Part shown: positions 1-64,000 of the stretch, in pieces
Layout: each line of letters opens with the position of its first letter
Position numbering within the stretch: position 1 is the stretch's first letter
Assembly (NCBI RefSeq): GCF_900116175.1
Contig: NZ_FPCH01000003.1
Coordinates: forward strand, 62,001 to 126,000
From: Hyphomicrobium facile
Lineage (GTDB): Bacteria; Pseudomonadota; Alphaproteobacteria; Rhizobiales; Hyphomicrobiaceae
Length of the DNA stretch: 64,000 nt
Reading direction: 5' to 3'
Notes under the pieces: model-generated
Told to the model about the DNA's origin: nothing
What the model saw: the letters and a program-made list of their open reading frames with translations, nothing else
The model's database searches: none
Made by a program: the position numbers and the translations under genes

Positions 1-1080
1 CCATTAGATGCGTATTTCTCAGCGTCGAAGCTCGCTTGGATCATCAACACGCTTCCGGCGGCGAAGGCCGCACTCGACGCCGGACATCTGCGGCTCGGTA
101 CGACGGATGCATTCTTTCTCGACCGCCTGACCGGTACCTTCGCGACCGACGTCACGACAGCCTCACGCACGTCCTTGATGGATCTCGAGACGGGACAGTG
201 GGACGAAGAGCTTTGCCAGCTCTTCGGCGTTCCGATGTCGTGCCTGCCGAAAATCCTGCCAACCGTTGCGGATTACGGGCGCGTTGACGGCGTGCCGATT
301 ACCGCGGCCGTCGTCGATCAGCAGGCGGCCCTCTTCGGTCATGGATGCCGCAAACCCGGCGATGCCAAGATCACCTTCGGCACCGGCGCATTCGCGCTGA
401 CGGTCACGGGCGACAAGATCGCACGCGCGCCGAATAAAGGTTTGCTGCCGACGGTCGCCTGGTCGATCGATGGCCAAATGACCTACGCGGTCGACGGCGG
501 GGTCTATGACGCCGGTTCGGCAATCGAATGGGCGCGCCGCATCGGTCTCGTGTCGGATCTAACCGCGGATCTCGATTGGTTCGACGGTGCGCCCGCTATC
601 GAGCGCGGCGTCGTCTTCGTGCCGGCGCTTTCGGGGCTTGCCTGTCCGCATTGGGATCGGACGGCCGCGTCGCTTTTCCTCGGGATGTCGGCTGCGACGA
701 CGCGGGCCGATCTCTGTCAGGCATTGCTCGAAGGGATTGCGCTCAGCGCCGCCGATGTCGTCGGGGCCATGGACGCGCATGTTGCGATTGGCCGTTCGAT
801 TGCCATCGACGGCGGCCTCGCCCGTAGCCGGTATTTCGCGCAGTTCCTTGCAGACATGATCGGCCGCGACGTTCTCGCGACGAGCTTCGATGAGAGAACG
901 GCATTCGGCACGGCGTCGCTTGCCGCGCTCGGCGCCGGCTTTGCATTGCCTGAGCCCGAAACCGTCTCGCGGACGTTTTCGCCGCGCGGCGGGGATAATG
1001 GCAAGATACGCGCACGCTTCAGCGAGGCCGTATCACGGGCCAAGGGCTGGCGGGATCACGGCGGACAGCAAGCCGACTAA
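1..1080 (+). CDS. FGGY-family carbohydrate kinase, glycerol-kinase-like (5' truncated by window edge)
   Basis: The reading frame is already open at base 1, so the N-terminal sugar-binding lobe lies outside the window. What remains matches glycerol kinase-type FGGY kinases: a GTTDAFFLDRLTG segment with TDVTTASRT after it, DQQAALFGHGC, then the second ATPase-like lobe with the phosphate-binding GTGAFALTV turn and the adenosine-binding IDGGLARS motif near the C-terminus. The family transfers the ATP gamma-phosphate to glycerol or a related polyol in the cytoplasm. The glycerol assignment is by overall resemblance; divergence from classical GlpK leaves other polyols possible. The next gene starts 70 bases downstream and is unrelated in function. 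Confidence 0.85.
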   Translation, partial: PLDAYFSASKLAWIINTLPAAKAALDAGHLRLGTTDAFFLDRLTGTFATDVTTASRTSLMDLETGQWDEELCQLFGVPMSCLPKILPTVADYGRVDGVPITAAVVDQQAALFGHGCRKPGDAKITFGTGAFALTVTGDKIARAPNKGLLPTVAWSIDGQMTYAVDGGVYDAGSAIEWARRIGLVSDLTADLDWFDGAPAIERGVVFVPALSGLACPHWDRTAASLFLGMSAATTRADLCQALLEGIALSAADVVGAMDAHVAIGRSIAIDGGLARSRYFAQFLADMIGRDVLATSFDERTAFGTASLAALGAGFALPEPETVSRTFSPRGGDNGKIRARFSEAVSRAKGWRDHGGQQAD

Positions 1081-1150
1081 AAGGTCGCCCGTGGGCGAGC
1101 TGACATTGGGACCCTCCGCACCTACATGATGCGGGAGGCCGGAGGTTCCA

Positions 1151-2170
1151 ATGGTTCCACTTTCCATACTCGATCTCGTTCGCGTCACCGAAGACACCGA
1201 TGCGCGCGGCGCTCTCGATAACGCGCGCGACCTCGCCGCGCATGCCGAAATCTGGGGCTATCGCCGCTTCTGGGTCGCCGAGCATCACAACATGCCGGGG
1301 ATCGCCAGCGCCGCGACTTCGATCGCCATCGCGCACATTGCCGCCGGATCGAAGTCCATTCGCGTCGGCGCGGGCGGCATCATGCTGCCCAATCACGCGC
1401 CGCTCATCATCGCCGAGCAGTTCGGCACCCTCGCGCGGCTTTTTCCCGGCCGCATCGATCTCGGCGTCGGCCGCGCGCCCGGCACCGACCAGCTGACGGT
1501 GCAGGCGTTGAGGCGGCAACCGACGGCCGCCGATACGTTCCCGCGCGACGTGCTCGAGTTGCAGGCCTACTTCGAACCAGCGGCGCCTCACCAGCGTGTG
1601 CAGGCTGTGCCGGCGGCCGGAACGAAGGTGCCGATCTGGATCCTCGGATCGAGTACGTACGGAGCGCATCTCGCGGCGGAGCTTGGACTTCCCTACGCGT
1701 TCGCCTCTCACTTCGCGCCCGACCAACTGCTGGCCGCGCTCGACGTTTACCGTAGCCGCTTCAAGTCGTCGGAGCAGCTCGCGACGCCGCACGCGATGGT
1801 CGGCGTCAACATCATCGCCGCTGAAACCGACGGGGAAGCGCGGCGACTGGCGACGACGCAGCAGATGTCGTTCGCAAACATCTTTCGCGGGGCGCGGGGG
1901 CTGAGCCAACCGCCGATCGACGACATCGAAGCCTATTGGACGCCGCGCGAAAAGACGCAAGTTCTGCAGATGCTTCAGCGTTCCATCGTCGGTTCGCCGG
2001 AAACAGTCCGCACCGGGATCAATGCGCTCATTGACGAAACCGCTGCCGACGAGATTATGATCGTATCCGATGTTTATGATCATAACGCGCGGTTGCGCTC
2101 GTTCGAGCTTATCGCGGCCGTACACGAAACCAGCGGCAAAGAACGCATGTCGACGGAGACCTGTCCTTGA
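1151..2170 (+). CDS. LLM-class flavin-dependent oxidoreductase (luciferase-like monooxygenase, YhbW/MsnO8 type)
   Basis: A 339-residue single-domain bacterial luciferase-like protein. The N-terminal SILDLV strand, the WVAEHH motif at about residue 40, [15 protein letters not shown] and [14 protein letters not shown] are signature segments of the F420/FMN-using TIM-barrel family, in particular the YhbW-like branch. It probably uses reduced FMN and oxygen on an unknown substrate in the cytoplasm. The ATG at 1151 follows a GGAGG-rich stretch. Its TGA overlaps the TTG start of the next gene, so the two are likely translationally coupled. The substrate cannot be told from sequence. Confidence 0.9.
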
Positions 2171-2838
2171 GCAACGACCAAAGCGAGCCGCCTCCGAGCG
2201 CCAGCAAGCTTACGCGGACCAAGCAACGCTGGGCACGGGAAGGACGCTTCCTTACGGGAAGGACGGCGCGTGCAGAATCGGAGCGGCTGCCTCCGGGCCA
2301 GCATCTGGTTTGCGATTGGCCCGTGCTCGATCTCGGCGAGCAACCCGCGATTGCTCTCGACGCCTGGAACCTCGTGATCGACGGCGCGGTCGATCATCCT
2401 GTGACGCTCGATTGGGCTGCATTTCAGAGCGAGCCTCAAACGGATAAGACCTCGGATATTCATTGCGTGACGACTTGGTCGCGATACGACAACCGCTGGA
2501 CCGGCGTCGCGACACGAGATCTGCTCGACCTCGTCCTGCCGAACGCCGCCGCCCGCTTCGTCGTTCTGCACAGTTATGATCGCTATACGACCAATATAAC
2601 GCTCGAAGACTTCGCGTCCGACGACGCGGTCGTGGCGCACACCTGGGAAGGAAAGCCGCTGACCCGAGAACATGGCGGGCCCGTCCGCCTGGTAGTGCCA
2701 CACCTTTATTTCTGGAAAAGCGCGAAGTGGCTGAAGCGGATCGAGTTCACGGCTGAGGACGCGCAGGGGTTCTGGGAAGTCAACGGCTATCACAACCGCG
2801 CGGACCCTTGGCTGGAACAGCGCTATTCCGACGATTGA
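2167..2838 (+). CDS. sulfite oxidase-like molybdopterin-dependent oxidoreductase (COG2041, cytoplasmic)
   Basis: This 223-residue protein has only the molybdopterin-binding fold of the sulfite oxidase/YedY superfamily. The [13 protein letters not shown] segment (about residues 98-110) carries the cysteine that ligates molybdenum in the family, followed by GVATRDLL. There is no Tat or Sec signal and no haem domain, unlike YedY (MsrP) or SorA, so it is probably soluble and cytoplasmic. The TTG start overlaps the preceding stop by four bases (TTGA), coupling it to the flavin monooxygenase; the pair may act on one substrate, which is inference. The nearby mobA, mobB and moaA genes supply the cofactor type it would need. 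Confidence 0.85.
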
Positions 2839-3044
2839 GCTATTCCGGGCGATTGAAGCAGCGGCTTCAAGTGCTGCTCAATTGGTTAACATCCGGGGGA
2901 TGAATTGCCACTCATGGCGGGATGAGCGAGCGCGAATGCGTTTGGCTCGCGGCGCAGAATGAGGGCATAACTTCTGCCATCGTTTCGGCGGAGCGTTCAC
3001 GCTAAGGTCGAATCTTATCGCGGGGCAATTAAAAAGGGGGTCGA

Positions 3045-5009
3045 TTGTTTCCCCATCGACGTTTTTTCGGCATCGCGCCGGCAATTTTGCCGATAGCGAT
3101 TGCGTTTCTCTCCTTGGTCGTGCCGGCAGCCGATGCGCAGGCAAAGGACGCTCAGGACGATTGTGAAAGCGCCATCGGCCTGTCGGTGCTCGCTTCGCCC
3201 GTCACGCCGTGGAAAGGCGCGCCCTTGCGGGTCATCTTCACGTCGGAAAAACCGATCACGGCGGAGTTCTCGCTCGCCGGTCCCGATGGCGCGGTCGCGG
3301 TCAAGTCCGGCGAGCGTCATGGCGGGCCGCCGTATTTCTGGTTCGCCGAAGTGGCGTCGCCCGCTGCCGGAACTTGGCACGCCAAGCTCACGCGCGATGG
3401 CGGCGACGCGAACTGCGCGACGATCACCCGCGAGATTACCGTCGGCAAAACCGCTTCGGCACCCATCAAGGCTACGAACAAAGGCGTTTGGCCCGTCAGG
3501 GGTGCCTGGAACCGGTCGACGGAAGACCTCTATTCGGCGTGGATCGAGAAGCTGTTCGATGCGCCGGTCGAGCAGGAACTGTCATGGCCGGCTTTGCACG
3601 AAGTGCTGCGCGATAAATCGCGCAACTTCCTATTCAACCATCTGGGTCTCGATGAGGACTCTAAAAAGCTCGTCTTGAAGCCGGACTGCGCCGACCTTCC
3701 GTACTTCCTGCGCGCCTATTTTGCATTCAAGACCGGATTGCCGTTCGGATACTCGAAGTGCACTCGCGGCGGCGGCGGTAAGGCGCCCCGGTGTCCGCAG
3801 TGGTTCAACATTCAGCGGGAAGAATCCGCCCCGGCCTCCGATCAAAATGATGCGCAGGCCGGCCCAGGTTCGCTCTTCGGAGTGTTCGGTAATGCGGCCG
3901 CGCAAACGGCACCTTCCCGGGCTTCGTCGCGGCCCCCAGGCCTTGTGCCGGGGTTTGGCTATTATTTGCGAACAACGGTCGCTAATGGGGTTCATTCGGG
4001 TTCCGGCCGCACGGCTGCGGACGACGACAACACCGATTATTATCCCGTCCCGCTCACGGCGGAGACGCTTCGTCCGGGTACGATCTACGCCGATCCCTAC
4101 GGGCACGTATTGGTACTCGTGAAGCGGATCGCGCAGACGAATGATTCCGCTGGGGTTTTCCTGGCCGTCGATGGCCAGCCCGACGGGACTGTCGCCCGCA
4201 AGCGATTCTGGCGCGGAAATTTCCTCTTTGCACAGAACCCTTCTCTCGGAAGCCCCGGCTTCAAGCGCTTCCGGCCTGTCGTGGCGGATGCAAACGGCGG
4301 CCTCCGGCGTCTGGCCAACGCCGAAATTTCGAAGGATCCCCAGTACGGCGACTTCTCCCTCGAACAATCGAAGCTCGGCGTCGAAGACTTTTACGATCGG
4401 ATGGACGATGTGATGTCGCCGGAACCGCTCGATCCTTTGCGCGCGATGAAGGAGACGATCACGGCTCTCGAAGAGCAGATCAAGACCCGCGTCACCTCCG
4501 TCGAGAACGGCCGCAAGTATCAGAACGGCGGGGGCGCGGAGGTCGCTATTCCGGCCGGCGCATCGATCTTTGAGACGACCGGAGCATGGGAGGATTACTC
4601 GACCCCTTCCCGGGATCTCAGGTTGCTTATCGCAATCGACGTCGTGCGCGGTTTTCCTGACCGCGTCGCGCGGCGGGCGGACCGTTATGCAATGCCCAAG
4701 GATAAGAGCCCCTCAGAGGTTAAGGGCGAACTGGAGAGCGTGCTCGCAGCTGAACTGGCGGCACGGAAGTTCTCCTATCCGCGCAGTGACGGCTCGACTT
4801 GGACGCTTGCCATGAAGGACGTCATCGACCGCGCCGCCGATCTGGAGATGGCCTACAACGTCAACGATTGCGTCGAGCTTAGATGGGGCGCGCCGCAGCA
4901 GAGCGACGAGGCTTCTACTTGCAAGCGTCGCGCGTCCTCGGCACAGCGGGCCAAGATGGCGGAGTATCGCGCGTGGTTTCACGACCGGCGCCGCCCCGCG
5001 CGCGAATAG
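3045..5009 (+). CDS. large secreted protein, possible NlpC/P60- or papain-like fold; function unknown
   Basis: A 654-residue protein with a Sec signal (hydrophobic segment at about residues 11-28, cleavage likely near AADAQA). The TTG start is chosen because a strong AAAAAGGGGG ribosome site lies just upstream (3031-3040). After a beta-rich domain at about 40-145, a segment with DCADLPYFLRAYFAF and later YADPYGHVLVLV has the Cys...His spacing pattern of permuted papain-like enzymes, where Cys starts a helix and His starts a strand. This is my inference, not a family match. Between them is a long proline/serine-rich insert. The C-terminal 250 residues are helical and charged. It has no obvious operon partner. 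Confidence 0.75.
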   Translation: MFPHRRFFGIAPAILPIAIAFLSLVVPAADAQAKDAQDDCESAIGLSVLASPVTPWKGAPLRVIFTSEKPITAEFSLAGPDGAVAVKSGERHGGPPYFWFAEVASPAAGTWHAKLTRDGGDANCATITREITVGKTASAPIKATNKGVWPVRGAWNRSTEDLYSAWIEKLFDAPVEQELSWPALHEVLRDKSRNFLFNHLGLDEDSKKLVLKPDCADLPYFLRAYFAFKTGLPFGYSKCTRGGGGKAPRCPQWFNIQREESAPASDQNDAQAGPGSLFGVFGNAAAQTAPSRASSRPPGLVPGFGYYLRTTVANGVHSGSGRTAADDDNTDYYPVPLTAETLRPGTIYADPYGHVLVLVKRIAQTNDSAGVFLAVDGQPDGTVARKRFWRGNFLFAQNPSLGSPGFKRFRPVVADANGGLRRLANAEISKDPQYGDFSLEQSKLGVEDFYDRMDDVMSPEPLDPLRAMKETITALEEQIKTRVTSVENGRKYQNGGGAEVAIPAGASIFETTGAWEDYSTPSRDLRLLIAIDVVRGFPDRVARRADRYAMPKDKSPSEVKGELESVLAAELAARKFSYPRSDGSTWTLAMKDVIDRAADLEMAYNVNDCVELRWGAPQQSDEASTCKRRASSAQRAKMAEYRAWFHDRRRPARE

Positions 5010-5085
5010 CTGTACTTTCTCGGCGATTCATAAGGGCAGAAGAGACGAAATCATCTGCGGATATTACGTCTCGTATACATGAAAA

Positions 5086-5128
5086 GACCCCGACGATTTA
5101 ACGGCAATATTGCCGGGTCGACGGGGTC
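5086..5128. repeat. nested inverted repeat, possible terminator of the secreted-protein gene
   Basis: Outer arms GACCCCGACGA (5086-5096) and TCGACGGGGTC (5118-5128) pair at 10 of 11 positions. Inside them sits a perfect 14-base palindrome CGGCAATATTGCCG (5102-5115). The structure lies 76 bases after the stop of the upstream gene and has no following T-run, so it could be a factor-assisted terminator or a protein-binding palindrome. Confidence 0.5.
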
Positions 5129-5725
5129 AGTTGAAGATTGATAAAATTAATAGGTAAGAAAAAATGATTTCTGCAACATGCTGCGCAGTGTACTGAATAA
5201 TCGCCCCTCTTGCTAGGGCGCAGAACTCTCAAATGAGCCGTGGATGCTGAGGCTTTGCGTCATGAATACCCGCGCAGTTGCTGCACATCTTTGCGAAGAT
5301 CCGGAATGATGTCTTGGGAAATGCAGCACAATAACTCGGCCGCTATATCGGCTTTCGCGATATCCCAAAAAGCGGAAAAAGCCCGAAAAAAAATTTGTGA
5401 CTTAGGCTGATTGGGCGAAGGTTTTCAACCGAATTGATCAGTCCGCAGAAATATGCATTAGGACAACATTGGCGATAACCGGAGCGCACTATTGCTCGAC
5501 AGAAATCAAAGCTTCACTCTGGCGCGCCGGCTCGTGCAGAGCTTCGCTCATCTTCGCGAAGATTAGAGAGACGATTGCGCGTGGTGAGGCGATCACCTGA
5601 CGAGCCCCAACCCACCAACTTCCCGTGTCACAGTCAACGACCCGATGACAAGGATCGCGAGGCACGAAACCGCGCTTGGAGCGCTCGCGTCTCACCGCAA
5701 ATAGTGTCGCTGATTGTGGTGACGC
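5129..5725. other. gene-poor, AT-richer intergenic stretch
   Basis: About 600 bases with no convincing gene. The first 300 bases are clearly more AT-rich than the neighbourhood, with A-runs such as those near 5155-5165 and 5388-5395. They contain three GCTGC/GCAGC-type motifs (near 5180, 5276 and 5323). Short open frames here lack ribosome sites and protein-like composition. A regulatory RNA or a decayed gene is possible, but nothing specific can be supported. Confidence 0.4.
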
Positions 5726-5863
5726 TTATTCGGAGCTGCTCAGAACTTTCCGATCAGCGCGATGATTGCGGTTCGTGACGAAGACCACCAAACCGGTACC
5801 GAGAGCGCCCAACACAAGAAGGGCCTCAACTGCGAAAATCATCGTGTAGGCTGAATCGGGCAT
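5726..5863 (-). CDS. 45-residue single-span membrane protein, unknown
   Basis: Reading the minus strand from ATG at 5863 gives a 45-codon frame ending in TAA. The product begins MPDSAYTMIFAVEALLVLG, has one hydrophobic span at about residues 8-29 and a basic, hydrophilic tail (NRNHRADRKV). A GAGGAAGC ribosome site lies 4-11 bases upstream. The pattern of periplasmic or short N-terminus, one helix and a positively charged tail is that of a type III or N-out small membrane protein. No family is recognised. It stands alone, 270 bases downstream of the PfkB kinase gene on the same strand, and is too far away for coupling to be assumed. Confidence 0.6.
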   Translation of the reverse strand: MPDSAYTMIFAVEALLVLGALGTGLVVFVTNRNHRADRKVLSSSE

Positions 5864-6136
5864 TGTGCTTCCTCTTAATTTTTATCTGCTCATGAAACGC
5901 TGTTCCCTCGGAAAAATCCACTCAAGTCTACGCAAATTGGCATTTCTTTTTCGAATGCGCGCTGCACTGCACAAAGCCATCCCCAAGCGATAGACTCCGG
6001 CTGAGATGGTATTTTGTCGAACGATCGCATGAGCTTGTGATCGTCCTTACGCACGCAAACTACGGGTCGCTCAGAAGCGATCCTCCCGCGGCGCAACCGG
6101 CCGTCTAACCCGTTTTAGGCAAATATCCCGATTGCA

Positions 6137-7042
6137 CTAATGAGTTTCGAGGAACTGCTCGAGTTCGGTTCGAGTGGGGAGAGCAGCCCGAGCGCCAAGC
6201 CCCTTGCAACTGATCGCAGCGACGGCGGATGCGATGCGTGCGCACTCCGCATCCTTCACGCCTTCTGAGATCGCCCATGCAAACGCGCCGTGAAACGCGT
6301 CGCCAGCGCCTGTCGTGTCGACCACTTCGACCGGGAACGCGGCTTGGCGGCAGATCTCTCCGCTGCCGGTCATCCAAAGATAGCCGTTTACGCCCAACGT
6401 TACGCCGGCATGGCGAATGCCGGATTGAACCAGCGTTGCCAGGCGCTCCTCGTCGCTGGCGCCCTTCACGAATTGCCTGAAGGCCGGCGCGGAGAAGATC
6501 GCGTAGTCGGCGAGCCCAAGGACGTTCGAAAGCAGTTGCCCGCTGTTCAAATCAATATCGAGGACGGTTGGCACGTTGTGAGCGCGGGCGGCTCCGAAGG
6601 CGGCAACGGTTCCTTCAAGCCAGGTCAAGTCGCTCGAGACGGCACCCGCATTCGCAATATCGGCAATTGGAAGCCAATCGGCGGCGAGAGGGAAATCATG
6701 ATCGTCCTCGCTGATGACGAGGCGCTCTCCGTTACGATCAACGATGACCGCAGCAGTCGCCGATGAAACGCCGGCGCACGTGCGGACGTGTGCCGTGTCG
6801 ACACCCACGGCATCGAGCTGCTGGCGAATTATCTCGCCGGAAGGATCGTCGCCGATGCGCGCCCAGAGTGAGACGCTGGCACCGAGACGCGCGATTGCGG
6901 CTGCGGCGTTCGCCGCCATGCCGCCTCCGCTCGCGACGTGAGCGAGGGCGCGGATTTTCGTAGGCGATGATGGAAACGCCTCTATCCGATAAACGTAATC
7001 GAGTGCGGCGTGGCCGACCGCGATGATGTGCTTTCCGGGCAT
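6137..7042 (-). CDS. PfkB-family (ribokinase-like) carbohydrate kinase
   Basis: A cytoplasmic kinase of the ribokinase/PfkB fold, about 301 residues from the chosen ATG at 7042 (MPGKHIIAVGHAALD). It shows the first PfkB signature region (GGGMAANAAAAIARLGA, about 38-54) and the second signature with the anion hole and catalytic Asp (DTTGAGDAFHGAFAWA). An upstream ATG at 7105 would add 21 residues overlapping cbpM and not resembling the family, so it was not used. It phosphorylates a sugar, sugar acid or nucleoside; the substrate is not evident. It lies just after cbpM on the same strand (25-base gap), so may be co-transcribed with the chaperone pair. Confidence 0.9.
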   Translation of the reverse strand: MPGKHIIAVGHAALDYVYRIEAFPSSPTKIRALAHVASGGGMAANAAAAIARLGASVSLWARIGDDPSGEIIRQQLDAVGVDTAHVRTCAGVSSATAAVIVDRNGERLVISEDDHDFPLAADWLPIADIANAGAVSSDLTWLEGTVAAFGAARAHNVPTVLDIDLNSGQLLSNVLGLADYAIFSAPAFRQFVKGASDEERLATLVQSGIRHAGVTLGVNGYLWMTGSGEICRQAAFPVEVVDTTGAGDAFHGAFAWAISEGVKDAECARIASAVAAISCKGLGARAALPTRTELEQFLETH

Positions 7043-7067
7043 GAAGCTTTCGCGCGTGTGGACGACT

Positions 7068-7430
7068 TCAGGGCAGCGGAGGACGCTCGTCCGGCTGTTC
7101 GGCAAGAGAGCTTCGCGCGCTCGCGAGAACGTTCAGACGAGCATGCAGCCGCTCGATCTCGTTCAGGAGATCGAAGACGAGCGCAATGCCGGCGGGATTT
7201 AGTCCCAGGTCCCGGTCGAAGCGTTTCGCCTTCGCGGCAAGGACGACGCTCAGGCTCGAAAATCTCCATTCCGACGGGCTACGTCCCTCCGGCTCGATGA
7301 TCCCCTGCTCGACGAGTTCCGAAATCCACGCCACCTCAACATGGCAAGTTTGGCAGAGTTCTTCGAGTGAATAGACCGATGCCGAACCAATCATTTCAGC
7401 GGGCATGGGCTCGCGCTCTCCATTTGCCAT
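7068..7430 (-). CDS. cbpM: chaperone modulator CbpM (MerR-like)
   Basis: A 120-residue helical protein that begins with a MerR-like recognition module (YSLEELCQTCHVEVAWISELVEQG) followed by a helical coiled-coil half (ALVFDLLNEIERLHARL). CbpM binds the J-domain of CbpA and blocks its action on DnaK and DNA in E. coli. The gene follows cbpA by three bases on the same strand, which is the classical arrangement and the strongest support for the name. The N-terminal 15 residues are weakly conserved in type, so the start could be slightly internal (Met9 or Met13). Confidence 0.9.
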   Translation of the reverse strand: MANGEREPMPAEMIGSASVYSLEELCQTCHVEVAWISELVEQGIIEPEGRSPSEWRFSSLSVVLAAKAKRFDRDLGLNPAGIALVFDLLNEIERLHARLNVLASARSSLAEQPDERPPLP

Positions 7431-7433
7431 GTC

Positions 7434-8372
7434 TCAAACTCCCAGGCTGGCGCGCGGATCGAACGCCAACTCCTTCGCCATTTCCTCGTAAATCTGACGC
7501 GCCTTTTCGTTGGTTGCCGGCGGCCACACGATCTTCAGAACCGCATAGAGATCGCCGGGCGGCGTTGCCGGAATTCCGCGGCCTCTGACCCTCAGTTCGC
7601 GTCCATGCGCGGAGCCGGGCGGGACCTTCAGCATGATCGCGCCTCCGGGTGTCGGCATCTTCACGCTCGCGCCCAATGCGGCTTCCCAGGGGGCAACCGG
7701 AAGATCGAGGTAAAGGTCCTTGCCGACAACGCGATAACGCTGATCCGGCTTGAAGCGGATTTCGAGATAGAGATCGCCCGCAGGGCCGCCTCCCATTCCG
7801 GGGGAGCCTTGGCCTTTCAAGCGGATGCTCTGTCCTTCGGTGACGCCTTTCGGGATCTGCACGGTCAAATTTTTATCGCGCACAAGAACGTGGCCGCCTT
7901 CATCGAGTTCCGGCACGCGAAGCGTGATGGTGCGCGTGGCGCCTTCCAGCGCGTCCTGGAGATCGATGAGGATTTTCGCGTGATGATCCTCGCCCCGGGT
8001 GCGGAACGTCGTGTGCGTCCGGCCGTGATGTCGCTCGGCGCGCGCTCCGCCGAAAATCGATTCAAAAAAGTCGCTGAAGTCACCTGCGCCGGGTCTGCCT
8101 GAAAATTCGAATCCGGCATCCCAGTCCGGAGGCGGCCTGAACTCCTGCCCGGATTTATAATCTTTGCCGAGCTGATCATAGGCCGCGCGTTTCTCGGGAT
8201 CGCTCAAGACATCATTGGCTTCGCCGATCTCTTTGAACTTTGCTTCGGCACCATCCTCCTTGTTGACGTCGGGATGGAATTTTCGCGCGAGCTTGCGGTA
8301 TGCGCGCTTGATGTCGTCCTCGGTTGCATTGCGTTCCACGCCGAGGATTTTGTAATAGTCCTTGAATTCCAT
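7434..8372 (-). CDS. cbpA: curved DNA-binding protein CbpA, DnaJ-class co-chaperone
   Basis: A 312-residue J-protein. The N-terminal J-domain (about 4-70) has the invariant HPD in YRKLARKFHPD, followed by a Gly/Phe-containing linker and the two-part C-terminal substrate-binding domain (ILIDLQDALEGATRTI, GPAGDLYLEIRF, PTPGGAIMLKVPPGS). There is no zinc-finger region, which separates CbpA from DnaJ. It stimulates DnaK ATPase and can bind DNA. It heads the cbpA-cbpM pair, possibly with the PfkB kinase. A NUDIX gene ends 11 bases upstream on the same strand, suggesting one transcript through all four genes. Confidence 0.93.
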   Translation of the reverse strand: MEFKDYYKILGVERNATEDDIKRAYRKLARKFHPDVNKEDGAEAKFKEIGEANDVLSDPEKRAAYDQLGKDYKSGQEFRPPPDWDAGFEFSGRPGAGDFSDFFESIFGGARAERHHGRTHTTFRTRGEDHHAKILIDLQDALEGATRTITLRVPELDEGGHVLVRDKNLTVQIPKGVTEGQSIRLKGQGSPGMGGGPAGDLYLEIRFKPDQRYRVVGKDLYLDLPVAPWEAALGASVKMPTPGGAIMLKVPPGSAHGRELRVRGRGIPATPPGDLYAVLKIVWPPATNEKARQIYEEMAKELAFDPRASLGV

Positions 8373-8383
8373 GTGGGCTCACA

Positions 8384-8791
8384 TCATCGGATGAGGTTCA
8401 GCGCATCAGTGATAATTTCCCGGTGGTCGAAGGCGATTTCAACACCATCGAAGTCTTTTATCCAGACCACGGCTGCTGCGTCGTCGGCAGCCCTCGCTTC
8501 GCCACGCGCGTCATTCGTCAGGAAGGCTACCGAGCAGACGTGACCGCGAGGATCTCGATCGGGCCGTGAATAAACGCCGACGAGCGCGAGATTCATCGCG
8601 TCAAGCCCCGTTTCCTCCGCCAGTTCGCGTCGCGCCGCATCTTCGACCGCCTCACCAATTTCGACAAATCCCCCGGGAAGCGCCAGATAATCCTTGAAGG
8701 GCGGATTTTTCCGCCGGACCATAAGCACTCCGCGGTCCTGATCGACAACAACACAGTCCGCGGTCAGAGCAGGCGTTCGAGGAAGCGGCAT
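8384..8791 (-). CDS. NUDIX hydrolase, ADP-ribose pyrophosphatase-like
   Basis: About 135 residues from ATG at 8791. The NUDIX box is complete: GGFVEIGEAVEDAARRELAEETGL, giving the G-x5-E-x7-REUXEEXGU pattern that binds Mg2+ and cleaves nucleoside diphosphates linked to another group. The PxxRxPAL start and the VYSRPDRDPRGHVCSVAF segment resemble the ADP-ribose/NADH-type branch. An open frame continues 34 codons upstream, but that extension runs into the divergent NUDIX gene at 8822 and has no family resemblance, so the inner ATG is used. It is followed closely by cbpA on the same strand. Confidence 0.9.
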   Translation of the reverse strand: MPLPRTPALTADCVVVDQDRGVLMVRRKNPPFKDYLALPGGFVEIGEAVEDAARRELAEETGLDAMNLALVGVYSRPDRDPRGHVCSVAFLTNDARGEARAADDAAAVVWIKDFDGVEIAFDHREIITDALNLIR

Positions 8792-8821
8792 GGCGATCCT
8801 ATTTACGGCGAAAGCGACAAC

Positions 8822-9286
8822 GTGAAAACTGCGACGAGCGCCGGATTGCTGTTGTATCGCGATAGAAACGGGCTCGAAGTCTTGCTCGCTCACCCTGGTG
8901 GCCCATACTGGCGCAAGAAGGATGAAGGTTCGTGGACAGTACCGAAGGGTGAAGTTCTAGCCGGAGAAGACTTATATAAAGCAGCGTTTCGCGAATTTGT
9001 TGAAGAGACCGGGTTTCATCCTCGAGGCGCTGTCACTCCACTAGGGTCCGTCCGGCAGGCCGGCGGCAAGCGCGTTCATGTGTGGGCGGTAGAGGACGAT
9101 TGGAATCCTGAGACGCTCGTTAGCAATACGTTCAGCATGGAATGGCCACCGCGGTCCGGCCGGATACAGGCGTTTCCCGAGATCGATCGCGCCGAATGGT
9201 TCGATATCGCGACGGCGCATCGCAAAATACTGAAAGGCCAAGCCGAATTGCTCAACCGGCTTGAGCTTTTGCGGCAAGCCGAGTGA
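8822..9286 (+). CDS. NUDIX hydrolase (AP4A hydrolase/MutT-like)
   Basis: A 154-residue NUDIX protein with a GTG start. The N-terminal SAGLLLYR strand, LLAHPGGPYW and WTVPKGEV lead into a complete NUDIX box (GEVLAGEDLYKAAFREFVEETGF). The WSIPKGE-like sequence, HVWAVE and the late WFDIATAHRKI helix are typical of bacterial proteins annotated as diadenosine polyphosphate hydrolase-like, but the true substrate is unknown. It diverges from the other NUDIX gene with only 30 bases between the starts, so their promoters must overlap. The two proteins are distinct branches and not a recent duplication. Confidence 0.9.
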   Translation: MKTATSAGLLLYRDRNGLEVLLAHPGGPYWRKKDEGSWTVPKGEVLAGEDLYKAAFREFVEETGFHPRGAVTPLGSVRQAGGKRVHVWAVEDDWNPETLVSNTFSMEWPPRSGRIQAFPEIDRAEWFDIATAHRKILKGQAELLNRLELLRQAE

Positions 9287-9514
9287 GGGCGCTGTTTCAG
9301 AATTGGCACCCTCATCTCATGGAAGCGACCGCGCCATACGATCCAATACGAAAACTGCGCTAACCGGATTTTAAGCAATCCGACAGCCGAAGGGCGAAAG
9401 CTCTGAAAGTCTTAGGGAATATCGTGGATATCGATTGCATGCGCGCCGATCAGCTTGAGAAGATTGGGATGGCCGGACAAGCGCGAAAAAATTCCAACGG
9501 GATTGAGTGGCGTC

Positions 9515-9724
9515 ATGGATGAATGCAATTCAAAGATCGTGCTTTCTGAGGCCTATTCGGAGAGGCTTTCCGACGACGAGATCGCGGAGATGATGGCAGA
9601 GGCTGCCATGGTCGACCTTCTTTTCCAGTCCGGGCGAATTTCGACGCTGTACCTTACCGGCCTGGCGGCAGCTGCTGATGCGTCGTCCGAATGGCAGCCG
9701 GAGCCCGCAGCCTCGGCGGCCTAA
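9515..9724 (+). CDS. small acidic hypothetical protein
   Basis: From ATG 9515 the product is about 69 residues, acidic and helical (LSDDEIAEMMAEAAMVDLLFQSGRI), ending in an Ala-rich tail. The frame is open 20 codons further upstream, but that part is basic and the inner ATG follows a GGGATTGAG stretch. A strong rho-independent terminator 34 bases downstream on the same strand supports it being a real transcription unit. No family is recognised. Confidence 0.55.
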   Translation: MDECNSKIVLSEAYSERLSDDEIAEMMAEAAMVDLLFQSGRISTLYLTGLAAAADASSEWQPEPAASAA

Positions 9725-9757
9725 CTCGCACTTCGGCCCGCGGCCCTAGGGTCTACG

Positions 9758-9795
9758 AATGAGCGGACGCGATTTCGCCCGCTCATTTTTTTTTG
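9758..9795 (+). terminator. rho-independent terminator
   Basis: ATGAGCGGAC (9759-9768) pairs with GCCCGCTCAT (9777-9786) with one mismatch around an 8-base loop, then a run of T residues (9786-9794). It follows the small acidic gene in the plus direction; the minus-strand barrel gene ends about 60 bases beyond it. Confidence 0.85.
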
Positions 9796-9855
9796 CTCAG
9801 CTCGTCCGTGTCTGAATGCGCGGTCTGAGTCCGCGCAGGCCCTCGCCGGGCGACC

Positions 9856-10644
9856 TCATTTCACGGGGCCATATTCTGGCGCATATTCCGGCCCATATTC
9901 CGGTGCCAACGGTTCCGCTACGGCGCTGAAAAGGTAGGTCAGGCCAATGCGGGTTACCCAGAAGCTGTCCTCAAATTTCACTTGCACATGACACGGACTG
10001 CCAGGACCACCGCAGGAATCGAAGTCGAACGATTCGTGGTCGGTTCCTAGATCGACGTAGGCCGCGTCGGCGCGAAAGGTCCAATGGTCCCTGAGAAAAA
10101 TTTCGAAGCCGCCGCCGACCGTCCAGCCCACCTTTGTTTCGTCGTCGTGCCGCGTGAAGGGCCCCTCAAGCGCAAATGGATCGGAGAATTTGTGGTCGAC
10201 GGTCGAGTAGGCGAACCCGCCGGTCGCGAACAACAGTATGTTGTCATCGGCTATGACGCCTACCCGGCCATTCAGTGAGCCGAACCAATTCATCGACGAG
10301 CTGAAGGACGGACCGCACCGCTCGCATCCTAAGCGGTTGTCGGCGCCGAAATAGTTGAACGCCGATTCAATGCCGATCAGCGCATTTCCGCATTGGATAT
10401 TGTAACCGGTGTACGAACCGAGGGTGAAACCCTTATCGTTGCCGCTGATCGTGCCTAAATCGCCGGACACCTTCGATCGCATGCTGCCGCCGCCGAGCTC
10501 ACCGCCTGTATAAAGGCCTGAGTATATGCCGCCACAGGGCGTTCCTGGTGGGCCGCCCCAAAGGATATCCGGGCCATCAGCGCGGGCTGCGGAAGCTCCG
10601 GCGAGGCAGAATAGCAGCGCCACAACTATCTGGATGATCTTCAT
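9856..10644 (-). CDS. outer-membrane beta-barrel protein (Omp25/RopB-like porin family)
   Basis: From ATG at 10644 the protein has 262 residues with a clear Sec signal (KIIQIVVALLFCLAGASAARA). The mature part has alternating aromatic/hydrophobic strands with Gly turns: YSGLYTGGELGGG, GYNIQCGNALIGIES, GSLNGRVGVIADDNILLFATGG, WTVGGGFEIFLRDHWTFRADAAYVDLG and a C-terminal WVTRIGLTYLF strand. This is the eight-stranded barrel common in Hyphomicrobiales. The tail has three tandem PEYGPEY-type repeats. The open frame extends 49 codons upstream, but through low-complexity DNA, and the signal peptide fixes the start. Confidence 0.85.
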   Translation of the reverse strand: MKIIQIVVALLFCLAGASAARADGPDILWGGPPGTPCGGIYSGLYTGGELGGGSMRSKVSGDLGTISGNDKGFTLGSYTGYNIQCGNALIGIESAFNYFGADNRLGCERCGPSFSSSMNWFGSLNGRVGVIADDNILLFATGGFAYSTVDHKFSDPFALEGPFTRHDDETKVGWTVGGGFEIFLRDHWTFRADAAYVDLGTDHESFDFDSCGGPGSPCHVQVKFEDSFWVTRIGLTYLFSAVAEPLAPEYGPEYAPEYGPVK

Positions 10645-11035
10645 AATATGGATACCCGTCCAAAATCTGATTTGAAAAATCTGGCGTTCGAAGTCGAAAA
10701 ATTCTGAAGTCTGAAAAATCTGAAATCGGAATTTTGAAAGCGGAAGACGGCGGCCCGAAAATCCGAACCGCGATGAGCGCTTGAGCTTCACAGGCAGGGG
10801 ATGTGATTCGTGGATTGACGTCGAGCGGCGAGCTGCGGTTTGCCTCTCATTGCAGAGAGGCGTTGCTCAACTTACACGCACGCGGCGTTTCAGCCGGCTC
10901 GCGCCGGCGGCTTTCAACTGTCATTTCGTGATTTCATTTAAAAAGATACGGCGCGACTTTACGCAAACTCCACATGACGGCGGTACGTTCAGATATATTT
11001 CGAGGCATATTTTTATACTCTGGATTTTTTTTACC
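10645..11035. other. divergent intergenic region with short direct repeats
   Basis: About 390 bases between the barrel gene and the LuxR gene. Next to the barrel gene is a purine-rich, low-complexity stretch (10660-10740) with an exact 11-base direct repeat TGAAAAATCTG at 10673-10683 and 10712-10722, which may be an upstream regulatory or leader element of the barrel gene. The rest is AT-rich near 10990-11035 and probably carries the LuxR-gene promoter. No gene is seen. Confidence 0.45.
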
Positions 11036-11710
11036 GTGCTGAAGGGCGTATTAGCGCAGATCGTGCCTGATCGGGCGGCGATCGTTGAGCGGGACAAGGG
11101 CATCGCGTTTCTATCTGCCACGCGGTCCATTTATCAGCTTAATGAGCTATTCTATTTCTGTGCGAACATCCCACGGCATTCGAGCCGCGCCTTCGTGCAT
11201 TGTGCTTTCAGCAGTGATTTTGCCGCCCAAGCGATTACGTCTCATCCGATTTCTGCCGAGCAATTGGCGGGTCTCGAAATCATCAAGCTCGCGAAACGGT
11301 GGAAGGAGTGCGATAGCGGCGACGCTTCAGAATCCGCCATCGCGCTGACGACGCGAGGACGTGAGCTTGCGATCTTGGGCTTCTCTTGCAGCCCGACGCC
11401 TGCCGCCGACGCGGATGCCGAAGGCCCTCCCTCCTCCGCCGAATTGAAAGCGCTCGGCGATTATTTCCACAGTCATATGCTCAGACGGAACGGTATCGAT
11501 ACGTCCGATGCGCTCGTGATATCTGCAAGAGAACTCGATTGCCTGAGATGGGTCGCGGCTGGAAAGTCGGCGTGGGAAGCGAGCGTGATCCTCGGAATCA
11601 GCGAGCGCACAGTTCGCTTTCATCTCAATTCCGCGCGGGAAAAGCTGAACTGCACGACAACGACGCAAGCGGTCGCGAAGGTTGTCGCTCAACAACTGAT
11701 CGCGATATGA
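11036..11710 (+). CDS. LuxR-family transcriptional regulator
   Basis: The C-terminal 60 residues are a clear GerE/LuxR helix-turn-helix (VISARELDCLRWVAAGKSAWEASVILGISERTVRFHLNSA) with the ARE start, WVA-GKS turn and TVRFH recognition helix. The N-terminal half is poorly conserved and may be a remnant or divergent autoinducer-binding domain. The start is uncertain: the frame is open far upstream without an ATG; GTG at 11036 gives 224 residues, close to the family norm, and GTG at 11063 is an alternative. No acyl-homoserine-lactone synthase lies in the window. The 3' end overlaps the convergent secretion gene by 22 bases. Confidence 0.75.
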   Translation: MLKGVLAQIVPDRAAIVERDKGIAFLSATRSIYQLNELFYFCANIPRHSSRAFVHCAFSSDFAAQAITSHPISAEQLAGLEIIKLAKRWKECDSGDASESAIALTTRGRELAILGFSCSPTPAADADAEGPPSSAELKALGDYFHSHMLRRNGIDTSDALVISARELDCLRWVAAGKSAWEASVILGISERTVRFHLNSAREKLNCTTTTQAVAKVVAQQLIAI

Positions 11711-12732
11711 CGCCGTTTCGCCGCTGATTTTCGAAACGCAAGCACGTTCGCGGCGTGCGGCTTGGCGACTGGCACCGGAAGCAAGAATTCTTCCGTATTC
11801 GACAGTCGACCGCTTTCGAGAGCCATGCAAACGCGTACGTATTCAGCCCATGCTTGAACGACATATTCCCGGCCTTCGATTGCGTCTGCGAGTGTCCGAA
11901 GCGCACGGCCCGCGATGATGGATGCTGCGATCATCATTCCGGCGGTCAGAGAACCTGCGAGCATGAGATGCACGCCCCAGCCGACGATGGCGGCTGGCGC
12001 AGCAATGCGAACGATCCATAAGGCGAGCGTGTTTTTGAAAAGCGCGGCGCTCAAGACAGCGAGACCGGCGATCAACGCGATTGAGCCGAGACCGGGATCT
12101 ATCAGGTAGATGACGGTGAAGAAGAGTGGCGTCAGCGGCACATCAAACAGAAGGAGCATCGTTGGGCTCGACAAGAAGGCGCGCAGCTTATGCAAAGAAC
12201 GCAGCCCCAGCATCTGGCCACCGTCGCGTTCCGACGCGGACATGAGCAGGGCGGACAGTATAGCGCTGCCGAGGACCGTCTCCATCGCAGTCCCGAGCCT
12301 GCTGAGAGGTCGCCTTCGAAGGATGTCCAGCATTGACATCATGGCGAGCATACCCAGCGTGAGGCCGGGCAGCATAACCAGAGGATCGATGCCGCCGCCG
12401 GATAGGGCACGGTCGGCCATTCGGAAGGAATAGATCGGTATCGCGAGCATCAGCAGGTTGGCAAAAATCGAGAATGCCGCAACTCCGGCAAGCGTTCTTT
12501 TTGCCGCCAATCTCCACAGCGTCAGCGCATGGACCGCGCGATCCTGCCGCTCGGATCGGGAGTCCCTCGTTGCAATGCTCTTGAAGGACCGCTCGACATC
12601 GCGGTGAATGTTCGCGAGTCTGACGAGAGCCGGATGCGGGCGGATGGATTTGCCGCGGTCTGCAAGCACCGCCGGCGTACTCTCCGCGACTAAGCGTAGA
12701 CGGCGTCTCTCAACCGTTGACATGACCGGCAT
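11689..12732 (-). CDS. type I secretion ABC transporter membrane domain (PrtD-like) lacking its ATPase domain
   Basis: A 347-residue protein matching only the transmembrane half of PrtD-type exporters: VAAFSIFANLLMLAIPIYSF (first span), the cytoplasmic loop SRLGTAMETVLGSAILSALL, the LRSLHKLRAFLSSP segment, FDVPLTPLFFTVIYLIDP and two final spans before GRALRTLADAIEG and a WAEYVRV helix. Full PrtD proteins are about 550-580 residues, with Walker A, signature and Walker B in the last 230. Here the frame ends about 45 residues after the last membrane helix and none of those motifs is present. Starts at 12732 or 12723 are equally possible. No membrane-fusion protein or ATPase gene is adjacent. Confidence 0.75.
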   Translation of the reverse strand: MPVMSTVERRRLRLVAESTPAVLADRGKSIRPHPALVRLANIHRDVERSFKSIATRDSRSERQDRAVHALTLWRLAAKRTLAGVAAFSIFANLLMLAIPIYSFRMADRALSGGGIDPLVMLPGLTLGMLAMMSMLDILRRRPLSRLGTAMETVLGSAILSALLMSASERDGGQMLGLRSLHKLRAFLSSPTMLLLFDVPLTPLFFTVIYLIDPGLGSIALIAGLAVLSAALFKNTLALWIVRIAAPAAIVGWGVHLMLAGSLTAGMMIAASIIAGRALRTLADAIEGREYVVQAWAEYVRVCMALESGRLSNTEEFLLPVPVAKPHAANVLAFRKSAAKRRHIAISC

Positions 12733-12947
12733 CGAATAGGTTGAGCGTACTGGTCAGGTCATCGAGATCGAGGTTCGATGCCGCCAGATGGTGGGCAGGC
12801 AGGGAATGCGGCGCTGCGCTTACGCCTTCCAAATGGATCAAGCGGGCGCGACTGGGACTCCTCCTCATCCTCTGACTGATTATGTTCCGGCGGAGACGAT
12901 GGACGAGATGGCGATGTAGGCGGTGGGCTGCATTCCTTGGTCTCCAC
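12710..12947 (-). pseudogene. possible small gene disrupted by a frameshift, upstream of the secretion gene
   Basis: Two overlapping minus-strand frames each look protein-like over one half only. From GTG 12947 one frame gives a Pro/Ser then acidic stretch (SPPPTSPSRPSSPPEHNQ, EDEEESQ); the other frame then gives LEGVSAAPHSLPAHHL and LDLDDLTSTLNLFDAGH before a TGA at 12710-12712. Joining them near 12845-12860 would make one hydrophilic acidic protein of about 78 residues whose end overlaps the start of the secretion gene. This could be a real frameshift, a sequencing error or chance. No homologue is recognised. Confidence 0.25.
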
Positions 12948-12964
12948 GCAGTCAGGTCTCTCAT

Positions 12965-13460
12965 TTCGCCTCTCCGATCAAAAGCAAGGCAATTTGCTCG
13001 GCTTGTTTTTGCTGCTCAGGGACAATGACGAAGAAGGATCGATTAAGAACCTGATCGGAACGACAGTGGCGACGCGAAAATACTGCTCAATTTGGAAATA
13101 AACCGGCAAGTATTGGAAGCCGGCCCGAAGGACAGGCGCGGGGCATACGTTTTGCCGGGAAAAATTTTCGGGGGCTTAGGCCCAATATTCCGTCAAGCGA
13201 TGGTTTGGCGTCAGGCCAAGACGCACGTGCGGGCGCCTCGGTTTGGGAGACCATCGAGGCGCCCGCTATCTGGCGCCAACGCGCGGACGGAGCGTCGCTG
13301 GCCCGATCAGGGTCTCACATCGGCCGAGCTAATCAACTGTCGAAACCGTCAGGGGGAGTTGTCTGAAAAGCCCATAGCGCGGGGGCGTTTTGTGGCGTCA
13401 ATTGGGAATCATCGTAAGTAGGCGAACATCCGCCAAATTCTGCTTCGAAAGATTTGACCG
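12965..13460. other. intergenic region containing one strong hairpin
   Basis: About 500 bases without a convincing gene between the secretion locus and the alcohol dehydrogenase. A plus-strand open frame at 13092-13421 has arginine-rich composition and no ribosome site and was not accepted. The only clear structure is the hairpin at 13229-13266. Confidence 0.4.
13229..13266. repeat. perfect 12-base inverted repeat (hairpin)
   Basis: GCGGGCGCCTCG (13229-13240) and CGAGGCGCCCGC (13255-13266) are exact reverse complements around a 14-base spacer. There is no T-run on either strand. It lies 195 bases before the alcohol dehydrogenase start with no clear gene ending beside it, so it could be a terminator for an unrecognised transcript, an operator or a structured RNA. 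Confidence 0.6.
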
Positions 13461-14444
13461 ATGAAAGCCATGGTCTTCCGCGCCGTCGGTCAGCCACTGG
13501 ATCTCGAAGAGCGGCCTGATCCGGTTCCGCAAAGCGGCCAAATTCGTATTCGTATCGAAGCATGCGCGGTCTGCCGTACAGACCTTCACGTTGTCGACGG
13601 CGATCTGCCGTTTCCGAAGCTGCCCATCATTCCTGGACATCAGATCGTCGGCATCGTCGACGCCGTGGCGCCGGATGCGACGGATCATCGAGTCGGCGAT
13701 CGGGTCGGGGTGCCTTGGCTTGGCCACGTCTGCGGACACTGCCACTATTGTGCGAGCGGTCAGGAGAACCTCTGCGATTTCCCGCTCTTCACGGGCTACA
13801 CGCGCGACGGGGGTTTCGCAACGCATACGATCGCGGATGCCGATTTCGCATTTCCAATGCCGAATTTCGATGATCCCGTCGCGGCTGCGCCCTTGCTGTG
13901 CGCGGGGCTCATCGGCTGGCGCTCGCTGCGTCTGGCTGGCGAGGGAGCGCGGATCGGCCTATTCGGATTCGGAGCGGCGGCGCACATCATCACACAGGTG
14001 TGCAACTGGCAGGGCCGCGAAGTATACGCGTTCACCCGGCCCGGCGACGAAGCGGCGCAAAAGTTTGCTCTCTCGGTTGGTGCGCGCTGGAGCGGCGGCT
14101 CGGACGTGACGCCGCCGGACCCACTTGATGCCGCGATCATCTTCGCGCCCGAAGGGGCACTCGTGCCGACGGCACTCAAAACCGTTCGCAAAGGCGGCCG
14201 CGTCGTATGCGGGGGCATACACATGAGCGACATCCCGACGTTCCCTTACTATTTGCTCTGGGAAGAGCGGGACATTCGATCAGTCGCCAACTTGACTCGC
14301 CAGGACGGCAAAGAGTTTCTCGCGATCGCTCCGAAAGCCGCGGTCCGCACCACGACGACAGTCTATCCCTTGGAGCGCGCGAACGAAGCGTTGGCGGATC
14401 TCAAGGCGGGACGCTTTTCCGGGGCGGCCGTGCTCGTTCCTTAG
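13461..14444 (+). CDS. zinc-dependent alcohol dehydrogenase (AdhA-like MDR family)
   Basis: A 327-residue medium-chain dehydrogenase. The catalytic zinc site appears as CAVCRTDLHVVDGDL and PGHQIVG, the structural zinc loop as CGHCHYCASGQENLC, and the Rossmann domain as GLFGFGAAAHIITQV. The length and the GYTRDGGFA and SVANLTRQD segments fit the alternative alcohol dehydrogenase family found in Rhizobiales and Proteobacteria. It oxidises a primary alcohol to the aldehyde with NAD(P)+ in the cytoplasm. It appears to be a single-gene unit facing the convergent HdeD gene; the two stops are 72 bases apart. Confidence 0.93.
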   Translation: MKAMVFRAVGQPLDLEERPDPVPQSGQIRIRIEACAVCRTDLHVVDGDLPFPKLPIIPGHQIVGIVDAVAPDATDHRVGDRVGVPWLGHVCGHCHYCASGQENLCDFPLFTGYTRDGGFATHTIADADFAFPMPNFDDPVAAAPLLCAGLIGWRSLRLAGEGARIGLFGFGAAAHIITQVCNWQGREVYAFTRPGDEAAQKFALSVGARWSGGSDVTPPDPLDAAIIFAPEGALVPTALKTVRKGGRVVCGGIHMSDIPTFPYYLLWEERDIRSVANLTRQDGKEFLAIAPKAAVRTTTTVYPLERANEALADLKAGRFSGAAVLVP

Positions 14445-14516
14445 AGCCGGATTGGCCGTGCCGCCCCCGAAGTCGCCTTTAAGAAAGTATCCGGAACATC
14501 GACGTCAACTTCCCTT

Positions 14517-15107
14517 CTATGCGGACGTCGGCGTGATGTTACGAGCCTGTAGCGCCATCGCGCACAACGCGCATCCGCCGAATACGAGATTGATGCCGAC
14601 CAAGAGGCCGATCGCCCAAGCCGCAGACGACGGCAGGGCAAAGAAGATCAAGCCAGCCAGTATCAAATCGACGATACCGCTCAAGAGCATCACCCACCAG
14701 CTTCCCGGCAATTCATTGCGATGTTCGGCAGCGAACATGATCGAGGAAATGCCTTCAATAATGAAGAAGGCGATCAGGACGAGTGTGAGAGATACCATTC
14801 CCGATATTGGCCAGAAGAGCAGGACCAGGCCCGCTGCAATGGCGATCAGCGCCGAAATAAGCGACCACCAAAAGCCCGGCATCGGACGGACGGAAAAGGT
14901 CGTGAATAAACCGGCAATGCCGCTGAACAGCAAAAGCCAGCCAATAAAAAGCTCGACGGTCAAGGTCGCCACTTGCGGAATGATGATCGCGGCCGCGCCG
15001 AGGATGATCAGTACGATGCCTTCGAACAGATAGAGCTTCCAGTTTGCGTGCAGCGCCGACGCAAATGCCATTCTGAAGTTGCGAATGTCGGATTGGTTGA
15101 ATGTCAT
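14517..15107 (-). CDS. HdeD-family (DUF308) membrane protein
   Basis: A 196-residue integral membrane protein with six hydrophobic spans in three pairs (WKLYLFEGIVLIILGAAAII, ELFIGWLLLFSGIAGLF, WWSLISALIAIAAGLVLLFW, SLTLVLIAFFIIEGISSIMF, WWVMLLSGIVDLILAGLIFF, AIGLLVGINLVFGGCAL). The repeated G-x-W-x-L-x-xG-I pattern is the DUF308 repeat of HdeD, linked to acid resistance in enteric bacteria; the role outside enterics is unproven. It is monocistronic, convergent with the dehydrogenase. Confidence 0.9.
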   Translation of the reverse strand: MTFNQSDIRNFRMAFASALHANWKLYLFEGIVLIILGAAAIIIPQVATLTVELFIGWLLLFSGIAGLFTTFSVRPMPGFWWSLISALIAIAAGLVLLFWPISGMVSLTLVLIAFFIIEGISSIMFAAEHRNELPGSWWVMLLSGIVDLILAGLIFFALPSSAAWAIGLLVGINLVFGGCALCAMALQARNITPTSA

Positions 15108-15395
15108 GTGTCAAACTCCCCATCGTTGGAGTGAAGAAATCAATGCAGACAATACGACAAAATCCGTTGTCGTGCTTGAAGAGCCGACACGTCGTGAATT
15201 TCTTATGACTGGCAGAGGGAAATTTCGCCGATGGTCCGCTGGCTGGCAAAGCGCGGACGTAATCGTTGGTCGTGAGATTAAATGAGTTGCCGTTGCAATC
15301 CGCGGCATCCCCCCTTCAACGGAGCTTGGCGTGACGCCTTTGAACGCTCGCGGAGGGATTCGCCGCATTTGCCGTGTGCGTCTGAATTGCAGAGA

Positions 15396-15430
15396 CCCGG
15401 CAGCTCCTCGCCGCCGGGCCTCGGTTTTTT
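15396..15430 (+). terminator. terminator-like hairpin
   Basis: CCCGGC (15396-15401) pairs with GCCGGG (15413-15418), followed by CCTCGG and six T residues (15425-15430) in the plus direction. No plus-strand gene is recognised immediately upstream; on the minus strand it lies just after the molybdenum hydroxylase gene but without a T-run. Confidence 0.45.
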
Positions 15431-15444
15431 GATCTGCTTTTCTA

Positions 15445-17805
15445 TCAGGCGACCTTGTCGCCCATCGGCAGATTTCTGAGCCGCTTGCCGGTTGCCGCGA
15501 AGATGGCATTGGCAAGCGCCGGCGCAAATGGCGGGACGCCCGGTTCACCGACGCCACCGGCGTGGACGCCCCACGGAGCATCGATGATGTGCACCGAGAC
15601 CTTCTGCGGATAATTGCTCATCCGCGTCACGTCGTAGTCGGTGAAATTCGACTGCTCGACGGCGCCGTTCTTGAACGTGATGCCGCTGTAGAGCGCGTTG
15701 GACATGCCCATAACAGCGGCGCCTTCCATCTGTGAACGGATGCGCTCGGGATTGACGTGGAAGCCGCAATCGATCGCCGATGTCACCTCCGGCACACGGA
15801 TCGTTCCGTCATCATCGATCGCGACATGGACGACGCTCGCGACGTAGCTCGCGAACGCGCGATGGACTGCGATGCCGAGACCCTGACGGGGAGGCAACGT
15901 CTTGCCCCAGCCGGCATTCTCCGCCGCGACACGGACGACGTTTTTCAAGCGCGCCGTGTTGATCGGAAATTCCTTGTAGGGCTCGCCGTAGTTCCAGAAG
16001 TCTTCGGGGAAGCCCGCCGTCTTCGGATCAATTTCGCGGTCCGGGCCAAGCAGCTCGAGAAGGAAATCCTTCGGATCGCGGCCGAGCTTGTGGGCGACTT
16101 CGCAGACAACCGACTGCGCGGCAAACGCCCGCTGAATGTTCGAGACCGAGCGGAACCAGCCAATGCGCGTATGCGCCATCGCCTGGCCGTTCTCGCAGCG
16201 GATGTTCGGAATGTCGAACGGCATATCGATAAAGCCCATGCCGTATTCGATCGGGAACTGGTAGCCGTCATCCTGCTTGAACGTCGAGACGATGGACGGC
16301 GCGACGGTGCGGTGACGCCAGCCCGAGACCTTGCCGGCATCATCCAGCGCGACTTCAATGCGTTCGACGGATGCCGTGTGATAGAACGCGTGCTGAATGT
16401 CGTCCTCGCGCGTCCACTGCAGGAGCACAGGCTGGCCGCCCATTTTCTGCGAAAGAAGCGCGGCCTCGAGCATGAAGTCCCACTTCGATTTCCGTCCGAA
16501 GCCGCCGCCAAGGAGCGAGACGTGCACCGTCACATTCTCAATCGGCATTTTCAGGGCTTCGGCGATTTCCTTCCGCGCGCCGTACGGGCTCTGTACCGGC
16601 GCCCAGATCTCAGCTTTGCCGCCGACGATGCGAGCGATGGCGACGAGCGGCTCCATCGGCGCCTGGACGAGATGGCGGCCGTGATATTCGGCCGTAACGA
16701 CGTCCTTTGCGTTCGCGAACGCCGCGTCGGGGTCGCCTTGGTTGCGCAGAACCTTGCCGGGCTTCGCTGCCGTCGCCGACATTTCCGCCGCGTAAGCATC
16801 GCTATCGTAACTGGTGTTAGGGCCGTCTTCCCATTCGATCGTCAACGCGTCGCGGCCTTGCATCGCGGCATACGTGGTGTTGGCGACGACGGCGATGCCG
16901 CCCAGCTGGCCGAACTTCCGCGGGACAGCGAACACGCCCTCAATTTCGTGCACGGCCTCAACGCCCGGTACCTTGAGCGTTGCCGAGGCGTCGTATGACT
17001 TCACCTTGCTGCCGAGAACAGCGGGACGTGCGATGACCGCGAACTTCATACCGGGCAAACGCGTGTCGGCTCCGTAGCCCGCCTTACCGGTGGTGATGTC
17101 GTGCAGATCCGCGATCTGGACTTCGCCCTTCCCCATCAACGTGAATTCGTTCGGCGACTTGTAGAGGATCGTTTCGGGAGCCGGCACCGGGAGCGCCATC
17201 GCGGCCACGGCGAGCTCGCCAAAGGACAGGACCTTGCCTGTTTCTTTTCCGTCCTTGTCGAGCAGCGCCACCTGATGATTGCGCGCGCTGCAGAGCGCGG
17301 GGGCGACGTTCCACTTGGCTGCGGCCGCGGTCTCCAGCATTTGGCGCATCGCGGCCCCGCATTGACGCATGGGCTGGATGAAATGGCGCATGCTTCGGGA
17401 ACCGTCGGTGTCCTGGTTGCCGTATTTCTTCTCATCGCCCGGCGCCTGCACGAGCGTCACGCGCGACCAGTCGGCGCCCATCTCGTCGGCAACGACCATA
17501 GGAAGGCTCGTTCTAATGCCGGTGCCCATCTCGCTTCTATGCGTGACGATCGTCAGGGCGCCATCGGGAGCAATTGCGATGAATACATGCGGATCGGCGA
17601 CGACGCCGTCCGGCATCGTGAGACCACCGGTGGGATAGGGTTTCAAGGCTTCTCTCGCGCTCGCGGGCGTAATGCGAACCGCAAGCACCAGCCCCGTCGC
17701 CGTCAACAACCCGCCGAGCACGCCGCGGCGGCTGACGTTCGAGATCTCGGCGTCGAAGTTCCGGCCGTTTTCCGTATCTGCTTCGGTTTTAAGGTAATGC
17801 AGCAT
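15445..17805 (-). CDS. Tat-exported molybdopterin-binding subunit, isoquinoline 1-oxidoreductase beta / aldehyde oxidase type
   Basis: From ATG at 17805, preceded by a strong GGGAGGGG ribosome site, the product has 786 residues. A Tat signal (SRRGVLGGLLTATGLVLAV) is followed by the IorB-type xanthine dehydrogenase fold: EMGTGIRTSLPMVVADEMG, GGGFGRKSKWDFMLEAALL, GWFRSVSNIQRAFAAQSVVCE and near the C-terminus GVGEPGVPPFAPALANAI with the catalytic Glu. Such enzymes hydroxylate N-heterocycles or oxidise aldehydes in the periplasm, carrying molybdopterin cytosine dinucleotide. It lies 2 bases after the iron-sulfur subunit gene. No cytochrome c subunit gene is adjacent. The substrate is unknown. Confidence 0.9.
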   Translation of the reverse strand: MLHYLKTEADTENGRNFDAEISNVSRRGVLGGLLTATGLVLAVRITPASAREALKPYPTGGLTMPDGVVADPHVFIAIAPDGALTIVTHRSEMGTGIRTSLPMVVADEMGADWSRVTLVQAPGDEKKYGNQDTDGSRSMRHFIQPMRQCGAAMRQMLETAAAAKWNVAPALCSARNHQVALLDKDGKETGKVLSFGELAVAAMALPVPAPETILYKSPNEFTLMGKGEVQIADLHDITTGKAGYGADTRLPGMKFAVIARPAVLGSKVKSYDASATLKVPGVEAVHEIEGVFAVPRKFGQLGGIAVVANTTYAAMQGRDALTIEWEDGPNTSYDSDAYAAEMSATAAKPGKVLRNQGDPDAAFANAKDVVTAEYHGRHLVQAPMEPLVAIARIVGGKAEIWAPVQSPYGARKEIAEALKMPIENVTVHVSLLGGGFGRKSKWDFMLEAALLSQKMGGQPVLLQWTREDDIQHAFYHTASVERIEVALDDAGKVSGWRHRTVAPSIVSTFKQDDGYQFPIEYGMGFIDMPFDIPNIRCENGQAMAHTRIGWFRSVSNIQRAFAAQSVVCEVAHKLGRDPKDFLLELLGPDREIDPKTAGFPEDFWNYGEPYKEFPINTARLKNVVRVAAENAGWGKTLPPRQGLGIAVHRAFASYVASVVHVAIDDDGTIRVPEVTSAIDCGFHVNPERIRSQMEGAAVMGMSNALYSGITFKNGAVEQSNFTDYDVTRMSNYPQKVSVHIIDAPWGVHAGGVGEPGVPPFAPALANAIFAATGKRLRNLPMGDKVA

Positions 17806-17807
17806 GA

Positions 17808-18260
17808 TCAGACCCCTCCCGCTGCAAGACGAACGGCTTCGTGAATGCGCTGATAGCATCCGCACCGGCAGATGTTCCCCGACATGGCCTCGACGATTTC
17901 AGCGTCGGAGGGCGCGCGATTCTTGGCGAGCAACGATGCTGCCTGCATGATCTGGCCAGACTGACAGAAGCCGCACTGCGGGACGCTGATCTTGCGCCAA
18001 GCCTGCTGGACGGCGTGCTCCCCATCCGGGCTCAAACCCTCGATGGTCGTTACAGTTTTGCCCGCCGCTTCGCCGAGCGTCGTCTGGCACGAGCGGACAG
18101 CAACGCCATCGAGATGAACCGTGCATGCACCGCAGACGCCCGCGCCGCATCCGAATTTCGTGCCCGTCAGATTGAGCATGTCGCGAACATACCAGAGCAG
18201 CGGCATATTGGGATCGCCGCTAAACTCGTGAGCTTCGCCGTTTATGGTGATGGATGACAT
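17808..18260 (-). CDS. [2Fe-2S] subunit of the molybdenum hydroxylase (IorA/CoxS type)
   Basis: About 150 residues. The N-terminal plant-type ferredoxin domain has the CGAGVCGAC...C ligand set; the C-terminal helical domain has CGFCQSGQ and CRCGCYQRI, the second [2Fe-2S] cluster. This pairing is diagnostic for the small subunit of xanthine oxidase-family enzymes that pass electrons from the molybdenum centre. It has no signal peptide, as expected if it is co-exported with the Tat-tagged large subunit. The ATG at 18260 sits 9 bases after AAGGAG; the ATG two codons upstream is too close to that site. It heads a two-gene operon. Confidence 0.93.
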
Positions 18261-18315
18261 GTCCATGCTCTCCTTCTAGATCGAGTGTTCGAATTTCAGA
18301 CTTCAATGGATTCCT

Positions 18316-18334
18316 GCTCGCGGCGAACGCGAGC
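18316..18334 (-). terminator. hairpin downstream of the lactate permease gene
   Basis: GCTCGCG (18316-18322) and CGCGAGC (18328-18334) are exact complements around a 5-base loop, 23 bases after the lctP stop on the minus strand. It lacks a T-run, so it may be a weak or factor-dependent terminator separating lctP from the hydroxylase operon. Confidence 0.4.
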
Positions 18335-18356
18335 GTGACTTGCATTCAATTTTTCT

Positions 18357-20000
18357 TCACGGTGCGAGAAGCGTGAAGGGCCAAAGGTAGACCTGCGCCA
18401 TGACGAGCAGTCCGACGAGCGTCGCAAGCGCAAGTGAATGGAAAAACACAAAACGAAGTATCGACCCCTCGTGCCCGTACCATTTGGTCGCTGTCGAAGC
18501 GACTACAATAGATTGCGCATCAATCATCTTGCCCATTACGCCGCCCGCGCTATTTGCCGCTGCCATGAGGACCGGATTAATGCCGAGCTGTTCAGCCGTG
18601 ATCCGCTGCAAGCCGCCGAACAATACGTTCGACGATGTGTCCGACCCTGTCAGCGCCACACCGAGCCAGCCGATGAGCGTGCCGAAGAACGGATATGCCC
18701 ATCCTGTGTGGGCAAGCATCAGCCCGAGCGTTGCGTCGCTGCCGGAGTAACGCGTGATGAAGCCGATCGCCATCATGCACGAGATGGTCAGAAGCGAGTA
18801 GCGGACCACGTAGATGGTCTTTGCGTACATGCGCGCGAGTTGGCCGAGGCTGTATCCCAGAAAGACGCCGGAGATGATCGCCGAAATCAGGATACCTGTT
18901 CCCGTAGCGGACAAGATGTTGACGTTGAAAATTGCGGCTTCGGCGTGCGGCGATTGAACGACGGGCGGCATTTTCTGCACGAGTTCATGCAGACCCATGA
19001 CCGGAATCTTCTGTACCCAAAGTCCATCGAGCGCGGCGCGGACTTGCGGCGTTCCCCAGAGAAAGACGAAGACCGCGAGAATGATCCACGGCGTCCATGC
19101 GCGCCGGATAACGGCGAGCGAATGAGAGACGGCAACCGGCGCGAGGGGCTTTTCCGAAACGGGCGCATTCGGAAGCTTGGTCATCGGAACGGCCGGGCTC
19201 CAGACCCTTAGAAAGAGCGCGAGGGCCGCCATCGAAACGAGCGAGGCTACGACATTGACCAGCCATGGTCCGTGAAAATTCGAGACGAGATACTGCGGTA
19301 TCGCGAAGGAAAGTCCGGCGACGAGGATCGGCGGCCAGACTTCGATCATTTTGCGAAAACCGACGAAGGCCCAGATCAACCAGAACGGAACGATGACCGC
19401 AAAGGGCGCGAGCTGACGGCCGACGGTGGCGCTCAACTCGTAGAGATCGAGCCCTGTGACGGCAGCCAGCGCCACGAGCGGTGTTCCGAGCGCGCCGAAC
19501 GCAACAGGTGCGGTATTGGCGATCAGCGACAGGCCCGATGCCGCGAGCGGCGGAAAGCCCAAGCCGATCAACATTGCAGCAGTCACCGCAACGGGCGTTC
19601 CAAAGCCGGCGGCGCCTTCGAAGAACGCGCCGAATGAAAACGCGACGAACAGAAGTTGCAGCCTGCGATCGTCGCTTATTGCGCCGATAGATTTTTGCAG
19701 GACGTCGAACTCGCCTTTTTCGCTCGCGAGGCGATAAAGAAAAATGACATTCAGGATAATCCAGCCGATCGGCAGAAGGCCGAAAGCCGCGCCATAGACA
19801 GCGGCCATGCCAGCCATTTTTGCCGGCATTCCATAGGCGACGATAGCGACCAGCAGGGCCGCGCCGAGGCCAAGGAGAGCGGCCATGTGGGCTCGCAATT
19901 CGAAAAGCCCGATACCTCCGAGCAGGACGACCACTGGAATGATCGCCACGACTGCGGACAACGGCATATTGGCAAAAGGGTCATATATTTGCGACCACAT
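18357..20000 (-). CDS. lctP: L-lactate permease
   Basis: About 547 residues with around a dozen membrane spans. Family-typical segments are FGAFFEGAAGFGTPVAVTAA, LSLIANTAPVAFGALGTPL, GTGILISAIISGVFLGYS, GWLGVALTGSDTSSNVLFG and NSAGGVMGKMIDAQSIVVA. LctP proteins import L-lactate, and often glycolate or D-lactate, with protons across the inner membrane. The ATG at 20000 is chosen over one at 20021 because a GAGGGGCACGGG stretch lies before it. No lactate dehydrogenase gene is adjacent. It diverges from a FadR-type regulator, which is the usual control arrangement for lactate loci. Confidence 0.92.
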   Translation of the reverse strand: MWSQIYDPFANMPLSAVVAIIPVVVLLGGIGLFELRAHMAALLGLGAALLVAIVAYGMPAKMAGMAAVYGAAFGLLPIGWIILNVIFLYRLASEKGEFDVLQKSIGAISDDRRLQLLFVAFSFGAFFEGAAGFGTPVAVTAAMLIGLGFPPLAASGLSLIANTAPVAFGALGTPLVALAAVTGLDLYELSATVGRQLAPFAVIVPFWLIWAFVGFRKMIEVWPPILVAGLSFAIPQYLVSNFHGPWLVNVVASLVSMAALALFLRVWSPAVPMTKLPNAPVSEKPLAPVAVSHSLAVIRRAWTPWIILAVFVFLWGTPQVRAALDGLWVQKIPVMGLHELVQKMPPVVQSPHAEAAIFNVNILSATGTGILISAIISGVFLGYSLGQLARMYAKTIYVVRYSLLTISCMMAIGFITRYSGSDATLGLMLAHTGWAYPFFGTLIGWLGVALTGSDTSSNVLFGGLQRITAEQLGINPVLMAAANSAGGVMGKMIDAQSIVVASTATKWYGHEGSILRFVFFHSLALATLVGLLVMAQVYLWPFTLLAP

Positions 20001-20047
20001 ACGACCCGTGCCCCTCAACATCGCGGTGCTAGACTGCAGCGGTGTTT

Positions 20048-20068
20048 CTGGTAAATTTTTTATACCAG
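20048..20068. promoter_or_regulatory. candidate operator between lctP and its regulator
   Basis: CTGGTA (20048-20053) and TACCAG (20063-20068) form an exact inverted repeat around a 9-base AT-only spacer, 48 bases upstream of the lctP start. GntR/FadR-subfamily repressors of lactate and pyruvate genes use half-sites with GGT...ACC, so the site fits binding by the adjacent regulator. The AT spacer could hold the promoter -10. The assignment is inference. Confidence 0.55.
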
Positions 20069-20178
20069 TGATGGCGAATGGTCAAATCAGCGAGCCATAT
20101 AGCCGGACGGAAATAGACAATGGCCTCCGCGGGCACGCCGGTCTAGAATTACGCACAATATCACAGGGATTAGGCAAA

Positions 20179-20940
20179 ATGCTTGCCGTACGTACGCCGA
20201 AAATCGCGGATGCAATCGCATCGAAAATCGAGAAGCTCATTCTCGAGGGCGCGCTTCGTCCGGGTGAGAAACTCGCGCCGGAACGCGAGCTTGCGCAAAC
20301 GCTCGACGTGTCGCGGCCGTCGCTCAGAGAAGGCATCGACAAGCTCGTGCGGCGCGGACTGCTGAAGTCATCGAAGAACGGAACGTTCGTCGCGCAGTTC
20401 CTCTCGCCGATCATGGCGCCGCTGGCGAACCTCTATCGCGGCAATCAACAGGCGTTCGCCGATTATTTCGAGTTTCGCAAATGTGTGGAGGCGCGGGCCG
20501 CGCGAGATGCGGCGCTTCGGGCGACGGATGTCGAAAGGGCGGCCATTCGGGCCTGCCTGGACGACATGCGCAAAGCTCATAAGCTCGAGGATCCCGCGCA
20601 GGAAGCGGAAGCCGACGTGACGTTGCACATGCTCGTCTACGAAGCGGGGCACAACTTCGTCGTGCTGCACGTGATGCGTGCGCTCAGCGAACTTCTTCGG
20701 AACAATATCTTCTTCAACCGGAAGAACCTGTATCTGAAGGCAGGCGTCCGCGACAAACTTCTGATGCAGCACCTCGCTATTGGCGAGGCCGTGATATCGG
20801 GTGATCCCGAGCGCGCGGAGAGGGCGGCCGGCGATCATATCGGCTTCGTGTTCGACACCGTTGCGGAAATCCAGAGGGCCAGCGCGCGGCTCGATACGTC
20901 ATTGCTTCGCGCGCGGAGAGGCGATTTTCTGGCGAGCTGA
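20179..20940 (+). CDS. GntR/FadR-family transcriptional regulator (LldR-like)
   Basis: About 253 residues from ATG 20179. The N-terminal winged helix-turn-helix (LILEGALRPGEKLAPEREL, DVSRPSLREGIDKLVRRGLL) is followed by the all-helical FCD effector domain with the family residues that bind metal or carboxylate ligand (FRKCVEARAARDAA; LHMLVYEAGHNFVV; HLAIGEAVISGD). Its position opposite lctP suggests it senses lactate or a related hydroxy acid and represses transport. The frame is open upstream to 19885, overlapping lctP, but family alignment fits the start used. An ATG at 20070 is possible. Confidence 0.88.
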   Translation: MLAVRTPKIADAIASKIEKLILEGALRPGEKLAPERELAQTLDVSRPSLREGIDKLVRRGLLKSSKNGTFVAQFLSPIMAPLANLYRGNQQAFADYFEFRKCVEARAARDAALRATDVERAAIRACLDDMRKAHKLEDPAQEAEADVTLHMLVYEAGHNFVVLHVMRALSELLRNNIFFNRKNLYLKAGVRDKLLMQHLAIGEAVISGDPERAERAAGDHIGFVFDTVAEIQRASARLDTSLLRARRGDFLAS

Positions 20941-21158
20941 TCAGGCAGCTCGAAGCGTGAACATGCGCCCGACGCCACGATTTCGCCGCAACCTATTCAC
21001 GCGGGCTTCATATGGCTGCCTTTATCCCTCATCGTCGAAGGGATAGCTTCGGCTTCGTCGAATTGAGGCATTCGCCGAATTTCCAACTAAAGAGAACGTC
21101 GAGGCTAAAACGATTCGCGGCGTCATACGGGGACGCAGCAATAATCCGAGGAAACAGC

Positions 21159-22907
21159 ATGAAATCTACCCGACAAGCGATCTTGGCTGGAGCGTCGCTT
21201 TTGGCAGCAGTGGCCGCAACGCCGACGCTCGTTCGAGCCGACGATCAACAGAAATGGCCGGGCAACAACGGCGACAACCGCGGCAAGGACGACAATTCAA
21301 AGCGCCGTGGTCAAGAAGATCGCGGCGGTCAGGATCGCGGCCAACGGGATCAGCAGGACCGCGGCCAGCGAGGCCAGCAGGATCGCATGCAGCAGCAGGG
21401 CCAGCAGGATCGCGGCCAGCAGAGGCAGCAGAAGCAGGACCGGGCGTTCGAAAGAAGAGAACCGGGCTCGAACGGGCCAGGCAAGCAGTTTGGCGGCGAC
21501 CAGCCTAACGGCAATCCCAATGCATTCATCAAACCGCAACAGATGAACCCGCAGAAGCCCCCTGTCGTGAACAACGCGCCGCAGCAGCCACAGCAGCAGT
21601 TGCCCAACGCCAAGCCACAAAACTTCGACAACCAGTTCGGCAACCCCGGTCGAGACATAGAGAGGCGCAAGCGCGAACAGCAGAAGCAGTTCGGCGGACG
21701 GGATCAGGTACCGAACCAGGGACAAAATCCGGGAGGCAACAGCCCCGGCAATCGGCCTGTCGTCGACAATCCGAATGGCCCGCAGAAGCAGTTCGGCGGA
21801 CGGGATCCGGGCCGCGACCGCGACAATCGGCCTTTCGACAATCCGAACGGCCCGCAGAAGCCTCCGCAGGCGGCCGACTTCGGCCAGCCGCGCCAGCCGC
21901 TTTCTGCAGCTGACGCAAGGCGCCGGTTCGAGACGATGCGCGGTTCGCGCAAAGAGGTCAAAATCGACGGCGGCAAAGGCGTTGTCATCGAAGAGCCGGG
22001 CAAACGCCGGATCATCAAAGAGAACAACCGCATGGTCATCCAGCACGATGAGACCGAGCGTTTGCGGCGCGTGGCACCGAACGCCCGCTTCGAGAAGGGG
22101 CAAGGCGGCTCGAACGTCTCGATCATCGACCGGCCCGGCGGTTACCGGGTCTATTCGGAGACCGACTCGAATGGTCAGTTGCTCCGGCGGTATCGTCGTG
22201 GGCCGGATGGACGCGATGTCATCATCATCGACAACCGCCGCCGCCACGGAAATGGTTTCGGCAAAGGCGTCGCGACCGGCGTCGGCATCGGCATCGGCGT
22301 CGTGGCCGGAGCCGCAATCCTGAACTCCATCCTCGATGTGCCGCCGCCGCGCGTCAGAATTCCGCGCGATAAGTACATCGTCGACTACGGTCGTGCGAGC
22401 GATGACGACGTGTACGAAGCGCTCAGCGCGCCGCCGGTCGACGACTACGACGACCGCTATACGCTCGATGAAATTCGGGCGACATCCTACCTTCGCGACC
22501 GCATGCGCCGTATCGATCTCGACGACATCACCTTCGAGTTCGGCTCGTGGGACGTCGATCCGAGCCAATACCGCAAGCTCGAACGCATCGCGCGCGGGAT
22601 GAACCGCATCATCGACCGCAATCCGAACGAGGTCTTCATGATCGAAGGCTACACCGATGCCGTCGGATCGGAGGAAGACAATCTCTCGCTGTCTGACCGG
22701 CGCGCCGAGTCCGTTGCGGAGGTGTTGACCGAGCAGTTCCAAGTGCCGTTCGAAAACCTGGTAACGCAGGGCTACGGCGAGCAATACCTGAAGGTGCCGA
22801 CCCAGGCTCCCGAACTACTCAACCGTCGCGTTGCAGTCCGGCGCATCACGCCACTTCTGGCGCGTGATGGTGGACCGCCCCCGCCGCCAGGCCGGTATCC
22901 GGACTAA
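21159..22907 (+). CDS. OmpA-family protein with long Gln/Asn/Arg-rich stalk
   Basis: A 582-residue exported protein; the ATG at 21159 follows CCGAGGAAACAGC. After a signal peptide (ILAGASLLAAVAATPTLVRA) come about 240 residues of low-complexity repeats: QDRGQ-type units, then PNGPQKQFGGRDPGRD-type units. The middle has a beta-rich segment (VKIDGGKGVVIEEPGKR) and a glycine-rich hydrophobic span (GKGVATGVGIGIGVVAGAAI). The C-terminal OmpA domain (VFMIEGYTDAVGSEEDN, LSDRRAESVAEVL, TQGYGEQYL, NRRVAVRRI) has the Asp and Arg that bind peptidoglycan diaminopimelate. It likely ties peptidoglycan to the envelope; the stalk is probably disordered. Confidence 0.88.
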   Translation: MKSTRQAILAGASLLAAVAATPTLVRADDQQKWPGNNGDNRGKDDNSKRRGQEDRGGQDRGQRDQQDRGQRGQQDRMQQQGQQDRGQQRQQKQDRAFERREPGSNGPGKQFGGDQPNGNPNAFIKPQQMNPQKPPVVNNAPQQPQQQLPNAKPQNFDNQFGNPGRDIERRKREQQKQFGGRDQVPNQGQNPGGNSPGNRPVVDNPNGPQKQFGGRDPGRDRDNRPFDNPNGPQKPPQAADFGQPRQPLSAADARRRFETMRGSRKEVKIDGGKGVVIEEPGKRRIIKENNRMVIQHDETERLRRVAPNARFEKGQGGSNVSIIDRPGGYRVYSETDSNGQLLRRYRRGPDGRDVIIIDNRRRHGNGFGKGVATGVGIGIGVVAGAAILNSILDVPPPRVRIPRDKYIVDYGRASDDDVYEALSAPPVDDYDDRYTLDEIRATSYLRDRMRRIDLDDITFEFGSWDVDPSQYRKLERIARGMNRIIDRNPNEVFMIEGYTDAVGSEEDNLSLSDRRAESVAEVLTEQFQVPFENLVTQGYGEQYLKVPTQAPELLNRRVAVRRITPLLARDGGPPPPPGRYPD

Positions 22908-22920
22908 CTCGGGGTGAGCC

Positions 22921-24615
22921 GTGCTTCGCCGGATCGTGCTGATAGGAGCGACTGGCTTCTTCGGACGGCGGCTTGCACGGCGCCTTGCCACCATTCCGGA
23001 TGTCGCGCTGACGCTGACATCGCGCAGTGAGGAGCGAGCTCGAGACTTTGCAAAAACACTAGAAGGGGGTGAGCACATCACCCCCTTTTCTTTTGACCGG
23101 GACGACGCGTCGAGTGTCACGCGGCTCGGGTCGCTATCTCCGTGGCTCGTCATCGACGCTTCGGGCCCCTTCCAGTCCGCCGGCTATGATCTCGCACGCG
23201 CAGCGATTGGGTTCGGTGCGCATTGGATCGATCTCGCCGACGCCCGCGACTACCTTCTCGGTTTCAGCGCTGCGCTCGACGCGGAGGCCCGGAAGATGGG
23301 CGTCGTCGCGCGTGCGGGCGCAAGTTCGACACCCGCCTTGTCGATGGCTGTCGTCACGGAGGTGACCGATGGCTGGCAGCGCGTCGACGGCGTCGACATC
23401 GCGATTTTGCCTGGCGGCGCCGGTGACGTAGGCGATGCCGTCATTCGCGCAATTCTCTCGTACGCCGGCGCGAAGATCACGGTCTACGAAGAGGGTTCGG
23501 AACGCGAGATATCCGGATGGGGCAGCGTCACCCGCGCAAAGATCGCTGGGCTCGGAACTCGTTACCTGTCGCCGGTCGAGACAGCGGACGCATCCCTGAT
23601 GCAGCACCGCTTCGACGTCGCGTCGCGCGTATCGTTCAGCGCGGGCCTTCAATCCCGCATCGAACATTTCGGGCTTGTCGCTCTCGCACAGCTGCGATGG
23701 CGCCGGATGATTTCAAGGCCGGAAGCCTTGGCGCCTCTTCTTGGGAAGGCGCGGCGGGTAACGCGCGTCTTTGCGACCGATCGCGGCGGCATGACAATCA
23801 CGTGCGCCGGTCTCGACGCGAACGGCCGGCAGATTTGCGCTCGCTGGTTTCTTCATGCCGAGAAAGGGTCAGGTCCCGACGTTCCGGTTCTTCCGGCTGT
23901 TGCTTTGACGCGATCGCTTCTTCGCGGCGAGGGCGAAGCCGGTGCGGGGATTGCGGCCTTGCCGCTCGCGGCAATCGAAGCCGAGATGTCGCGGCCATCA
24001 CTCACGACGACGCGCACCACACAAAGCGGAGGCGACACCAGCCTTCTCGCGCTGGCATGCGGGGTAGACGCCTACCGGCGATTGCCCAGCGCACTGAGAG
24101 CTTTTCACGATCAGACTGCGCCGCCTGTCTGGGCCGGCAAAGCCGACATCGACGCTTCGAACTCGATCATCGGGCGTTTCGTGAGGGCAATCGTCGGCCT
24201 GCCATCACCGGCTCGCGGCGTCGACGTAACGGTTACAGTGGATCGCGCCGGCGGCGAAGAAATCTGGCAACGGAATTTCGGTGGCCAGCGCTTTGCTTCT
24301 CGGCTTGCGTACAAGGGTAAGAACGTCGTTTCGGAACGTTTTGGGTCGATCGAGATCCTGATGGCGATTGACGTCGACAGCATTGAGGTTCGGATGCCCG
24401 TTGCCGGTTGGCGCATTGGCCGGATCAGACTTCCGCTCATGCTTGCGCCGACATCCAAGACACGCGAATTCGTGGGCGACGATGGCCGCTTTCATTTCGA
24501 TGTTTCGATCGGACTGCCGGGCGTCGGGCTTTTGGCGCATTATCGCGGCTGGCTCGAGCCGAAGACCAGTCACGCTCTCAAGCGGAGTTCGGTCGCATCG
24601 TCATGCGCCGACTAG
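22921..24615 (+). CDS. saccharopine-dehydrogenase-like NAD(P)-binding protein fused to DUF4166
   Basis: A 564-residue protein with a GTG start 13 bases after the OmpA gene, so probably co-transcribed. The N-terminus is a Rossmann fold (VLIGATGFFGRRLARRLA) of the saccharopine dehydrogenase/trans-acting enoyl reductase type with DASGPFQSAGYDLARAAIGFG and RAGASSTPALSMAV. The last 170 residues (LPSALRAFHDQ, IGRFVRAIVGLP, WQRNFGGQRFASRL, GWRIGRIRLPLMLAP) match the DUF4166 lipid- or sterol-modifying type module. The role is unknown. The reading frame overlaps the convergent nuclease gene by four bases. Confidence 0.85.
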   Translation: MLRRIVLIGATGFFGRRLARRLATIPDVALTLTSRSEERARDFAKTLEGGEHITPFSFDRDDASSVTRLGSLSPWLVIDASGPFQSAGYDLARAAIGFGAHWIDLADARDYLLGFSAALDAEARKMGVVARAGASSTPALSMAVVTEVTDGWQRVDGVDIAILPGGAGDVGDAVIRAILSYAGAKITVYEEGSEREISGWGSVTRAKIAGLGTRYLSPVETADASLMQHRFDVASRVSFSAGLQSRIEHFGLVALAQLRWRRMISRPEALAPLLGKARRVTRVFATDRGGMTITCAGLDANGRQICARWFLHAEKGSGPDVPVLPAVALTRSLLRGEGEAGAGIAALPLAAIEAEMSRPSLTTTRTTQSGGDTSLLALACGVDAYRRLPSALRAFHDQTAPPVWAGKADIDASNSIIGRFVRAIVGLPSPARGVDVTVTVDRAGGEEIWQRNFGGQRFASRLAYKGKNVVSERFGSIEILMAIDVDSIEVRMPVAGWRIGRIRLPLMLAPTSKTREFVGDDGRFHFDVSIGLPGVGLLAHYRGWLEPKTSHALKRSSVASSCAD

Positions 24616-25337
24616 TTGGCGGATGCGGGCCGCCAGCCGGCTGCGGTTGCTTCTTCCTCAGAGCAGAACCAGCGCTTGCCGTGTCCTCCGTCCATCCGGA
24701 CCTTGTCGTACCAAGTGCCCCACGGCATGTGATAGATGCGGCCGCGGGACGAAACGTTGCCTTTGATCGCGCAACCTTTCGGAGCGGCGACTTCGGCAAC
24801 TTGCCATTCGTTGCGGCGGTAATCCCAAGGCGCTTGTGCCTGTCCTTGCCAAACGCCGATCTTTTCCTGGCGCGCTTCAGCTTCGATGTCGACGTAGGTG
24901 GTCGAATATTTGACGAAGGCCCAGGCGAGCCCGGCGCGCACCATCGCCTCTTCGATGTCGATGCCATCCACGAAGCACGTTGCGAGTGTCCGGTGATAGC
25001 GATCGTTGCCGGTGCGGTCGCAGGCAATCTCTTTATGTTCGACCAACTTCCGCAGCATCGCACCGGCAGCCTTGCCGCATTCCCACGTTTCTCCGGTCGC
25101 CGTTTGACATGTCTGCGTCAACTCCGGCGCGTCGATGCCTTCAAGACGAACGCGCGTCTGCCCGACGTCGAGCGTGTCGCCGTCAACGACTCGGCCTATT
25201 CCTGAGATAATCGCGGGTTGGCCATTCTCCGGGGCCGTTACAGCGAAGGCTGCAATTGGCGGAAATGCCAGGAGAAAAAGCGCACCTGCCCGAAGGCAAG
25301 TGCGCGATAGTCGAAACGAGAAAGACAATTCTGGCAT
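24612..25337 (-). CDS. exported thermonuclease-family (SNase) protein
   Basis: A 241-residue protein with a Sec signal (LRAGALFLLAFPPIAAFA). The staphylococcal-nuclease OB-fold core is clear: VVDGDTLDVG, RVRLEGIDAPE and the RYHRTLATCF and EAMVRAGLAWAF segments, supplying the Ca2+-binding Asp and catalytic Arg/Glu. About 60 C-terminal residues (GCAIKGNVSSRGRIYH, WFCSEEEATAAGWRPA) form a small Cys-containing domain seen in many proteobacterial SNases, perhaps for binding nucleic acid or wall. It probably acts on DNA or RNA in the periplasm or outside the cell. It is convergent with the DUF4166 gene. Confidence 0.88.
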   Translation of the reverse strand: MPELSFSFRLSRTCLRAGALFLLAFPPIAAFAVTAPENGQPAIISGIGRVVDGDTLDVGQTRVRLEGIDAPELTQTCQTATGETWECGKAAGAMLRKLVEHKEIACDRTGNDRYHRTLATCFVDGIDIEEAMVRAGLAWAFVKYSTTYVDIEAEARQEKIGVWQGQAQAPWDYRRNEWQVAEVAAPKGCAIKGNVSSRGRIYHMPWGTWYDKVRMDGGHGKRWFCSEEEATAAGWRPASAN

Positions 25338-25644
25338 TGGTCGATCCTCACTGAAGGATGTGGCGCAACCTGGGCGGTGCGGTGTTCTAATTACGCAACC
25401 AATGAGTGATTCGAGCCAAACCGCGCTATAGGCCCGGACGTGGACCAGACGAAGACGTCAGGAGGCGATTTAAAAGTGTGAGTGAGGCGCCGACTCACCG
25501 ACGGACTGGCTCACCCACAGAACAAGGGACGCCCGGCTTGCTTAGACCTTGCGCCGCAGGGGTAAGCGGCCCGTAAGTGACATAATTCGCAGCGATATTT
25601 TCGCCTGCATTACGCGGCCCGGTCGCCGCCCTTAAGAGGACTGC
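25338..25644. other. divergent intergenic region
   Basis: About 307 bases between the nuclease and AsmA genes, whose starts face away from each other. It should hold both promoters. Short imperfect inverted repeats built on GTGAGTGAGGCGCCGACTCAC (near 25479-25500) are present, but no gene or recognisable RNA is seen. A GAGGA ribosome site for asmA lies near 25637. Confidence 0.4.
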
Positions 25645-27993
25645 ATGCCCTACACTCCCGCGCCGCCTCCGCTGCCGACGATACGGCCGAGCTTCGAGCG
25701 CGCACCCCTCGGTTCGGGTCCACGCCGCACGCCACCACCGCCGGGCGGCGGGGGTGGGCGTCGGGTGCCGCCGGCACGACGGGGCGGCCTCTGGACGGGC
25801 ATCATCTATGTGCTGCTTTTCATCGTGGCGGTGGGTGGTGCGGGTATCGGCTACCTTGTTCTCAATCCGCCCAGCGACCTGATCCGGCAGAAGATCGCCG
25901 AAGAGGTGAAGGCGCGGACCGGCCGCGATCTCATCATTGCGGGACGGGCGTCTTTCACATTTTTCCCGGTATTGGGTCTCTCATTGAAAGACGTGTCGCT
26001 CTCGGGCCCCCCCGGGATGGACGGCGCGTTCCTGAATGCTCAAGCGCTTGAAGCCAGCCTCGATCCGATGACGCTTTTGGAGCGGCAGCCGAAGATCACC
26101 GCGGTGACGCTCAAGAATCCTGTTCTGGACCTCCGCATCGATAAGGAGGGTCGCCGAAATTGGAAGTTCGCGGCCCGCTCCGCTCCAACGCGGCTCGCTG
26201 AGTTGCAGATGCCCGGAACGCAGCGCGACACTGCTCCGATAGAGATCGCGATGGCGGAAGCCGGCGGCTCCGGACCCGATGCGGCCGATTTGAAAATCGA
26301 AAACGTCAGGGTGGAGAATGGGAGGTTCCGCTTTACCGACGACCGAACTGGGAAAATTTCGGAAGTCTCGCAAGTCAACGTCACGCTCGGGCTTCCCTCT
26401 CTCCAAAGCCCGCTTGTCGCGAACGGCAATCTCGTCTGGCACAACCAGCGTCTCGACTTCGACGGCAAAGTCGCCGACGTCCGCGCGATCGCCGCCGAGA
26501 AGCCGACGCGACTCTCCTTCAACGCCCGGAATTCGTTGATCACCGCGACCTATGACGGCGGCTTCCTCATCAAGGAAGGGGCCATCCTCGACGGCAAGGT
26601 TTCCGCGCAATCGAATTCGGCGCGCGGGCTTGCCACGTGGTTCGGCACTCAGCTACCGCCCGTCAGCGGCTTCGGACCCATGTCGATCAAGGGAGCGCTG
26701 AAGACAGCCCTCAACGTGACGGTGTTTTCGGATGCCGCATTCAGTTTGGACGGCGCGGCTGCCAGCGGACAGATCAAGGTGACGACCGGCGGCGTCCGGC
26801 CGTGGGTAGAGGCCGATCTCGCCGTCTCGGAACTGGATCTCAACAAGTATCTGACAGGCGCGGTCACCGGCCAGGAGACTGGCCCGGTCGCGGCCGAGGG
26901 GAAAGCCAAAAGCGCGGCAACGCCACCACCGCCAGCGGAAGAGCCGCCGGTTGCTCCGAAGCAGCCGACACCGGCGACACCGGATCAAATCCAGAAATTG
27001 TTGGAAGGCTCGAAAGTCTATGGCTTCGCGCAGCGCGAGGGGTGGTCGAGCGAGCCGCTGAACTTGACCCTTCTCGGCGTTGCCGACGGCAATGCCCGCG
27101 TGAGCGTCGAGAAGCTTCATTTCAAGAACATGTCGATCGGCAAGTCATCCGTCGATGTTGCTGTCAAAAACCTCGCCATGCAGGCGAAATTCAACGATGT
27201 CGCGCTTTACAAGGGGCATGGCAGCGGCGTCCTCGCCGTCAACGGATCGGGCGGAAGCGCGGACGTTACAGCCAACTTCAAACTCGACAACGTTTCGGCG
27301 TTTCCGTTCCTCAAAGATGCTGCAAATTTCGGCTGGGTTTCGGGCAACGCCAATGTCGCCCTGCAGCTCTCGGCAAACGGCGCGAACCAACTGCAGCTGA
27401 TCGAAAGCCTCAACGGAACAGCCGGCTTCCAATTCGCGGACGGCGCCATCGTTGGCTTCAATCTGCCCGGCGCTATACACGGGCTCACGCAAGGCAACCT
27501 CGGTGCGCTCAGAACGTCGCCGTCGGAAAAGACCGACTTCACCGCGCTCGGCGCCTCGTTCACGATTACCAACGGCGTTGCGCAGAACCAGGATCTGCAG
27601 CTGATCAGCCCGATGCTGAAGGTTACGGGCGCGGGCACCGTTCGCATGCCGGAGCGGACGGTCGATTATACCGTCAGGCCGAAACTCGTCGCATCGGCGG
27701 AGGTCCAGAAGGGGAACTCAGAGGCATCAGGGATCGAAGTTCCGGTCCACATCACTGGCTCCTGGGACCAGCCTTCCTACCGGCCCGATTTCAAAGCCGT
27801 GCTGTCGGATCAGGACAAGACCGTCGAGACGATCAAGCAGATCGGCAAAAAGTTCAAAGGCAAGAACCCGAACGAGATCGTCGATCAGCTCTTCGGCAAA
27901 AAGGCCGACGAGGATCCGACGAGCGCAGCTGCTACCAACAAGAAGAAAGCCAAAGATCTGCTGAATAAGTTCCTCGGCAAACAGGACGAGTGA
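25645..27993 (+). CDS. AsmA-family envelope protein
   Basis: A 782-residue protein. An unusual 45-residue Pro/Gly/Arg-rich cytoplasmic N-terminus precedes one membrane anchor (GIIYVLLFIVAVGGAGIGYLV). The AsmA N-domain (AEEVKARTGRDLIIAGRASF, FPVLGLSLKDVSL, LEASLDPMTLL, NPVLDLRIDKEGRRNW) and C-domain (LNGTAGFQFADGAIVGFNLP, TALGASFTITNGVAQNQDL, VDYTVRPKL) follow, separated by a Pro-rich linker. AsmA-like proteins span the periplasm and are linked to outer-membrane assembly or lipid transport. The gene starts 7 bases after AAGAGGA and stands alone. Confidence 0.9.
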   Translation: MPYTPAPPPLPTIRPSFERAPLGSGPRRTPPPPGGGGGRRVPPARRGGLWTGIIYVLLFIVAVGGAGIGYLVLNPPSDLIRQKIAEEVKARTGRDLIIAGRASFTFFPVLGLSLKDVSLSGPPGMDGAFLNAQALEASLDPMTLLERQPKITAVTLKNPVLDLRIDKEGRRNWKFAARSAPTRLAELQMPGTQRDTAPIEIAMAEAGGSGPDAADLKIENVRVENGRFRFTDDRTGKISEVSQVNVTLGLPSLQSPLVANGNLVWHNQRLDFDGKVADVRAIAAEKPTRLSFNARNSLITATYDGGFLIKEGAILDGKVSAQSNSARGLATWFGTQLPPVSGFGPMSIKGALKTALNVTVFSDAAFSLDGAAASGQIKVTTGGVRPWVEADLAVSELDLNKYLTGAVTGQETGPVAAEGKAKSAATPPPPAEEPPVAPKQPTPATPDQIQKLLEGSKVYGFAQREGWSSEPLNLTLLGVADGNARVSVEKLHFKNMSIGKSSVDVAVKNLAMQAKFNDVALYKGHGSGVLAVNGSGGSADVTANFKLDNVSAFPFLKDAANFGWVSGNANVALQLSANGANQLQLIESLNGTAGFQFADGAIVGFNLPGAIHGLTQGNLGALRTSPSEKTDFTALGASFTITNGVAQNQDLQLISPMLKVTGAGTVRMPERTVDYTVRPKLVASAEVQKGNSEASGIEVPVHITGSWDQPSYRPDFKAVLSDQDKTVETIKQIGKKFKGKNPNEIVDQLFGKKADEDPTSAAATNKKKAKDLLNKFLGKQDE

Positions 27994-28235
27994 ATTGCGC
28001 GATTGTCGCGATTCGATCGCTCGATCGGCGTGTTGTTTTATCTTCGGTTAAGTTGATGGAACACGAGCGCGAAAAAAAATCCGCATAGGGGGCAAAAAGA
28101 TCTTGCGTAGGGGGGGCGTTGGCCTCATATGCACCCTCTCTCGTCTGTCCACCTGCCAACATGGTCGAGGTTTTCCAGAACCAATGAGGTAAGGAGCGGG
28201 CGAGTCAAACCTATCTGCTGGTTGGGGAGGGTCAC

Positions 28236-28790
28236 ATGGCCTTTAATGACACCCTCTTCCAATTGGGGATGGACTTGACTCGTTCAAGCACCGCCCAAGA
28301 GGAAGATTTTTCGCGCGCTGCGTTCAACACGGAAGTAGAAGACTCGACGAGTCCGTCTACTGAACAAAGCGTAAATAGTGCAGGGACTACGATCTTTATC
28401 GATCTCCACGGCGCCCAGCGCCTCGACGACGTCAAGTCGGCCGAGCGTGCGACAAAGCGTGCCGTCGAGAGCTTGGGCCTCAAGCTCAAGAGCCTCCACC
28501 TCGATCGCGTCGCCGGCGGCGGCGTGTCGGGTGTCGCGGTCTTGGGCTCCGGGCACCTGTCTTTGCAGGCTTGCTCGCGGACCGGCTTTGCCGCCGTCGA
28601 CGCGCGCGGTTGTGCGGGATTGAAGCCGTCATCGGCTTTGCTCGCCCTCGCTGAAGCGTTCGGCGCGCGCGAGGCTGTCATCCAGCGGGAGCGGACGCTG
28701 TCCACCCTGAACGTGCCTGCCCTTCGCGTCGTGCCAAGAGCGCCACGCAAGGTTCAGCGCCAGAAGGCCCAAGCGAAGAAAGCGGCTTAA
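28236..28790 (+). CDS. degenerate S-adenosylmethionine decarboxylase homologue (predicted inactive as a pyruvoyl enzyme)
   Basis: A 184-residue protein with ATG after GGGGAGGGTCAC. Residues about 50-150 match the prokaryotic SpeH/SpeD fold: FIDLHGAQRLDDVKSAER, GGGVSGVAVLGSGHL and GFAAVDARGCA. In active enzymes the SGVVVI(S/A)ESHLTIHT motif is cut between Glu and Ser to make the pyruvoyl group. Here Glu is Ser105, the pyruvoyl-forming Ser is Gly106 and the later catalytic His is Gln111; His107 and the conserved Cys (Cys126) remain. So it cannot self-process by the known route. A 45-residue acidic N-extension and a Lys/Arg-rich C-tail are added. Its own terminator follows. No spermidine synthase is adjacent. 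Confidence 0.75.
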   Translation: MAFNDTLFQLGMDLTRSSTAQEEDFSRAAFNTEVEDSTSPSTEQSVNSAGTTIFIDLHGAQRLDDVKSAERATKRAVESLGLKLKSLHLDRVAGGGVSGVAVLGSGHLSLQACSRTGFAAVDARGCAGLKPSSALLALAEAFGAREAVIQRERTLSTLNVPALRVVPRAPRKVQRQKAQAKKAA

Positions 28791-28824
28791 ACCGCTTCGC
28801 TCTCTTCAAGACCAGCGATAGTGG

Positions 28825-28855
28825 CCGCGATCGGAACTCTCCGATCGCGGTTTTT
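28825..28855 (+). terminator. rho-independent terminator
   Basis: CCGCGATCGGA (28825-28835) and TCCGATCGCGG (28840-28850) are exact complements around a 4-base loop and are followed by five T residues. It ends the AdoMet decarboxylase-like transcript and also separates it from the convergent MFS gene. Confidence 0.92.
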
Positions 28856-28907
28856 GGCCGTTCGCGCTTTCAGGCGTGGGCCAGTTCCGGCTTTGAACTC
28901 AACGAAT

Positions 28908-30359
28908 TTATCCGACGTGGCCTTCGCTGAGGCGGGCCACTTCCTTCGGCGGCTCGGCTGCCTTCATCGCATCCGTCGGCAATAGCGAAGCGCCCGCCGA
29001 CGGCGACAGCTGTCTGAAGAACAGGATCGAGGACGCGGAGACGAGTGCGATCAAGATAAAGACCGGCGGAAAATGCCCGACGGCGATGGCACTGCCTCCG
29101 GCCACATGCTGCATGCCTTCTAGTCCCATCGCGGCGATCGTGACGCCGACCGAGCCCGACAGCTCCTGACAGACAACGGCGAAGCTCGTCGCGTTGCTCA
29201 ATCTCTCGGGCGGCACGTCCGCGTAAGCGAGCGTGTTGACGCTCGTGAACTGAAGCGAGCGCGACAGGCCTCCCATCAGAAAGAGGGCGACGATCAGCAC
29301 CGGCGACGTCGTGACCGAAAACAGCGCCGGGAAAGCGGTAAACAAGCTCGCGACGATGGCATTCACCATCAGCACGCGCCGGAAGCCATAACGCTTGATG
29401 ATCGTGGCGGCCTGCGTCTTCATGAAGATGGCGCCGACGCCGGTCGCGAACGTCATCAGCCCCGACTGGAACGCCGTCATGCCGAATCCCGATTGGAACA
29501 GCAGCGGCAGCAGGAAGGGACCGGCTCCAAGACCCGTACGGAACAGGAAGCCGCCGGCAACGCCCGCGCGGAAGGTGGGGATCGCGAGCAACCGGAAATC
29601 GATTATGGGCGCCGTTACTCGGAGGGCGTGCCAAGCGTAACCACCAAGCAGCACCGCGCCGGCGGCCGTGATCAGAAACACCGTCTCGGGCCCGACAATG
29701 CCGAGACCCATCAGCGTGACGCCGGTCAAGAACAGCGACAGGCCGGGGCCGATCAACAGGAAGCCTCGCAAGTCGAAGGTGGCCGACGTTTTCTCGCGCA
29801 CGTCCGGAATGAAACGGGTGATCAGCACGAGCCCGAGAAGCGCGACCGGAATATTGATCCAGAAAATCCAGCGCCAATTGAAATACGTGGTGATGAAGCC
29901 GCCGAGCGGTGGCCCCAGGACGGGTCCGACAAGAGCCGGAACGGTCAACCAAGCGATGGCGTTAATCATGTCCGACCTCGGGATCGTACGCAGTACGATC
30001 AAGCGGCCGACCGGCGTCATCATCGCTCCGCCGATACCCTGGAGGATGCGGGCCGCCACGAGCGTGCCGAGATCCGTCGAAAGTCCGCACGCGATGGAGC
30101 CCGCCGCGAACACAACCATCGCAGCGCGAAATATGTTCTTGGCGCCGAAGCGATCCGCCATCCAGCCTGACGCGGGGATGAAAACGGCGAGCGCCAGAAG
30201 ATAAGTCGTCAGGGCGAGCTTAAGGTGAATCGGATTGGCATTCAGATCCTTAGCGATCGCCGGGAGCGAGGTCGCAAGCACCGTCGCGTCCAGGTTCTCC
30301 ATGAAGAGAGCCGTGGCAACGATCAGGGGGATGAAGTTACGTCGGATCTGTTCAGTCAT
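28908..30359 (-). CDS. DHA2-type (EmrB/QacA) MFS transporter
   Basis: A 483-residue inner-membrane protein with about fourteen hydrophobic spans. The first helix has MENLDATVLATSLPAIA, the D1-type motif of drug:proton antiporters; loop 2-3 has GWMADRFGAKNIFRA; helix 5 has the antiporter motif C form VGPVLGPPLGGFI. It likely exports a toxic or hydrophobic compound using the proton gradient. No EmrA-like adaptor gene or adjacent regulator is present, so inner-membrane-only export is likely. Substrate unknown. It is a single-gene unit. Confidence 0.92.
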   Translation of the reverse strand: MTEQIRRNFIPLIVATALFMENLDATVLATSLPAIAKDLNANPIHLKLALTTYLLALAVFIPASGWMADRFGAKNIFRAAMVVFAAGSIACGLSTDLGTLVAARILQGIGGAMMTPVGRLIVLRTIPRSDMINAIAWLTVPALVGPVLGPPLGGFITTYFNWRWIFWINIPVALLGLVLITRFIPDVREKTSATFDLRGFLLIGPGLSLFLTGVTLMGLGIVGPETVFLITAAGAVLLGGYAWHALRVTAPIIDFRLLAIPTFRAGVAGGFLFRTGLGAGPFLLPLLFQSGFGMTAFQSGLMTFATGVGAIFMKTQAATIIKRYGFRRVLMVNAIVASLFTAFPALFSVTTSPVLIVALFLMGGLSRSLQFTSVNTLAYADVPPERLSNATSFAVVCQELSGSVGVTIAAMGLEGMQHVAGGSAIAVGHFPPVFILIALVSASSILFFRQLSPSAGASLLPTDAMKAAEPPKEVARLSEGHVG

Positions 30360-30642
30360 CGCGGGTGTCTAGCATCCTAACGCTCCCCGGCCAGCCTGTC
30401 CGGCGTGCGGCTTACGCAGGTCTCTATTGCGGAAAGGTGCGGCATAAGCCCCTCGCCACCCCTCGGATAGGGACCTATTACCCCCTTGAGTGGTGCATGC
30501 CCATTCGAGCTAAGCTATGCGCGAATGGCGGTCCGGCCGACAAATCCGGTGTCCGACATAAAACAAAACAACAGCACGGCCTCTATAGAGACCGCTCGAA
30601 GTCTCATCGAAGCCTGGACTGTGACTCGGGGAAACGCATCGC

Positions 30643-32586
30643 ATGTCTACCAGCAAGGTCATTTCGGCTGACGAAGCTATCGCCCGCATCGGCGAAGGCG
30701 CTGTGGTCACGACAACGGGTTTTGTCCAGAGCTGCATTCCGGAAGCGCTGCACGCCGCACTTGAGAAACGCTTCGTCGAGACAGGAGCGCCGCGCGATCT
30801 CACGTTGATCATGTGCGCTGGCGCCGGCGACAGCAAAGGGCTCGGCACCGGCCGGCTCCATCACGAAGGCCTGTTGAAGCGTGTCATCGCCGCGAACTTC
30901 GGGCGCATGCCTAAGGTTGCCCAGGCTGCCCAGGAGGACAAAATCCAGGGTTACAACCTTCCCCAGGGCGTCATCTCCAAACTCTATCGCAGCTGCGCAT
31001 CCGGCAGCCCAGGTCTCTTCACTCGCGTCGGCCTCCATACCTATGTCGATCCGCGCCTCGGCGGCGGCAAAGTCAACACGAAGACCAAAGAGGATCTCGT
31101 CAAGCTCGTCGAGGTCGATGGCAAGGAGTGGCTGTTCTATAAGGCGACCCCGATCAACGTCGCTCTCATCCGCGCGACGAGCGCCGATCCGCTCGGCAAT
31201 CTCAGCATGGAAAGGGAAGCACTGACGCTCGACGTGCTGGCGCAGGCCATGGCTGCGCACAACAACGGCGGCATCGTCATTGCTCAGGTCGAGCGCATCG
31301 TCGCCGAGGGTTCGATCAAGCCGAAGGACGTGAAGGTTCCGGGCATTCTGGTCGATTGCGTCGTCGTTGCCGATCCGCCTGAGATGCATCGCATGAACTA
31401 CGGCGTCATGTATGACCCGGGCCTCGCAGGCGAAGTGCGCGTGACGGTCGACAGCCTGCCGACGATGGAATTCGACGAACGCAAGATCATCGCGCGCCGC
31501 GCTTCGTTCGAGCTGCCGCCGAATGGCGTCATCAATCTCGGCGTCGGCGCGCCGGACGGCGTTGCGAACGTTGCAAACGAAGAGAAGGTTACGCCCTACC
31601 TCGTCATGACGACGGAAGCGGGTGCGGTCGGTGGTGTGCTCGCGGGCGGCTCGAGCTTCGGCTCATCGGCCAACGCGCATTCGATCCTCGATCAGAACCA
31701 GATGTTCGATTTCTATCACGGCGGCGGTCTCGATCTCACGTGCCTCGGCATGGCGGAATGCGACAGCCTCGGCAACGTCAACACGAGCAAGTTCGGCGGC
31801 AAGCTCAACGGTTGCGGCGGCTTCATCGACATCTCGCAGAATGCGCGCGCGGTCGTTTTTGCCGGGACGTTCACCGCCGGTGGCCTTCAAGTTGCGATCG
31901 AGGACGGCAAGCTGCGCATCGTCAAGGAAGGACGTGCTCGCAAGTTCGTAAAGCAGGTCGAGCAGGTGACGTTCTCGGGCCAGTATGCGGCACAGAAGGC
32001 GCAGCCCGTTATCTACGTCACCGAGCGTTGCGTTTTCCAGCTGACCGATCATGGCCTCGAGCTGATCGAAGTGGCGCCCGGCATCGATATCGATCGCGAT
32101 ATCCTTGCGCACATGGCGTTCAAGCCGCACATCCATTCGCCGGTGACGATGAACCCGCGGATCTTCGTGAACCAGCCGATGGATCTGCTGGCCGATCTCC
32201 TGAACAAGAACCTCAAGGACCGCGTCAGCTTCGACTCCGAGCAGAAGATCCTCAACCTCGATCTCGAAGGCTGGAGCGTCCGCAAGAAGGCCGACATCGC
32301 CGACTTGAAAAAGGTGATCGTCGATGCCTGCGAGGCAATCGGTGGCCGCGTCAACGTCGTCATCAATCAGGCCAGCTGCCGGATCGCCGAAGATCTCTAC
32401 GACGAATACGCCGATATGGTCGCGTACGTTACGAAGCACCACTATGGCCGCTCCGCCCGCTATGCGACGAGTGCGCTTACCCGGCAGAAACTGCTGGAAG
32501 CGCTGAGACGGCGCGGGCTCGATACGCACGTCTTCGCAAACGCGGCCGAGGCGTACGGCTTCCTTCAGCGCCAAGCGGCGGAATAG
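30643..32586 (+). CDS. acyl-CoA:acetate/3-ketoacid CoA-transferase (propionate CoA-transferase-like) with C-terminal extension
   Basis: A 647-residue family I CoA-transferase with both halves on one chain. The alpha half (residues about 5-260) has VVTTTGFVQSCIPEAL and the RATSADPLGNLS segment; the beta half has GVGAPDGVANVA and the catalytic glutamate, Glu325, in TTEAGAVGGVLAGG, followed by GLDLTCLGMAECDSLGNVN. The Glu carries the acyl-CoA thioester during transfer. Relatives such as YdiF or Pct are about 520-530 residues; here about 110 extra residues (LDLEGWSVRKKADIADLKK to the end) form a separate alpha/beta module. Likely activates short-chain or hydroxy acids. It is monocistronic with a downstream hairpin. 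Confidence 0.88.
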   Translation: MSTSKVISADEAIARIGEGAVVTTTGFVQSCIPEALHAALEKRFVETGAPRDLTLIMCAGAGDSKGLGTGRLHHEGLLKRVIAANFGRMPKVAQAAQEDKIQGYNLPQGVISKLYRSCASGSPGLFTRVGLHTYVDPRLGGGKVNTKTKEDLVKLVEVDGKEWLFYKATPINVALIRATSADPLGNLSMEREALTLDVLAQAMAAHNNGGIVIAQVERIVAEGSIKPKDVKVPGILVDCVVVADPPEMHRMNYGVMYDPGLAGEVRVTVDSLPTMEFDERKIIARRASFELPPNGVINLGVGAPDGVANVANEEKVTPYLVMTTEAGAVGGVLAGGSSFGSSANAHSILDQNQMFDFYHGGGLDLTCLGMAECDSLGNVNTSKFGGKLNGCGGFIDISQNARAVVFAGTFTAGGLQVAIEDGKLRIVKEGRARKFVKQVEQVTFSGQYAAQKAQPVIYVTERCVFQLTDHGLELIEVAPGIDIDRDILAHMAFKPHIHSPVTMNPRIFVNQPMDLLADLLNKNLKDRVSFDSEQKILNLDLEGWSVRKKADIADLKKVIVDACEAIGGRVNVVINQASCRIAEDLYDEYADMVAYVTKHHYGRSARYATSALTRQKLLEALRRRGLDTHVFANAAEAYGFLQRQAAE

Positions 32587-32602
32587 CCGTCAGCCCGCGA
32601 AT

Positions 32603-32637
32603 CGTCATTGTTCGGCGAGTTTGGCCGAACGATGATG
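32603..32637 (+). terminator. hairpin after the CoA-transferase gene
   Basis: CGTCATTGTTCGGC (32603-32616) pairs with GCCGAACGATGATG (32624-32637) over all 14 positions, two of them G-U wobbles, with a 7-base loop. It begins 17 bases after the stop. There is no T-run, so termination may need Rho. Confidence 0.6.
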
Positions 32638-32728
32638 CATGCCTGGAATGCGCCGCAGTGCTGTGCGGGACTTGATGGACGTGAGGCTCGTCGCCATTTG
32701 TTCGCGACTTCATTTCCTCGGGTGCATC

Positions 32729-33757
32729 ATGGAACACAGCTTTTTCCGGGTTCTCGACGATACCGAAATCGAGACTGGCATCGAACGCGGCGGCGCTCGC
32801 CACAACGGCGTTCAGCGCGATGACGTCGCGCTGATGGATGCCTACAGCAACGCCGTCGTCGATGTCGTCGACACGGTGTCTCCGGCCGTCGTGCATGTCC
32901 AGGTTCGCAGCTCGCGCGGCGGACGTACGGGGCAAGGCTCGGGCAGCGGCGTCGTCGTTTCGCCGGACGGTCTCGTACTGACCAACAATCACGTCATCGA
33001 CGGCGCACAATCGATCACGCTTGCGCAAGGCGACGGCCAGCGCTTCGGCGCGCGCCTCGTCGGGCGCGATCCCGATACCGATATCGCCGTGTTGCGCGCG
33101 GAGACGACGGAGCGGCTGAAGTTCGCGCGGTTGGCCGATTCCAAGAAGCTCCGCCCCGGGCAGATCGCCATTGCGATCGGCAATCCGCTCGGCTTCCAGT
33201 CGACGGTGACGGCCGGCATCATCAGCGCGGTCGGACGGTCGTTGCGCGCCGAGAACGGTCGCCTCATCGACGACGTCATCCAGACGGACGCCGCGCTCAA
33301 CCCCGGAAACTCCGGTGGTCCGCTCGTCAATTCGTCCGGTCACGTCATCGGCATCAACACCGCGACGATCATGGGTGCGCAAGGGCTCTGCTTCGCTGTC
33401 GCATCGAACACGGCTGAATATGTGCTGACGCAGATCTTGAGCCATGGCCGCGTCCGCCGTGGCGTGATGGGCATCGTCGCTGAACACGTTGTGCTACCGC
33501 AGCGCATCCGGCACGCGCTTGGCCTCACCCAAGCGGGCGCCATCGGCATTCGCAGCGTGCAGAACAATGGCCCGGCGGAGGCAGCTGGGCTGATGGCAGG
33601 CGATATTCTGATCGCGGTCGACGGCGTCGCCATTGCCGGTGTCGACGACGTTGCGCGCCTTCTCGATGCGGGCCGCATCGGTCAGAAGGCGATCGTCACG
33701 GTCCTGCGTGCTGGAGAAAAGCTCGAGTTCCCGATCGTTCCGGAAGAACGGGGCTAG
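32729..33757 (+). CDS. S1C trypsin-like serine protease with one PDZ domain, no signal peptide
   Basis: From ATG 32729 the product has 342 residues. The protease domain has the HtrA triad: His88 (TNNHVI), Asp118 (DTDIAVLR) and Ser195 (NPGNSGGPLV). One PDZ domain follows (AIGIRSVQNNGPAEAAGLMAGDILIAVDG). Unlike DegP, DegQ or DegS there is no signal peptide or membrane anchor: the N-terminus is hydrophilic and acidic (VLDDTEIETGIERGG). It would therefore be cytoplasmic unless an upstream start is used; the frame extends 30 codons upstream and contains a weakly hydrophobic stretch (RLVAICSRLHFLGCI) that is not a convincing signal. Possible role in protein quality control. Confidence 0.88.
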   Translation: MEHSFFRVLDDTEIETGIERGGARHNGVQRDDVALMDAYSNAVVDVVDTVSPAVVHVQVRSSRGGRTGQGSGSGVVVSPDGLVLTNNHVIDGAQSITLAQGDGQRFGARLVGRDPDTDIAVLRAETTERLKFARLADSKKLRPGQIAIAIGNPLGFQSTVTAGIISAVGRSLRAENGRLIDDVIQTDAALNPGNSGGPLVNSSGHVIGINTATIMGAQGLCFAVASNTAEYVLTQILSHGRVRRGVMGIVAEHVVLPQRIRHALGLTQAGAIGIRSVQNNGPAEAAGLMAGDILIAVDGVAIAGVDDVARLLDAGRIGQKAIVTVLRAGEKLEFPIVPEERG

Positions 33758-33766
33758 CTTTCGTTT

Positions 33767-33807
33767 GCGCACGGCGACTCCGCTCCACGGAGCCGGCCGC
33801 CGTGCGC
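33767..33807. repeat. 41-base double-hairpin intergenic element, copy 1
   Basis: Outer arms GCGCACGGCG (33767-33776) and CGCCGTGCGC (33798-33807) are exact complements. Inside them a second stem, CTCCG/CGGAG, pairs, followed by GCCGGC. A second element of exactly the same length, with 27 of 41 bases identical, lies at 38411-38451, with base changes that keep pairing at four positions. It sits between the convergent protease and Mrp genes. Confidence 0.65.
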
Positions 33808-33813
33808 GTAAGA

Positions 33814-35376
33814 CTATTCCCGCGTCAGGCCCTTGGCGGCGAGCTCTTCGAGATAGTCGCCCCAGCGCTGATCCTTCTCGCGGCCGATGAGGTGGAGATA
33901 ACCCCAGGTAAAGAGCCCGGTGTTGTGACCGTCGTCGAAGGCGATGCGCGTTGCGTAATTGCCGACGGGACTGAGCCCCGTGATCTTGACGTTCTTCTTC
34001 CTCGGCACAGTGATGCGCTGCGACGGCGAGTGTCCCTGGACTTCGGCGGAAGGACTGACGACGCGCAGGAATTCGGCCGGCAGCTCGAACGTGCGGCCGT
34101 CCGGAAATGCCGCCTTCAGCGTCTTTCCGCCGTCGATAACCTCGAGCAGCGGCGGCGGCGTCAGCGTGCCCTTGGCGCGCTCGACTTCCGTCCACGTGCG
34201 TGCCGCCAAGTCGCGGAAAATTCCGGCGTGTACGCTATCTGGCGCTGCGACCGTCACGGGCTTGCCGCTATCCGACGTCTCGCGGATATCCATGTGCAGC
34301 GGCACCTCGCCGAGGAACGGCACGCCGAACTTCGCCGCTTCGTCGCGTGCGCCGCCGTGGCCGAACACGTCCGAGCGCTCGCCGCATTTCGGGCAAAGGA
34401 AATAGCTCATGTTCTCGATGATACCGAGGATCGGAACCTCGACGCGCTTGAACATCGCGATGCCTTTGCGGGCATCGATCAGTGCGAGGTCTTGCGGCGT
34501 CGAGACGATCACGGCGCCGGATAGCGGAACGCTCTGCGAGATCGTCAACTGCACGTCGCCGGTTCCGGGCGGCATGTCGATGACCAGGACGTCGAGATCG
34601 CCGGTCGTGCCCGCCCAATCGGTATCGCGCAGCATTTGTCCCAGCGCCGACACGACCATCGGCCCGCGCCAGACGACGGGCGTTCCTTCGTCGACGAGAA
34701 ATCCCATCGACATGACTTTCAGTCCCCAGCCTTCGAGCGGCTTGATGACTTTGCCGTTGCTGACCGTCGGTTTGCCGGTGATGCCGAGCAAACGCGGCTG
34801 CGATGGCCCATAAATGTCGGCGTCGACAATGCCGACTTTCAATCCGATCGCCTGGAAGCCGAGTGCCAGATTGACGGCGACCGTCGATTTGCCGACGCCG
34901 CCCTTGCCGGAGGCGACCGCGATGACGTGCTTGACGCCAGGAATGGCTTGGGTTTTCGCGGCGGGGTTCGCACCAGCAGCGGCTTGGCGTGGACCAGCCG
35001 CATCGCCGGTCGCGCCTCTGGCGCGCGCCTCTTGCACGCGCGGATGCTCGGGACGAGGGCCCGACATTGCTTTGATCCCACCAGCCGGCGCCCGCGGTGG
35101 CGGCGGAGTTGGTCGGGATTGTCCGCCCTGAGCCTCGGCGGTCAGCACTGCCGTCACGCCGGTGACGCCTGCGATATCGGCCACGACTTTCTCGGCGGCG
35201 AGGCGGAGCTGTTCAAGCTCTTCAGCGCGGCTCGCCGGGATCGTGATCGAGAAATAGGGGTGGTCGTCCTTGATGAAGATCTCGGACACGAGACCAAGAT
35301 CAACGATGTTGCTTTCGAGGTCTGGACCTTTGACCCGACGCAGGGCGGCAAGCACCTGTGTCTTATCGACTGGCAT
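33814..35376 (-). CDS. apbC: Mrp/NBP35-type iron-sulfur carrier ATPase with DUF59 and DUF971 domains (HCF101-like)
   Basis: A 520-residue three-part protein. Residues about 1-85 are the DUF59/FSCA domain (LRRVKGPDLESNIVDLGLV). After a Pro/Ala linker comes the Mrp P-loop domain: deviant Walker A GKGGVGKSTVAVNLAL, DADIYGPSQPRLLG, DMPPGTGDVQL and the Fe-S-binding CPKC. The last 100 residues are DUF971 (RTFELPAEFLRVVSPSAEVQ, NYATRIAFDDGHNTGLFTW). This order is that of plant chloroplast HCF101, which delivers [4Fe-4S] clusters. It probably loads Fe-S enzymes in the cytoplasm. It is convergent with the protease gene and monocistronic. Confidence 0.92.
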   Translation of the reverse strand: MPVDKTQVLAALRRVKGPDLESNIVDLGLVSEIFIKDDHPYFSITIPASRAEELEQLRLAAEKVVADIAGVTGVTAVLTAEAQGGQSRPTPPPPRAPAGGIKAMSGPRPEHPRVQEARARGATGDAAGPRQAAAGANPAAKTQAIPGVKHVIAVASGKGGVGKSTVAVNLALGFQAIGLKVGIVDADIYGPSQPRLLGITGKPTVSNGKVIKPLEGWGLKVMSMGFLVDEGTPVVWRGPMVVSALGQMLRDTDWAGTTGDLDVLVIDMPPGTGDVQLTISQSVPLSGAVIVSTPQDLALIDARKGIAMFKRVEVPILGIIENMSYFLCPKCGERSDVFGHGGARDEAAKFGVPFLGEVPLHMDIRETSDSGKPVTVAAPDSVHAGIFRDLAARTWTEVERAKGTLTPPPLLEVIDGGKTLKAAFPDGRTFELPAEFLRVVSPSAEVQGHSPSQRITVPRKKNVKITGLSPVGNYATRIAFDDGHNTGLFTWGYLHLIGREKDQRWGDYLEELAAKGLTRE

Positions 35377-35533
35377 GAGCGTCTCCCGGGTGCGCCGAAG
35401 CGGCGCTAATTTCTATTCGCGCGATATAAGTCCGGGCGGCAACGGTGGAAAGGTGCAATGTGGCGGCTAAACCGCCGGAGCCCAAATATTCCCGCGACTT
35501 GCACGCTACCAGCCAGAACCCTAATCGTTGCAC

Positions 35534-36166
35534 ATGCCTAATTCCGATCAGATCCTCGGCGTCATTCTTGCGGGAGGCCGCTCCCGGCGTTTCGGCGGCG
35601 GCGATAAGGGGCTTGCCGATCTCGGGGGGCAGCCGATCCTTGCGCACGTCATCGCGCGGTTTCGCCCCCAGGTTGGCCGGCTTATCCTCAATGTCAACGG
35701 CGACCCGAAGCGGTTCGCCGCTTATGGGCTCGAGACGATCTCGGATGATGAAAATCCGGAGCTTGGTCCCCTCAGCGGACTTCTGGCGGCTATGGATTGG
35801 GCGGCGCGGGATGCGCCCGAATACGTTGCGATCGCTACCGTTTCCGCCGACGTTCCGTTTCTGCCGGATGACCTCGTGGCGCGGCTCGATGCAAGCCGGG
35901 GCGACGGCGTCGCGATTGCGACGTCCGGGGACCGCCGCCATCCGACGATCGCCGTTTGGCCGACGAGTCTCAGGCGAACAATTGCGGAAGCCCTCGATAA
36001 GCGTGCTTTGAGCGTCGATAGGCTCGCGGCCGATCTCAATGCTGTTGCGGTCGCCTTTCCGATGCGCAACATTCGGCGTGCGAACGTCGACCCTTTTTTC
36101 AACATCAATACGCCTGACGATCTTTCAACAGCCCGCGCCCTCGTGGCCGGATCCACAGAAGGATAA
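35534..36166 (+). CDS. mobA: molybdenum cofactor guanylyltransferase MobA
   Basis: About 210 residues. The nucleotidyltransferase signature GVILAGGRSRRFGGGDKGL opens the protein, followed by ETISDDENPELGPLSGLLAA and the metal-binding SADVPFLPDDL. It attaches GMP to molybdopterin, giving the dinucleotide used by DMSO reductase-family enzymes; the xanthine oxidase-type enzyme in the window would need the CMP form made by MocA, so MobA serves other enzymes or is broader in use. The ATG at 35534 is taken over a TTG two codons earlier. It is followed six bases later by mobB. Confidence 0.93.
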   Translation: MPNSDQILGVILAGGRSRRFGGGDKGLADLGGQPILAHVIARFRPQVGRLILNVNGDPKRFAAYGLETISDDENPELGPLSGLLAAMDWAARDAPEYVAIATVSADVPFLPDDLVARLDASRGDGVAIATSGDRRHPTIAVWPTSLRRTIAEALDKRALSVDRLAADLNAVAVAFPMRNIRRANVDPFFNINTPDDLSTARALVAGSTEG

Positions 36167-36172
36167 AAAGCC

Positions 36173-36724
36173 TTGGGCAAAGAATTTCGATTTTCTCATT
36201 CATTGCCGCTGTTCGGCATTGCGGGCTGGTCGAATTCGGGCAAGACGACGTTGATCGAAAAGCTGACGAGGCACTTTGCGGGCCAAGGACTTCGCGTCGC
36301 GACGATCAAGCATACGCATCACAAGTTCGACATCGACGCGCCGGGAAGCGATACGGCCCGGCATCGCGCGGCAGGGGCCGCGGAGACGGCGATCGTCTCG
36401 GGGTCGCGCGTTGCGGTGATCGAGGAAATCGAGTCCGCCGGCGAGCCCGCACTCGAAGCGGTGGCGGCGCGGCTCAATCCTTCGGACATCATTCTCGTCG
36501 AGGGTTACAAGTCGGCCAACATTCCGAAGATCGAGGTACGGCGCGCGGCCGTCGCATCTGAAAAACTGTTGGCACCGACGGATCCGCTCGTTCTCGCCAT
36601 TGCGGCGGATTACGAGGTCGATGCGCACGGCAAGCCAGTGTTCGATCTCAACGACATCGATGGCATCGCGGCGCTGATCGTCAGAACGCTCGGCCCGTTC
36701 AATCGCGTCCAGCAACGGGCCTAA
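36173..36724 (+). CDS. mobB: molybdopterin-guanine dinucleotide biosynthesis adaptor MobB
   Basis: A 183-residue P-loop protein with Walker A GWSNSGKTTLIEKL, then IKHTHHKFDIDAPGSDTARHRAAGA and the ILVEGYKSANIPKIE segment, all MobB-typical. It binds GTP and assists MobA. The start is TTG, preceded by AGAAGGATAAAA and six bases after the mobA stop, so the two are co-translated. It ends 10 bases from the stop of a tiny convergent gene. Confidence 0.93.
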   Translation: MGKEFRFSHSLPLFGIAGWSNSGKTTLIEKLTRHFAGQGLRVATIKHTHHKFDIDAPGSDTARHRAAGAAETAIVSGSRVAVIEEIESAGEPALEAVAARLNPSDIILVEGYKSANIPKIEVRRAAVASEKLLAPTDPLVLAIAADYEVDAHGKPVFDLNDIDGIAALIVRTLGPFNRVQQRA

Positions 36725-36734
36725 GTGCGCGGGC

Positions 36735-36860
36735 TCAGGAATGGCCGCTGAAGCTTGAAAAGGTCCGGAGCAGCTCGCCATTCAGGTAGGCGAAAACGAG
36801 CAGCCAGATCACGGATGCCGTGATGAAACCGAGCACGAAGTAAGCCGCCGGACTTTTCAT
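36735..36860 (-). CDS. 41-residue single-span membrane protein, unknown
   Basis: The minus-strand frame from ATG 36860 to TGA at 36735-36737 is preceded by an excellent GGGAGG ribosome site six bases upstream of the ATG (GGGAGGAAAAAATATG). The product starts MKSPAAYFVLGFITASV, has one hydrophobic helix at about residues 6-26 and a short Ser/Phe-rich tail. It lies between mobB (convergent) and moaA (divergent), so it must have its own promoter in the 97-base gap before moaA. No family is recognised; the strength of the ribosome site is the main support. Confidence 0.7.
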   Translation of the reverse strand: MKSPAAYFVLGFITASVIWLLVFAYLNGELLRTFSSFSGHS

Positions 36861-36957
36861 ATTTTTTCCTCCCGCAGGTACCTTAATACGGTTTAAGACA
36901 ACCTGACGCGAGTGCCGAGCTTGCCCTTGGCGCTCTAAGGTACGATATGGAAGTCAC

Positions 36958-38007
36958 ATGGCCTCTTCCGGAGATGCTCTGATGCTGGGCGACGTTGCCC
37001 AAACCGCCGATACGCCTCTGATCGATCCCTATGGCAGGAGCATCGAGTATTTGCGCGTGTCCGTGACGGACCGGTGCGATTTCCGCTGCGTCTACTGCAT
37101 GACGGAGCACATGACGTTCCTGCCGAAGCGGGATCTCCTGTCGCTCGAGGAACTGGACCGGCTGTGCGCAGCATTCATCCGGCGCGGCGTCAAAAAGTTG
37201 CGTATCACAGGCGGCGAGCCGCTTGTGCGCCGCAACATACTTTGGTTGTTCCGGGCTCTCGGCCGCCATCTCGAAACGGGTGCGCTCGAAGAGCTGACGC
37301 TCACGACGAACGCGAGCCAGCTCGAAAAATATGCGGGCGAGCTTTATTCCGCAGGCGTCCGGCGGATCAACGTCTCCCTCGACACGCTCGATCCGGTGAA
37401 GTTCAAGGCAGTGACTCGCTGGGGCGATCTCGGGACCGTGCTTCGCGGCGTCGACGCTGCGGAAGCTGCCGGCATACACGTCAAATTCAATGCCGTGGCG
37501 CTCAAGGGGATCAACGAAGACGAGATCGAGAGCCTCGTCCGGTTCGCGCATGGCCGCGGCGCCGATTTGACCCTCATCGAGACGATGCCGCTCGGCGATA
37601 TCGGCGAAGACCGGACGGACCAATACCTGCCGCTGTCGATCGTGCGCGCGCGCCTCATGGATCGGTTGACGCTCGAAGACAATCCGTATCGGACGGGCGG
37701 CCCTGCGCGCTACGTCACGGTTAAGGAGACGGGCGGCCGCCTCGGCTTCATTACGCCGCTTACGCATAATTTCTGCGAAAGCTGCAACCGCGTGCGCGTG
37801 ACGTGCACGGGTCAGCTCTATATGTGCCTCGGCCAGGAAGACGACGCCGACTTGCGCGCGCCGCTCAGGGCTTCTCCCGACGATGCGGCTCTCGACGCCG
37901 CTATTGTCGAAGCCATCTCGCGCAAGCCCAAGGGCCACGACTTCATCATCGACCGGCGCACCAAGAAGCCTTCGGTCCGCCGCCATATGAGCGTGACAGG
38001 CGGCTGA
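36958..38007 (+). CDS. moaA: GTP 3',8-cyclase MoaA
   Basis: A 349-residue radical SAM enzyme that makes the first intermediate of molybdopterin from GTP. The N-terminal cluster is Cys40, Cys44 and Cys47 in [22 protein letters not shown] binds SAM; the second cluster is in [14 protein letters not shown] and LYMC. The C-terminal Gly-Gly (SVTGG), needed for activity in MoaA, is present. It is close to mobA-mobB, forming a small molybdopterin group, but with an unrelated tiny gene in between. It is convergent with cpdR, 16 bases away. Confidence 0.95.
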
Positions 38008-38023
38008 TACCGCGCGTGCCTCG

Positions 38024-38386
38024 TCAGGCGAGAACGCTTTTCACGACCTGCTTGATCTGATCCAGCGTGAAGGGCTTCGAAATCGAGAGCAGCCGGCGGA
38101 CCCGGAGGCGCGCCGCGCGCTCGAGCTGGTCCGTAAAGCCCGACATCAATACGACCGCGAGCGCGGGCTTCATGGCGAGCGCCTTCTCGGCCAACGATAT
38201 GCCGTCGAGCTGGGGCATATCCACGTCGGTGATCAGGATGTCGTAGACGGCACCGTTGGCGCCGAGAGACTCAAGCGCCTCGACGCCGTCTTGTGTGACA
38301 TGAACCGTGTGGCCATCGGAACTCAATGCCCGTCTCACGAGGTCGCGGATCGCGGCATCGTCATCTGCGAGCAGGATCGTCGCCAT
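38024..38386 (-). CDS. cpdR: CpdR-like single-domain response regulator
   Basis: A 120-residue receiver domain with no output domain. Acidic pocket DDD at 8-10, phosphoacceptor Asp54 in LITDVDMPQLDG, Ser/Thr switch in LMSGFTD and Lys in ISKPFTLDQIKQVV. The SKPFTLDQI C-terminus and the DQLERAAR helix match CpdR of Caulobacter and Rhizobiales, which when unphosphorylated primes ClpXP to degrade cell-cycle proteins such as CtrA, and is phosphorylated through CckA-ChpT. The gene lies 91 bases downstream of hpt on the same strand with a structured element between. Confidence 0.9.
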   Translation of the reverse strand: MATILLADDDAAIRDLVRRALSSDGHTVHVTQDGVEALESLGANGAVYDILITDVDMPQLDGISLAEKALAMKPALAVVLMSGFTDQLERAARLRVRRLLSISKPFTLDQIKQVVKSVLA

Positions 38387-38410
38387 CTACCGCCCCCCTC
38401 TTTCTAGTTT

Positions 38411-38451
38411 GCGCATGACGACCCGCGTTCCGCGAGCCGGCCGTCACACGC
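38411..38451. repeat. 41-base double-hairpin intergenic element, copy 2
   Basis: Arms GCGCATGACG (38411-38420) and CGTCACACGC (38442-38451) pair with two mismatches; inside is a CGCG-TTC-CGCG stem followed by AGCCGGCC. It has the same length as the element at 33767-33807 and shares 27 of 41 bases. At outer-stem positions 6/36 and 8/34 and inner-stem positions 15/23 and 16/22 both partners changed together. It lies downstream of hpt and upstream of cpdR. Confidence 0.65.
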
Positions 38452-38477
38452 AGAAGAACCCCTCATTCCAGCACTAA

Positions 38478-39020
38478 CTAATCGACGAGGCGGCCCACGA
38501 AAGGCAGCTCCCTGTAGCGGTGCGCGACGTCCATGCCGTAGCCGACGACGAACACGTTCGGGCATTCGAATGCACAATAGTCCGGTTCAATCGATACGGC
38601 GCGCGGGGCCTTCTTGTCGAGCAATACGCACGTTTCGATGCGGTTTGCGCCGCGGGCCGAAATCAAATCCTTGGCGAAAGCCAGTGTGCGGCCCGAATCA
38701 AGGACATCGTCGATCAGGATGACGTGGCGGTTCTGAACGTCGAGATCCAAGTCGCGCAGGATCGACACCTGGCCCAACGATTCCCGGCTTTTCCGATAGC
38801 TCGACAGGGTCAGGAAATCGACTTCGGGGGCGAGGCCCGCAGCATGGAGTGCCCTCAGCAAATCGGCCGCAAAGACGAAGCTGCCCTTCAGAACGGGTAC
38901 AACCAGAAGGTTTTCAGGCGACTTGGCGGTGATTTCGGCGGCAAGCACCCGGAGCCGGGCCTGAATATCCTCAGCGGAAAAGATCGTTTCGATGGTTTGC
39001 TTCGCGTTTGAATCGGGCAT
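38478..39020 (-). CDS. hpt: hypoxanthine phosphoribosyltransferase
   Basis: A 180-residue type I phosphoribosyltransferase. The PRPP-binding loop is VILIDDVLDSGRTLAFA; the VLKGSFVFAADLLRAL loop, FLTLSSYRKS flexible loop and VGYGMDVAHRYRELPFVG C-terminus are HPRT hallmarks. It salvages hypoxanthine (and often guanine) to the nucleotide in the cytoplasm. It is followed by cpdR on the same strand but separated by a structured element, so co-transcription is uncertain. Confidence 0.95.
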   Translation of the reverse strand: MPDSNAKQTIETIFSAEDIQARLRVLAAEITAKSPENLLVVPVLKGSFVFAADLLRALHAAGLAPEVDFLTLSSYRKSRESLGQVSILRDLDLDVQNRHVILIDDVLDSGRTLAFAKDLISARGANRIETCVLLDKKAPRAVSIEPDYCAFECPNVFVVGYGMDVAHRYRELPFVGRLVD

Positions 39021-39187
39021 TTATTTATTCCTAGCATTCAGGGCGACCGGGGGTCCGGAACCCTGAAGCATCTTGTGTACACGACTGCGCCACAATCGTA
39101 ATCGATTGATCATTGTGTCCGCCACGTGTCTATACGCGTCGGGCATTGCAAACTGCTCCGAATATCCACTGCCAAGGCAAATTCCTC

Positions 39188-39844
39188 TTGATTCGCTTGA
39201 CGAATGTCGGACTGAAATACGACAGAGGGCCCGAGGTGCTGCAGGATGTGACATTCCATCTGCGGCCGGGTTCCTTTCACTTTTTGCATGGCGAATCCGG
39301 AGCTGGAAAATCATCGCTGCTCCGGCTGATGTTCATGTCGCTCCATCCCAACCGCGGCGAAATCCGCATGTTCGGCGAGGACGTCACGAAGGTCAGGCCG
39401 CAAAAGCGCGCCCAGATGCGGCGGCGCATCGGCATCGTGTTCCAAGATTTCAGACTGCTGGACCATTTGACCGTTTGGGAAAACGTCGCACTTCCGCTGC
39501 AGGTCGTCGGCAAGAAGCCTTCCGACTACCGGGAGGATGTGACGGACCTGTTGCAATGGGTTGGTCTCGGTGACCGGATGTATGTTAATCCGTCCGTTCT
39601 TTCGGGCGGCGAGAAGCAACGGGCGGCCATCGCGCGGGCGGTCATCGGCAAACCGGAAGTGCTGCTCGCCGACGAGCCAACGGGTAACGTCGATCCGCAA
39701 ATGGCGCGACGCCTGCTCCGGCTTTTCGTCGAGTTGAACAGACTCGGTACCTCCGTCGTGATCGCGACGCACGATCATCAGCTGATGCGGCAGTTCAAGG
39801 CGCCGCGCATTGAGGTGCACAAGGGCCATGTCCGGATCATCTAG
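39188..39844 (+). CDS. ftsE: cell-division ABC ATPase FtsE
   Basis: About 218 residues from a TTG start (MIRLTNVGLKYDRG), the normal FtsE beginning. Walker A is HGESGAGKSSLLRLMF, Q-loop IVFQDFRLLDHLTV, signature LSGGEKQRAAIARAV, Walker B VLLADEPTGNVD, H-loop IATHD. FtsE and FtsX form the type VII ABC system that activates periplasmic peptidoglycan hydrolases at the divisome. An upstream ATG would add 25 residues absent from the family. It overlaps ftsX by 17 bases. Confidence 0.95.
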   Translation: MIRLTNVGLKYDRGPEVLQDVTFHLRPGSFHFLHGESGAGKSSLLRLMFMSLHPNRGEIRMFGEDVTKVRPQKRAQMRRRIGIVFQDFRLLDHLTVWENVALPLQVVGKKPSDYREDVTDLLQWVGLGDRMYVNPSVLSGGEKQRAAIARAVIGKPEVLLADEPTGNVDPQMARRLLRLFVELNRLGTSVVIATHDHQLMRQFKAPRIEVHKGHVRII

Positions 39845-40940
39845 CCGCTTTCCCGGACGCGTCGAGCCAGCGATGCCGCTGCCGGGATACGAACCTTACG
39901 ACGACCCGACCACGGGCGTGACCGCGCGCACCGCAGGCTATCCTCCGCAATATGGGGACACCGAACCGACGGTGACAGCGGAAGATCCGCAACGCAGCCT
40001 CAAGCCTCCCGCACGTGACCGCGACAGCGCGCGCAAAATGAAGGTGACGGCTCCGGTCGTTCCGCCGGGCTCGGTCACCGGCCGATCGCTGACGCTCGTC
40101 ATCGGGATCATGTGCTTTCTCGCCTGCCTGACGTCGGGCGCCGTTTGGATGATCAAGGAATCGTCCGATGCCTGGCTGAACGACATCGCCAGCGAGGTCA
40201 CCGTGCAGGTCGTTCCGCAAGAGAACGGCAATATCGACAAAGCCGTTGGCGACGTCGTCGGCTATCTGCAAAAGCAGCGCGGCATCGTCAACGTCAAGGC
40301 GTTGAGCCTCGATCAATCGGCGGAGCTTCTGCAGCCGTGGCTCGGCTCGACGGACGCGTTGAAGTCACTTCCCGTTCCCCGCTTGATCGCCGTCGAGGTC
40401 AACCGGACCGACCCGCCGGATCTCGCCGAGATCGGCACTACTCTCGGCCGTGATTTCAAAGGCGCTTCGCTCGACGATCACCGCCGGTGGCAGCAGCAGA
40501 TCCGAGCCGTCACACGATCTTTGGCACTGGGTGGTATCGCGATCCTTGTGCTCGTCGGGGCGGCAACCACGGCAATCATCGTATCGGCGACGCGTAGCGC
40601 GATGGCCTCGAATCGAGAAATCGTCGAGGTGCTCCATTTCGTCGGCGCCACGGACAAATTCATTGCCCGCGAATTCGAGAAGCATTTCTTGAGAGTCGGG
40701 ATAAAGGCAGGGATCGTCGGCGCAAGTTGCGCGATGCTCGTTTTCATCTGCATGCCGGCGATAACCGAGATGCTGGGGGGCGGCGCCGTCAGTGCCGTGG
40801 AAATGCAACGCCTGATCGGTACCGGGGCGCTCGATTCGCTCGGTTACATCATTCTGGGACTTGTCGTCGTAACCATAGCCGGCCTTTGCATGGTGACATC
40901 CCGCGTTGGCGTTTATCGCATCCTGAATGGACAGCACTAA
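39828..40940 (+). CDS. ftsX: cell-division membrane protein FtsX
   Basis: About 370 residues. A 90-residue Pro/Thr/Asp-rich cytoplasmic N-terminus, longer than in E. coli, precedes the first span (SLTLVIGIMCFLACLTSGAV). The periplasmic domain (ASEVTVQVVPQENGNIDKAV) is followed by three spans with the FtsX motifs NREIVEVLHFVGATDKFIAREF and GALDSLGYIILGLVVV. It transmits FtsE ATPase cycles to amidase activators outside. The ATG at 39828 overlaps ftsE; Met at 39873 is an alternative. The first gene after it is 92 bases on. Confidence 0.92.
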   Translation: MSGSSSRFPGRVEPAMPLPGYEPYDDPTTGVTARTAGYPPQYGDTEPTVTAEDPQRSLKPPARDRDSARKMKVTAPVVPPGSVTGRSLTLVIGIMCFLACLTSGAVWMIKESSDAWLNDIASEVTVQVVPQENGNIDKAVGDVVGYLQKQRGIVNVKALSLDQSAELLQPWLGSTDALKSLPVPRLIAVEVNRTDPPDLAEIGTTLGRDFKGASLDDHRRWQQQIRAVTRSLALGGIAILVLVGAATTAIIVSATRSAMASNREIVEVLHFVGATDKFIAREFEKHFLRVGIKAGIVGASCAMLVFICMPAITEMLGGGAVSAVEMQRLIGTGALDSLGYIILGLVVVTIAGLCMVTSRVGVYRILNGQH

Positions 40941-41032
40941 CGGCGAGTACTGCAAAACGTAGATCTCGACCGCGTGCTAAGCCGCGCAATTTCGTGTAGG
41001 GCAAAGCCCGACCGGAGCCCGGAGGTGGCTGC

Positions 41033-41770
41033 GTGGGCCGTCCAAATCGGTTACACTTCGACGGTGAGGCGACGGCAGATAGACAGGCGATCCGAACAGG
41101 CGACACGAACAAGTACATCCCGAAAATGAAAATGTTCTCACACGCAATCATCGTCCTGCTGGCGCTCGGCGCGGCCGCGCTGGCATTTGGATTCGTGCTG
41201 TTTGCGGTTTCCGTCACCCGGGATGATGCCGCGGATTTGGACAAGGCCGATGGCATCGTCGTGCTGACGGGCGGCGACAACCGGATCGAGGCGGGTGCCA
41301 AGCTTATGAGCGAAGGGCGCGCCAAGCGCATGCTCATTTCTGGCGTCAATCGCAAGGTCAGCCGCGAAGAGATGCAGCGGATCGTCCGCATCGACAACAA
41401 GGTTTTCAATTGCTGCGTCGACCTCGGATACGAAGCGCTCGACACGGTCGGTAATGCCGACGAGACGAGAACCTGGGCCAATACGAACGGCTACACGAAG
41501 CTGATCGTCGTGACCTCGCGCTATCACATGCCGCGCAGCCTTGCGGAGCTGGCTCTCGTCATGCCGGGTGTCACGCTGCTGCCATACGCGGTCACTCCGA
41601 AACGCTTCCCTGAGACAGCCTGGTGGCTGCACGTCGCAACGACGAAGGTGCTGCTTTCCGAATATCTGAAATTTCTCCCGGCCGTTGCTCGCCTCACGGC
41701 GCAGCGCGTCATCGATTGGCGCGACGGGCAATCGGTCGCCATCATGCCACAGAAGCGCGCCGATGGCTGA
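41033..41770 (+). CDS. YdcF/SanA-family (DUF218) membrane protein
   Basis: A 245-residue protein with one N-terminal membrane helix (AIIVLLALGAAALAFGFVLF) and a periplasmic DUF218 domain: ADGIVVLTGGDNRIEAGAKL, RMLISGVNR, NADETRTWANTNGYTKLIVVTSRYHMPRS. DUF218 proteins such as ElyC and SanA affect envelope integrity and polymer synthesis by unknown chemistry. The GTG start is uncertain; Met32 or Met34 just before the membrane span would also work. It sits between ftsX and plsC and overlaps plsC by 8 bases, suggesting an envelope operon. Confidence 0.88.
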   Translation: MGRPNRLHFDGEATADRQAIRTGDTNKYIPKMKMFSHAIIVLLALGAAALAFGFVLFAVSVTRDDAADLDKADGIVVLTGGDNRIEAGAKLMSEGRAKRMLISGVNRKVSREEMQRIVRIDNKVFNCCVDLGYEALDTVGNADETRTWANTNGYTKLIVVTSRYHMPRSLAELALVMPGVTLLPYAVTPKRFPETAWWLHVATTKVLLSEYLKFLPAVARLTAQRVIDWRDGQSVAIMPQKRADG

Positions 41771-42563
41771 GCAATCACTGCCTGGACCCGGCGCATTGGT
41801 CGTCGTGCGTTCGCTCATTTATTTCGTCGTCTTTTACGTCGTCACGGCGCTTTATCTCGTGCTCGGCTCATGGCTGCTCATCGGGCCGCGGTCGTGGGCG
41901 ATGAAGGGGCTCGAGGTTCACGGGCGGACGTGCGTCTGGCTGCTCAGACTGATCTGCGGGACCAAGCTCGAGGTTCGCGGTCGCGAAAATTTGCCGAAGA
42001 CGGGATGTCTGGTCATCTCCAAGCATCAGTCGGCATGGGACACCTTCGGCCTCATTTCGCTGTTCCGCGATCCGGCGATCGTCCTCAAGGACGAGTTGAA
42101 ATGGATCCCCTTCTACGGTTGGTTCTGCGTCAAGTTCGAGCACATTCTCGTCAAGCGCGAGAAGGCTTCGGCAGCACTCAAATCAATGATCCGCGATGCC
42201 AAGCAACGCATCAGCATCAACCGCGAGGTCGTCATTTTTCCGGAAGGCACCCGAACAATACCGGGTGCGCCGCCCGATTATAAACCCGGCTACGTCGCCC
42301 TCTACGAAGCGCTCGGGGTCGTCACTGTGCCGCTGGCGCTCAACTCCGGACTGTTCTGGCCCCGCCGCAGCCTCTGGCGCTATCCAGGGACGATCGTCGT
42401 CGAGTTTCTTCCGGCGCTGCCCCCCGGACTGCCGCGCGCCGAATTTCGCTCGCGCATCGAATCCGCGATCGAAGCGGCGAGCACGCGGCTGATCGAGGAA
42501 GCTGCGAGAAGCCCATCGCCGCCGCCGCTCGCACTGGCCTACAGGCGCGCACACGCCGGCTGA
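41763..42563 (+). CDS. plsC: 1-acyl-sn-glycerol-3-phosphate acyltransferase
   Basis: A 266-residue membrane acyltransferase. An N-terminal span (RSLIYFVVFYVVTALYLVLG) precedes the catalytic HX4D motif KHQSAWD, the VKREKAS loop, substrate-binding FPEGTRTIPG and VPLALNSGLFWPRR. It adds the second acyl chain to lysophosphatidic acid on the cytoplasmic side of the membrane. The ATG at 41763 overlaps the end of the upstream DUF218 gene, showing coupling; ftsE-ftsX-ydcF-plsC is an order seen in related alphaproteobacteria. Confidence 0.93.
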   Translation: MAEQSLPGPGALVVVRSLIYFVVFYVVTALYLVLGSWLLIGPRSWAMKGLEVHGRTCVWLLRLICGTKLEVRGRENLPKTGCLVISKHQSAWDTFGLISLFRDPAIVLKDELKWIPFYGWFCVKFEHILVKREKASAALKSMIRDAKQRISINREVVIFPEGTRTIPGAPPDYKPGYVALYEALGVVTVPLALNSGLFWPRRSLWRYPGTIVVEFLPALPPGLPRAEFRSRIESAIEAASTRLIEEAARSPSPPPLALAYRRAHAG

Positions 42564-42729
42564 CGTTATCCACAGCCCCGCGACGCAAGCACGGCCCGCC
42601 GAAATAGCATGATGTGCGGATGCCGCAATGTGGGGGAAATCGTCGTTTCCGCATCGTTTGTCATGCACGGATGCCTCTTCGATATGGCACGGTCGAGCTC
42701 TCATCGTTTTCCATTCATGGAGACTTCCA

Positions 42730-43032
42730 ATGCGCACTGCCGCCCGAATGATGTGGGCCGTTATCGCCGTCGCAGGCGCTGCCATGACGGCTGCGCCGGC
42801 CGAAGCCAAAGACTGTTTCAAGAAAGCCGCCGAAGGCGTCGCCCTCACCGAGCAGCTCGCCCATTTCCAGGTCGATGCGGCCCTGCTGCAGGCGACCGAC
42901 TGGAGCATCTATTTCACCTGGGTCTCCGGCAACGGCACGCCCGGCTATTCGTTCGGCCCGCGCCGCTATAAGTGCAGCGCCGGAACGATCGGCTGGCAGT
43001 GCAAGGGCGAAGCGACACTCTGCAAGCTCTAA
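42730..43032 (+). CDS. small secreted cysteine-containing protein, unknown
   Basis: A 100-residue protein. ATG 42730 is preceded by GGAGACTT. A Sec signal (MMWAVIAVAGAAMTAAPAEA) leaves a mature part of about 75 residues with four cysteines, at DCFKKAAEG, YKCSAG, WQCKGEA and TLCKL, which could form two disulfides. The aromatic, glycine-rich middle (WSIYFTWVSGNGTPGYSFG) suggests a beta fold. A strong terminator follows. No family name is recognised. Confidence 0.72.
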   Translation: MRTAARMMWAVIAVAGAAMTAAPAEAKDCFKKAAEGVALTEQLAHFQVDAALLQATDWSIYFTWVSGNGTPGYSFGPRRYKCSAGTIGWQCKGEATLCKL

Positions 43033-43058
43033 GAGCGACGATTTCCGACTGATCTACG

Positions 43059-43097
43059 AAGCCGTCGGCCCCCATTGACCCGGGCTGGCGGCTTTTT
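43059..43097 (+). terminator. terminator of the small secreted-protein gene
   Basis: AAGCCGTCGGCCC (43059-43071) pairs, with wobbles, with GGGCTGGCGGCTT (43082 onward) and is followed by TTTTT. It lies 27 bases after the stop. An open frame of nrdJ reaches back into this hairpin, which argues that the true nrdJ start is further downstream. Confidence 0.8.
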
Positions 43098-43203
43098 GTT
43101 GGTGGAGCGCGGCTATCTCAAACCGTTTGACAGAGGAGGTTTGAGAACATATAGTGAACGCGGATTGAAAATGGGCCTTCAACACCCATATTCAGGGCAC
43201 CCG

Positions 43204-45618
43204 ATGAGCGCGATTTTTTCAGATCTTCCGGCCATTTCCGACGCCATCTGGCGGCGTAAATATCGTTTTGCCGGTTCGCCGACCGTCGCGGCAGACGAAA
43301 CGATCGAAGACACGTTCCAGCGGATCGCGGCAGCAGCGGCGTCGGTCGAGAAGCCGGCCGCCCAAGAGAAGTGGGCCAGCGCCTTTTACGATGCGATGTC
43401 GGACTTCGGCTTTCAGCCGGCCGGGCGCATCATTGCGGGTGCCGGCACCGACCGGAACGTCACGCTCTTCAACTGCTTCGTTCTGGGCCGGATCGGCGAC
43501 GACCTTTCGAGCATTTTCGACAACGTCAAAGACGCAGCGCTGACGATGCAGGCGGGCGGCGGTATCGGCCATGATTTCTCGACGCTTCGCCCGCAGGGCG
43601 CGCCGGTCAAAAGCATCGGAGCCGACGCATCGGGGCCTGTGAGCTTCATGGATGTCTGGGACGCGATGTGCCGGACGATCATGTCGGCCGGTCAACGCCG
43701 CGGGGCGATGATGGCGACGCTTCGATGCGACCATCCGGATATCGAAACGTTCATCGCGGCGAAGGCGGATGCGCAGCGGCTGCGGAATTTCAATCTCTCG
43801 GTTCTCGTGACCGACGCGTTCATGAACGCCGTGAAGCGCGGCGCATCATGGGACCTCGTTTTCGAAGGCAAGGTCTACAAGACGGTCGCCGCACGGGCAC
43901 TGTGGGACAAGATCATGCGCGCGACGTATGATTATGCGGAGCCCGGCGTCATCTTCATCGACCGGGTGAATGCCGCGAACAATCTCGAATATTGCGAAAC
44001 GATCTCGGCGACGAACCCGTGCGGGGAGCAGCCGCTTCCTCCTTATGGCGCCTGCCTTTTGGGATCGATCAATCTCGCGCGTCTTGTCGAACATCCGTTC
44101 ACGCCCAACGCAGACATCGACCGCGCGAAACTCGAAACTCGCGTCGCGACGGCTGTTCGCTTCCTCGACAATGTCATAGATATCTCGCGCTATCCGCTCG
44201 AAGCGCAGGCTGCGGAAGCCCTCGCCAAGCGCCGCATCGGCCTTGGCATCACGGGCCTTGCGGATGCGCTGATTTTTCTTGGGCTTCCTTACGGCAGCGC
44301 GGCGGCGCGGGAAAAGGCGGCCGAATGGATGGCCGCAATCCAGAACGCCGCCTATAGGGCGAGCGCGGCTCTTGCCGCCGAAAAAGGCGCGTTTCCGCTT
44401 TACGACGCGAAAGAGTTTCAATCACGTCCAAACGTGTTGCGGCTCGAGACGCATGTGCGCGAGGCGATCGCGGCGAGCGGCATTCGCAACGGCTGCATTA
44501 CGTCGATCGCTCCGACAGGCACGATCTCCCTTCTCGCGGGCAACGTGTCGAGCGGCATCGAACCGGTGTTCGATTTCGTCTACCAGCGCCGCGTGCTCGG
44601 CGACGGACAGACGGCCACCGAAGAAACCGTCGAGGATTACGCTCACCGGACATTTCGCGCCGCATCGGGAGACGATGCGACGCTGCCCGAAGCATTCGTC
44701 ACCGCCGATACACTATCGCCTGCCGAGCACATCGCGATGCAAGCGGCGCTGCAGCCCTATGTCGACAGCGCCATTTCGAAAACGATCAATTGCCCTGAGG
44801 ATATTTCCTTCGAGCAGTTCGAACATATCTATGCCGAGGCTTTCGATCTCGGCCTCAAAGGGTGCACGACCTACCGGCCGAACGCGATCACGGGAGCAGT
44901 TCTCTCGCGCGCCGCGCCTCTTCGCACAGACGAGGAGCCGCTCGATGAAATTTCGGCTCCCGCCGTTTCCGCTCAGCGCACGCCGGCGGTGAGAGCCGTC
45001 GAAGATCCGGCAAAGGCGGGCGACGTCGTTTACATGACGAAGCCGCTCGAGCGCGATGCGGCGCTCGAAGGCGTAACGTACAAAATCAAATGGCCGGCGA
45101 GCGCGCACGCGCTTTACGTGACGATCAACGACATCGTTCGCGACGGCCGGCGGCGGCCCTTCGAGATCTTCATCAACACGAAGAACCTCGAACATTATGC
45201 CTGGACGGTCGCACTGACGCGGATGATCAGCGCCGTTTTCCGCCGCGGCGGCGACGTCACGTTCGTTGCCGAAGAGTTAAAGGCCGTCTTCGATCCCGAG
45301 GGCGGCCGGTGGATGGGCGGGCGTTATGTTCCGAGCTTGTTGGCTGCCATCGGGGACGTCATCGAGCAGCATATGATCCACATCGGGTTTCTCGTGCGTG
45401 ACGACGCTCTCCCGGAGATCACTCCGAAACGCCAGCCGATCGCGGCCGTTCAGCGAATTGGTGCGGATGGCGATACGGAGCCACGGCAGAACGACGCCCA
45501 GGCCCACGGCGTTCCCATGGCCTCGGCGCGCATTTGTCCGAAATGCGGAGAGCGGGCGCTGAGGCATATCGAAGGTTGCTGGACCTGCGCGAATTGCGAT
45601 TATTCGCGTTGCGGATAA
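43204..45618 (+). CDS. nrdJ: adenosylcobalamin-dependent ribonucleotide reductase (class II)
   Basis: About 804 residues from ATG 43204 (MSAIFSDLPAISDAIWRRKY). The barrel has the first redox Cys in FNCFVLG, the NPCGEQPLPPYGACLLGSINL active-site loop with the thiyl radical Cys, IAPTGTISLLAGN and CTTYRPNAITG. A C-terminal region ends in a zinc-ribbon-like CPKCGERALRHIEGCWTCANC. It makes deoxyribonucleotides using vitamin B12 with no oxygen requirement. The frame is open back to 43075, but that part covers a terminator. No NrdR box or cobalamin riboswitch was seen in the 106-base leader. Confidence 0.93.
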   Translation: MSAIFSDLPAISDAIWRRKYRFAGSPTVAADETIEDTFQRIAAAAASVEKPAAQEKWASAFYDAMSDFGFQPAGRIIAGAGTDRNVTLFNCFVLGRIGDDLSSIFDNVKDAALTMQAGGGIGHDFSTLRPQGAPVKSIGADASGPVSFMDVWDAMCRTIMSAGQRRGAMMATLRCDHPDIETFIAAKADAQRLRNFNLSVLVTDAFMNAVKRGASWDLVFEGKVYKTVAARALWDKIMRATYDYAEPGVIFIDRVNAANNLEYCETISATNPCGEQPLPPYGACLLGSINLARLVEHPFTPNADIDRAKLETRVATAVRFLDNVIDISRYPLEAQAAEALAKRRIGLGITGLADALIFLGLPYGSAAAREKAAEWMAAIQNAAYRASAALAAEKGAFPLYDAKEFQSRPNVLRLETHVREAIAASGIRNGCITSIAPTGTISLLAGNVSSGIEPVFDFVYQRRVLGDGQTATEETVEDYAHRTFRAASGDDATLPEAFVTADTLSPAEHIAMQAALQPYVDSAISKTINCPEDISFEQFEHIYAEAFDLGLKGCTTYRPNAITGAVLSRAAPLRTDEEPLDEISAPAVSAQRTPAVRAVEDPAKAGDVVYMTKPLERDAALEGVTYKIKWPASAHALYVTINDIVRDGRRRPFEIFINTKNLEHYAWTVALTRMISAVFRRGGDVTFVAEELKAVFDPEGGRWMGGRYVPSLLAAIGDVIEQHMIHIGFLVRDDALPEITPKRQPIAAVQRIGADGDTEPRQNDAQAHGVPMASARICPKCGERALRHIEGCWTCANCDYSRCG

Positions 45619-45909
45619 GCCCCGGCGATTAACACTACCATCGGGCCGGTTATCGCGACTCGCGGCGTTACCCGCGGCTTTCCGGGCCTCGAATACTAAC
45701 GCGCGTTGACGTTTGCGGCGATTTTGCCCGTGGGCTCGCGCCGAGTGTTTTCAATCCAAGCCGTTCTCAACACTTCGTTGACCATCGAGGCGCGGATGAG
45801 GCAATCGCGTCAAATTTTCGAACCAAAGTTCACCATTCCTCACAGTCCGGCGGGTATCACGGTTTCAAAGAAAAATTCGGTGTGTGTTTGCCGATAAGGG
45901 GTGTGCGTT

Positions 45910-46332
45910 ATGAGTGCCGAGATTATCCAGCTTTCCGCGTTCCGGGCTCGCCAGCAGACGGTCGAAGCCGCGCCGCAGGCAAGCGTCGGAACGATGGTTC
46001 CAGAAGCGCCGCCGAGATTTCATTTCTGGACCGGAGCTTCGGGCAAGCGCTACGTGCACACGGTCTACAGCCTCTTCGACTGCCCGACACTGGAAGACGC
46101 CAATTACATCCTGGTTCGCCGCACCGACCGTTCACGGCGCACGGTGCTTGCCATCGGCCGGCTCTCCAACCGCTGCCCGACGCAGAACCTTGCAGAGATC
46201 CGCCAGCACTCGGCAGTGCTCGGCGCCGATGAAGTTCACGTGCATTTGCTCGCGTCGTCATCGCAGGAAGCGGAAGCCGTCGAAGCGGATCTCATCACCG
46301 CGCAGTTTCTGATGGAACCGCACTCGGCTTAA
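45910..46332 (+). CDS. conserved hypothetical protein, about 140 residues
   Basis: The ATG at 45910 lies 6 bases after AAGGGGTG. The product is soluble: a disordered Gln/Ala/Pro-rich N-terminus (about 40 residues) followed by a compact alpha/beta part with FHFWTGASGKRYVHTVYSLFD, YILVRRTDRSRRTVLAIGRL and LGADEVHVHLLA. Related proteins of this type occur widely in Hyphomicrobiales as hypothetical. It is convergent with tyrA with a 21-base gap. No function can be inferred. Confidence 0.72.
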   Translation: MSAEIIQLSAFRARQQTVEAAPQASVGTMVPEAPPRFHFWTGASGKRYVHTVYSLFDCPTLEDANYILVRRTDRSRRTVLAIGRLSNRCPTQNLAEIRQHSAVLGADEVHVHLLASSSQEAEAVEADLITAQFLMEPHSA

Positions 46333-46353
46333 TGGCGCGCGTACGGCGCGAGG

Positions 46354-47334
46354 TTACTTCGAGCCGTCTTTTGCGCGTGCCGGGCTCCGGCCGAAATCGG
46401 GCTGCGCCGTATCCTGGCCGGCCTGGATGATGCCGCGGCGGATCGCGCGTGCTTCCGTGAAGAGACGCTCCAGCGTCGCGCCGTCACCAAAGCGGATGGC
46501 GCGTTGAAGTGTGATGAGGTCTTCCGAGAAGCGGCCGAGCATCTCGAGAACGGCGTCCTTGTTGTTCAGAAAAACGTCGCGCCACATCACCGGATCGGAT
46601 GCCGCGATGCGCGTGAAATCGCGGAAGCCGCCAGCTGAAAACTTGATGACTTCGCTATCGGTCACGCGCTCGAGATGCTCTGCGGTGTTGACGATGTTGT
46701 AGGCGATCAAGTGCGGGACGTGGCTCGTGATCGCGAGCACCATGTCGTGATGCTCGGGCGACATGATCTCGACGTTGGAGCCGAGCTTCCGCCAGAAGTC
46801 TTCGAGTTTCGCAACGGCCGCAGGGTCCGCATCTGCACCCGGCGTAAGGATGCACCAGCGTCCGTCGAAGAGTTCTGCGAAGCCTGCGTCGGGGCCGGAT
46901 TGCTCGGTTCCCGCGATCGGATGCCCGGCAATGAAGTGAACGCCCTCGGGCATATGCGGTGCGATGTCTTGGACGGGCGCAGCCTTTACCGAGCCGACGT
47001 CCGAGACGATGGCGCCCTGCTCAAGATGCGGTCCGATGGCCTCGGCGATTTTTTTGTACGCACCGACGGGCGTGCAGAGGATGACGAGATCGGCGCCTTT
47101 CACGGCTTCTGGCGGATCGGCGTAGGCCTTTCTCACGAGGCCGAGTTCTTCGGCCCGACGCCTCGTCTCTGGCGCTACCGCGCAACCGACGATGTCACCC
47201 GCGATCCCTGCCCGTCTCACGGCATGGCTGATGGAGGAGCCGATAAGGCCTATGCCGATGAGGGACAGGCGCTTGAACATCGGTTTTGTCGCGCTTTCGG
47301 GTGCGCTTTCAGTTGCGGTTTCGGTTTGGGCCAT
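46354..47334 (-). CDS. tyrA: prephenate/arogenate dehydrogenase
   Basis: A 326-residue NAD(P)-dependent enzyme with Rossmann motif IGIGLIGSSISHAVRRAG, VSDVGSVK, the substrate-binding FIAGHPIAGTEQSG and catalytic His in AITSHVPHLIAY, plus the helical dimerisation domain (GGFRDFTRIAASDPVMWRDVF). It catalyses oxidative decarboxylation of prephenate (or arogenate) toward tyrosine. The ATG overlaps the hisC stop (TGATG), so the two are translated together; a hisC-type aminotransferase with tyrA is a common alphaproteobacterial tyrosine pair. The first 18 residues are Thr/Ala/Glu-rich and probably disordered. Confidence 0.94.
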   Translation of the reverse strand: MAQTETATESAPESATKPMFKRLSLIGIGLIGSSISHAVRRAGIAGDIVGCAVAPETRRRAEELGLVRKAYADPPEAVKGADLVILCTPVGAYKKIAEAIGPHLEQGAIVSDVGSVKAAPVQDIAPHMPEGVHFIAGHPIAGTEQSGPDAGFAELFDGRWCILTPGADADPAAVAKLEDFWRKLGSNVEIMSPEHHDMVLAITSHVPHLIAYNIVNTAEHLERVTDSEVIKFSAGGFRDFTRIAASDPVMWRDVFLNNKDAVLEMLGRFSEDLITLQRAIRFGDGATLERLFTEARAIRRGIIQAGQDTAQPDFGRSPARAKDGSK

Positions 47335-48437
47335 CAGGCCGCGCCCTTCAAGTAGCGAGCGAGCGCATCGATGACTCGCTTGTTGTCGCTTTCAGATCCG
47401 ATCGTCATGCGCAGCGCGTTCGGAAATCCATAAGCGCCGACCTTGCGCAGAATGATGCCCTGCGATTTCAAGAACTCATCCGCTTCCGACGCCGTCTTGC
47501 CTTTGACGCCGTCGAAGTGAAAGAGCACGAAGTTCGCAACGCTCGGCGTCACTACGAGACCGAGCTTTTTCAGCTCGCTTTCGACCCACGGCAGCCATTT
47601 GTCGTTGTGAAGCTTGGCGCGCTCCAGGTGCGCGATATCCTCGATCGCAGCGGCACCGCTGGCGATTGCGGGCGCCGACAGATTGAAGGGTCCGCGAATA
47701 CGATTGAGCACGTCGGCGATCTCCGGCGGGCAGTAGGCCCAACCGATGCGCAGAGCGGCAAGTCCGTAAATTTTCGAGAACGTTCGCGTCATGACCGTGT
47801 TCGAGGTCGTGGCGACGAGTTCGAGCCCGGCTTCGTAATCGTTCTTGCTTACGTATTCCGAATACGCGGCATCGAGCACGAGCAGGATATCGCCCCGCAG
47901 ACCGGCGCGCAGGCGGCGCACTTCCTCGATCGAGATGTATGTGCCCGTCGGGTTATTCGGGTTGGCGATAAAAACCACGCGGGTTCGCGGCGTCACGGCT
48001 GCGAGGATCGCATCGACATCGGTTTTGAGGCCGCGCTCCGGCGCGACGACCGGCGTCGCGCCATTCGTCAGGATCGCGATGCGGTAAACGAGGAAACCAT
48101 GGGCGGTGTAGATCGCCTCGTCTCCGGGGCCCAGGTAGCCGCGGGCCAAGAGGCCCAGCAGTTCGTCGGAGCCCGATCCGCAGACGATGCGGCGCGCATC
48201 GAGCCCGTAACGGCGCGCGATGGCTTCGCGAAGCTGTGTCGCCTGGCCGTCGGGGTAGCGCTCAAGTTCGCCCGCTGCCGCCTTGAATGCCGCGATTGCC
48301 GCAGGGCTCGGTCCGAGCGGGGTCTCGTTCGACGATAGCTTAACAGGGGGCAAGCCGCCGCCGGCCTTGCTTTCGCCGGGCACATAGGCCGCAATGTCCA
48401 GGATGCCAGGACGTGGAATTGGTGCGGTAACCACCAT
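47334..48437 (-). CDS. hisC: histidinol-phosphate / aromatic aminotransferase (HisC type)
   Basis: About 367 residues from ATG 48437. A fold-type I PLP enzyme with [41 protein letters not shown] and the Schiff-base Lys in [15 protein letters not shown]. HisC makes histidinol phosphate; copies next to tyrA often also transaminate prephenate or phenylalanine/tyrosine, so the role here may be aromatic biosynthesis. The upstream extension of 21 residues has no family match. It diverges from metX; 152 bases separate the starts and must hold both promoters. Confidence 0.93.
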
Positions 48438-48589
48438 ATATTGTCTCGAATTCTTGAACGGTATTGACGATTTCGCGCGCATTGATAGGGGCAACATCAC
48501 TTGAAATCAAAGTTTAAAGTTGACTTTGTCTGCGGCAAGCCTAGCAAGCCCGCCCTACCGCTTAGCCCTTGGGATATCGAACAAATACG

Positions 48590-49792
48590 ATGACTGGCGC
48601 ATCGCCCAATCTTGTTGCCTCGGTTTCACGGCGGCACCCCGAGGTGGATACGCCGTCGAGCCCGGTCGTGCATTTCGATACCGGCGCGCCGCTGCACCTT
48701 GCCTGCCAGCAGGATCTCGCTCCCTTTTCCATAGCTTACGAGACCTATGGCGAACTCAACGCGGCGAAGTCCAACGCCATCCTGATCTGTCATGCGCTGA
48801 CCGCCGATCAGTACGTCGCGAGCCGTCACCCCATCACCGGCAAACCGGGGTGGTGGGATAACATGGTCGGGCCGGGCAAACCGATCGACACGAACCGCTT
48901 CTTCGTCATCTGCTCGAACGTCGTCGGCGGCTGCATGGGATCGACGGGTCCGGCCTCGATCGATCCGAAGACCGGCGCACCCTACGGCCTTACCTTTCCG
49001 GTCATCACCGTTGGCGACATGGTCGAAGCGCAGGCGCGCCTCATCGATTATCTCGGCATCGATCAACTGTTCGCAGTGATCGGCGGCTCGATGGGCGGCA
49101 TGCAGGTTCTCGAGTGGGCGTCGCGCTACAAGGATCGCGTGTTCGCGGCCGTGCCGATCGCGACGGCTGCCTGGCATTCTTCGCAGAACATCGCGTTTCA
49201 CGAGGTCGGCCGGCAAGCCGTCATGGCCGATCCCGAATGGTCGGGCGGCAATTATTATGCTGCCGGAACGGTGCCGAAGAACGGCCTCGCCGTCGCGCGC
49301 ATGGCGGCCCACATCACGTACCTTTCGGAAGAAGCCCTGCACCGGAAATTCGGCCGCAACTTGCAGGACCGGTCGTCGCTGTCGTTCTCGTTCAACGCCG
49401 AATTCCAGGTCGAGAGCTATCTGCGGCATCAGGGGTCGACGTTCGTCGATCGCTTCGATGCCAACAGCTATCTCTACATCACGCGTGCTCTCGATTATTT
49501 CGACATGCGCGAAAGCGCCGGCGGTGTGCTCGCGAATGCCTTTCGTGGCACGAAGACGCGCTTCTGCGTGGTGTCGTTTACCTCCGACTGGCTTTATCCG
49601 ACGCGCGAGAGCCGCGAAATCGTCCAGGCGCTCAACGCGGTTGCCGCCAACGTTTCGTTCGTCGATATCGAGAGCGACAAGGGCCACGATGCGTTTCTGC
49701 TTGAAGAACCGACGTTTTTCGCGACGGTCCGGGGCTTTCTCAATGCCGCCGCGATGAAGCGCGGGCTCGGCTCACCGGAGGCGCGAAAATGA
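48590..49792 (+). CDS. metX: homoserine O-acetyltransferase
   Basis: About 400 residues. An alpha/beta hydrolase: substrate loop [15 protein letters not shown], nucleophile Ser in [13 protein letters not shown], catalytic Asp in FTSDWLYP and His in [10 protein letters not shown]. It acetylates homoserine for methionine synthesis through direct sulfhydrylation. The ATG at 48590 is preferred; a TTG at 48569 is possible. It overlaps metW by four bases (ATGA). No SAM-II riboswitch was recognised in the leader. Confidence 0.95.
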
Positions 49793-50454
49793 ACGCTCCC
49801 GATATCGGAAAAATCGCCGGGCAACCGAGAGCCCCGCGTGTCGACCATTTGCTCATCGCCGAAATGGTGGAAGCGGGCTCGCGGGTTCTAGACGTTGGAT
49901 GTGGCGACGGGGAGCTTTTGCAGCTTCTGTCCGAGCGCAAGGGCGTCGACGGGCGCGGGGTAGAACTACAGCGTGAGAAGGTCAACGCTTGCGTGGCGCG
50001 CGGCCTTTCCGTCATCCAGGGCGACGCCGACCGCGACCTCGACAATTACCCCGACCAGGCTTTCGACTACGCCATTCTATCGCTGACGATCCAGGCGACG
50101 CGGCAGCCTAAAACCGTGCTCGAGAATTTGCTCAGGATCGGACGTCGCGCCATCGTTTCGTTCCCGAACTTCGGCCACTGGCAGGTGCGCACGAAGCTGC
50201 TTTTCTCAGGCCGGATGCCGATCAACGATAATCTGCCGGATGAGTGGTATCTGACGCCCAACGCGCATTTGTGCACGATCCGGGATTTCGCCGACTTGTG
50301 CGAGCTCGTTCATGCGGACGTCGAGCAAGCCGTCGCGTTCAACGCCTACGGCGCGCGTCTGCCGATCAAATGGTCGTTATCGATGCAGAACATGTTCGGG
50401 GAAAAAGCCGTGTTTCTCCTCCGCGGCCCCAAGCGGCCCGCAGCCGGCCGCTAG
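49789..50454 (+). CDS. metW: methionine biosynthesis protein MetW
   Basis: A 221-residue class I methyltransferase-fold protein: [51 protein letters not shown] and ISFPNFGHW-like [12 protein letters not shown], all MetW-typical. MetW is needed with MetX for homoserine acetylation in alphaproteobacteria and binds MetX; its methyltransferase activity is not shown. The ATG overlaps the metX stop (ATGA). It is convergent with the next methyltransferase, with 4-base overlap. Confidence 0.95.
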
Positions 50455-51191
50455 AAGCGGCGGACCCCGGACGTGCTTCGTGTATCGGCCGGCTTCAGGA
50501 TTGCGGGTTGAGCGACGCGCTTGCCGCTGCCGACCGGCGCCATCACTTCTTTCTTTGCCTCGACCAGTATGACGCCGGCGACGCCGATCGACATGCTCGA
50601 TCCGAAACGTTCGATGGGCGTCGCGATGCGCAGAAGCAGGCGCTGGTTGACCGGGGGAAAGTAGAGCGCTTCACCCCAGTCGACAGGCGTGAAGAGCGCG
50701 TCGATGAGCTGCGTTTCGAGCTGCCCGCGGCTGAAGGGCAGTCCGTGACCGAATGGCGTCCGGTCCATGCGCGACCAGAGTCCCCGGCGATTTGGCACGA
50801 CGAACAGCGCCCGGCCTTCAGGTTTCAGGACGCGCCATACCTCCCGGAGCAATGGCCCCGGGCGCTCCGCCTGCTCGAGGCAGTGGACGACCAGAAGTCG
50901 ATCAACCGAGTTGTCAGGCAGGGGCCACTGGTTTTCCGTGACGAGGACCGAGTGGCAATGCCCTGAGTGCGGCCATACGATCGCGCCTTGGCGTGCGGGC
51001 ATCAGGCACGCGAGGCGCTGAGCTTCGGTGCGGAACGTGCCGAGGAACGGTGTCGCGAACCCGGCGCCTGCCACCGTCAGCCCGCTAACCCGGCTCCAGC
51101 GCGCGCGGATGGCGGTCGTGAGCTGCCGCCGAACGACCCGGCCGAGCGGGGTTCTGTAGAAATCTCTCAATGTCTTTGCGTCGAGAGGCAT
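50451..51191 (-). CDS. class I SAM-dependent methyltransferase
   Basis: A 246-residue protein whose central part matches Methyltransf_11: LLVVHCLEQAERPGPLLREVWRVLKPEGRALFVVPNRRGLWSR. The N-terminus lacks a clear glycine-rich SAM loop (VAGAGFATPFLGTF is a degenerate form), as in a group of alphaproteobacterial proteins encoded next to gloB. The divergent start is 155 bases from gloB, which supports that group. Substrate unknown. Confidence 0.85.
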   Translation of the reverse strand: MPLDAKTLRDFYRTPLGRVVRRQLTTAIRARWSRVSGLTVAGAGFATPFLGTFRTEAQRLACLMPARQGAIVWPHSGHCHSVLVTENQWPLPDNSVDRLLVVHCLEQAERPGPLLREVWRVLKPEGRALFVVPNRRGLWSRMDRTPFGHGLPFSRGQLETQLIDALFTPVDWGEALYFPPVNQRLLLRIATPIERFGSSMSIGVAGVILVEAKKEVMAPVGSGKRVAQPAILKPADTRSTSGVRRF

Positions 51192-51345
51192 CGTTTGCGC
51201 TTACCAGTCGTGATAAAATCGGTACCGGCATTGTCTCTAAACGATCCGGACCGCCAGAGACAGCCTCGGCTGGCGGTAACCCTCTTATCGCTGCGTCGTT
51301 TCGTTGCGTTTGACACGGCAGACGCGGCCAACCAAAGTCCCGGCC

Positions 51346-52116
51346 ATGGGAGCTCTCGATATCGTTCTTCTGCCGTGCCTGGCAGATAATTACAGCGTTC
51401 TTCTGCACGAGCCGGAAACCGGCGAAACGGCAGTCATCGACGCGCCGTCCGCTTCTGCGATCAAGGCGGCGCTGGCCGAACGCGGCTGGCGGTTGAACCA
51501 TCTCTTCATCACGCATCACCACACCGATCACACGGGCGGCATCAATGAGCTCAAGGCGCACTACGGCGCGAGCGTGACGGGTCCGGAAGCGGAGGCCGAC
51601 CGCATTCCGGGATTGACGCGTGTGGTCAAGGCCGGGAGCCAGCTCGAATTTGCGGGCCACCCGATCGAGGTTCTCGAAACGCCCGGGCATACGCTCGGGC
51701 ACATCACGTATTACTTCCCGGACGATGGCGTGGCCTTCACGGGAGACACGCTGTTTTCGCTCGGTTGCGGAAAAGTTTTCGAAGGTGACCCGCAGATGAT
51801 GTGGGAGTCCGTTTCGAAGATCGCGGCTTTGCCGGGCGATACGAAAATTTATTGCGGTCATGAGTACACGCTGAACAACGCCCGTTTTGCGGTGTCCGTT
51901 GAGCCGGAGAACGATGCCCTGAAGAAGCGGGTGGCCGAGGTCGAAGGCTTGCGCGCGGCAGGACGGCCGACGCTGCCGACCACGCTTGACGTCGAACGCG
52001 CGACGAACCCGTTTCTCCGGCCGCAGTCCCGCGCGATCCAGGCGCGCCTCGGGATGCTTGGCGCACCGGACTGGGAAGTGTTCGCGCGCCTCCGTCAATT
52101 GAAGAACAAGGCCTGA
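51346..52116 (+). CDS. gloB: hydroxyacylglutathione hydrolase (glyoxalase II)
   Basis: About 256 residues from ATG 51346. The metallo-beta-lactamase metal motif is ITHHHTDHTGG, with further ligands in ETPGHTLGHITYY, FTGDTLFSLGCGKVFEG and YCGHEYTLNNARF. The C-terminal helical domain (RVAEVEGLRAAGRPTLPTTL, NPFLRPQS) binds glutathione. It completes methylglyoxal detoxification by hydrolysing S-lactoylglutathione. It is followed 20 bases later by the DUF985 gene, probably on one transcript. Confidence 0.95.
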   Translation: MGALDIVLLPCLADNYSVLLHEPETGETAVIDAPSASAIKAALAERGWRLNHLFITHHHTDHTGGINELKAHYGASVTGPEAEADRIPGLTRVVKAGSQLEFAGHPIEVLETPGHTLGHITYYFPDDGVAFTGDTLFSLGCGKVFEGDPQMMWESVSKIAALPGDTKIYCGHEYTLNNARFAVSVEPENDALKKRVAEVEGLRAAGRPTLPTTLDVERATNPFLRPQSRAIQARLGMLGAPDWEVFARLRQLKNKA

Positions 52117-52136
52117 TCACCGGCGGAGGGTCCACG

Positions 52137-52586
52137 ATGAAAGGCGATCTCTCCGGCGACGACGTGATCGAGATGCTTGGGCTTTCTCCACACCCTGAGG
52201 GCGGTCATTTCCGCGAGACCTTTCGGGATGCAGCGAAACCGGGCGAGCGCGCGGCATCGACTGCGATCTACTTTCTTCTCAAAGCGGGAGAGCGTTCGCA
52301 TTGGCATGCGGTGGACGCGGCCGAAGCGTGGCACTTCTATGCGGGCGACCCGATACTTCTGGAGATTTCACCAACGGGCGGTCCGGTTCAACGCATTCGG
52401 CTGGGCTCGGATCTCGCGGGAGGAGAGCGGCCGCAAGCCGTCGTTCCTTCGGGGCATTGGCAGCAGGCGCGCAGCCTCGGAAAATGGACGCTGGTCGGCT
52501 GCACGGTCGCGCCGGGGTTCATGTTCGAGGGCTTCACGCTGACCGCTCCGGACTTCGTGCCGGATGCGCCTCCGGTCGTCGACTAA
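52137..52586 (+). CDS. cupin-fold DUF985 protein
   Basis: A 149-residue cupin. DUF985 landmarks are LGLSPHPEGGHFRETFRD, STAIYFLLKAGERSHWHAVDAAEAWHFYAGDP and the end VAPGFMFEGFTLTAP. The HWH and E residues could bind a metal; reported members include sugar-binding or isomerase-like proteins, but the family function is unsettled. It follows gloB closely on the same strand. Confidence 0.9.
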   Translation: MKGDLSGDDVIEMLGLSPHPEGGHFRETFRDAAKPGERAASTAIYFLLKAGERSHWHAVDAAEAWHFYAGDPILLEISPTGGPVQRIRLGSDLAGGERPQAVVPSGHWQQARSLGKWTLVGCTVAPGFMFEGFTLTAPDFVPDAPPVVD

Positions 52587-52793
52587 GCGGCGAAGCTGCA
52601 ACAGATCAAAGCCTTTCGGCGATGATCCACATGCCGTCCCCAACTGCGTTTTTCGGCGGCGTGGCGTGATGGCCTTCCATCCACGGGTTAATTGCCCCTT
52701 TCCGACAACAGTGGTGTGGCGCTTCTTGTAGGCGGCGTTCGACTCGTCAACAGTGATTGCGAATCATGTTCCGATTCACGGGGGTTGCAGTCC

Positions 52794-54806
52794 ATGAAAC
52801 GCGAGTCCTCAGGACCCGTCCTATCTACGGTGTTCGTCGATTACGACAACATCTACCTATCTTTGAAACGTAAGAACGAAGACGCTGCGAAGCGTTTCGC
52901 CAAAGACAGTGCTGTGTGGCTGCAAGGAATTGCGTCCGGCGAACTCATCACGTCCACGAACTCGTACTCATTGCCAGGCGAACGCCGGATCGCGATGAAC
53001 CGGTGCTACGGCAATCCCGTTCCTCGCCGTAATGCGCACGACAATTCGACGGACATGAACTCGTTCCCGTTCATTCGGCACCATTTCTTGCGCTCGGGCT
53101 TCGAAGTGATCGATTGCCCGCCGTTGACGGCGCAGCTGAAGAATTCCGCCGACATCCGCATTGTGATGGACGTTCGCGATATCCTCAATCACGACACGTA
53201 TTTCGACGAATTCATCATTCTGTCGGGCGATGCCGATTTCACGCCGCTGCTTCACCGGCTGCGCGCGCATGCACGGCGCACGGTCGTGTTTGCGAACGAC
53301 CACACCGCGCAGCCCTATACGGCGATCAGCGACGGCGAAATTCGCGAATCCAACCTCATCACGCTGCTGACCAGCGGCAACCGAGCAATTTCGGGCGAAA
53401 GCCCGCGCGAGATCGCGGCACCGGCTCCAATCGATGTCGAGGCGGCGCGCAAGGCCATTCTCTCCGAGGTCGTGGAATTCGTCCGCGTCGCTCCGCAGGC
53501 CGTTCCTCTCGAGACGCTGGCGGATCGTGCGGTGCGCGTCGTCGGCCGCGATAAGACGGTCGGCACGAATTGGGGCGGGTACGGATCGTTCCGGGATCTG
53601 CTGCTTGCAGATCTTCCGGAAGACATCCACCTGAGCGATACGGCGCCCTATACCGTGTTCGACGGTAACCGGCACATCTCGGCAGCCGGGCTGATCGCTC
53701 CTCAGCAGCTGGCGCCACCGGTCGCTGAACAACGCCGGCCTGAACCCGCTCGCGCCGAACCGCAGCAAGCTGCTTTGTCGGCTCCCGCGCGGGTCGCGCA
53801 ACCGGCCGCTCCTGCTGCTATTCCTCAGAGCGCGTACCAGTCGCCCGTCCCGCAGTCGCGCTACATCGACCGGGTGACACCGGCTGCGCCTCCTGCGCCG
53901 CCAATGCCGACGTCGCGCATGCCGGAACTGACGGCAGTCGCTCCTGCGGCTCCGCAGGCGCTCACGCAGTCTGTCGGTGCTCAGGCTCCGGGGGCAGCGG
54001 CATTGCAGCCGCGACGGCAGCCCGTGGCTCCGCCGCCGCAGGCGACCTATCAACCCGAACCGCGCCGGGAACTGGCACGGCCGCAGGGCCAGCAGACGCC
54101 CCCTCCTCCCATGAGTGCTCCGATGAGCGGGACGGCGATGGCTGCCGCGCCCCGGGGCGCCGATCAGGCAACGCAGATCCAGCAATCGATCGCGCGTATC
54201 CACGATGCCTGCCAGGCACCGGCGTTGGCTCCGGCGGAATATCGCGTTCTGTTCGATGTGATGTCGCAAGAGATCACATCGAACGGGCTGCAGGGCGCGC
54301 AGACGCTTGTCAACATCACCCAGCGCGCCCGGGAGTTCGGCCTCGACATCAAGCGCGACGATCTTCGTTTCATCTATGACGTGGTGAGCGAGAGCGATCC
54401 GTGGTTCGAGCAGGGAACGTCAGCAAGCCTTTTTGCCGGCCGCTTCCGCAACTTCGTCGTTGCGCGCTGCCGGAGCCAGGGCCTCAGCCTGTCGGCCGAT
54501 GAACTCGATCTGATCGAAGCGTGGTTCTCGGCGCCCCAGCAGCAGCCGGCACGGCAGCAGCAACAGCAGGCCTACAACGGCCGCCCAGCGCCTGGGCCGT
54601 CTGCGCCCCAGCAGCAGGCTCCGGCGTCGATGCCCGCAGTGGCGCCGCCCGCGGGTGAGCGCTGGTGGAGCATCGAAGAGGGACGCCAGCACATGGCCGA
54701 GCAGCAGCGGGAAGCCGAGCAGCGGGGTGCGAATGCCTACGCGCAGAACCAAAGCGAGAGCGAGGACGAGTTTCCCCGCATCGTGAGATCGCGCTTCCGC
54801 GGCTGA
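52794..54806 (+). CDS. NYN-domain (PIN-like RNase) protein with LOTUS/OST-HTH domain
   Basis: A 670-residue protein; the ATG at 52794 follows GGGGGTTGCAG. Residues about 8-195 form a NYN domain: VFVDYDNIYLSL (Asp16, Asp18, Asn19), KNSADIRIVMDV and ILSGDADFTPLL (Asp146, Asp148) supply the acidic metal site of PIN-type nucleases. Residues 215-295 match a LOTUS/OST-HTH RNA-binding domain (ILSEVVEFVRVAPQAVPLE, GYGSFRDLLLADLP). A Pro/Ala/Gln-rich linker of about 160 residues is followed by another helical domain (RIHDACQAPALAPAEYRVLF, FAGRFRNFVVARC). It probably acts on RNA in the cytoplasm. A strong terminator follows. Confidence 0.85.
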   Translation: MKRESSGPVLSTVFVDYDNIYLSLKRKNEDAAKRFAKDSAVWLQGIASGELITSTNSYSLPGERRIAMNRCYGNPVPRRNAHDNSTDMNSFPFIRHHFLRSGFEVIDCPPLTAQLKNSADIRIVMDVRDILNHDTYFDEFIILSGDADFTPLLHRLRAHARRTVVFANDHTAQPYTAISDGEIRESNLITLLTSGNRAISGESPREIAAPAPIDVEAARKAILSEVVEFVRVAPQAVPLETLADRAVRVVGRDKTVGTNWGGYGSFRDLLLADLPEDIHLSDTAPYTVFDGNRHISAAGLIAPQQLAPPVAEQRRPEPARAEPQQAALSAPARVAQPAAPAAIPQSAYQSPVPQSRYIDRVTPAAPPAPPMPTSRMPELTAVAPAAPQALTQSVGAQAPGAAALQPRRQPVAPPPQATYQPEPRRELARPQGQQTPPPPMSAPMSGTAMAAAPRGADQATQIQQSIARIHDACQAPALAPAEYRVLFDVMSQEITSNGLQGAQTLVNITQRAREFGLDIKRDDLRFIYDVVSESDPWFEQGTSASLFAGRFRNFVVARCRSQGLSLSADELDLIEAWFSAPQQQPARQQQQQAYNGRPAPGPSAPQQQAPASMPAVAPPAGERWWSIEEGRQHMAEQQREAEQRGANAYAQNQSESEDEFPRIVRSRFRG

Positions 54807-54833
54807 GACTTCGCTTCATCGTCGTCAAACGTA

Positions 54834-54869
54834 AAAGGCTCTGCCGGAGATTTCCGGCAGAGCCTTTTT
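54834..54869 (+). terminator. rho-independent terminator
   Basis: AAAGGCTCTGCCGG and CCGGCAGAGCCTTT are exact complements around a 6-base loop, followed by T residues. The A-run before and T-run after make it work on both strands: it ends the NYN gene and probably the phaB transcript arriving from the other side. Confidence 0.95.
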
Positions 54870-54920
54870 CATTGGCGCAAAGTGTTGTGGCGATCTCGCC
54901 GTCCGGTCCCTTAAGACCTG

Positions 54921-55649
54921 TCAGCTCGCGAGGTACTGTCCGCCGTTGGCGGTGAGCGTCGAACCGGTGATGAAGCCCGAATCGTCGGACGCGAGAAACA
55001 CGACGGCGCGAGCGATCTCGTGCGGTTCGCCAAGGCGGCCTACCGGGATCTGCGGAAGAATGCTCTTCTCGAGAACGTCCTGGGGCACGGCCTTGACCAT
55101 TTCCGTCGCGATGTAGCCCGGGCAGATGACGTTGACCGTGATACCGGCGCGGGCGCCTTCCTGTGCGAGCGCCTTCGTGAACCCGATGTCACCGGCTTTC
55201 GATGCCGAGTAGTTCACTTGGCCCATCTGGCCTTTCTGGCCGTTGATGGAAGAGATGTTGATGACGCGTCCAAACTTGCGTGCGCGCATGCCTTCCCAAA
55301 CCTGGCGAGTGACGTTGAACAAGCCGTTGAGGTTCGTTCCGATCACTTCATCCCACTGCTGCTTCGTCATCTTGTGGAACATGACGTCGCGCGTGATGCC
55401 GGCGTTGTTCACCAGCACGTCGATGGGGCCAACTTCCTTGGTGATCTGTGCGATTGCCTTCTCGCTCGCGTCGTAATTGCCGACGTCGAACTTGTAGACG
55501 GGGATTCCCGTCTCGACCTGGAATGCCTGCGCTGCGGCGTCGTTGCCGGCGTAGCTGGCGGCTACACGGTAACCGTTGCTCTTAAGAGCGATCGAAATTG
55601 CGTGGCCAATGCCGCGCGTGCCTCCCGTGACGAGGGCAACCCGTGCCAT
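54921..55649 (-). CDS. phaB: acetoacetyl-CoA reductase
   Basis: A 242-residue short-chain dehydrogenase. ATG 55649 follows AGGAGAG. Cofactor motif TGGTRGIGHAIS, NNAGIT, active-site Ser in ISSINGQKGQMGQ and YSASKAG with Tyr and Lys; the sequence matches PhaB across its length. It reduces acetoacetyl-CoA with NADPH to (R)-3-hydroxybutyryl-CoA for polyhydroxybutyrate. It follows phaA by 94 bases on the same strand, so likely one operon. No phaC synthase is in the window. Confidence 0.95.
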   Translation of the reverse strand: MARVALVTGGTRGIGHAISIALKSNGYRVAASYAGNDAAAQAFQVETGIPVYKFDVGNYDASEKAIAQITKEVGPIDVLVNNAGITRDVMFHKMTKQQWDEVIGTNLNGLFNVTRQVWEGMRARKFGRVINISSINGQKGQMGQVNYSASKAGDIGFTKALAQEGARAGITVNVICPGYIATEMVKAVPQDVLEKSILPQIPVGRLGEPHEIARAVVFLASDDSGFITGSTLTANGGQYLAS

Positions 55650-55743
55650 ATCATTCTCTCCTGATTTTTTTGTTGCGGCTTTTGGTTGGATATAGAGACG
55701 CAGCCGTCCAACTCGGAACGGCTGCGTTAGAAATTGAGGGCGC

Positions 55744-56934
55744 TTAGTCTCGTGCGACGCACATGGCGACGCCCATACCGCCGCCAATGCACAATGTCGC
55801 GAGACCCTTCTTGGCGTCGCGACGCTGCATTTCGAAAAGGAGCGTATTCAGGATACGTGCGCCGGATGCGCCGATCGGATGGCCGATCGCGATTGCGCCG
55901 CCATTGACGTTGACCTTGTCGGCATCCCAGCCCACGCCCTTGTTCACTGCGAGCGCCTGAGCCGCGAAAGCTTCGTTGGCTTCGATCAAATCAAGATCGT
56001 TGATCGTCCAGCCGGCTCTCTCGAGCGCCTTCTTAGATGCGGAGATCGGACCGGTGCCCATGATCGAGGGATCGACGCCCGTGGTCGCCCACGAGACGAT
56101 GCGCGCGAGCGGAGTGATGCCGCGCTTCTTTGCTTCTTCCGCGGTCATCAGCACGACGACGGCAGCACCGTCGTTGATGCCGGACGCGTTCGCAGCCGTC
56201 ACGGTGCCCTCTTTCGGATCGAAGGCCGGACGGAGCTTGGCGATGCCTTCGACGGTGACGCCTTCCTTAATGTATTCGTCCTGATCGACGACGGTGTCGC
56301 CCTTCTTGCCCTTGATGGTTACCGGCGTGATCTCGTCCTTGAACTTTCCGGCCTTCCTTGCGGCTTCGGCCTTGTTCTGCGAGGCGGCAGCGAACTTGTC
56401 CTGCTCTTCACGCGTGATCTGCCACTGGCGGGCGACGTTCTCGGCCGTCGTGCCCATGTGGTAATTGTTGAAGGCGTCCCAGAGGCCGTCCTTCACCATC
56501 GTGTCGGTGAACTTGATGTCGCCCATCTTCGTGCCGTCGCGCATGTGCGCCGCGTGGGTCGATTGGCTCATGCTTTCCTGGCCGCCGGCAACGACGATGG
56601 ATGCAGCGCCCGTCTGAATTTGCTGCATTCCGAGTGCAACGGCGCGGAGACCGGAACCGCAGATCTGGTTGACGCTCCAGGCGGGTGTATCGACCGGAAT
56701 ACCGGCGCCGACGGATGCCTGGCGGGCGGGCCCCTGGCCTTGCGCAGCGGTCAGAACCTGTCCGAGAATAACTTCGGATACGTCGCCTGCGGGCACGTTT
56801 GCGCGCTGAAGCGCGGCCTTGATGGCGATTTCACCGAGCTTCGAAGCGGGCAGCGATGCCAAGGCGCCGTTGAAGGAACCGACGGGTGTGCGTGCTGCAC
56901 TCGCGATAACGATTGTCGAAGCGTCCTGGCTCAT
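55744..56934 (-). CDS. phaA: acetyl-CoA C-acetyltransferase (biosynthetic thiolase)
   Basis: About 396 residues; ATG 56934 follows GGGAGGGG. Thiolase active-site residues: Cys in [11 protein letters not shown], His in [14 protein letters not shown] and Cys in [11 protein letters not shown]. It condenses two acetyl-CoA to acetoacetyl-CoA, the first step of PHB synthesis. It heads the phaA-phaB operon and diverges from phaR, with 277 bases between the starts. Confidence 0.96.
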
Positions 56935-57155
56935 TGGCGGCCCCTCCCTGGGCACGTAGTTTTGCTTGAAGATTTATAGAACGCCCTGCCGGCGCGCCAC
57001 TTATTACGGCTTCAATCAGCAGACAAAGGCACTTTGCAGCGCGTGGTTATTTTCAGCAATTGCGACCTCTTGCCTAGACTGCCCATCGGCATTGGTTTCT
57101 CCCCGCCCAAAAGAGTGACAGAAACGTCTGGCGGTGGGGCCCCAGGGTGTGGTAC

Positions 57156-57173
57156 GCTGCCGCAGTGCAGCAA
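57156..57173. promoter_or_regulatory. candidate PhaR operator
   Basis: GCTGC (57156-57160) and GCAGC (57167-57171) form an inverted repeat with a 6-base spacer, followed by AA; the reverse strand reads TTGCTGCACTGC, like published TGC-rich PhaR boxes. It lies 39 bases before the phaR start, where autorepression is expected. A related TTTGCAGCG lies nearer to phaA (near 57030). Confidence 0.4.
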
Positions 57174-57211
57174 CCTACTCTAAGCCGCCGTTAGTAGAGA
57201 ACACGAACGCG

Positions 57212-57859
57212 ATGTTGACCAATCCTGATCCTCAGACGCAAGCCCCGAAACGCGAAGCCGTCGTTATTAAAAAGTACGCCAACCGGCGACTTTATAATAC
57301 CGAAACCAGCACGTACGTAACGCTGGAAGATCTGGCGAAGATGGTGCGCGGCGACCGCGATTTCGTCGTTTACGACGCGAAGAACGGCGACGATCTCACT
57401 CACGCAGTTCTGACGCAGATCATAGTTGAGCAGGAAAGCCGTGAAGGCGGGCAGGCGCTTCTGCCAATTCCGTTCCTTCGGCAGCTCATCCGGTTCTACG
57501 ACGACAGCATTGCCCGCATGGTGCCGAGCTATCTGCAGTTCAGTCTCGAGCACTTGGCGAAGGAACAGGTTCGTTTTCGCGAGCAATTCGCTTCGGCGTT
57601 CTCAAATCCTGCGGCTGCGTTCGATTTTTACCAGCAGCAAGCCAGACAGAACATGGCCATGTTCGAGCAGGCGATGTCGATGTGGGCTTCGTTCGGAACG
57701 CCTGGTAAGGGCGGCAAGCCCGGCGAGGGCCAAGCACCGGGCACAACTCAAACGCCCGCGCCGGAACAATCCGGCGACCGCGACGAGCTGAGCGAACTCA
57801 AGTCGCAGCTCTCAGCGATGCAGCAGAAGATCGAGAAGCTGTCGCAATCGCGGCCCTGA
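57212..57859 (+). CDS. phaR: polyhydroxyalkanoate synthesis repressor PhaR
   Basis: A 215-residue protein. The N-terminal DNA-binding domain (IKKYANRRLYNTETSTYVTLEDLAKMVRGDRDFVVYDAKNG) is the PHB/PHA accumulation regulator domain; the next segment (LLPIPFLRQLIRFYDDSIARMVPSYLQFSLEHL) binds the granule; the end is a Pro/Gly linker and a short coiled coil (ELSELKSQLSAMQQKIEKL). It represses phasin and pha genes until it is titrated by PHB granules. ATG 57212 is used; upstream extension is not family-like. Confidence 0.95.
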   Translation: MLTNPDPQTQAPKREAVVIKKYANRRLYNTETSTYVTLEDLAKMVRGDRDFVVYDAKNGDDLTHAVLTQIIVEQESREGGQALLPIPFLRQLIRFYDDSIARMVPSYLQFSLEHLAKEQVRFREQFASAFSNPAAAFDFYQQQARQNMAMFEQAMSMWASFGTPGKGGKPGEGQAPGTTQTPAPEQSGDRDELSELKSQLSAMQQKIEKLSQSRP

Positions 57860-57894
57860 GCACGCGGAAGTGTCACTGCGAAGTATCGGTGCCA

Positions 57895-59667
57895 TCAGGC
57901 AGCTTTGACGTAGTCGGAGCTGTCGAAGGGCATGCCGTAATAGTAGCCCTGCATGTACGTGATGCCCGCATCCGTCAGATACTTCGCGGAACGCTCATCA
58001 CCGACCCATTCGGCGACGGTTTCCATGCCGAACGTCTTCGCGAGTTCGATCATGGTCTTTACAAAGATCTGATCGCTCGTGTCGTTGGCGACGTTTTTCA
58101 CGAACGCGCCGTCGATTTTCACCATATCGACGTTGAGCAGCTTCAGATTTTTAAACGAGGTATAGCCCGCGCCAAAGTCGTCGATGGCGACGCGGCAGCC
58201 GAGCTCTTTCAGGGTGTTGACGAAATTGACGGACTGATCGAGCTCGTGCAGCGCGACGGTTTCCGTGATCTCGACGATCATCCGGCGGAGCACGTCGGGA
58301 TGGCCCGCCGTCACACGGCGCAGCGTCGTCAGCCATTCTTTGTCCGAGCACGTTAGGCCCGAGACATTGACGGACAAAATCAATTCACGGTGTTGCTTCA
58401 GCAGGTCGACCGTCAGCTCTAGAGTTCTGCGATCGATGAGGCGAGACAGGCCAAGCTGCTCGGCGATCGGCACGAATTCACCGGCCGCAACGAGGCTTCC
58501 GTCCGGACGCACCATTCGCAACAAGGCCTCGTACACTTCGGGTTTGCCGGTCTTTGTCGAGACCATGGGCTGCAGCACGAGCCGCATGCGATTTTCGTCG
58601 AGGGCGTTAACGACGCTTTCTGCGATCGTTTTGTTGCGCAGGCGTGCGCCGTCTCCGGAAGGTGAGGGTTCGTAGAGGACAAAGCAATCGAAGCGCTTCG
58701 ATTTGGCGATGTCCAATGTCCGCAAGGCGAAGTTCACCGCGTCATGCACGGAGTTCGCCTGATCGGGAATGATGACGCCGCCGAGTGAGACGGTTGCGGA
58801 CAATTGAGCAGCAGACGTCTTGATCGTCGTATCCCGCACGGCGTTGATGAAACGCTCGGCTGCCGTGTGCACGGCACCGGCCCCGCAGTTCATCAAGACG
58901 ATGCCGAATTTATTGGCGGAGTAGCGTCCGATGATATCGCCGCCACGCAGCTTGGCGCGAATTCGCCGGCCGACTTCAGCGATCACCTCGTCGCCGACCT
59001 CGAGGCCGAACGTTTCGTTGATGACCGCCAGGTTGTTCACGGAGATCATGAGGAAGGCGCTGGATCGCTGTTCCCGTTCGGTCCGCGAGAGCACGGTGGC
59101 GAGGGCCTCCGTCAAGCGCATGCGGTTGAGCTGGCCCGTCAGCTCGTCGAGATCGTTCCGCACGAGCCGCCTCTGCTGCTCGAGATAGTGATCATCAACG
59201 ATGCGGACGACACCGCGCGCCCGCTGGGGATGTCCGTCGGCTCCCGGCCACCATCGCCCCTGGTCTTCGAGGCGCACTTCCTTGCCGCTCCGCAGGCCGC
59301 CGGGCCGCAGACGATATTGAATGCGATAGGGAACGCCTCGTTCGGGGTCGGCTCCGACGCTGCGCGCAAAGACTTCGAGGCGGACGTTCAGGTGCTCCGG
59401 CGCGATCAGCGCATGATAGGCGGCGCCCGTCGAGATCTTGCTCAGATCGCCGACATCGAGGATTTCGGCAGCATTGCTTTCCCAGTCGAGGCGGCCTGTT
59501 CGAAGGTCCCAGACGTAGGCGGTTTCCTCAACGGACGACAGAATGCCGACGAGGTCGAGGCCTTCGGTCTCAGTCAGAGGATCACGTTTTCCGGTATCTG
59601 GAGATTTCGGGTTCTCGTCAGGCATCTGGGCCTGAGGCCGACCATCAGCGTCACGCGCAGAAACCAC
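57895..59667 (-). CDS. PAS-GGDEF-EAL signalling protein, probable c-di-GMP phosphodiesterase
   Basis: A 590-residue soluble protein. A PAS domain (about 40-160, AYVWDLRTGRLDWESNAAEIL) and GGDEF-fold domain (about 175-330) precede an EAL domain. The GGDEF signature is degenerate: SANKF stands in its place, so diguanylate cyclase activity is unlikely. The EAL domain keeps its metal and catalytic residues: YEALLRM, NVSGL, VEITETVAL, DDFGAGYTSF, KIDGAFV, ETVAEWV and YMQGYYYG. It therefore probably breaks down c-di-GMP, with PAS sensing an unknown signal. GTG start at 59667 follows GAGGGTG; ATG at 59625 is possible. It converges on phaR. Confidence 0.92.
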   Translation of the reverse strand: MVSARDADGRPQAQMPDENPKSPDTGKRDPLTETEGLDLVGILSSVEETAYVWDLRTGRLDWESNAAEILDVGDLSKISTGAAYHALIAPEHLNVRLEVFARSVGADPERGVPYRIQYRLRPGGLRSGKEVRLEDQGRWWPGADGHPQRARGVVRIVDDHYLEQQRRLVRNDLDELTGQLNRMRLTEALATVLSRTEREQRSSAFLMISVNNLAVINETFGLEVGDEVIAEVGRRIRAKLRGGDIIGRYSANKFGIVLMNCGAGAVHTAAERFINAVRDTTIKTSAAQLSATVSLGGVIIPDQANSVHDAVNFALRTLDIAKSKRFDCFVLYEPSPSGDGARLRNKTIAESVVNALDENRMRLVLQPMVSTKTGKPEVYEALLRMVRPDGSLVAAGEFVPIAEQLGLSRLIDRRTLELTVDLLKQHRELILSVNVSGLTCSDKEWLTTLRRVTAGHPDVLRRMIVEITETVALHELDQSVNFVNTLKELGCRVAIDDFGAGYTSFKNLKLLNVDMVKIDGAFVKNVANDTSDQIFVKTMIELAKTFGMETVAEWVGDERSAKYLTDAGITYMQGYYYGMPFDSSDYVKAA

Positions 59668-59842
59668 GTTTCACCCTCGAGCTGTCTCGCAGCACCCTTG
59701 GAATGGCGGGAATGGCAGATGCTTGTCTTCGAGGGAAAACGAATTCGGCCGCCTTAACAAGCACCAAAATCGCGCAGCTTGGGTAAGTTTAACGGACTCC
59801 GAAAGCCGTGCTTCCGAAGTCCCAATTTTGAACGGTGAAAAC

Positions 59843-60247
59843 TTATTGGTCGGCGCCGATGTTCAGGTCGCGGCGCGCGACGCGGATGCCGATCGTGTAG
59901 CCACCGATAACGTCGATCAGCGCGGCGATGAGGATAAGGAAGAAGACCGACGTCGCGGCCTGCGGAACCATCAAGAACTCGGCTCCGACTGCGGTGAAGA
60001 CAACCATCGAAAGAGCGTGATCGATCAACGTCGAGGTCGTCGTGAATGTCGATTTCACGATCTCGATGAAGAGCAGGATCAGGGTGACGAGCAAAATGAA
60101 GTCGCCCCAGTTGAATGACCAGTCGCCGCCGCTCAGGAGATGGACTGTGAAAATATCGCTTTTCAGAGCCTCCGGCCCCATCGTCAGGACGACCGCATTG
60201 TAGAGAAGGAATGCGAGAACCAAGAGCGGAATGGCTCTAACGGACAT
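59843..60247 (-). CDS. four-span inner-membrane protein, conserved in Hyphomicrobiales, unknown
   Basis: About 134 residues; ATG 60247 follows AGGAGACC. Four hydrophobic spans: AIPLLVLAFLLYNAVVLTMG, WGDFILLVTLILLFIEIV, ALSMVVFTAVGAEFLMV and VFFLILIAALIDVIGGYTIG, with short polar loops (KSTFTTTSTLIDH). The final cytoplasmic RVARRDLNIGADQ is basic. The pattern is that of a small conserved hypothetical membrane protein. It is the gene after rpmF on this strand, separated by a hairpin. Confidence 0.78.
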   Translation of the reverse strand: MSVRAIPLLVLAFLLYNAVVLTMGPEALKSDIFTVHLLSGGDWSFNWGDFILLVTLILLFIEIVKSTFTTTSTLIDHALSMVVFTAVGAEFLMVPQAATSVFFLILIAALIDVIGGYTIGIRVARRDLNIGADQ

Positions 60248-60358
60248 GAAGGTCTCCTGACATTTCGATTGTCCCCCGGGCGTCGCCTTGGGGCGAGCAC
60301 GCGCTTTTTGGCACGGCAGCCCTGTTTTGCCAAGCAACGGTGGCCGGCAAAAGGCAAT

Positions 60359-60386
60359 AGGCGCCGCTGCGAAGACAACGGCGCCT
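60359..60386 (-). terminator. terminator-like hairpin after rpmF
   Basis: AGGCGCCG (60359-60366) and CGGCGCCT (60379-60386) are exact complements around a 12-base loop. On the minus strand it begins 28 bases after the rpmF stop and is followed by TATTGCCTTTTG. It separates rpmF from the membrane-protein gene. Confidence 0.6.
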
Positions 60387-60414
60387 TGAATTTTCGATGG
60401 ATCGGCGAAGACGC

Positions 60415-60600
60415 TTATTCTTCGAGCGCGGGCGGCAGGATCTGCCGGCCACGGTACTTGCCCGACTTCAGGTCGATGTGGTGCGGACGGCGACGCTCGC
60501 CGCTGTCCTTGTCCTCGACGTAGGCCGGTGCCGTGAGAGCGTCATGAGAACGACGCTGGCCCCGCTTCATGGGGGACGTCTTTTTGCGCGGAACTGCCAT
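60415..60600 (-). CDS. rpmF: 50S ribosomal protein L32
   Basis: A 61-residue basic protein: [20 protein letters not shown] start, then [35 protein letters not shown]. This is the Cys-free form of L32 (C-minus), typical of alphaproteobacteria, that does not bind zinc. It belongs to the large ribosomal subunit near the exit tunnel. It stands alone here; in gammaproteobacteria rpmF precedes plsX and fab genes, which are absent. Confidence 0.97.
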
Positions 60601-60782
60601 CAGTCTTGCTCCAAATGTAATAACCGTGCCGCCGCCAAAGCGGACGGGCCGCCGAACGAGCGGCGGGAAAGCCTAACCCTATATCGCTGGATAAACCGGC
60701 GGCTCCGTTTCCAGGCGCTCGGTCCCTTGGGCGGGGCTTATACGCAAGTTATGCGGGAAATGCCAGTCCCCTGGCGAAACCT

Positions 60783-62222
60783 TTAAATGCGCCTTTTCGG
60801 CAGGACGCAGGTGAGCTGGCTGGACGGCGCCAGCCGCATCCGGACCTGGATGGCGTTGGCGAGGCGCTGGAGGCCTGGACCCGGCTTTCCGGCGTTGCGC
60901 GTCAATGGGTTAGGCAGGGCGACCGCGAGGCGGGCTGCGTCTCGTTCGGAGAGGCTTTTTGCCGATTTGCGGAAATGGTATTGCGAGGCCGCCTCCACTC
61001 CGAAAATGCCCGGGCCCCACTCGGCGATGTTGAGGTAAACTTCCATGACCCGATGCTTCGGCCAGACGAGTTCCATCACGTAGGTCAGCGGCAGCTCGAT
61101 CGCTTTGCGCAAATAACTCTTCGACGGCCAGAGGAACATGTTCTTGACGACCTGCATCGAGATCGTGCTGGCGCCCCTCGCGGCAGCGCCGCCGCCCGCC
61201 CTCTCTACGGCGTCTTCCAGGGCCTCGAAGTCGATGCCGGAATGCTGACAGAAGCGACCGTCTTCGCTCAACAATACGGCGCGGACGATATTCGGCGACA
61301 TGTCTTCTATCGCCACCCACTTTTGCGAAATGGACTGGCCGGTTAGCCATTGCTGCAGCATCAAGGCCGAAGCCGGTGGATTGATGAAGCGGTAGGTGAC
61401 GATCAGCAGCAGCACGATCACGAGCCATGCCAAAGCGAGCAGCGATAAAAGCTTCAGGCCTCGTTTGATGAGCGAGCCACGCCCGGCTGAGATCCGCGGT
61501 GCCGGCGATTGCTTCTCGACTTGCGCAAGATCTGGCGCGAGATCTGGCCGCATCGAACGATCAACGGTCAGACCGTCGAAAGCGGGTGGCGGGGGCGGCG
61601 CCCATAACCGAGGTTCCAGCATGCGCTGTGGGATCGTTTGGCCGAGAAATTCGTTCGCGCGTTCTGAGCCGTCTGGAAGCGCGACCACGAAGGGATCGAC
61701 CGGCTGTTCGACCTCGGCCTTTTCGAGAATCTCGCTGCTCACCTGTTCAGCTTTTGAGAATGAGCGCGACGAAACTTCAGCGTCTATTGCGGAAAAAACA
61801 TCTTCGGGCGCGGCCACGATCGCTTCGCCTGAGCCGGCCGGCGGCAATACTGCAGGACGCTGAGGTTCAGGTGCGAACAGTTCCGGTTCTACCGCTGGCT
61901 CAGATGGAAGCGCCGTCTGGATGACTTCTTGCGGAGACGTCTCGAAGAAAGCGCGCGCGGGAAGCGGCCTTGGAGGAAGCGGCAGCGGCGGCTGCCAGCG
62001 ATCCGGCGACGGATCTGGAAGCAACGTTTCGAGCGTCGCGCGGTATTCGCTCACCTCGGGGACAGTGGATGCGCTCAGCGCGTTGGCAAGAGCAAGCGAA
62101 CGGGCGAGCGCTGCGCCGACTTCTGCGGCCGCAATGGGTCGTGGCGGCGACAGCACGTCCTGGTCGCCCGATGGCGCCAGGGGCGCGGCAGTTGAGCCCG
62201 ATGTTCCGTCCGGCCGATCCAT
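60783..62222 (-). CDS. mtgA: monofunctional peptidoglycan glycosyltransferase with long N-terminal extension
   Basis: About 479 residues from ATG 62222. A membrane span (LLSLLALAWLVIVLLLIVTYRF) begins the GT51 domain in the last 220 residues: VAIEDMSPNIVRAVLLSEDGRFCQHSGID with the catalytic Glu, GASTISMQVVKNMFLWPSKS, RKAIELPLTYVMEL and KHRVMEVYLNIAEWG. It polymerises lipid II into glycan strands. Ordinary MtgA is about 230 residues; here about 240 extra Pro/Glu/Ala-rich cytoplasmic residues precede the membrane span. The frame is open to 62558 but would overlap the divergent ispA. ATG 62276 is an alternative start. Confidence 0.9.
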   Translation of the reverse strand: MDRPDGTSGSTAAPLAPSGDQDVLSPPRPIAAAEVGAALARSLALANALSASTVPEVSEYRATLETLLPDPSPDRWQPPLPLPPRPLPARAFFETSPQEVIQTALPSEPAVEPELFAPEPQRPAVLPPAGSGEAIVAAPEDVFSAIDAEVSSRSFSKAEQVSSEILEKAEVEQPVDPFVVALPDGSERANEFLGQTIPQRMLEPRLWAPPPPPAFDGLTVDRSMRPDLAPDLAQVEKQSPAPRISAGRGSLIKRGLKLLSLLALAWLVIVLLLIVTYRFINPPASALMLQQWLTGQSISQKWVAIEDMSPNIVRAVLLSEDGRFCQHSGIDFEALEDAVERAGGGAAARGASTISMQVVKNMFLWPSKSYLRKAIELPLTYVMELVWPKHRVMEVYLNIAEWGPGIFGVEAASQYHFRKSAKSLSERDAARLAVALPNPLTRNAGKPGPGLQRLANAIQVRMRLAPSSQLTCVLPKRRI

Positions 62223-62274
62223 GCTTTGATTCAATCGCTGATAGTGTGATACCGCCTCGGCATAGCGTCTAACC

Positions 62275-63228
62275 ATGGCCTTGGTTAAGCGGCTGAACGA
62301 TCCCTGGGGAGAGCATAAGGCAGTGTCACCGTTTCTTGTCCAGCTTGGCAACTCAGCAACACTCGTGGAAGCCTTTTTAGCCTCCGTTCTTGCCGAGCAG
62401 GAGGCCGCAGGCACGCCTCCGAGGCTGGCTGAGGCCCTTCGCCACGCCGTTCTAGGTGGCGGCAAGCGTTTTCGGCCGTTTCTCGTTTTCCACAGCGCAG
62501 CGCTGTTCGGCGCCGATAAAGAAGCCGCCCTTCCTGCTGCCGCCGCGCTCGAGTGCATCCACTGCTATTCGCTGGTGCATGACGACCTTCCTGCGATGGA
62601 CAACGATGAACTCCGCCGCGGCCGCCCGACGGTGTGGAAAGCCTACGACGAGTGGACGGCCATTCTGGTGGGCGACGCCCTTCAGGCTCTCGCGTTCGAA
62701 CTGATCAGCGGTTCAAAGGGCAGCGGCGATCCGAAGGCGCGGGCGGAGCTCGTCTACCTTCTTGCTGTGGCGTCCGGCGCCAACGGAATGGTTGGCGGAC
62801 AGGTTCTCGATCTCGAAGCCGGAAAACTCGGCGCGCGACCCGATCCGACCATCACCGACATCATGCGCTTGCAGGCGCTCAAGACCGGGAAGCTAATCAC
62901 GGCGGCCTGTGAAATGGGGGCAATCGTCGGCGGTGCGAGCTTCGAACAGCGCGCGGCGCTCAAAACTTACGGCGAGCATCTCGGCGCCGCGTTCCAGATC
63001 AGCGACGATCTGCTCGATGCGGAAGGGTCAAGCGCGGATGTCGGCAAAGCGACAGGCAAAGACGCTGCCGCGGGCAAAGCGACGTTGATCGGCATGCTTG
63101 GAATTGCGGAGGCGCGTCGCTATCTCGACCGCTCCATCGCGTCCGGCATCGACGCCCTTGCGATATTCGGAGACAAGGCAGAGCCCCTCGTTGAAGCTGC
63201 GCGACTGATGGGCCGTCGCGAAAGCTAG
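62275..63228 (+). CDS. ispA: polyprenyl synthetase (farnesyl diphosphate synthase)
   Basis: About 317 residues. First Asp-rich motif HDDLPAMDND, FRPFLVFHSAAL, KTGKLITAACEMGAIVGG and second Asp-rich motif FQISDDLLDAEGS are those of short-chain IspA-type synthases, which join IPP to allylic diphosphates for quinones, hopanoids and lipid carriers. The start is uncertain: ATG 62275 overlaps a minus-strand ATG; GTG 62323 with GGGGAGA before it would leave about 100 bases of shared promoter region with mtgA. Confidence 0.92.
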   Translation: MALVKRLNDPWGEHKAVSPFLVQLGNSATLVEAFLASVLAEQEAAGTPPRLAEALRHAVLGGGKRFRPFLVFHSAALFGADKEAALPAAAALECIHCYSLVHDDLPAMDNDELRRGRPTVWKAYDEWTAILVGDALQALAFELISGSKGSGDPKARAELVYLLAVASGANGMVGGQVLDLEAGKLGARPDPTITDIMRLQALKTGKLITAACEMGAIVGGASFEQRAALKTYGEHLGAAFQISDDLLDAEGSSADVGKATGKDAAAGKATLIGMLGIAEARRYLDRSIASGIDALAIFGDKAEPLVEAARLMGRRES

Positions 63229-63254
63229 AGCGGAGGCTCTGCTTCAATTCACGT

Positions 63255-63902
63255 TCAGAACTTGTAGTTGAGGCCGAGGCGTACGGTCTGGAAGTCGTTG
63301 TTTACGCCCAATGCATCCTCACCCAAGCCGACGTAGAGATACTCGGCTTTGGCACTCCAGTTCTGAGTGAAGGCCCATTCGATACCGCCGCCGACGGCGT
63401 AGCCGGTCTGCGTACCGGAGCTCTTCCATTTATCGCCGTCGTCGAAGCGAACCTTCGTGTCGACGTCCGCAAACGCGACGCCGCCCGTGCCGTAAATGAG
63501 CCAGGGTCCGGTCGCGATACCGACGCGGCCGCGCACGGTCGAGAACCAGTTGATGTCAGAGCGGACCTTGTCGTCGAAGGCCGTGGTGGTCTGGCCGCCG
63601 ATGTCGCCGCCCTGGAAGTCGCCCTCGATACCAAACACCAAACGCCCGCGCTGCCAGTTGTAGCCGACCTGAGCGCCGCCGTAGCCACCTTCAGGCTTGG
63701 CGATATTCGAATTCGACCAGCCGTAACCGCCGTTGATGCCGACGTAAGCGCCCTGCCAAATCGAAGGCGCCTCGTAGCGCGCTTCCGGCGGCGGAGTGTA
63801 AGACTGGTAGGGACCAAGATCTGCGGCCCAGGCACCGCCGCTGCTTGCGGTGAGCAGGAACACAGCTCCGCCGAACGCGGATTTGACTGGTAGCGATTTC
63901 AT
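63255..63902 (-). CDS. outer-membrane beta-barrel protein (Omp25/RopB family)
   Basis: A 215-residue protein with a signal peptide (AFGGAVFLLTASSGGAWAA) and eight predicted strands: GAYVGINGGYGWSNSN, GAQVGYNWQRGRLVFGIEGDF, WFSTVRGRVGIATGPWLIYG, GYAVGGGIEWAFTQNWSAKAEYLYVGLG and the terminal QTVRLGLNYKF ending in Phe, the signal for outer-membrane insertion. ATG 63902. Such proteins are abundant surface proteins in Hyphomicrobiales. It differs from the barrel at 9856-10644 in loops and lacks that protein's repeat tail. It is convergent with ispA. Confidence 0.9.
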   Translation of the reverse strand: MKSLPVKSAFGGAVFLLTASSGGAWAADLGPYQSYTPPPEARYEAPSIWQGAYVGINGGYGWSNSNIAKPEGGYGGAQVGYNWQRGRLVFGIEGDFQGGDIGGQTTTAFDDKVRSDINWFSTVRGRVGIATGPWLIYGTGGVAFADVDTKVRFDDGDKWKSSGTQTGYAVGGGIEWAFTQNWSAKAEYLYVGLGEDALGVNNDFQTVRLGLNYKF

Positions 63903-64000
63903 TTTGAACCCCGTTATGTGTTTGGCCGTTCGACCATTCTTGAGCTGGTTAACGTCCTAACGGGATATAGGTTTCCAATTTGGCAACTGGGGTGCGGAAA

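Follow-up and report, generated by a model that had tools for sequence, protein, structure and literature searches.

A conserved AdoMet decarboxylase pseudoenzyme of Hyphomicrobium facile and the candidate RNA switch around the start of its gene

In this work we analyzed a stretch of 64,000 nucleotides from Hyphomicrobium facile (contig NZ_FPCH01000003.1, positions 62,001 to 126,000; hereafter the window). One of its genes encodes a conserved pseudoenzyme of the AdoMet decarboxylase (AdoMetDC) family, and no part of this gene is kept more rigidly than an RNA fold at its start (Table 1). The strongest signal is that the start region is conserved at the level of nucleotides; this points to RNA and had been missed by a sequence-only reading of the same DNA. 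Judged from sequence comparisons, we consider it rather probable that this element is a cis-acting translational switch for AdoMetDC, which would have been inherited class-wide and kept after the loss of the reaction.

Table 1. Features of the gene and its start region; positions are those of the window
Feature	Position	Strand	Basis or remark
Promoter-like TTGCGT, 17-base spacer, CATATG	28103-28131	+	by eye; transcription start near 28138 if used
Leader stem P0 of Hyphomicrobiaceae, 28140-28145 with 28199-28204	28140-28204	+	28 distinct sequences
Structured RNA element (model R1) over ribosome site, ATG and codons 1-24	28210-28306	+	R1 118.6 bits, pair counts, synonymous freeze
Proposed OFF helix, 28211-28231 (including ribosome site) with 28252-28272, ATG in loop	28211-28272	+	RNAalifold, pairing
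Ribosome-binding site GGGGAGGG	28224-28231	+	sequence; 5-12 bases 5' of ATG
Pseudo-AdoMet decarboxylase ORF, 184 aa, ATG start	28236-28790	+	translation, domain match, predicted fold
Proposed ON hairpin, 28255-28260/28301-28306, 28263-28267/28294-28298, 28274-28277/28285-28288	28255-28306	+	covariation
AdoMetDC-fold domain, residues 52-150	28389-28685	+	profile match, predicted structure, pooled pN/pS 0.20
S105-G106-H107 replacing E-S-H	28548-28556	+	alignments
Gln111 replacing second His	28566-28568	+	alignments
Cys126, kept	28611-28613	+	alignments
Lys/Arg-rich C-terminal tail, residues 151-184	28686-28787	+	translation; ESH-intact relatives have one too (by eye)
Intrinsic terminator, hairpin 28823-28852, then T run	28823-28855	+	folding

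The Pfam profile AdoMet_dc matches residues 53-150 of the encoded protein (E 1.3e-11, 45.3 bits; cut-off 25), and in a phmmer search AdoMetDC of T. maritima was matched (1tlu, 1tmi, 1vr7; 1.6e-5). Residues 51-150 are predicted with pLDDT values of 89-97 (means of 10-residue blocks) and the element order b-a-b-b-b-b-a-b; residues 1-50 are predicted to be disordered (block means 37-51). Among solved structures, the predicted domain is matched best by the T. maritima enzyme in its non-processing mutant form S63A (1tmi; E 9.6e-8, TM 0.76 by target length). Profile match, structure prediction and first structural match thus bear out the AdoMetDC fold that the sequence-only reading had proposed. As to membership in the SpeH family, the Pfam profile lies over its cut-off, and TIGR03330 with 45.5 bits stays under the NCBI equivalog cut-off of 75.65. 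The second histidine and the cysteine of AdoMetDC are catalytic. In the alignments S105-G106-H107 occupies the E-S-H columns, Q111 that of the second histidine and C126 that of the cysteine, just as had been read from the sequence. The pyruvoyl group of AdoMetDC derives from an internal serine (PMC10407285, excerpts). The earlier description of a strong ribosome site and a terminator also holds, with GGGGAGGG before the ATG and a hairpin (28823-28852) ahead of a T run, which folds with -23.5 kcal/mol (z -4.5); this terminator was absent from the output of a simple sequence scan.

The altered motif is not that of a lone mutated copy. The ORF protein matches 40 of 60 relatives, and AdoMet_dc is matched in 87 of 103 family genomes. 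Among the 22 genomes of the window's genus the motif is readable in 19 (and not readable in the remaining three), and ESH is absent in all 19, being replaced by SGH, TGH, IGH, DGH, SGQ or AGS. Groups named Hyphomicrobium at NCBI include other genera in this set, some of which keep ESH. Selection was analyzed on 15 of the 19 loci of the genus in which the motif is readable, and the ratios pooled from 8 within-genus pairs gave pN/pS values of 0.20 for the domain, 0.28 for the tail and 0.83 for the linker. The domain is under purifying selection in this genus, and the reading frame is open throughout the ESH-lost loci inspected. For the genus, the pooled value of 0.20 rules out a decaying pseudogene. 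Genus-wide motif loss, this ratio and the predicted fold together uphold the view of a retained, selected pseudoenzyme.

Across the family, loss of the processing motif goes together with absence of spermidine synthase (SpeE). When SpeE was called by PF01564 at more than 150 bits, the 87 family genomes comprised 39 with ESH lost and no SpeE, 32 with ESH intact and SpeE, 16 with ESH intact and no SpeE, and none with ESH lost and SpeE; at Pfam's own PF01564 cut-off of 22.9 bits the last cell would exceed zero. Weak PF01564 matches occur in six of the 39 ESH-lost genomes (G063, G106, G107 and G110 with 27-50 bits, G023 and G067 with about 21), most of them in long ORFs of other kinds, and were judged not to be SpeE. 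On the protein tree at least four changes of the ESH state are needed, a rough number as the tree rests on 102 columns and has several long branches. A test corrected for ancestry yielded 3 independent pairs on supported branches and was not significant, and the link between both losses hence rests on counts with shared ancestry. Several genomes are incomplete, which makes single absences soft. Outside the counted family set, L250, an AdoMetDC gene that carries the RNA element in a Hyphomicrobiales MAG, has ELH for ESH and many odd substitutions, and from its sequence it is possibly another dead copy.

The genome of the window, 100% complete by the tool's figure, contains no second AdoMet_dc protein and no SpeE. 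It does contain nspC, encoding carboxynorspermidine decarboxylase (413.9 bits, cut-off 409.05), adjoined by an ORF that reads as CASDH-like. With E values up to 1e-60, nspC was found in 37 of the 39 ESH-lost genomes, 15 of the 16 ESH-intact genomes without SpeE and 9 of the 32 ESH-intact genomes with SpeE (compared by hand). A carboxyspermidine route has been reported for Sinorhizobium meliloti (PMC13293326, abstract). Probably, this second route to spermidine freed AdoMetDC. The earlier suggestion that the protein regulates an active decarboxylase as its partner fails because the genome lacks any other AdoMet_dc protein as well as SpeE and has an AdoMetDC-independent route. The trypanosome AdoMetDC prozyme (PMC5201418, PMC6221367), likewise a dead AdoMetDC homologue, acts on an active paralogue, whereas the window's genome has none; a prozyme-type partner was rejected for this genome, as no second AdoMet_dc match is present. 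Three of the 22 genomes of the genus (G002, G005 and G021) carry a distant second AdoMet_dc homologue (L096, L097 and L095, respectively) with the motif ETSH, in which the serine is kept. These distant second homologues, and also the further ones L083 and L094, are without the RNA element described below.

We regard it as very improbable that the protein has been neofunctionalised or is still an active decarboxylase by another route. Its fold and C126 are kept, and AdoMetDC homologues from SpeE-free genomes often decarboxylate ornithine or arginine (PMC10407285, excerpts), a setting that the window protein shares. However, those pyruvoyl enzymes require the internal serine, in place of which the window protein has Gly106, so that a pyruvoyl ornithine or arginine decarboxylase was rejected for this protein, and a complete E-S-H triad was found in none of the 39 ESH-lost genomes. 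Compared with class 1b AdoMetDC (SpeH/SpeD; T. maritima TM0655, PDB 1tlu, 1tmi), the fold, domain length, cysteine and GVSGV strand are the same, but S-G-H stands for E-S-H and Gln for the second His, a SpeE partner is lacking in the window's genome and the TIGR03330 equivalog cut-off is missed. Our guess is that the present-day protein most likely works without catalysis, e.g. by binding AdoMet or a polyamine. Of the 16 family genomes with ESH kept and SpeE absent (L088-L090, L100-L110; genera g41 and g42 and two g8 genomes), some may be neofunctionalised by the criterion in the excerpted text of PMC10407285, and genus g42 has a serine in place of the catalytic cysteine.

At the start of the gene, none of 14 comparisons within the genus revealed a synonymous difference in codons 1-24, with dS values of up to 1.6 in the domain, and CTC TTC CAA TTG is invariant in 82 family loci. 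A 54-base core has 5 variable positions among 36 ESH-lost loci, 6 among 31 ESH-intact loci with SpeE and 8 among 15 ESH-intact loci without it (from 36 of 39, 31 of 32 and 15 of 16 genomes, respectively). Of the two tails that the sequence-only reading took for additions to the protein, the N-terminal one corresponds in its 24 residues to the coding half of a class-wide RNA element, and the Lys/Arg-rich C-terminal one is also found by eye on ESH-intact family members. That the start region is conserved for the protein, with a functional N-terminal motif and unusual codon bias and with RNA folds as by-products, appears quite improbable to us: the reading frame is kept, the peptide LFQLGMDL is common to several families, and within the family so little of the sequence varies that few positions can covary, but the lack of synonymous changes within the genus, the equal fixation of the bases 5' of the ATG, compensatory changes across the class and the predicted disorder of residues 1-50 speak against it.

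To follow the element across genomes, the covariance model R1 was built from 24 sequences; the alignments comprised 24 (A2), 29 (A6) and 39 (A5) chosen sequences and 47 loci (A7). Within the family, R1 has matches in 91 of 103 genomes (73 of the 76 good ones); in the class Alphaproteobacteria 31 of 385 genomes were matched and in the phylum 14 of 398, the latter 14 all belonging to Alphaproteobacteria. In each of the 31 class genomes the match lies within 150 bases of an AdoMet_dc domain (compared by hand). AdoMet_dc is present in 157 of those 385 genomes, and thus most AdoMetDC genes of the class are without an element detectable by R1. For 30 strong AdoMetDC loci, 11 forward R1 matches were obtained (E up to 0.1). 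An exact pattern retrieved 69 stretches from a collection of 84,980 species, all 69 in frame at an AdoMetDC-type gene, although five of them end before the domain, so that the shared N-terminus alone speaks for these. Named carriers include Filomicrobium, Methyloceanibacter, Rhodomicrobium, Cucumibacter, Kiloniella and Pelagibius; one carrier is a 3.2-kb contig labelled Chloroflexi, which is perhaps misbinned. The element is translated in frame at the class loci and therefore serves RNA and protein simultaneously.

Rfam searches with the window (up to E 10) and with 20 class loci gave no match apart from sub-threshold ones to unrelated families, and on this ground a known RNA family was rejected; such an element was found neither in searches of open-licence papers nor in Rfam. 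In six relatives, contigs end in or adjoining the start of this gene (L032-L037, L044; G016, G022, G035, G015, G031, G003). The repeated element suspected from such contig ends was discarded, as this region is single-copy in the window's genome.

We are confident that the structured RNA as such is real. Two mutually exclusive folds were compared on 47 sequences (46 distinct), with L118 on the minus strand left out. In the ON hairpin 94.9% of the cells are paired, against 36-68% in slid versions, both sides have changed in 9 of 15 pairs, and 27 such cells compare with 5.1 in shuffles (reached in 0 of 500); the alignment was fitted to the ON hairpin structure, so that its counts favour that structure. 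For the OFF helix, 92.7% of the cells are paired, against 44-65% in slid controls, a value reached by 18 of 500 shuffles. Its covariation is weak, with a score reached by 30 of 500 shuffles, and out of five measures four are reached by 18-38 and the fifth by 5 of 500. Within the family RNAalifold prefers the OFF helix, with both-side changes in none of 42 pairs. The duplex of the ribosome site with its own partner barely beats those with permuted partners (388 of 5000).

The energies of the OFF and ON folds are -32.4 and -31.8 kcal/mol for the window and -27.5 and -30.3 kcal/mol as means over the 47 sequences. In the ensemble, the anti-ribosome-site strand is paired upstream with 0.35 and downstream with 0.58, and both pairings exceed 0.05 in 30 of the 47 sequences. 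As a whole, the window RNA does not stand out in stability (z -1.64), and 12 of 200 shuffles fold equally well. The leader stem P0 has some support in the family: 92.5% of its cells are paired, and 7 cells changed on both sides compare with 1.9 in shuffles (0 of 500), although the number of pairs with both-side change, 2, is reached by 99 of 500 shuffles. A pseudoknot between CAUC of the leader and GAUG, proposed by eye, was dropped since it is broken in L131.

In the proposed switch, the leader (CAUCURCUGG and the ribosome site) would pair with codons 6-12 in the OFF fold, leaving the AUG in a loop. In the ON fold, codons 7-24 would form their own bulged hairpin and thereby sequester the strand that would otherwise mask the ribosome site. 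The balance between both would be tipped by a metabolite or a protein linked to polyamine or AdoMet status, and the switch would work for AdoMetDC across Alphaproteobacteria. The genus of the window possesses the carboxyspermidine route, has no SpeE and has lost the processing serine of the decarboxylase, but selection has maintained the proposed switch and the fold. Direct sensing of a metabolite by the element is a tentative suggestion. Equally tentatively, the element might represent an undescribed class of alphaproteobacterial riboswitches with its sensing part in the AdoMetDC coding sequence, which would have outlived its reaction several times in Hyphomicrobiaceae.

Alternatively, the element could be a protein-bound operator at which AdoMetDC or another RNA-binding protein represses translation. 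Going by the sequences, the basic tails in the family and the dedication of the element to the AdoMetDC gene would fit such an operator, whereas class members that carry the element but do not belong to the family have no basic tail at their end (by eye), and we hold it to be unlikely. Similarly unlikely in our view is that the start region is kept for a separate job, such as that of a small RNA derived from the mRNA or of a leader peptide of 24 residues, with the AdoMetDC domain as a departing passenger. This would agree with G098, a genome without an AdoMet_dc Pfam match, in which the element, the N-terminus and the basic tail are kept in a 114-aa ORF whose catalytic core has been lost in frame, and with genus g44, where an unchanged element precedes a barely recognisable AdoMetDC domain. 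Both cases favour the RNA as the best-kept part; it does not follow that the protein is idle. The purifying selection on the domain in the window's genus, the open frames of the ESH-lost loci and the occurrence of the element in the class on AdoMetDC genes only argue against a passenger.

The candidate switch shares with the speF element (RF00518) that it is an alphaproteobacterial RNA at a polyamine gene. In the excerpted text of PMC1273637, the speF element consists of a stem and, after it, about 80 conserved bases that fold into a long stem-loop with bulges, and it lies upstream of ornithine decarboxylase, whereas the window element spans the coding start, and the RF00518 covariance model did not match it (Rfam search up to E 10). 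That 2005 search for structured RNAs in alphaproteobacteria worked from intergenic regions (PMC1273637, same excerpts), and thus an element lying half inside a gene is easily missed by such searches. Here, the RNA element passed for a conserved protein N-terminus. The spermidine riboswitch that is a SAM-I variant also provides RNA control of polyamine genes including speD, but it has a four-stem SAM-I architecture and acts by transcription termination (PMC10853860, excerpts); the window element has no Rfam match.

Lineages whose enzyme is dead serve as natural experiments: they show what stays once the reaction is gone and can narrow the possible ligand. Where SpeE is missing as well, this pathway is expected to yield little decarboxylated AdoMet or methylthioadenosine. 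If the riboswitch reading is true, the unchanged switch in these lineages would therefore point to spermidine, putrescine or AdoMet. The absence of SpeE, the alternative spermidine route, the lost pyruvoyl serine and the frozen switch together make the function of the pseudoenzyme directly testable.

A consensus promoter scan returned nothing at 28103-28131, where the promoter-like hexamers were seen by eye. Similar TTGC...CATA blocks stand at the same place in many of 34 family leaders (by eye). The region 28080-28131 of the window combines G runs with a conserved TTGC...CATA block before the presumed transcription start, an arrangement common to many family members.
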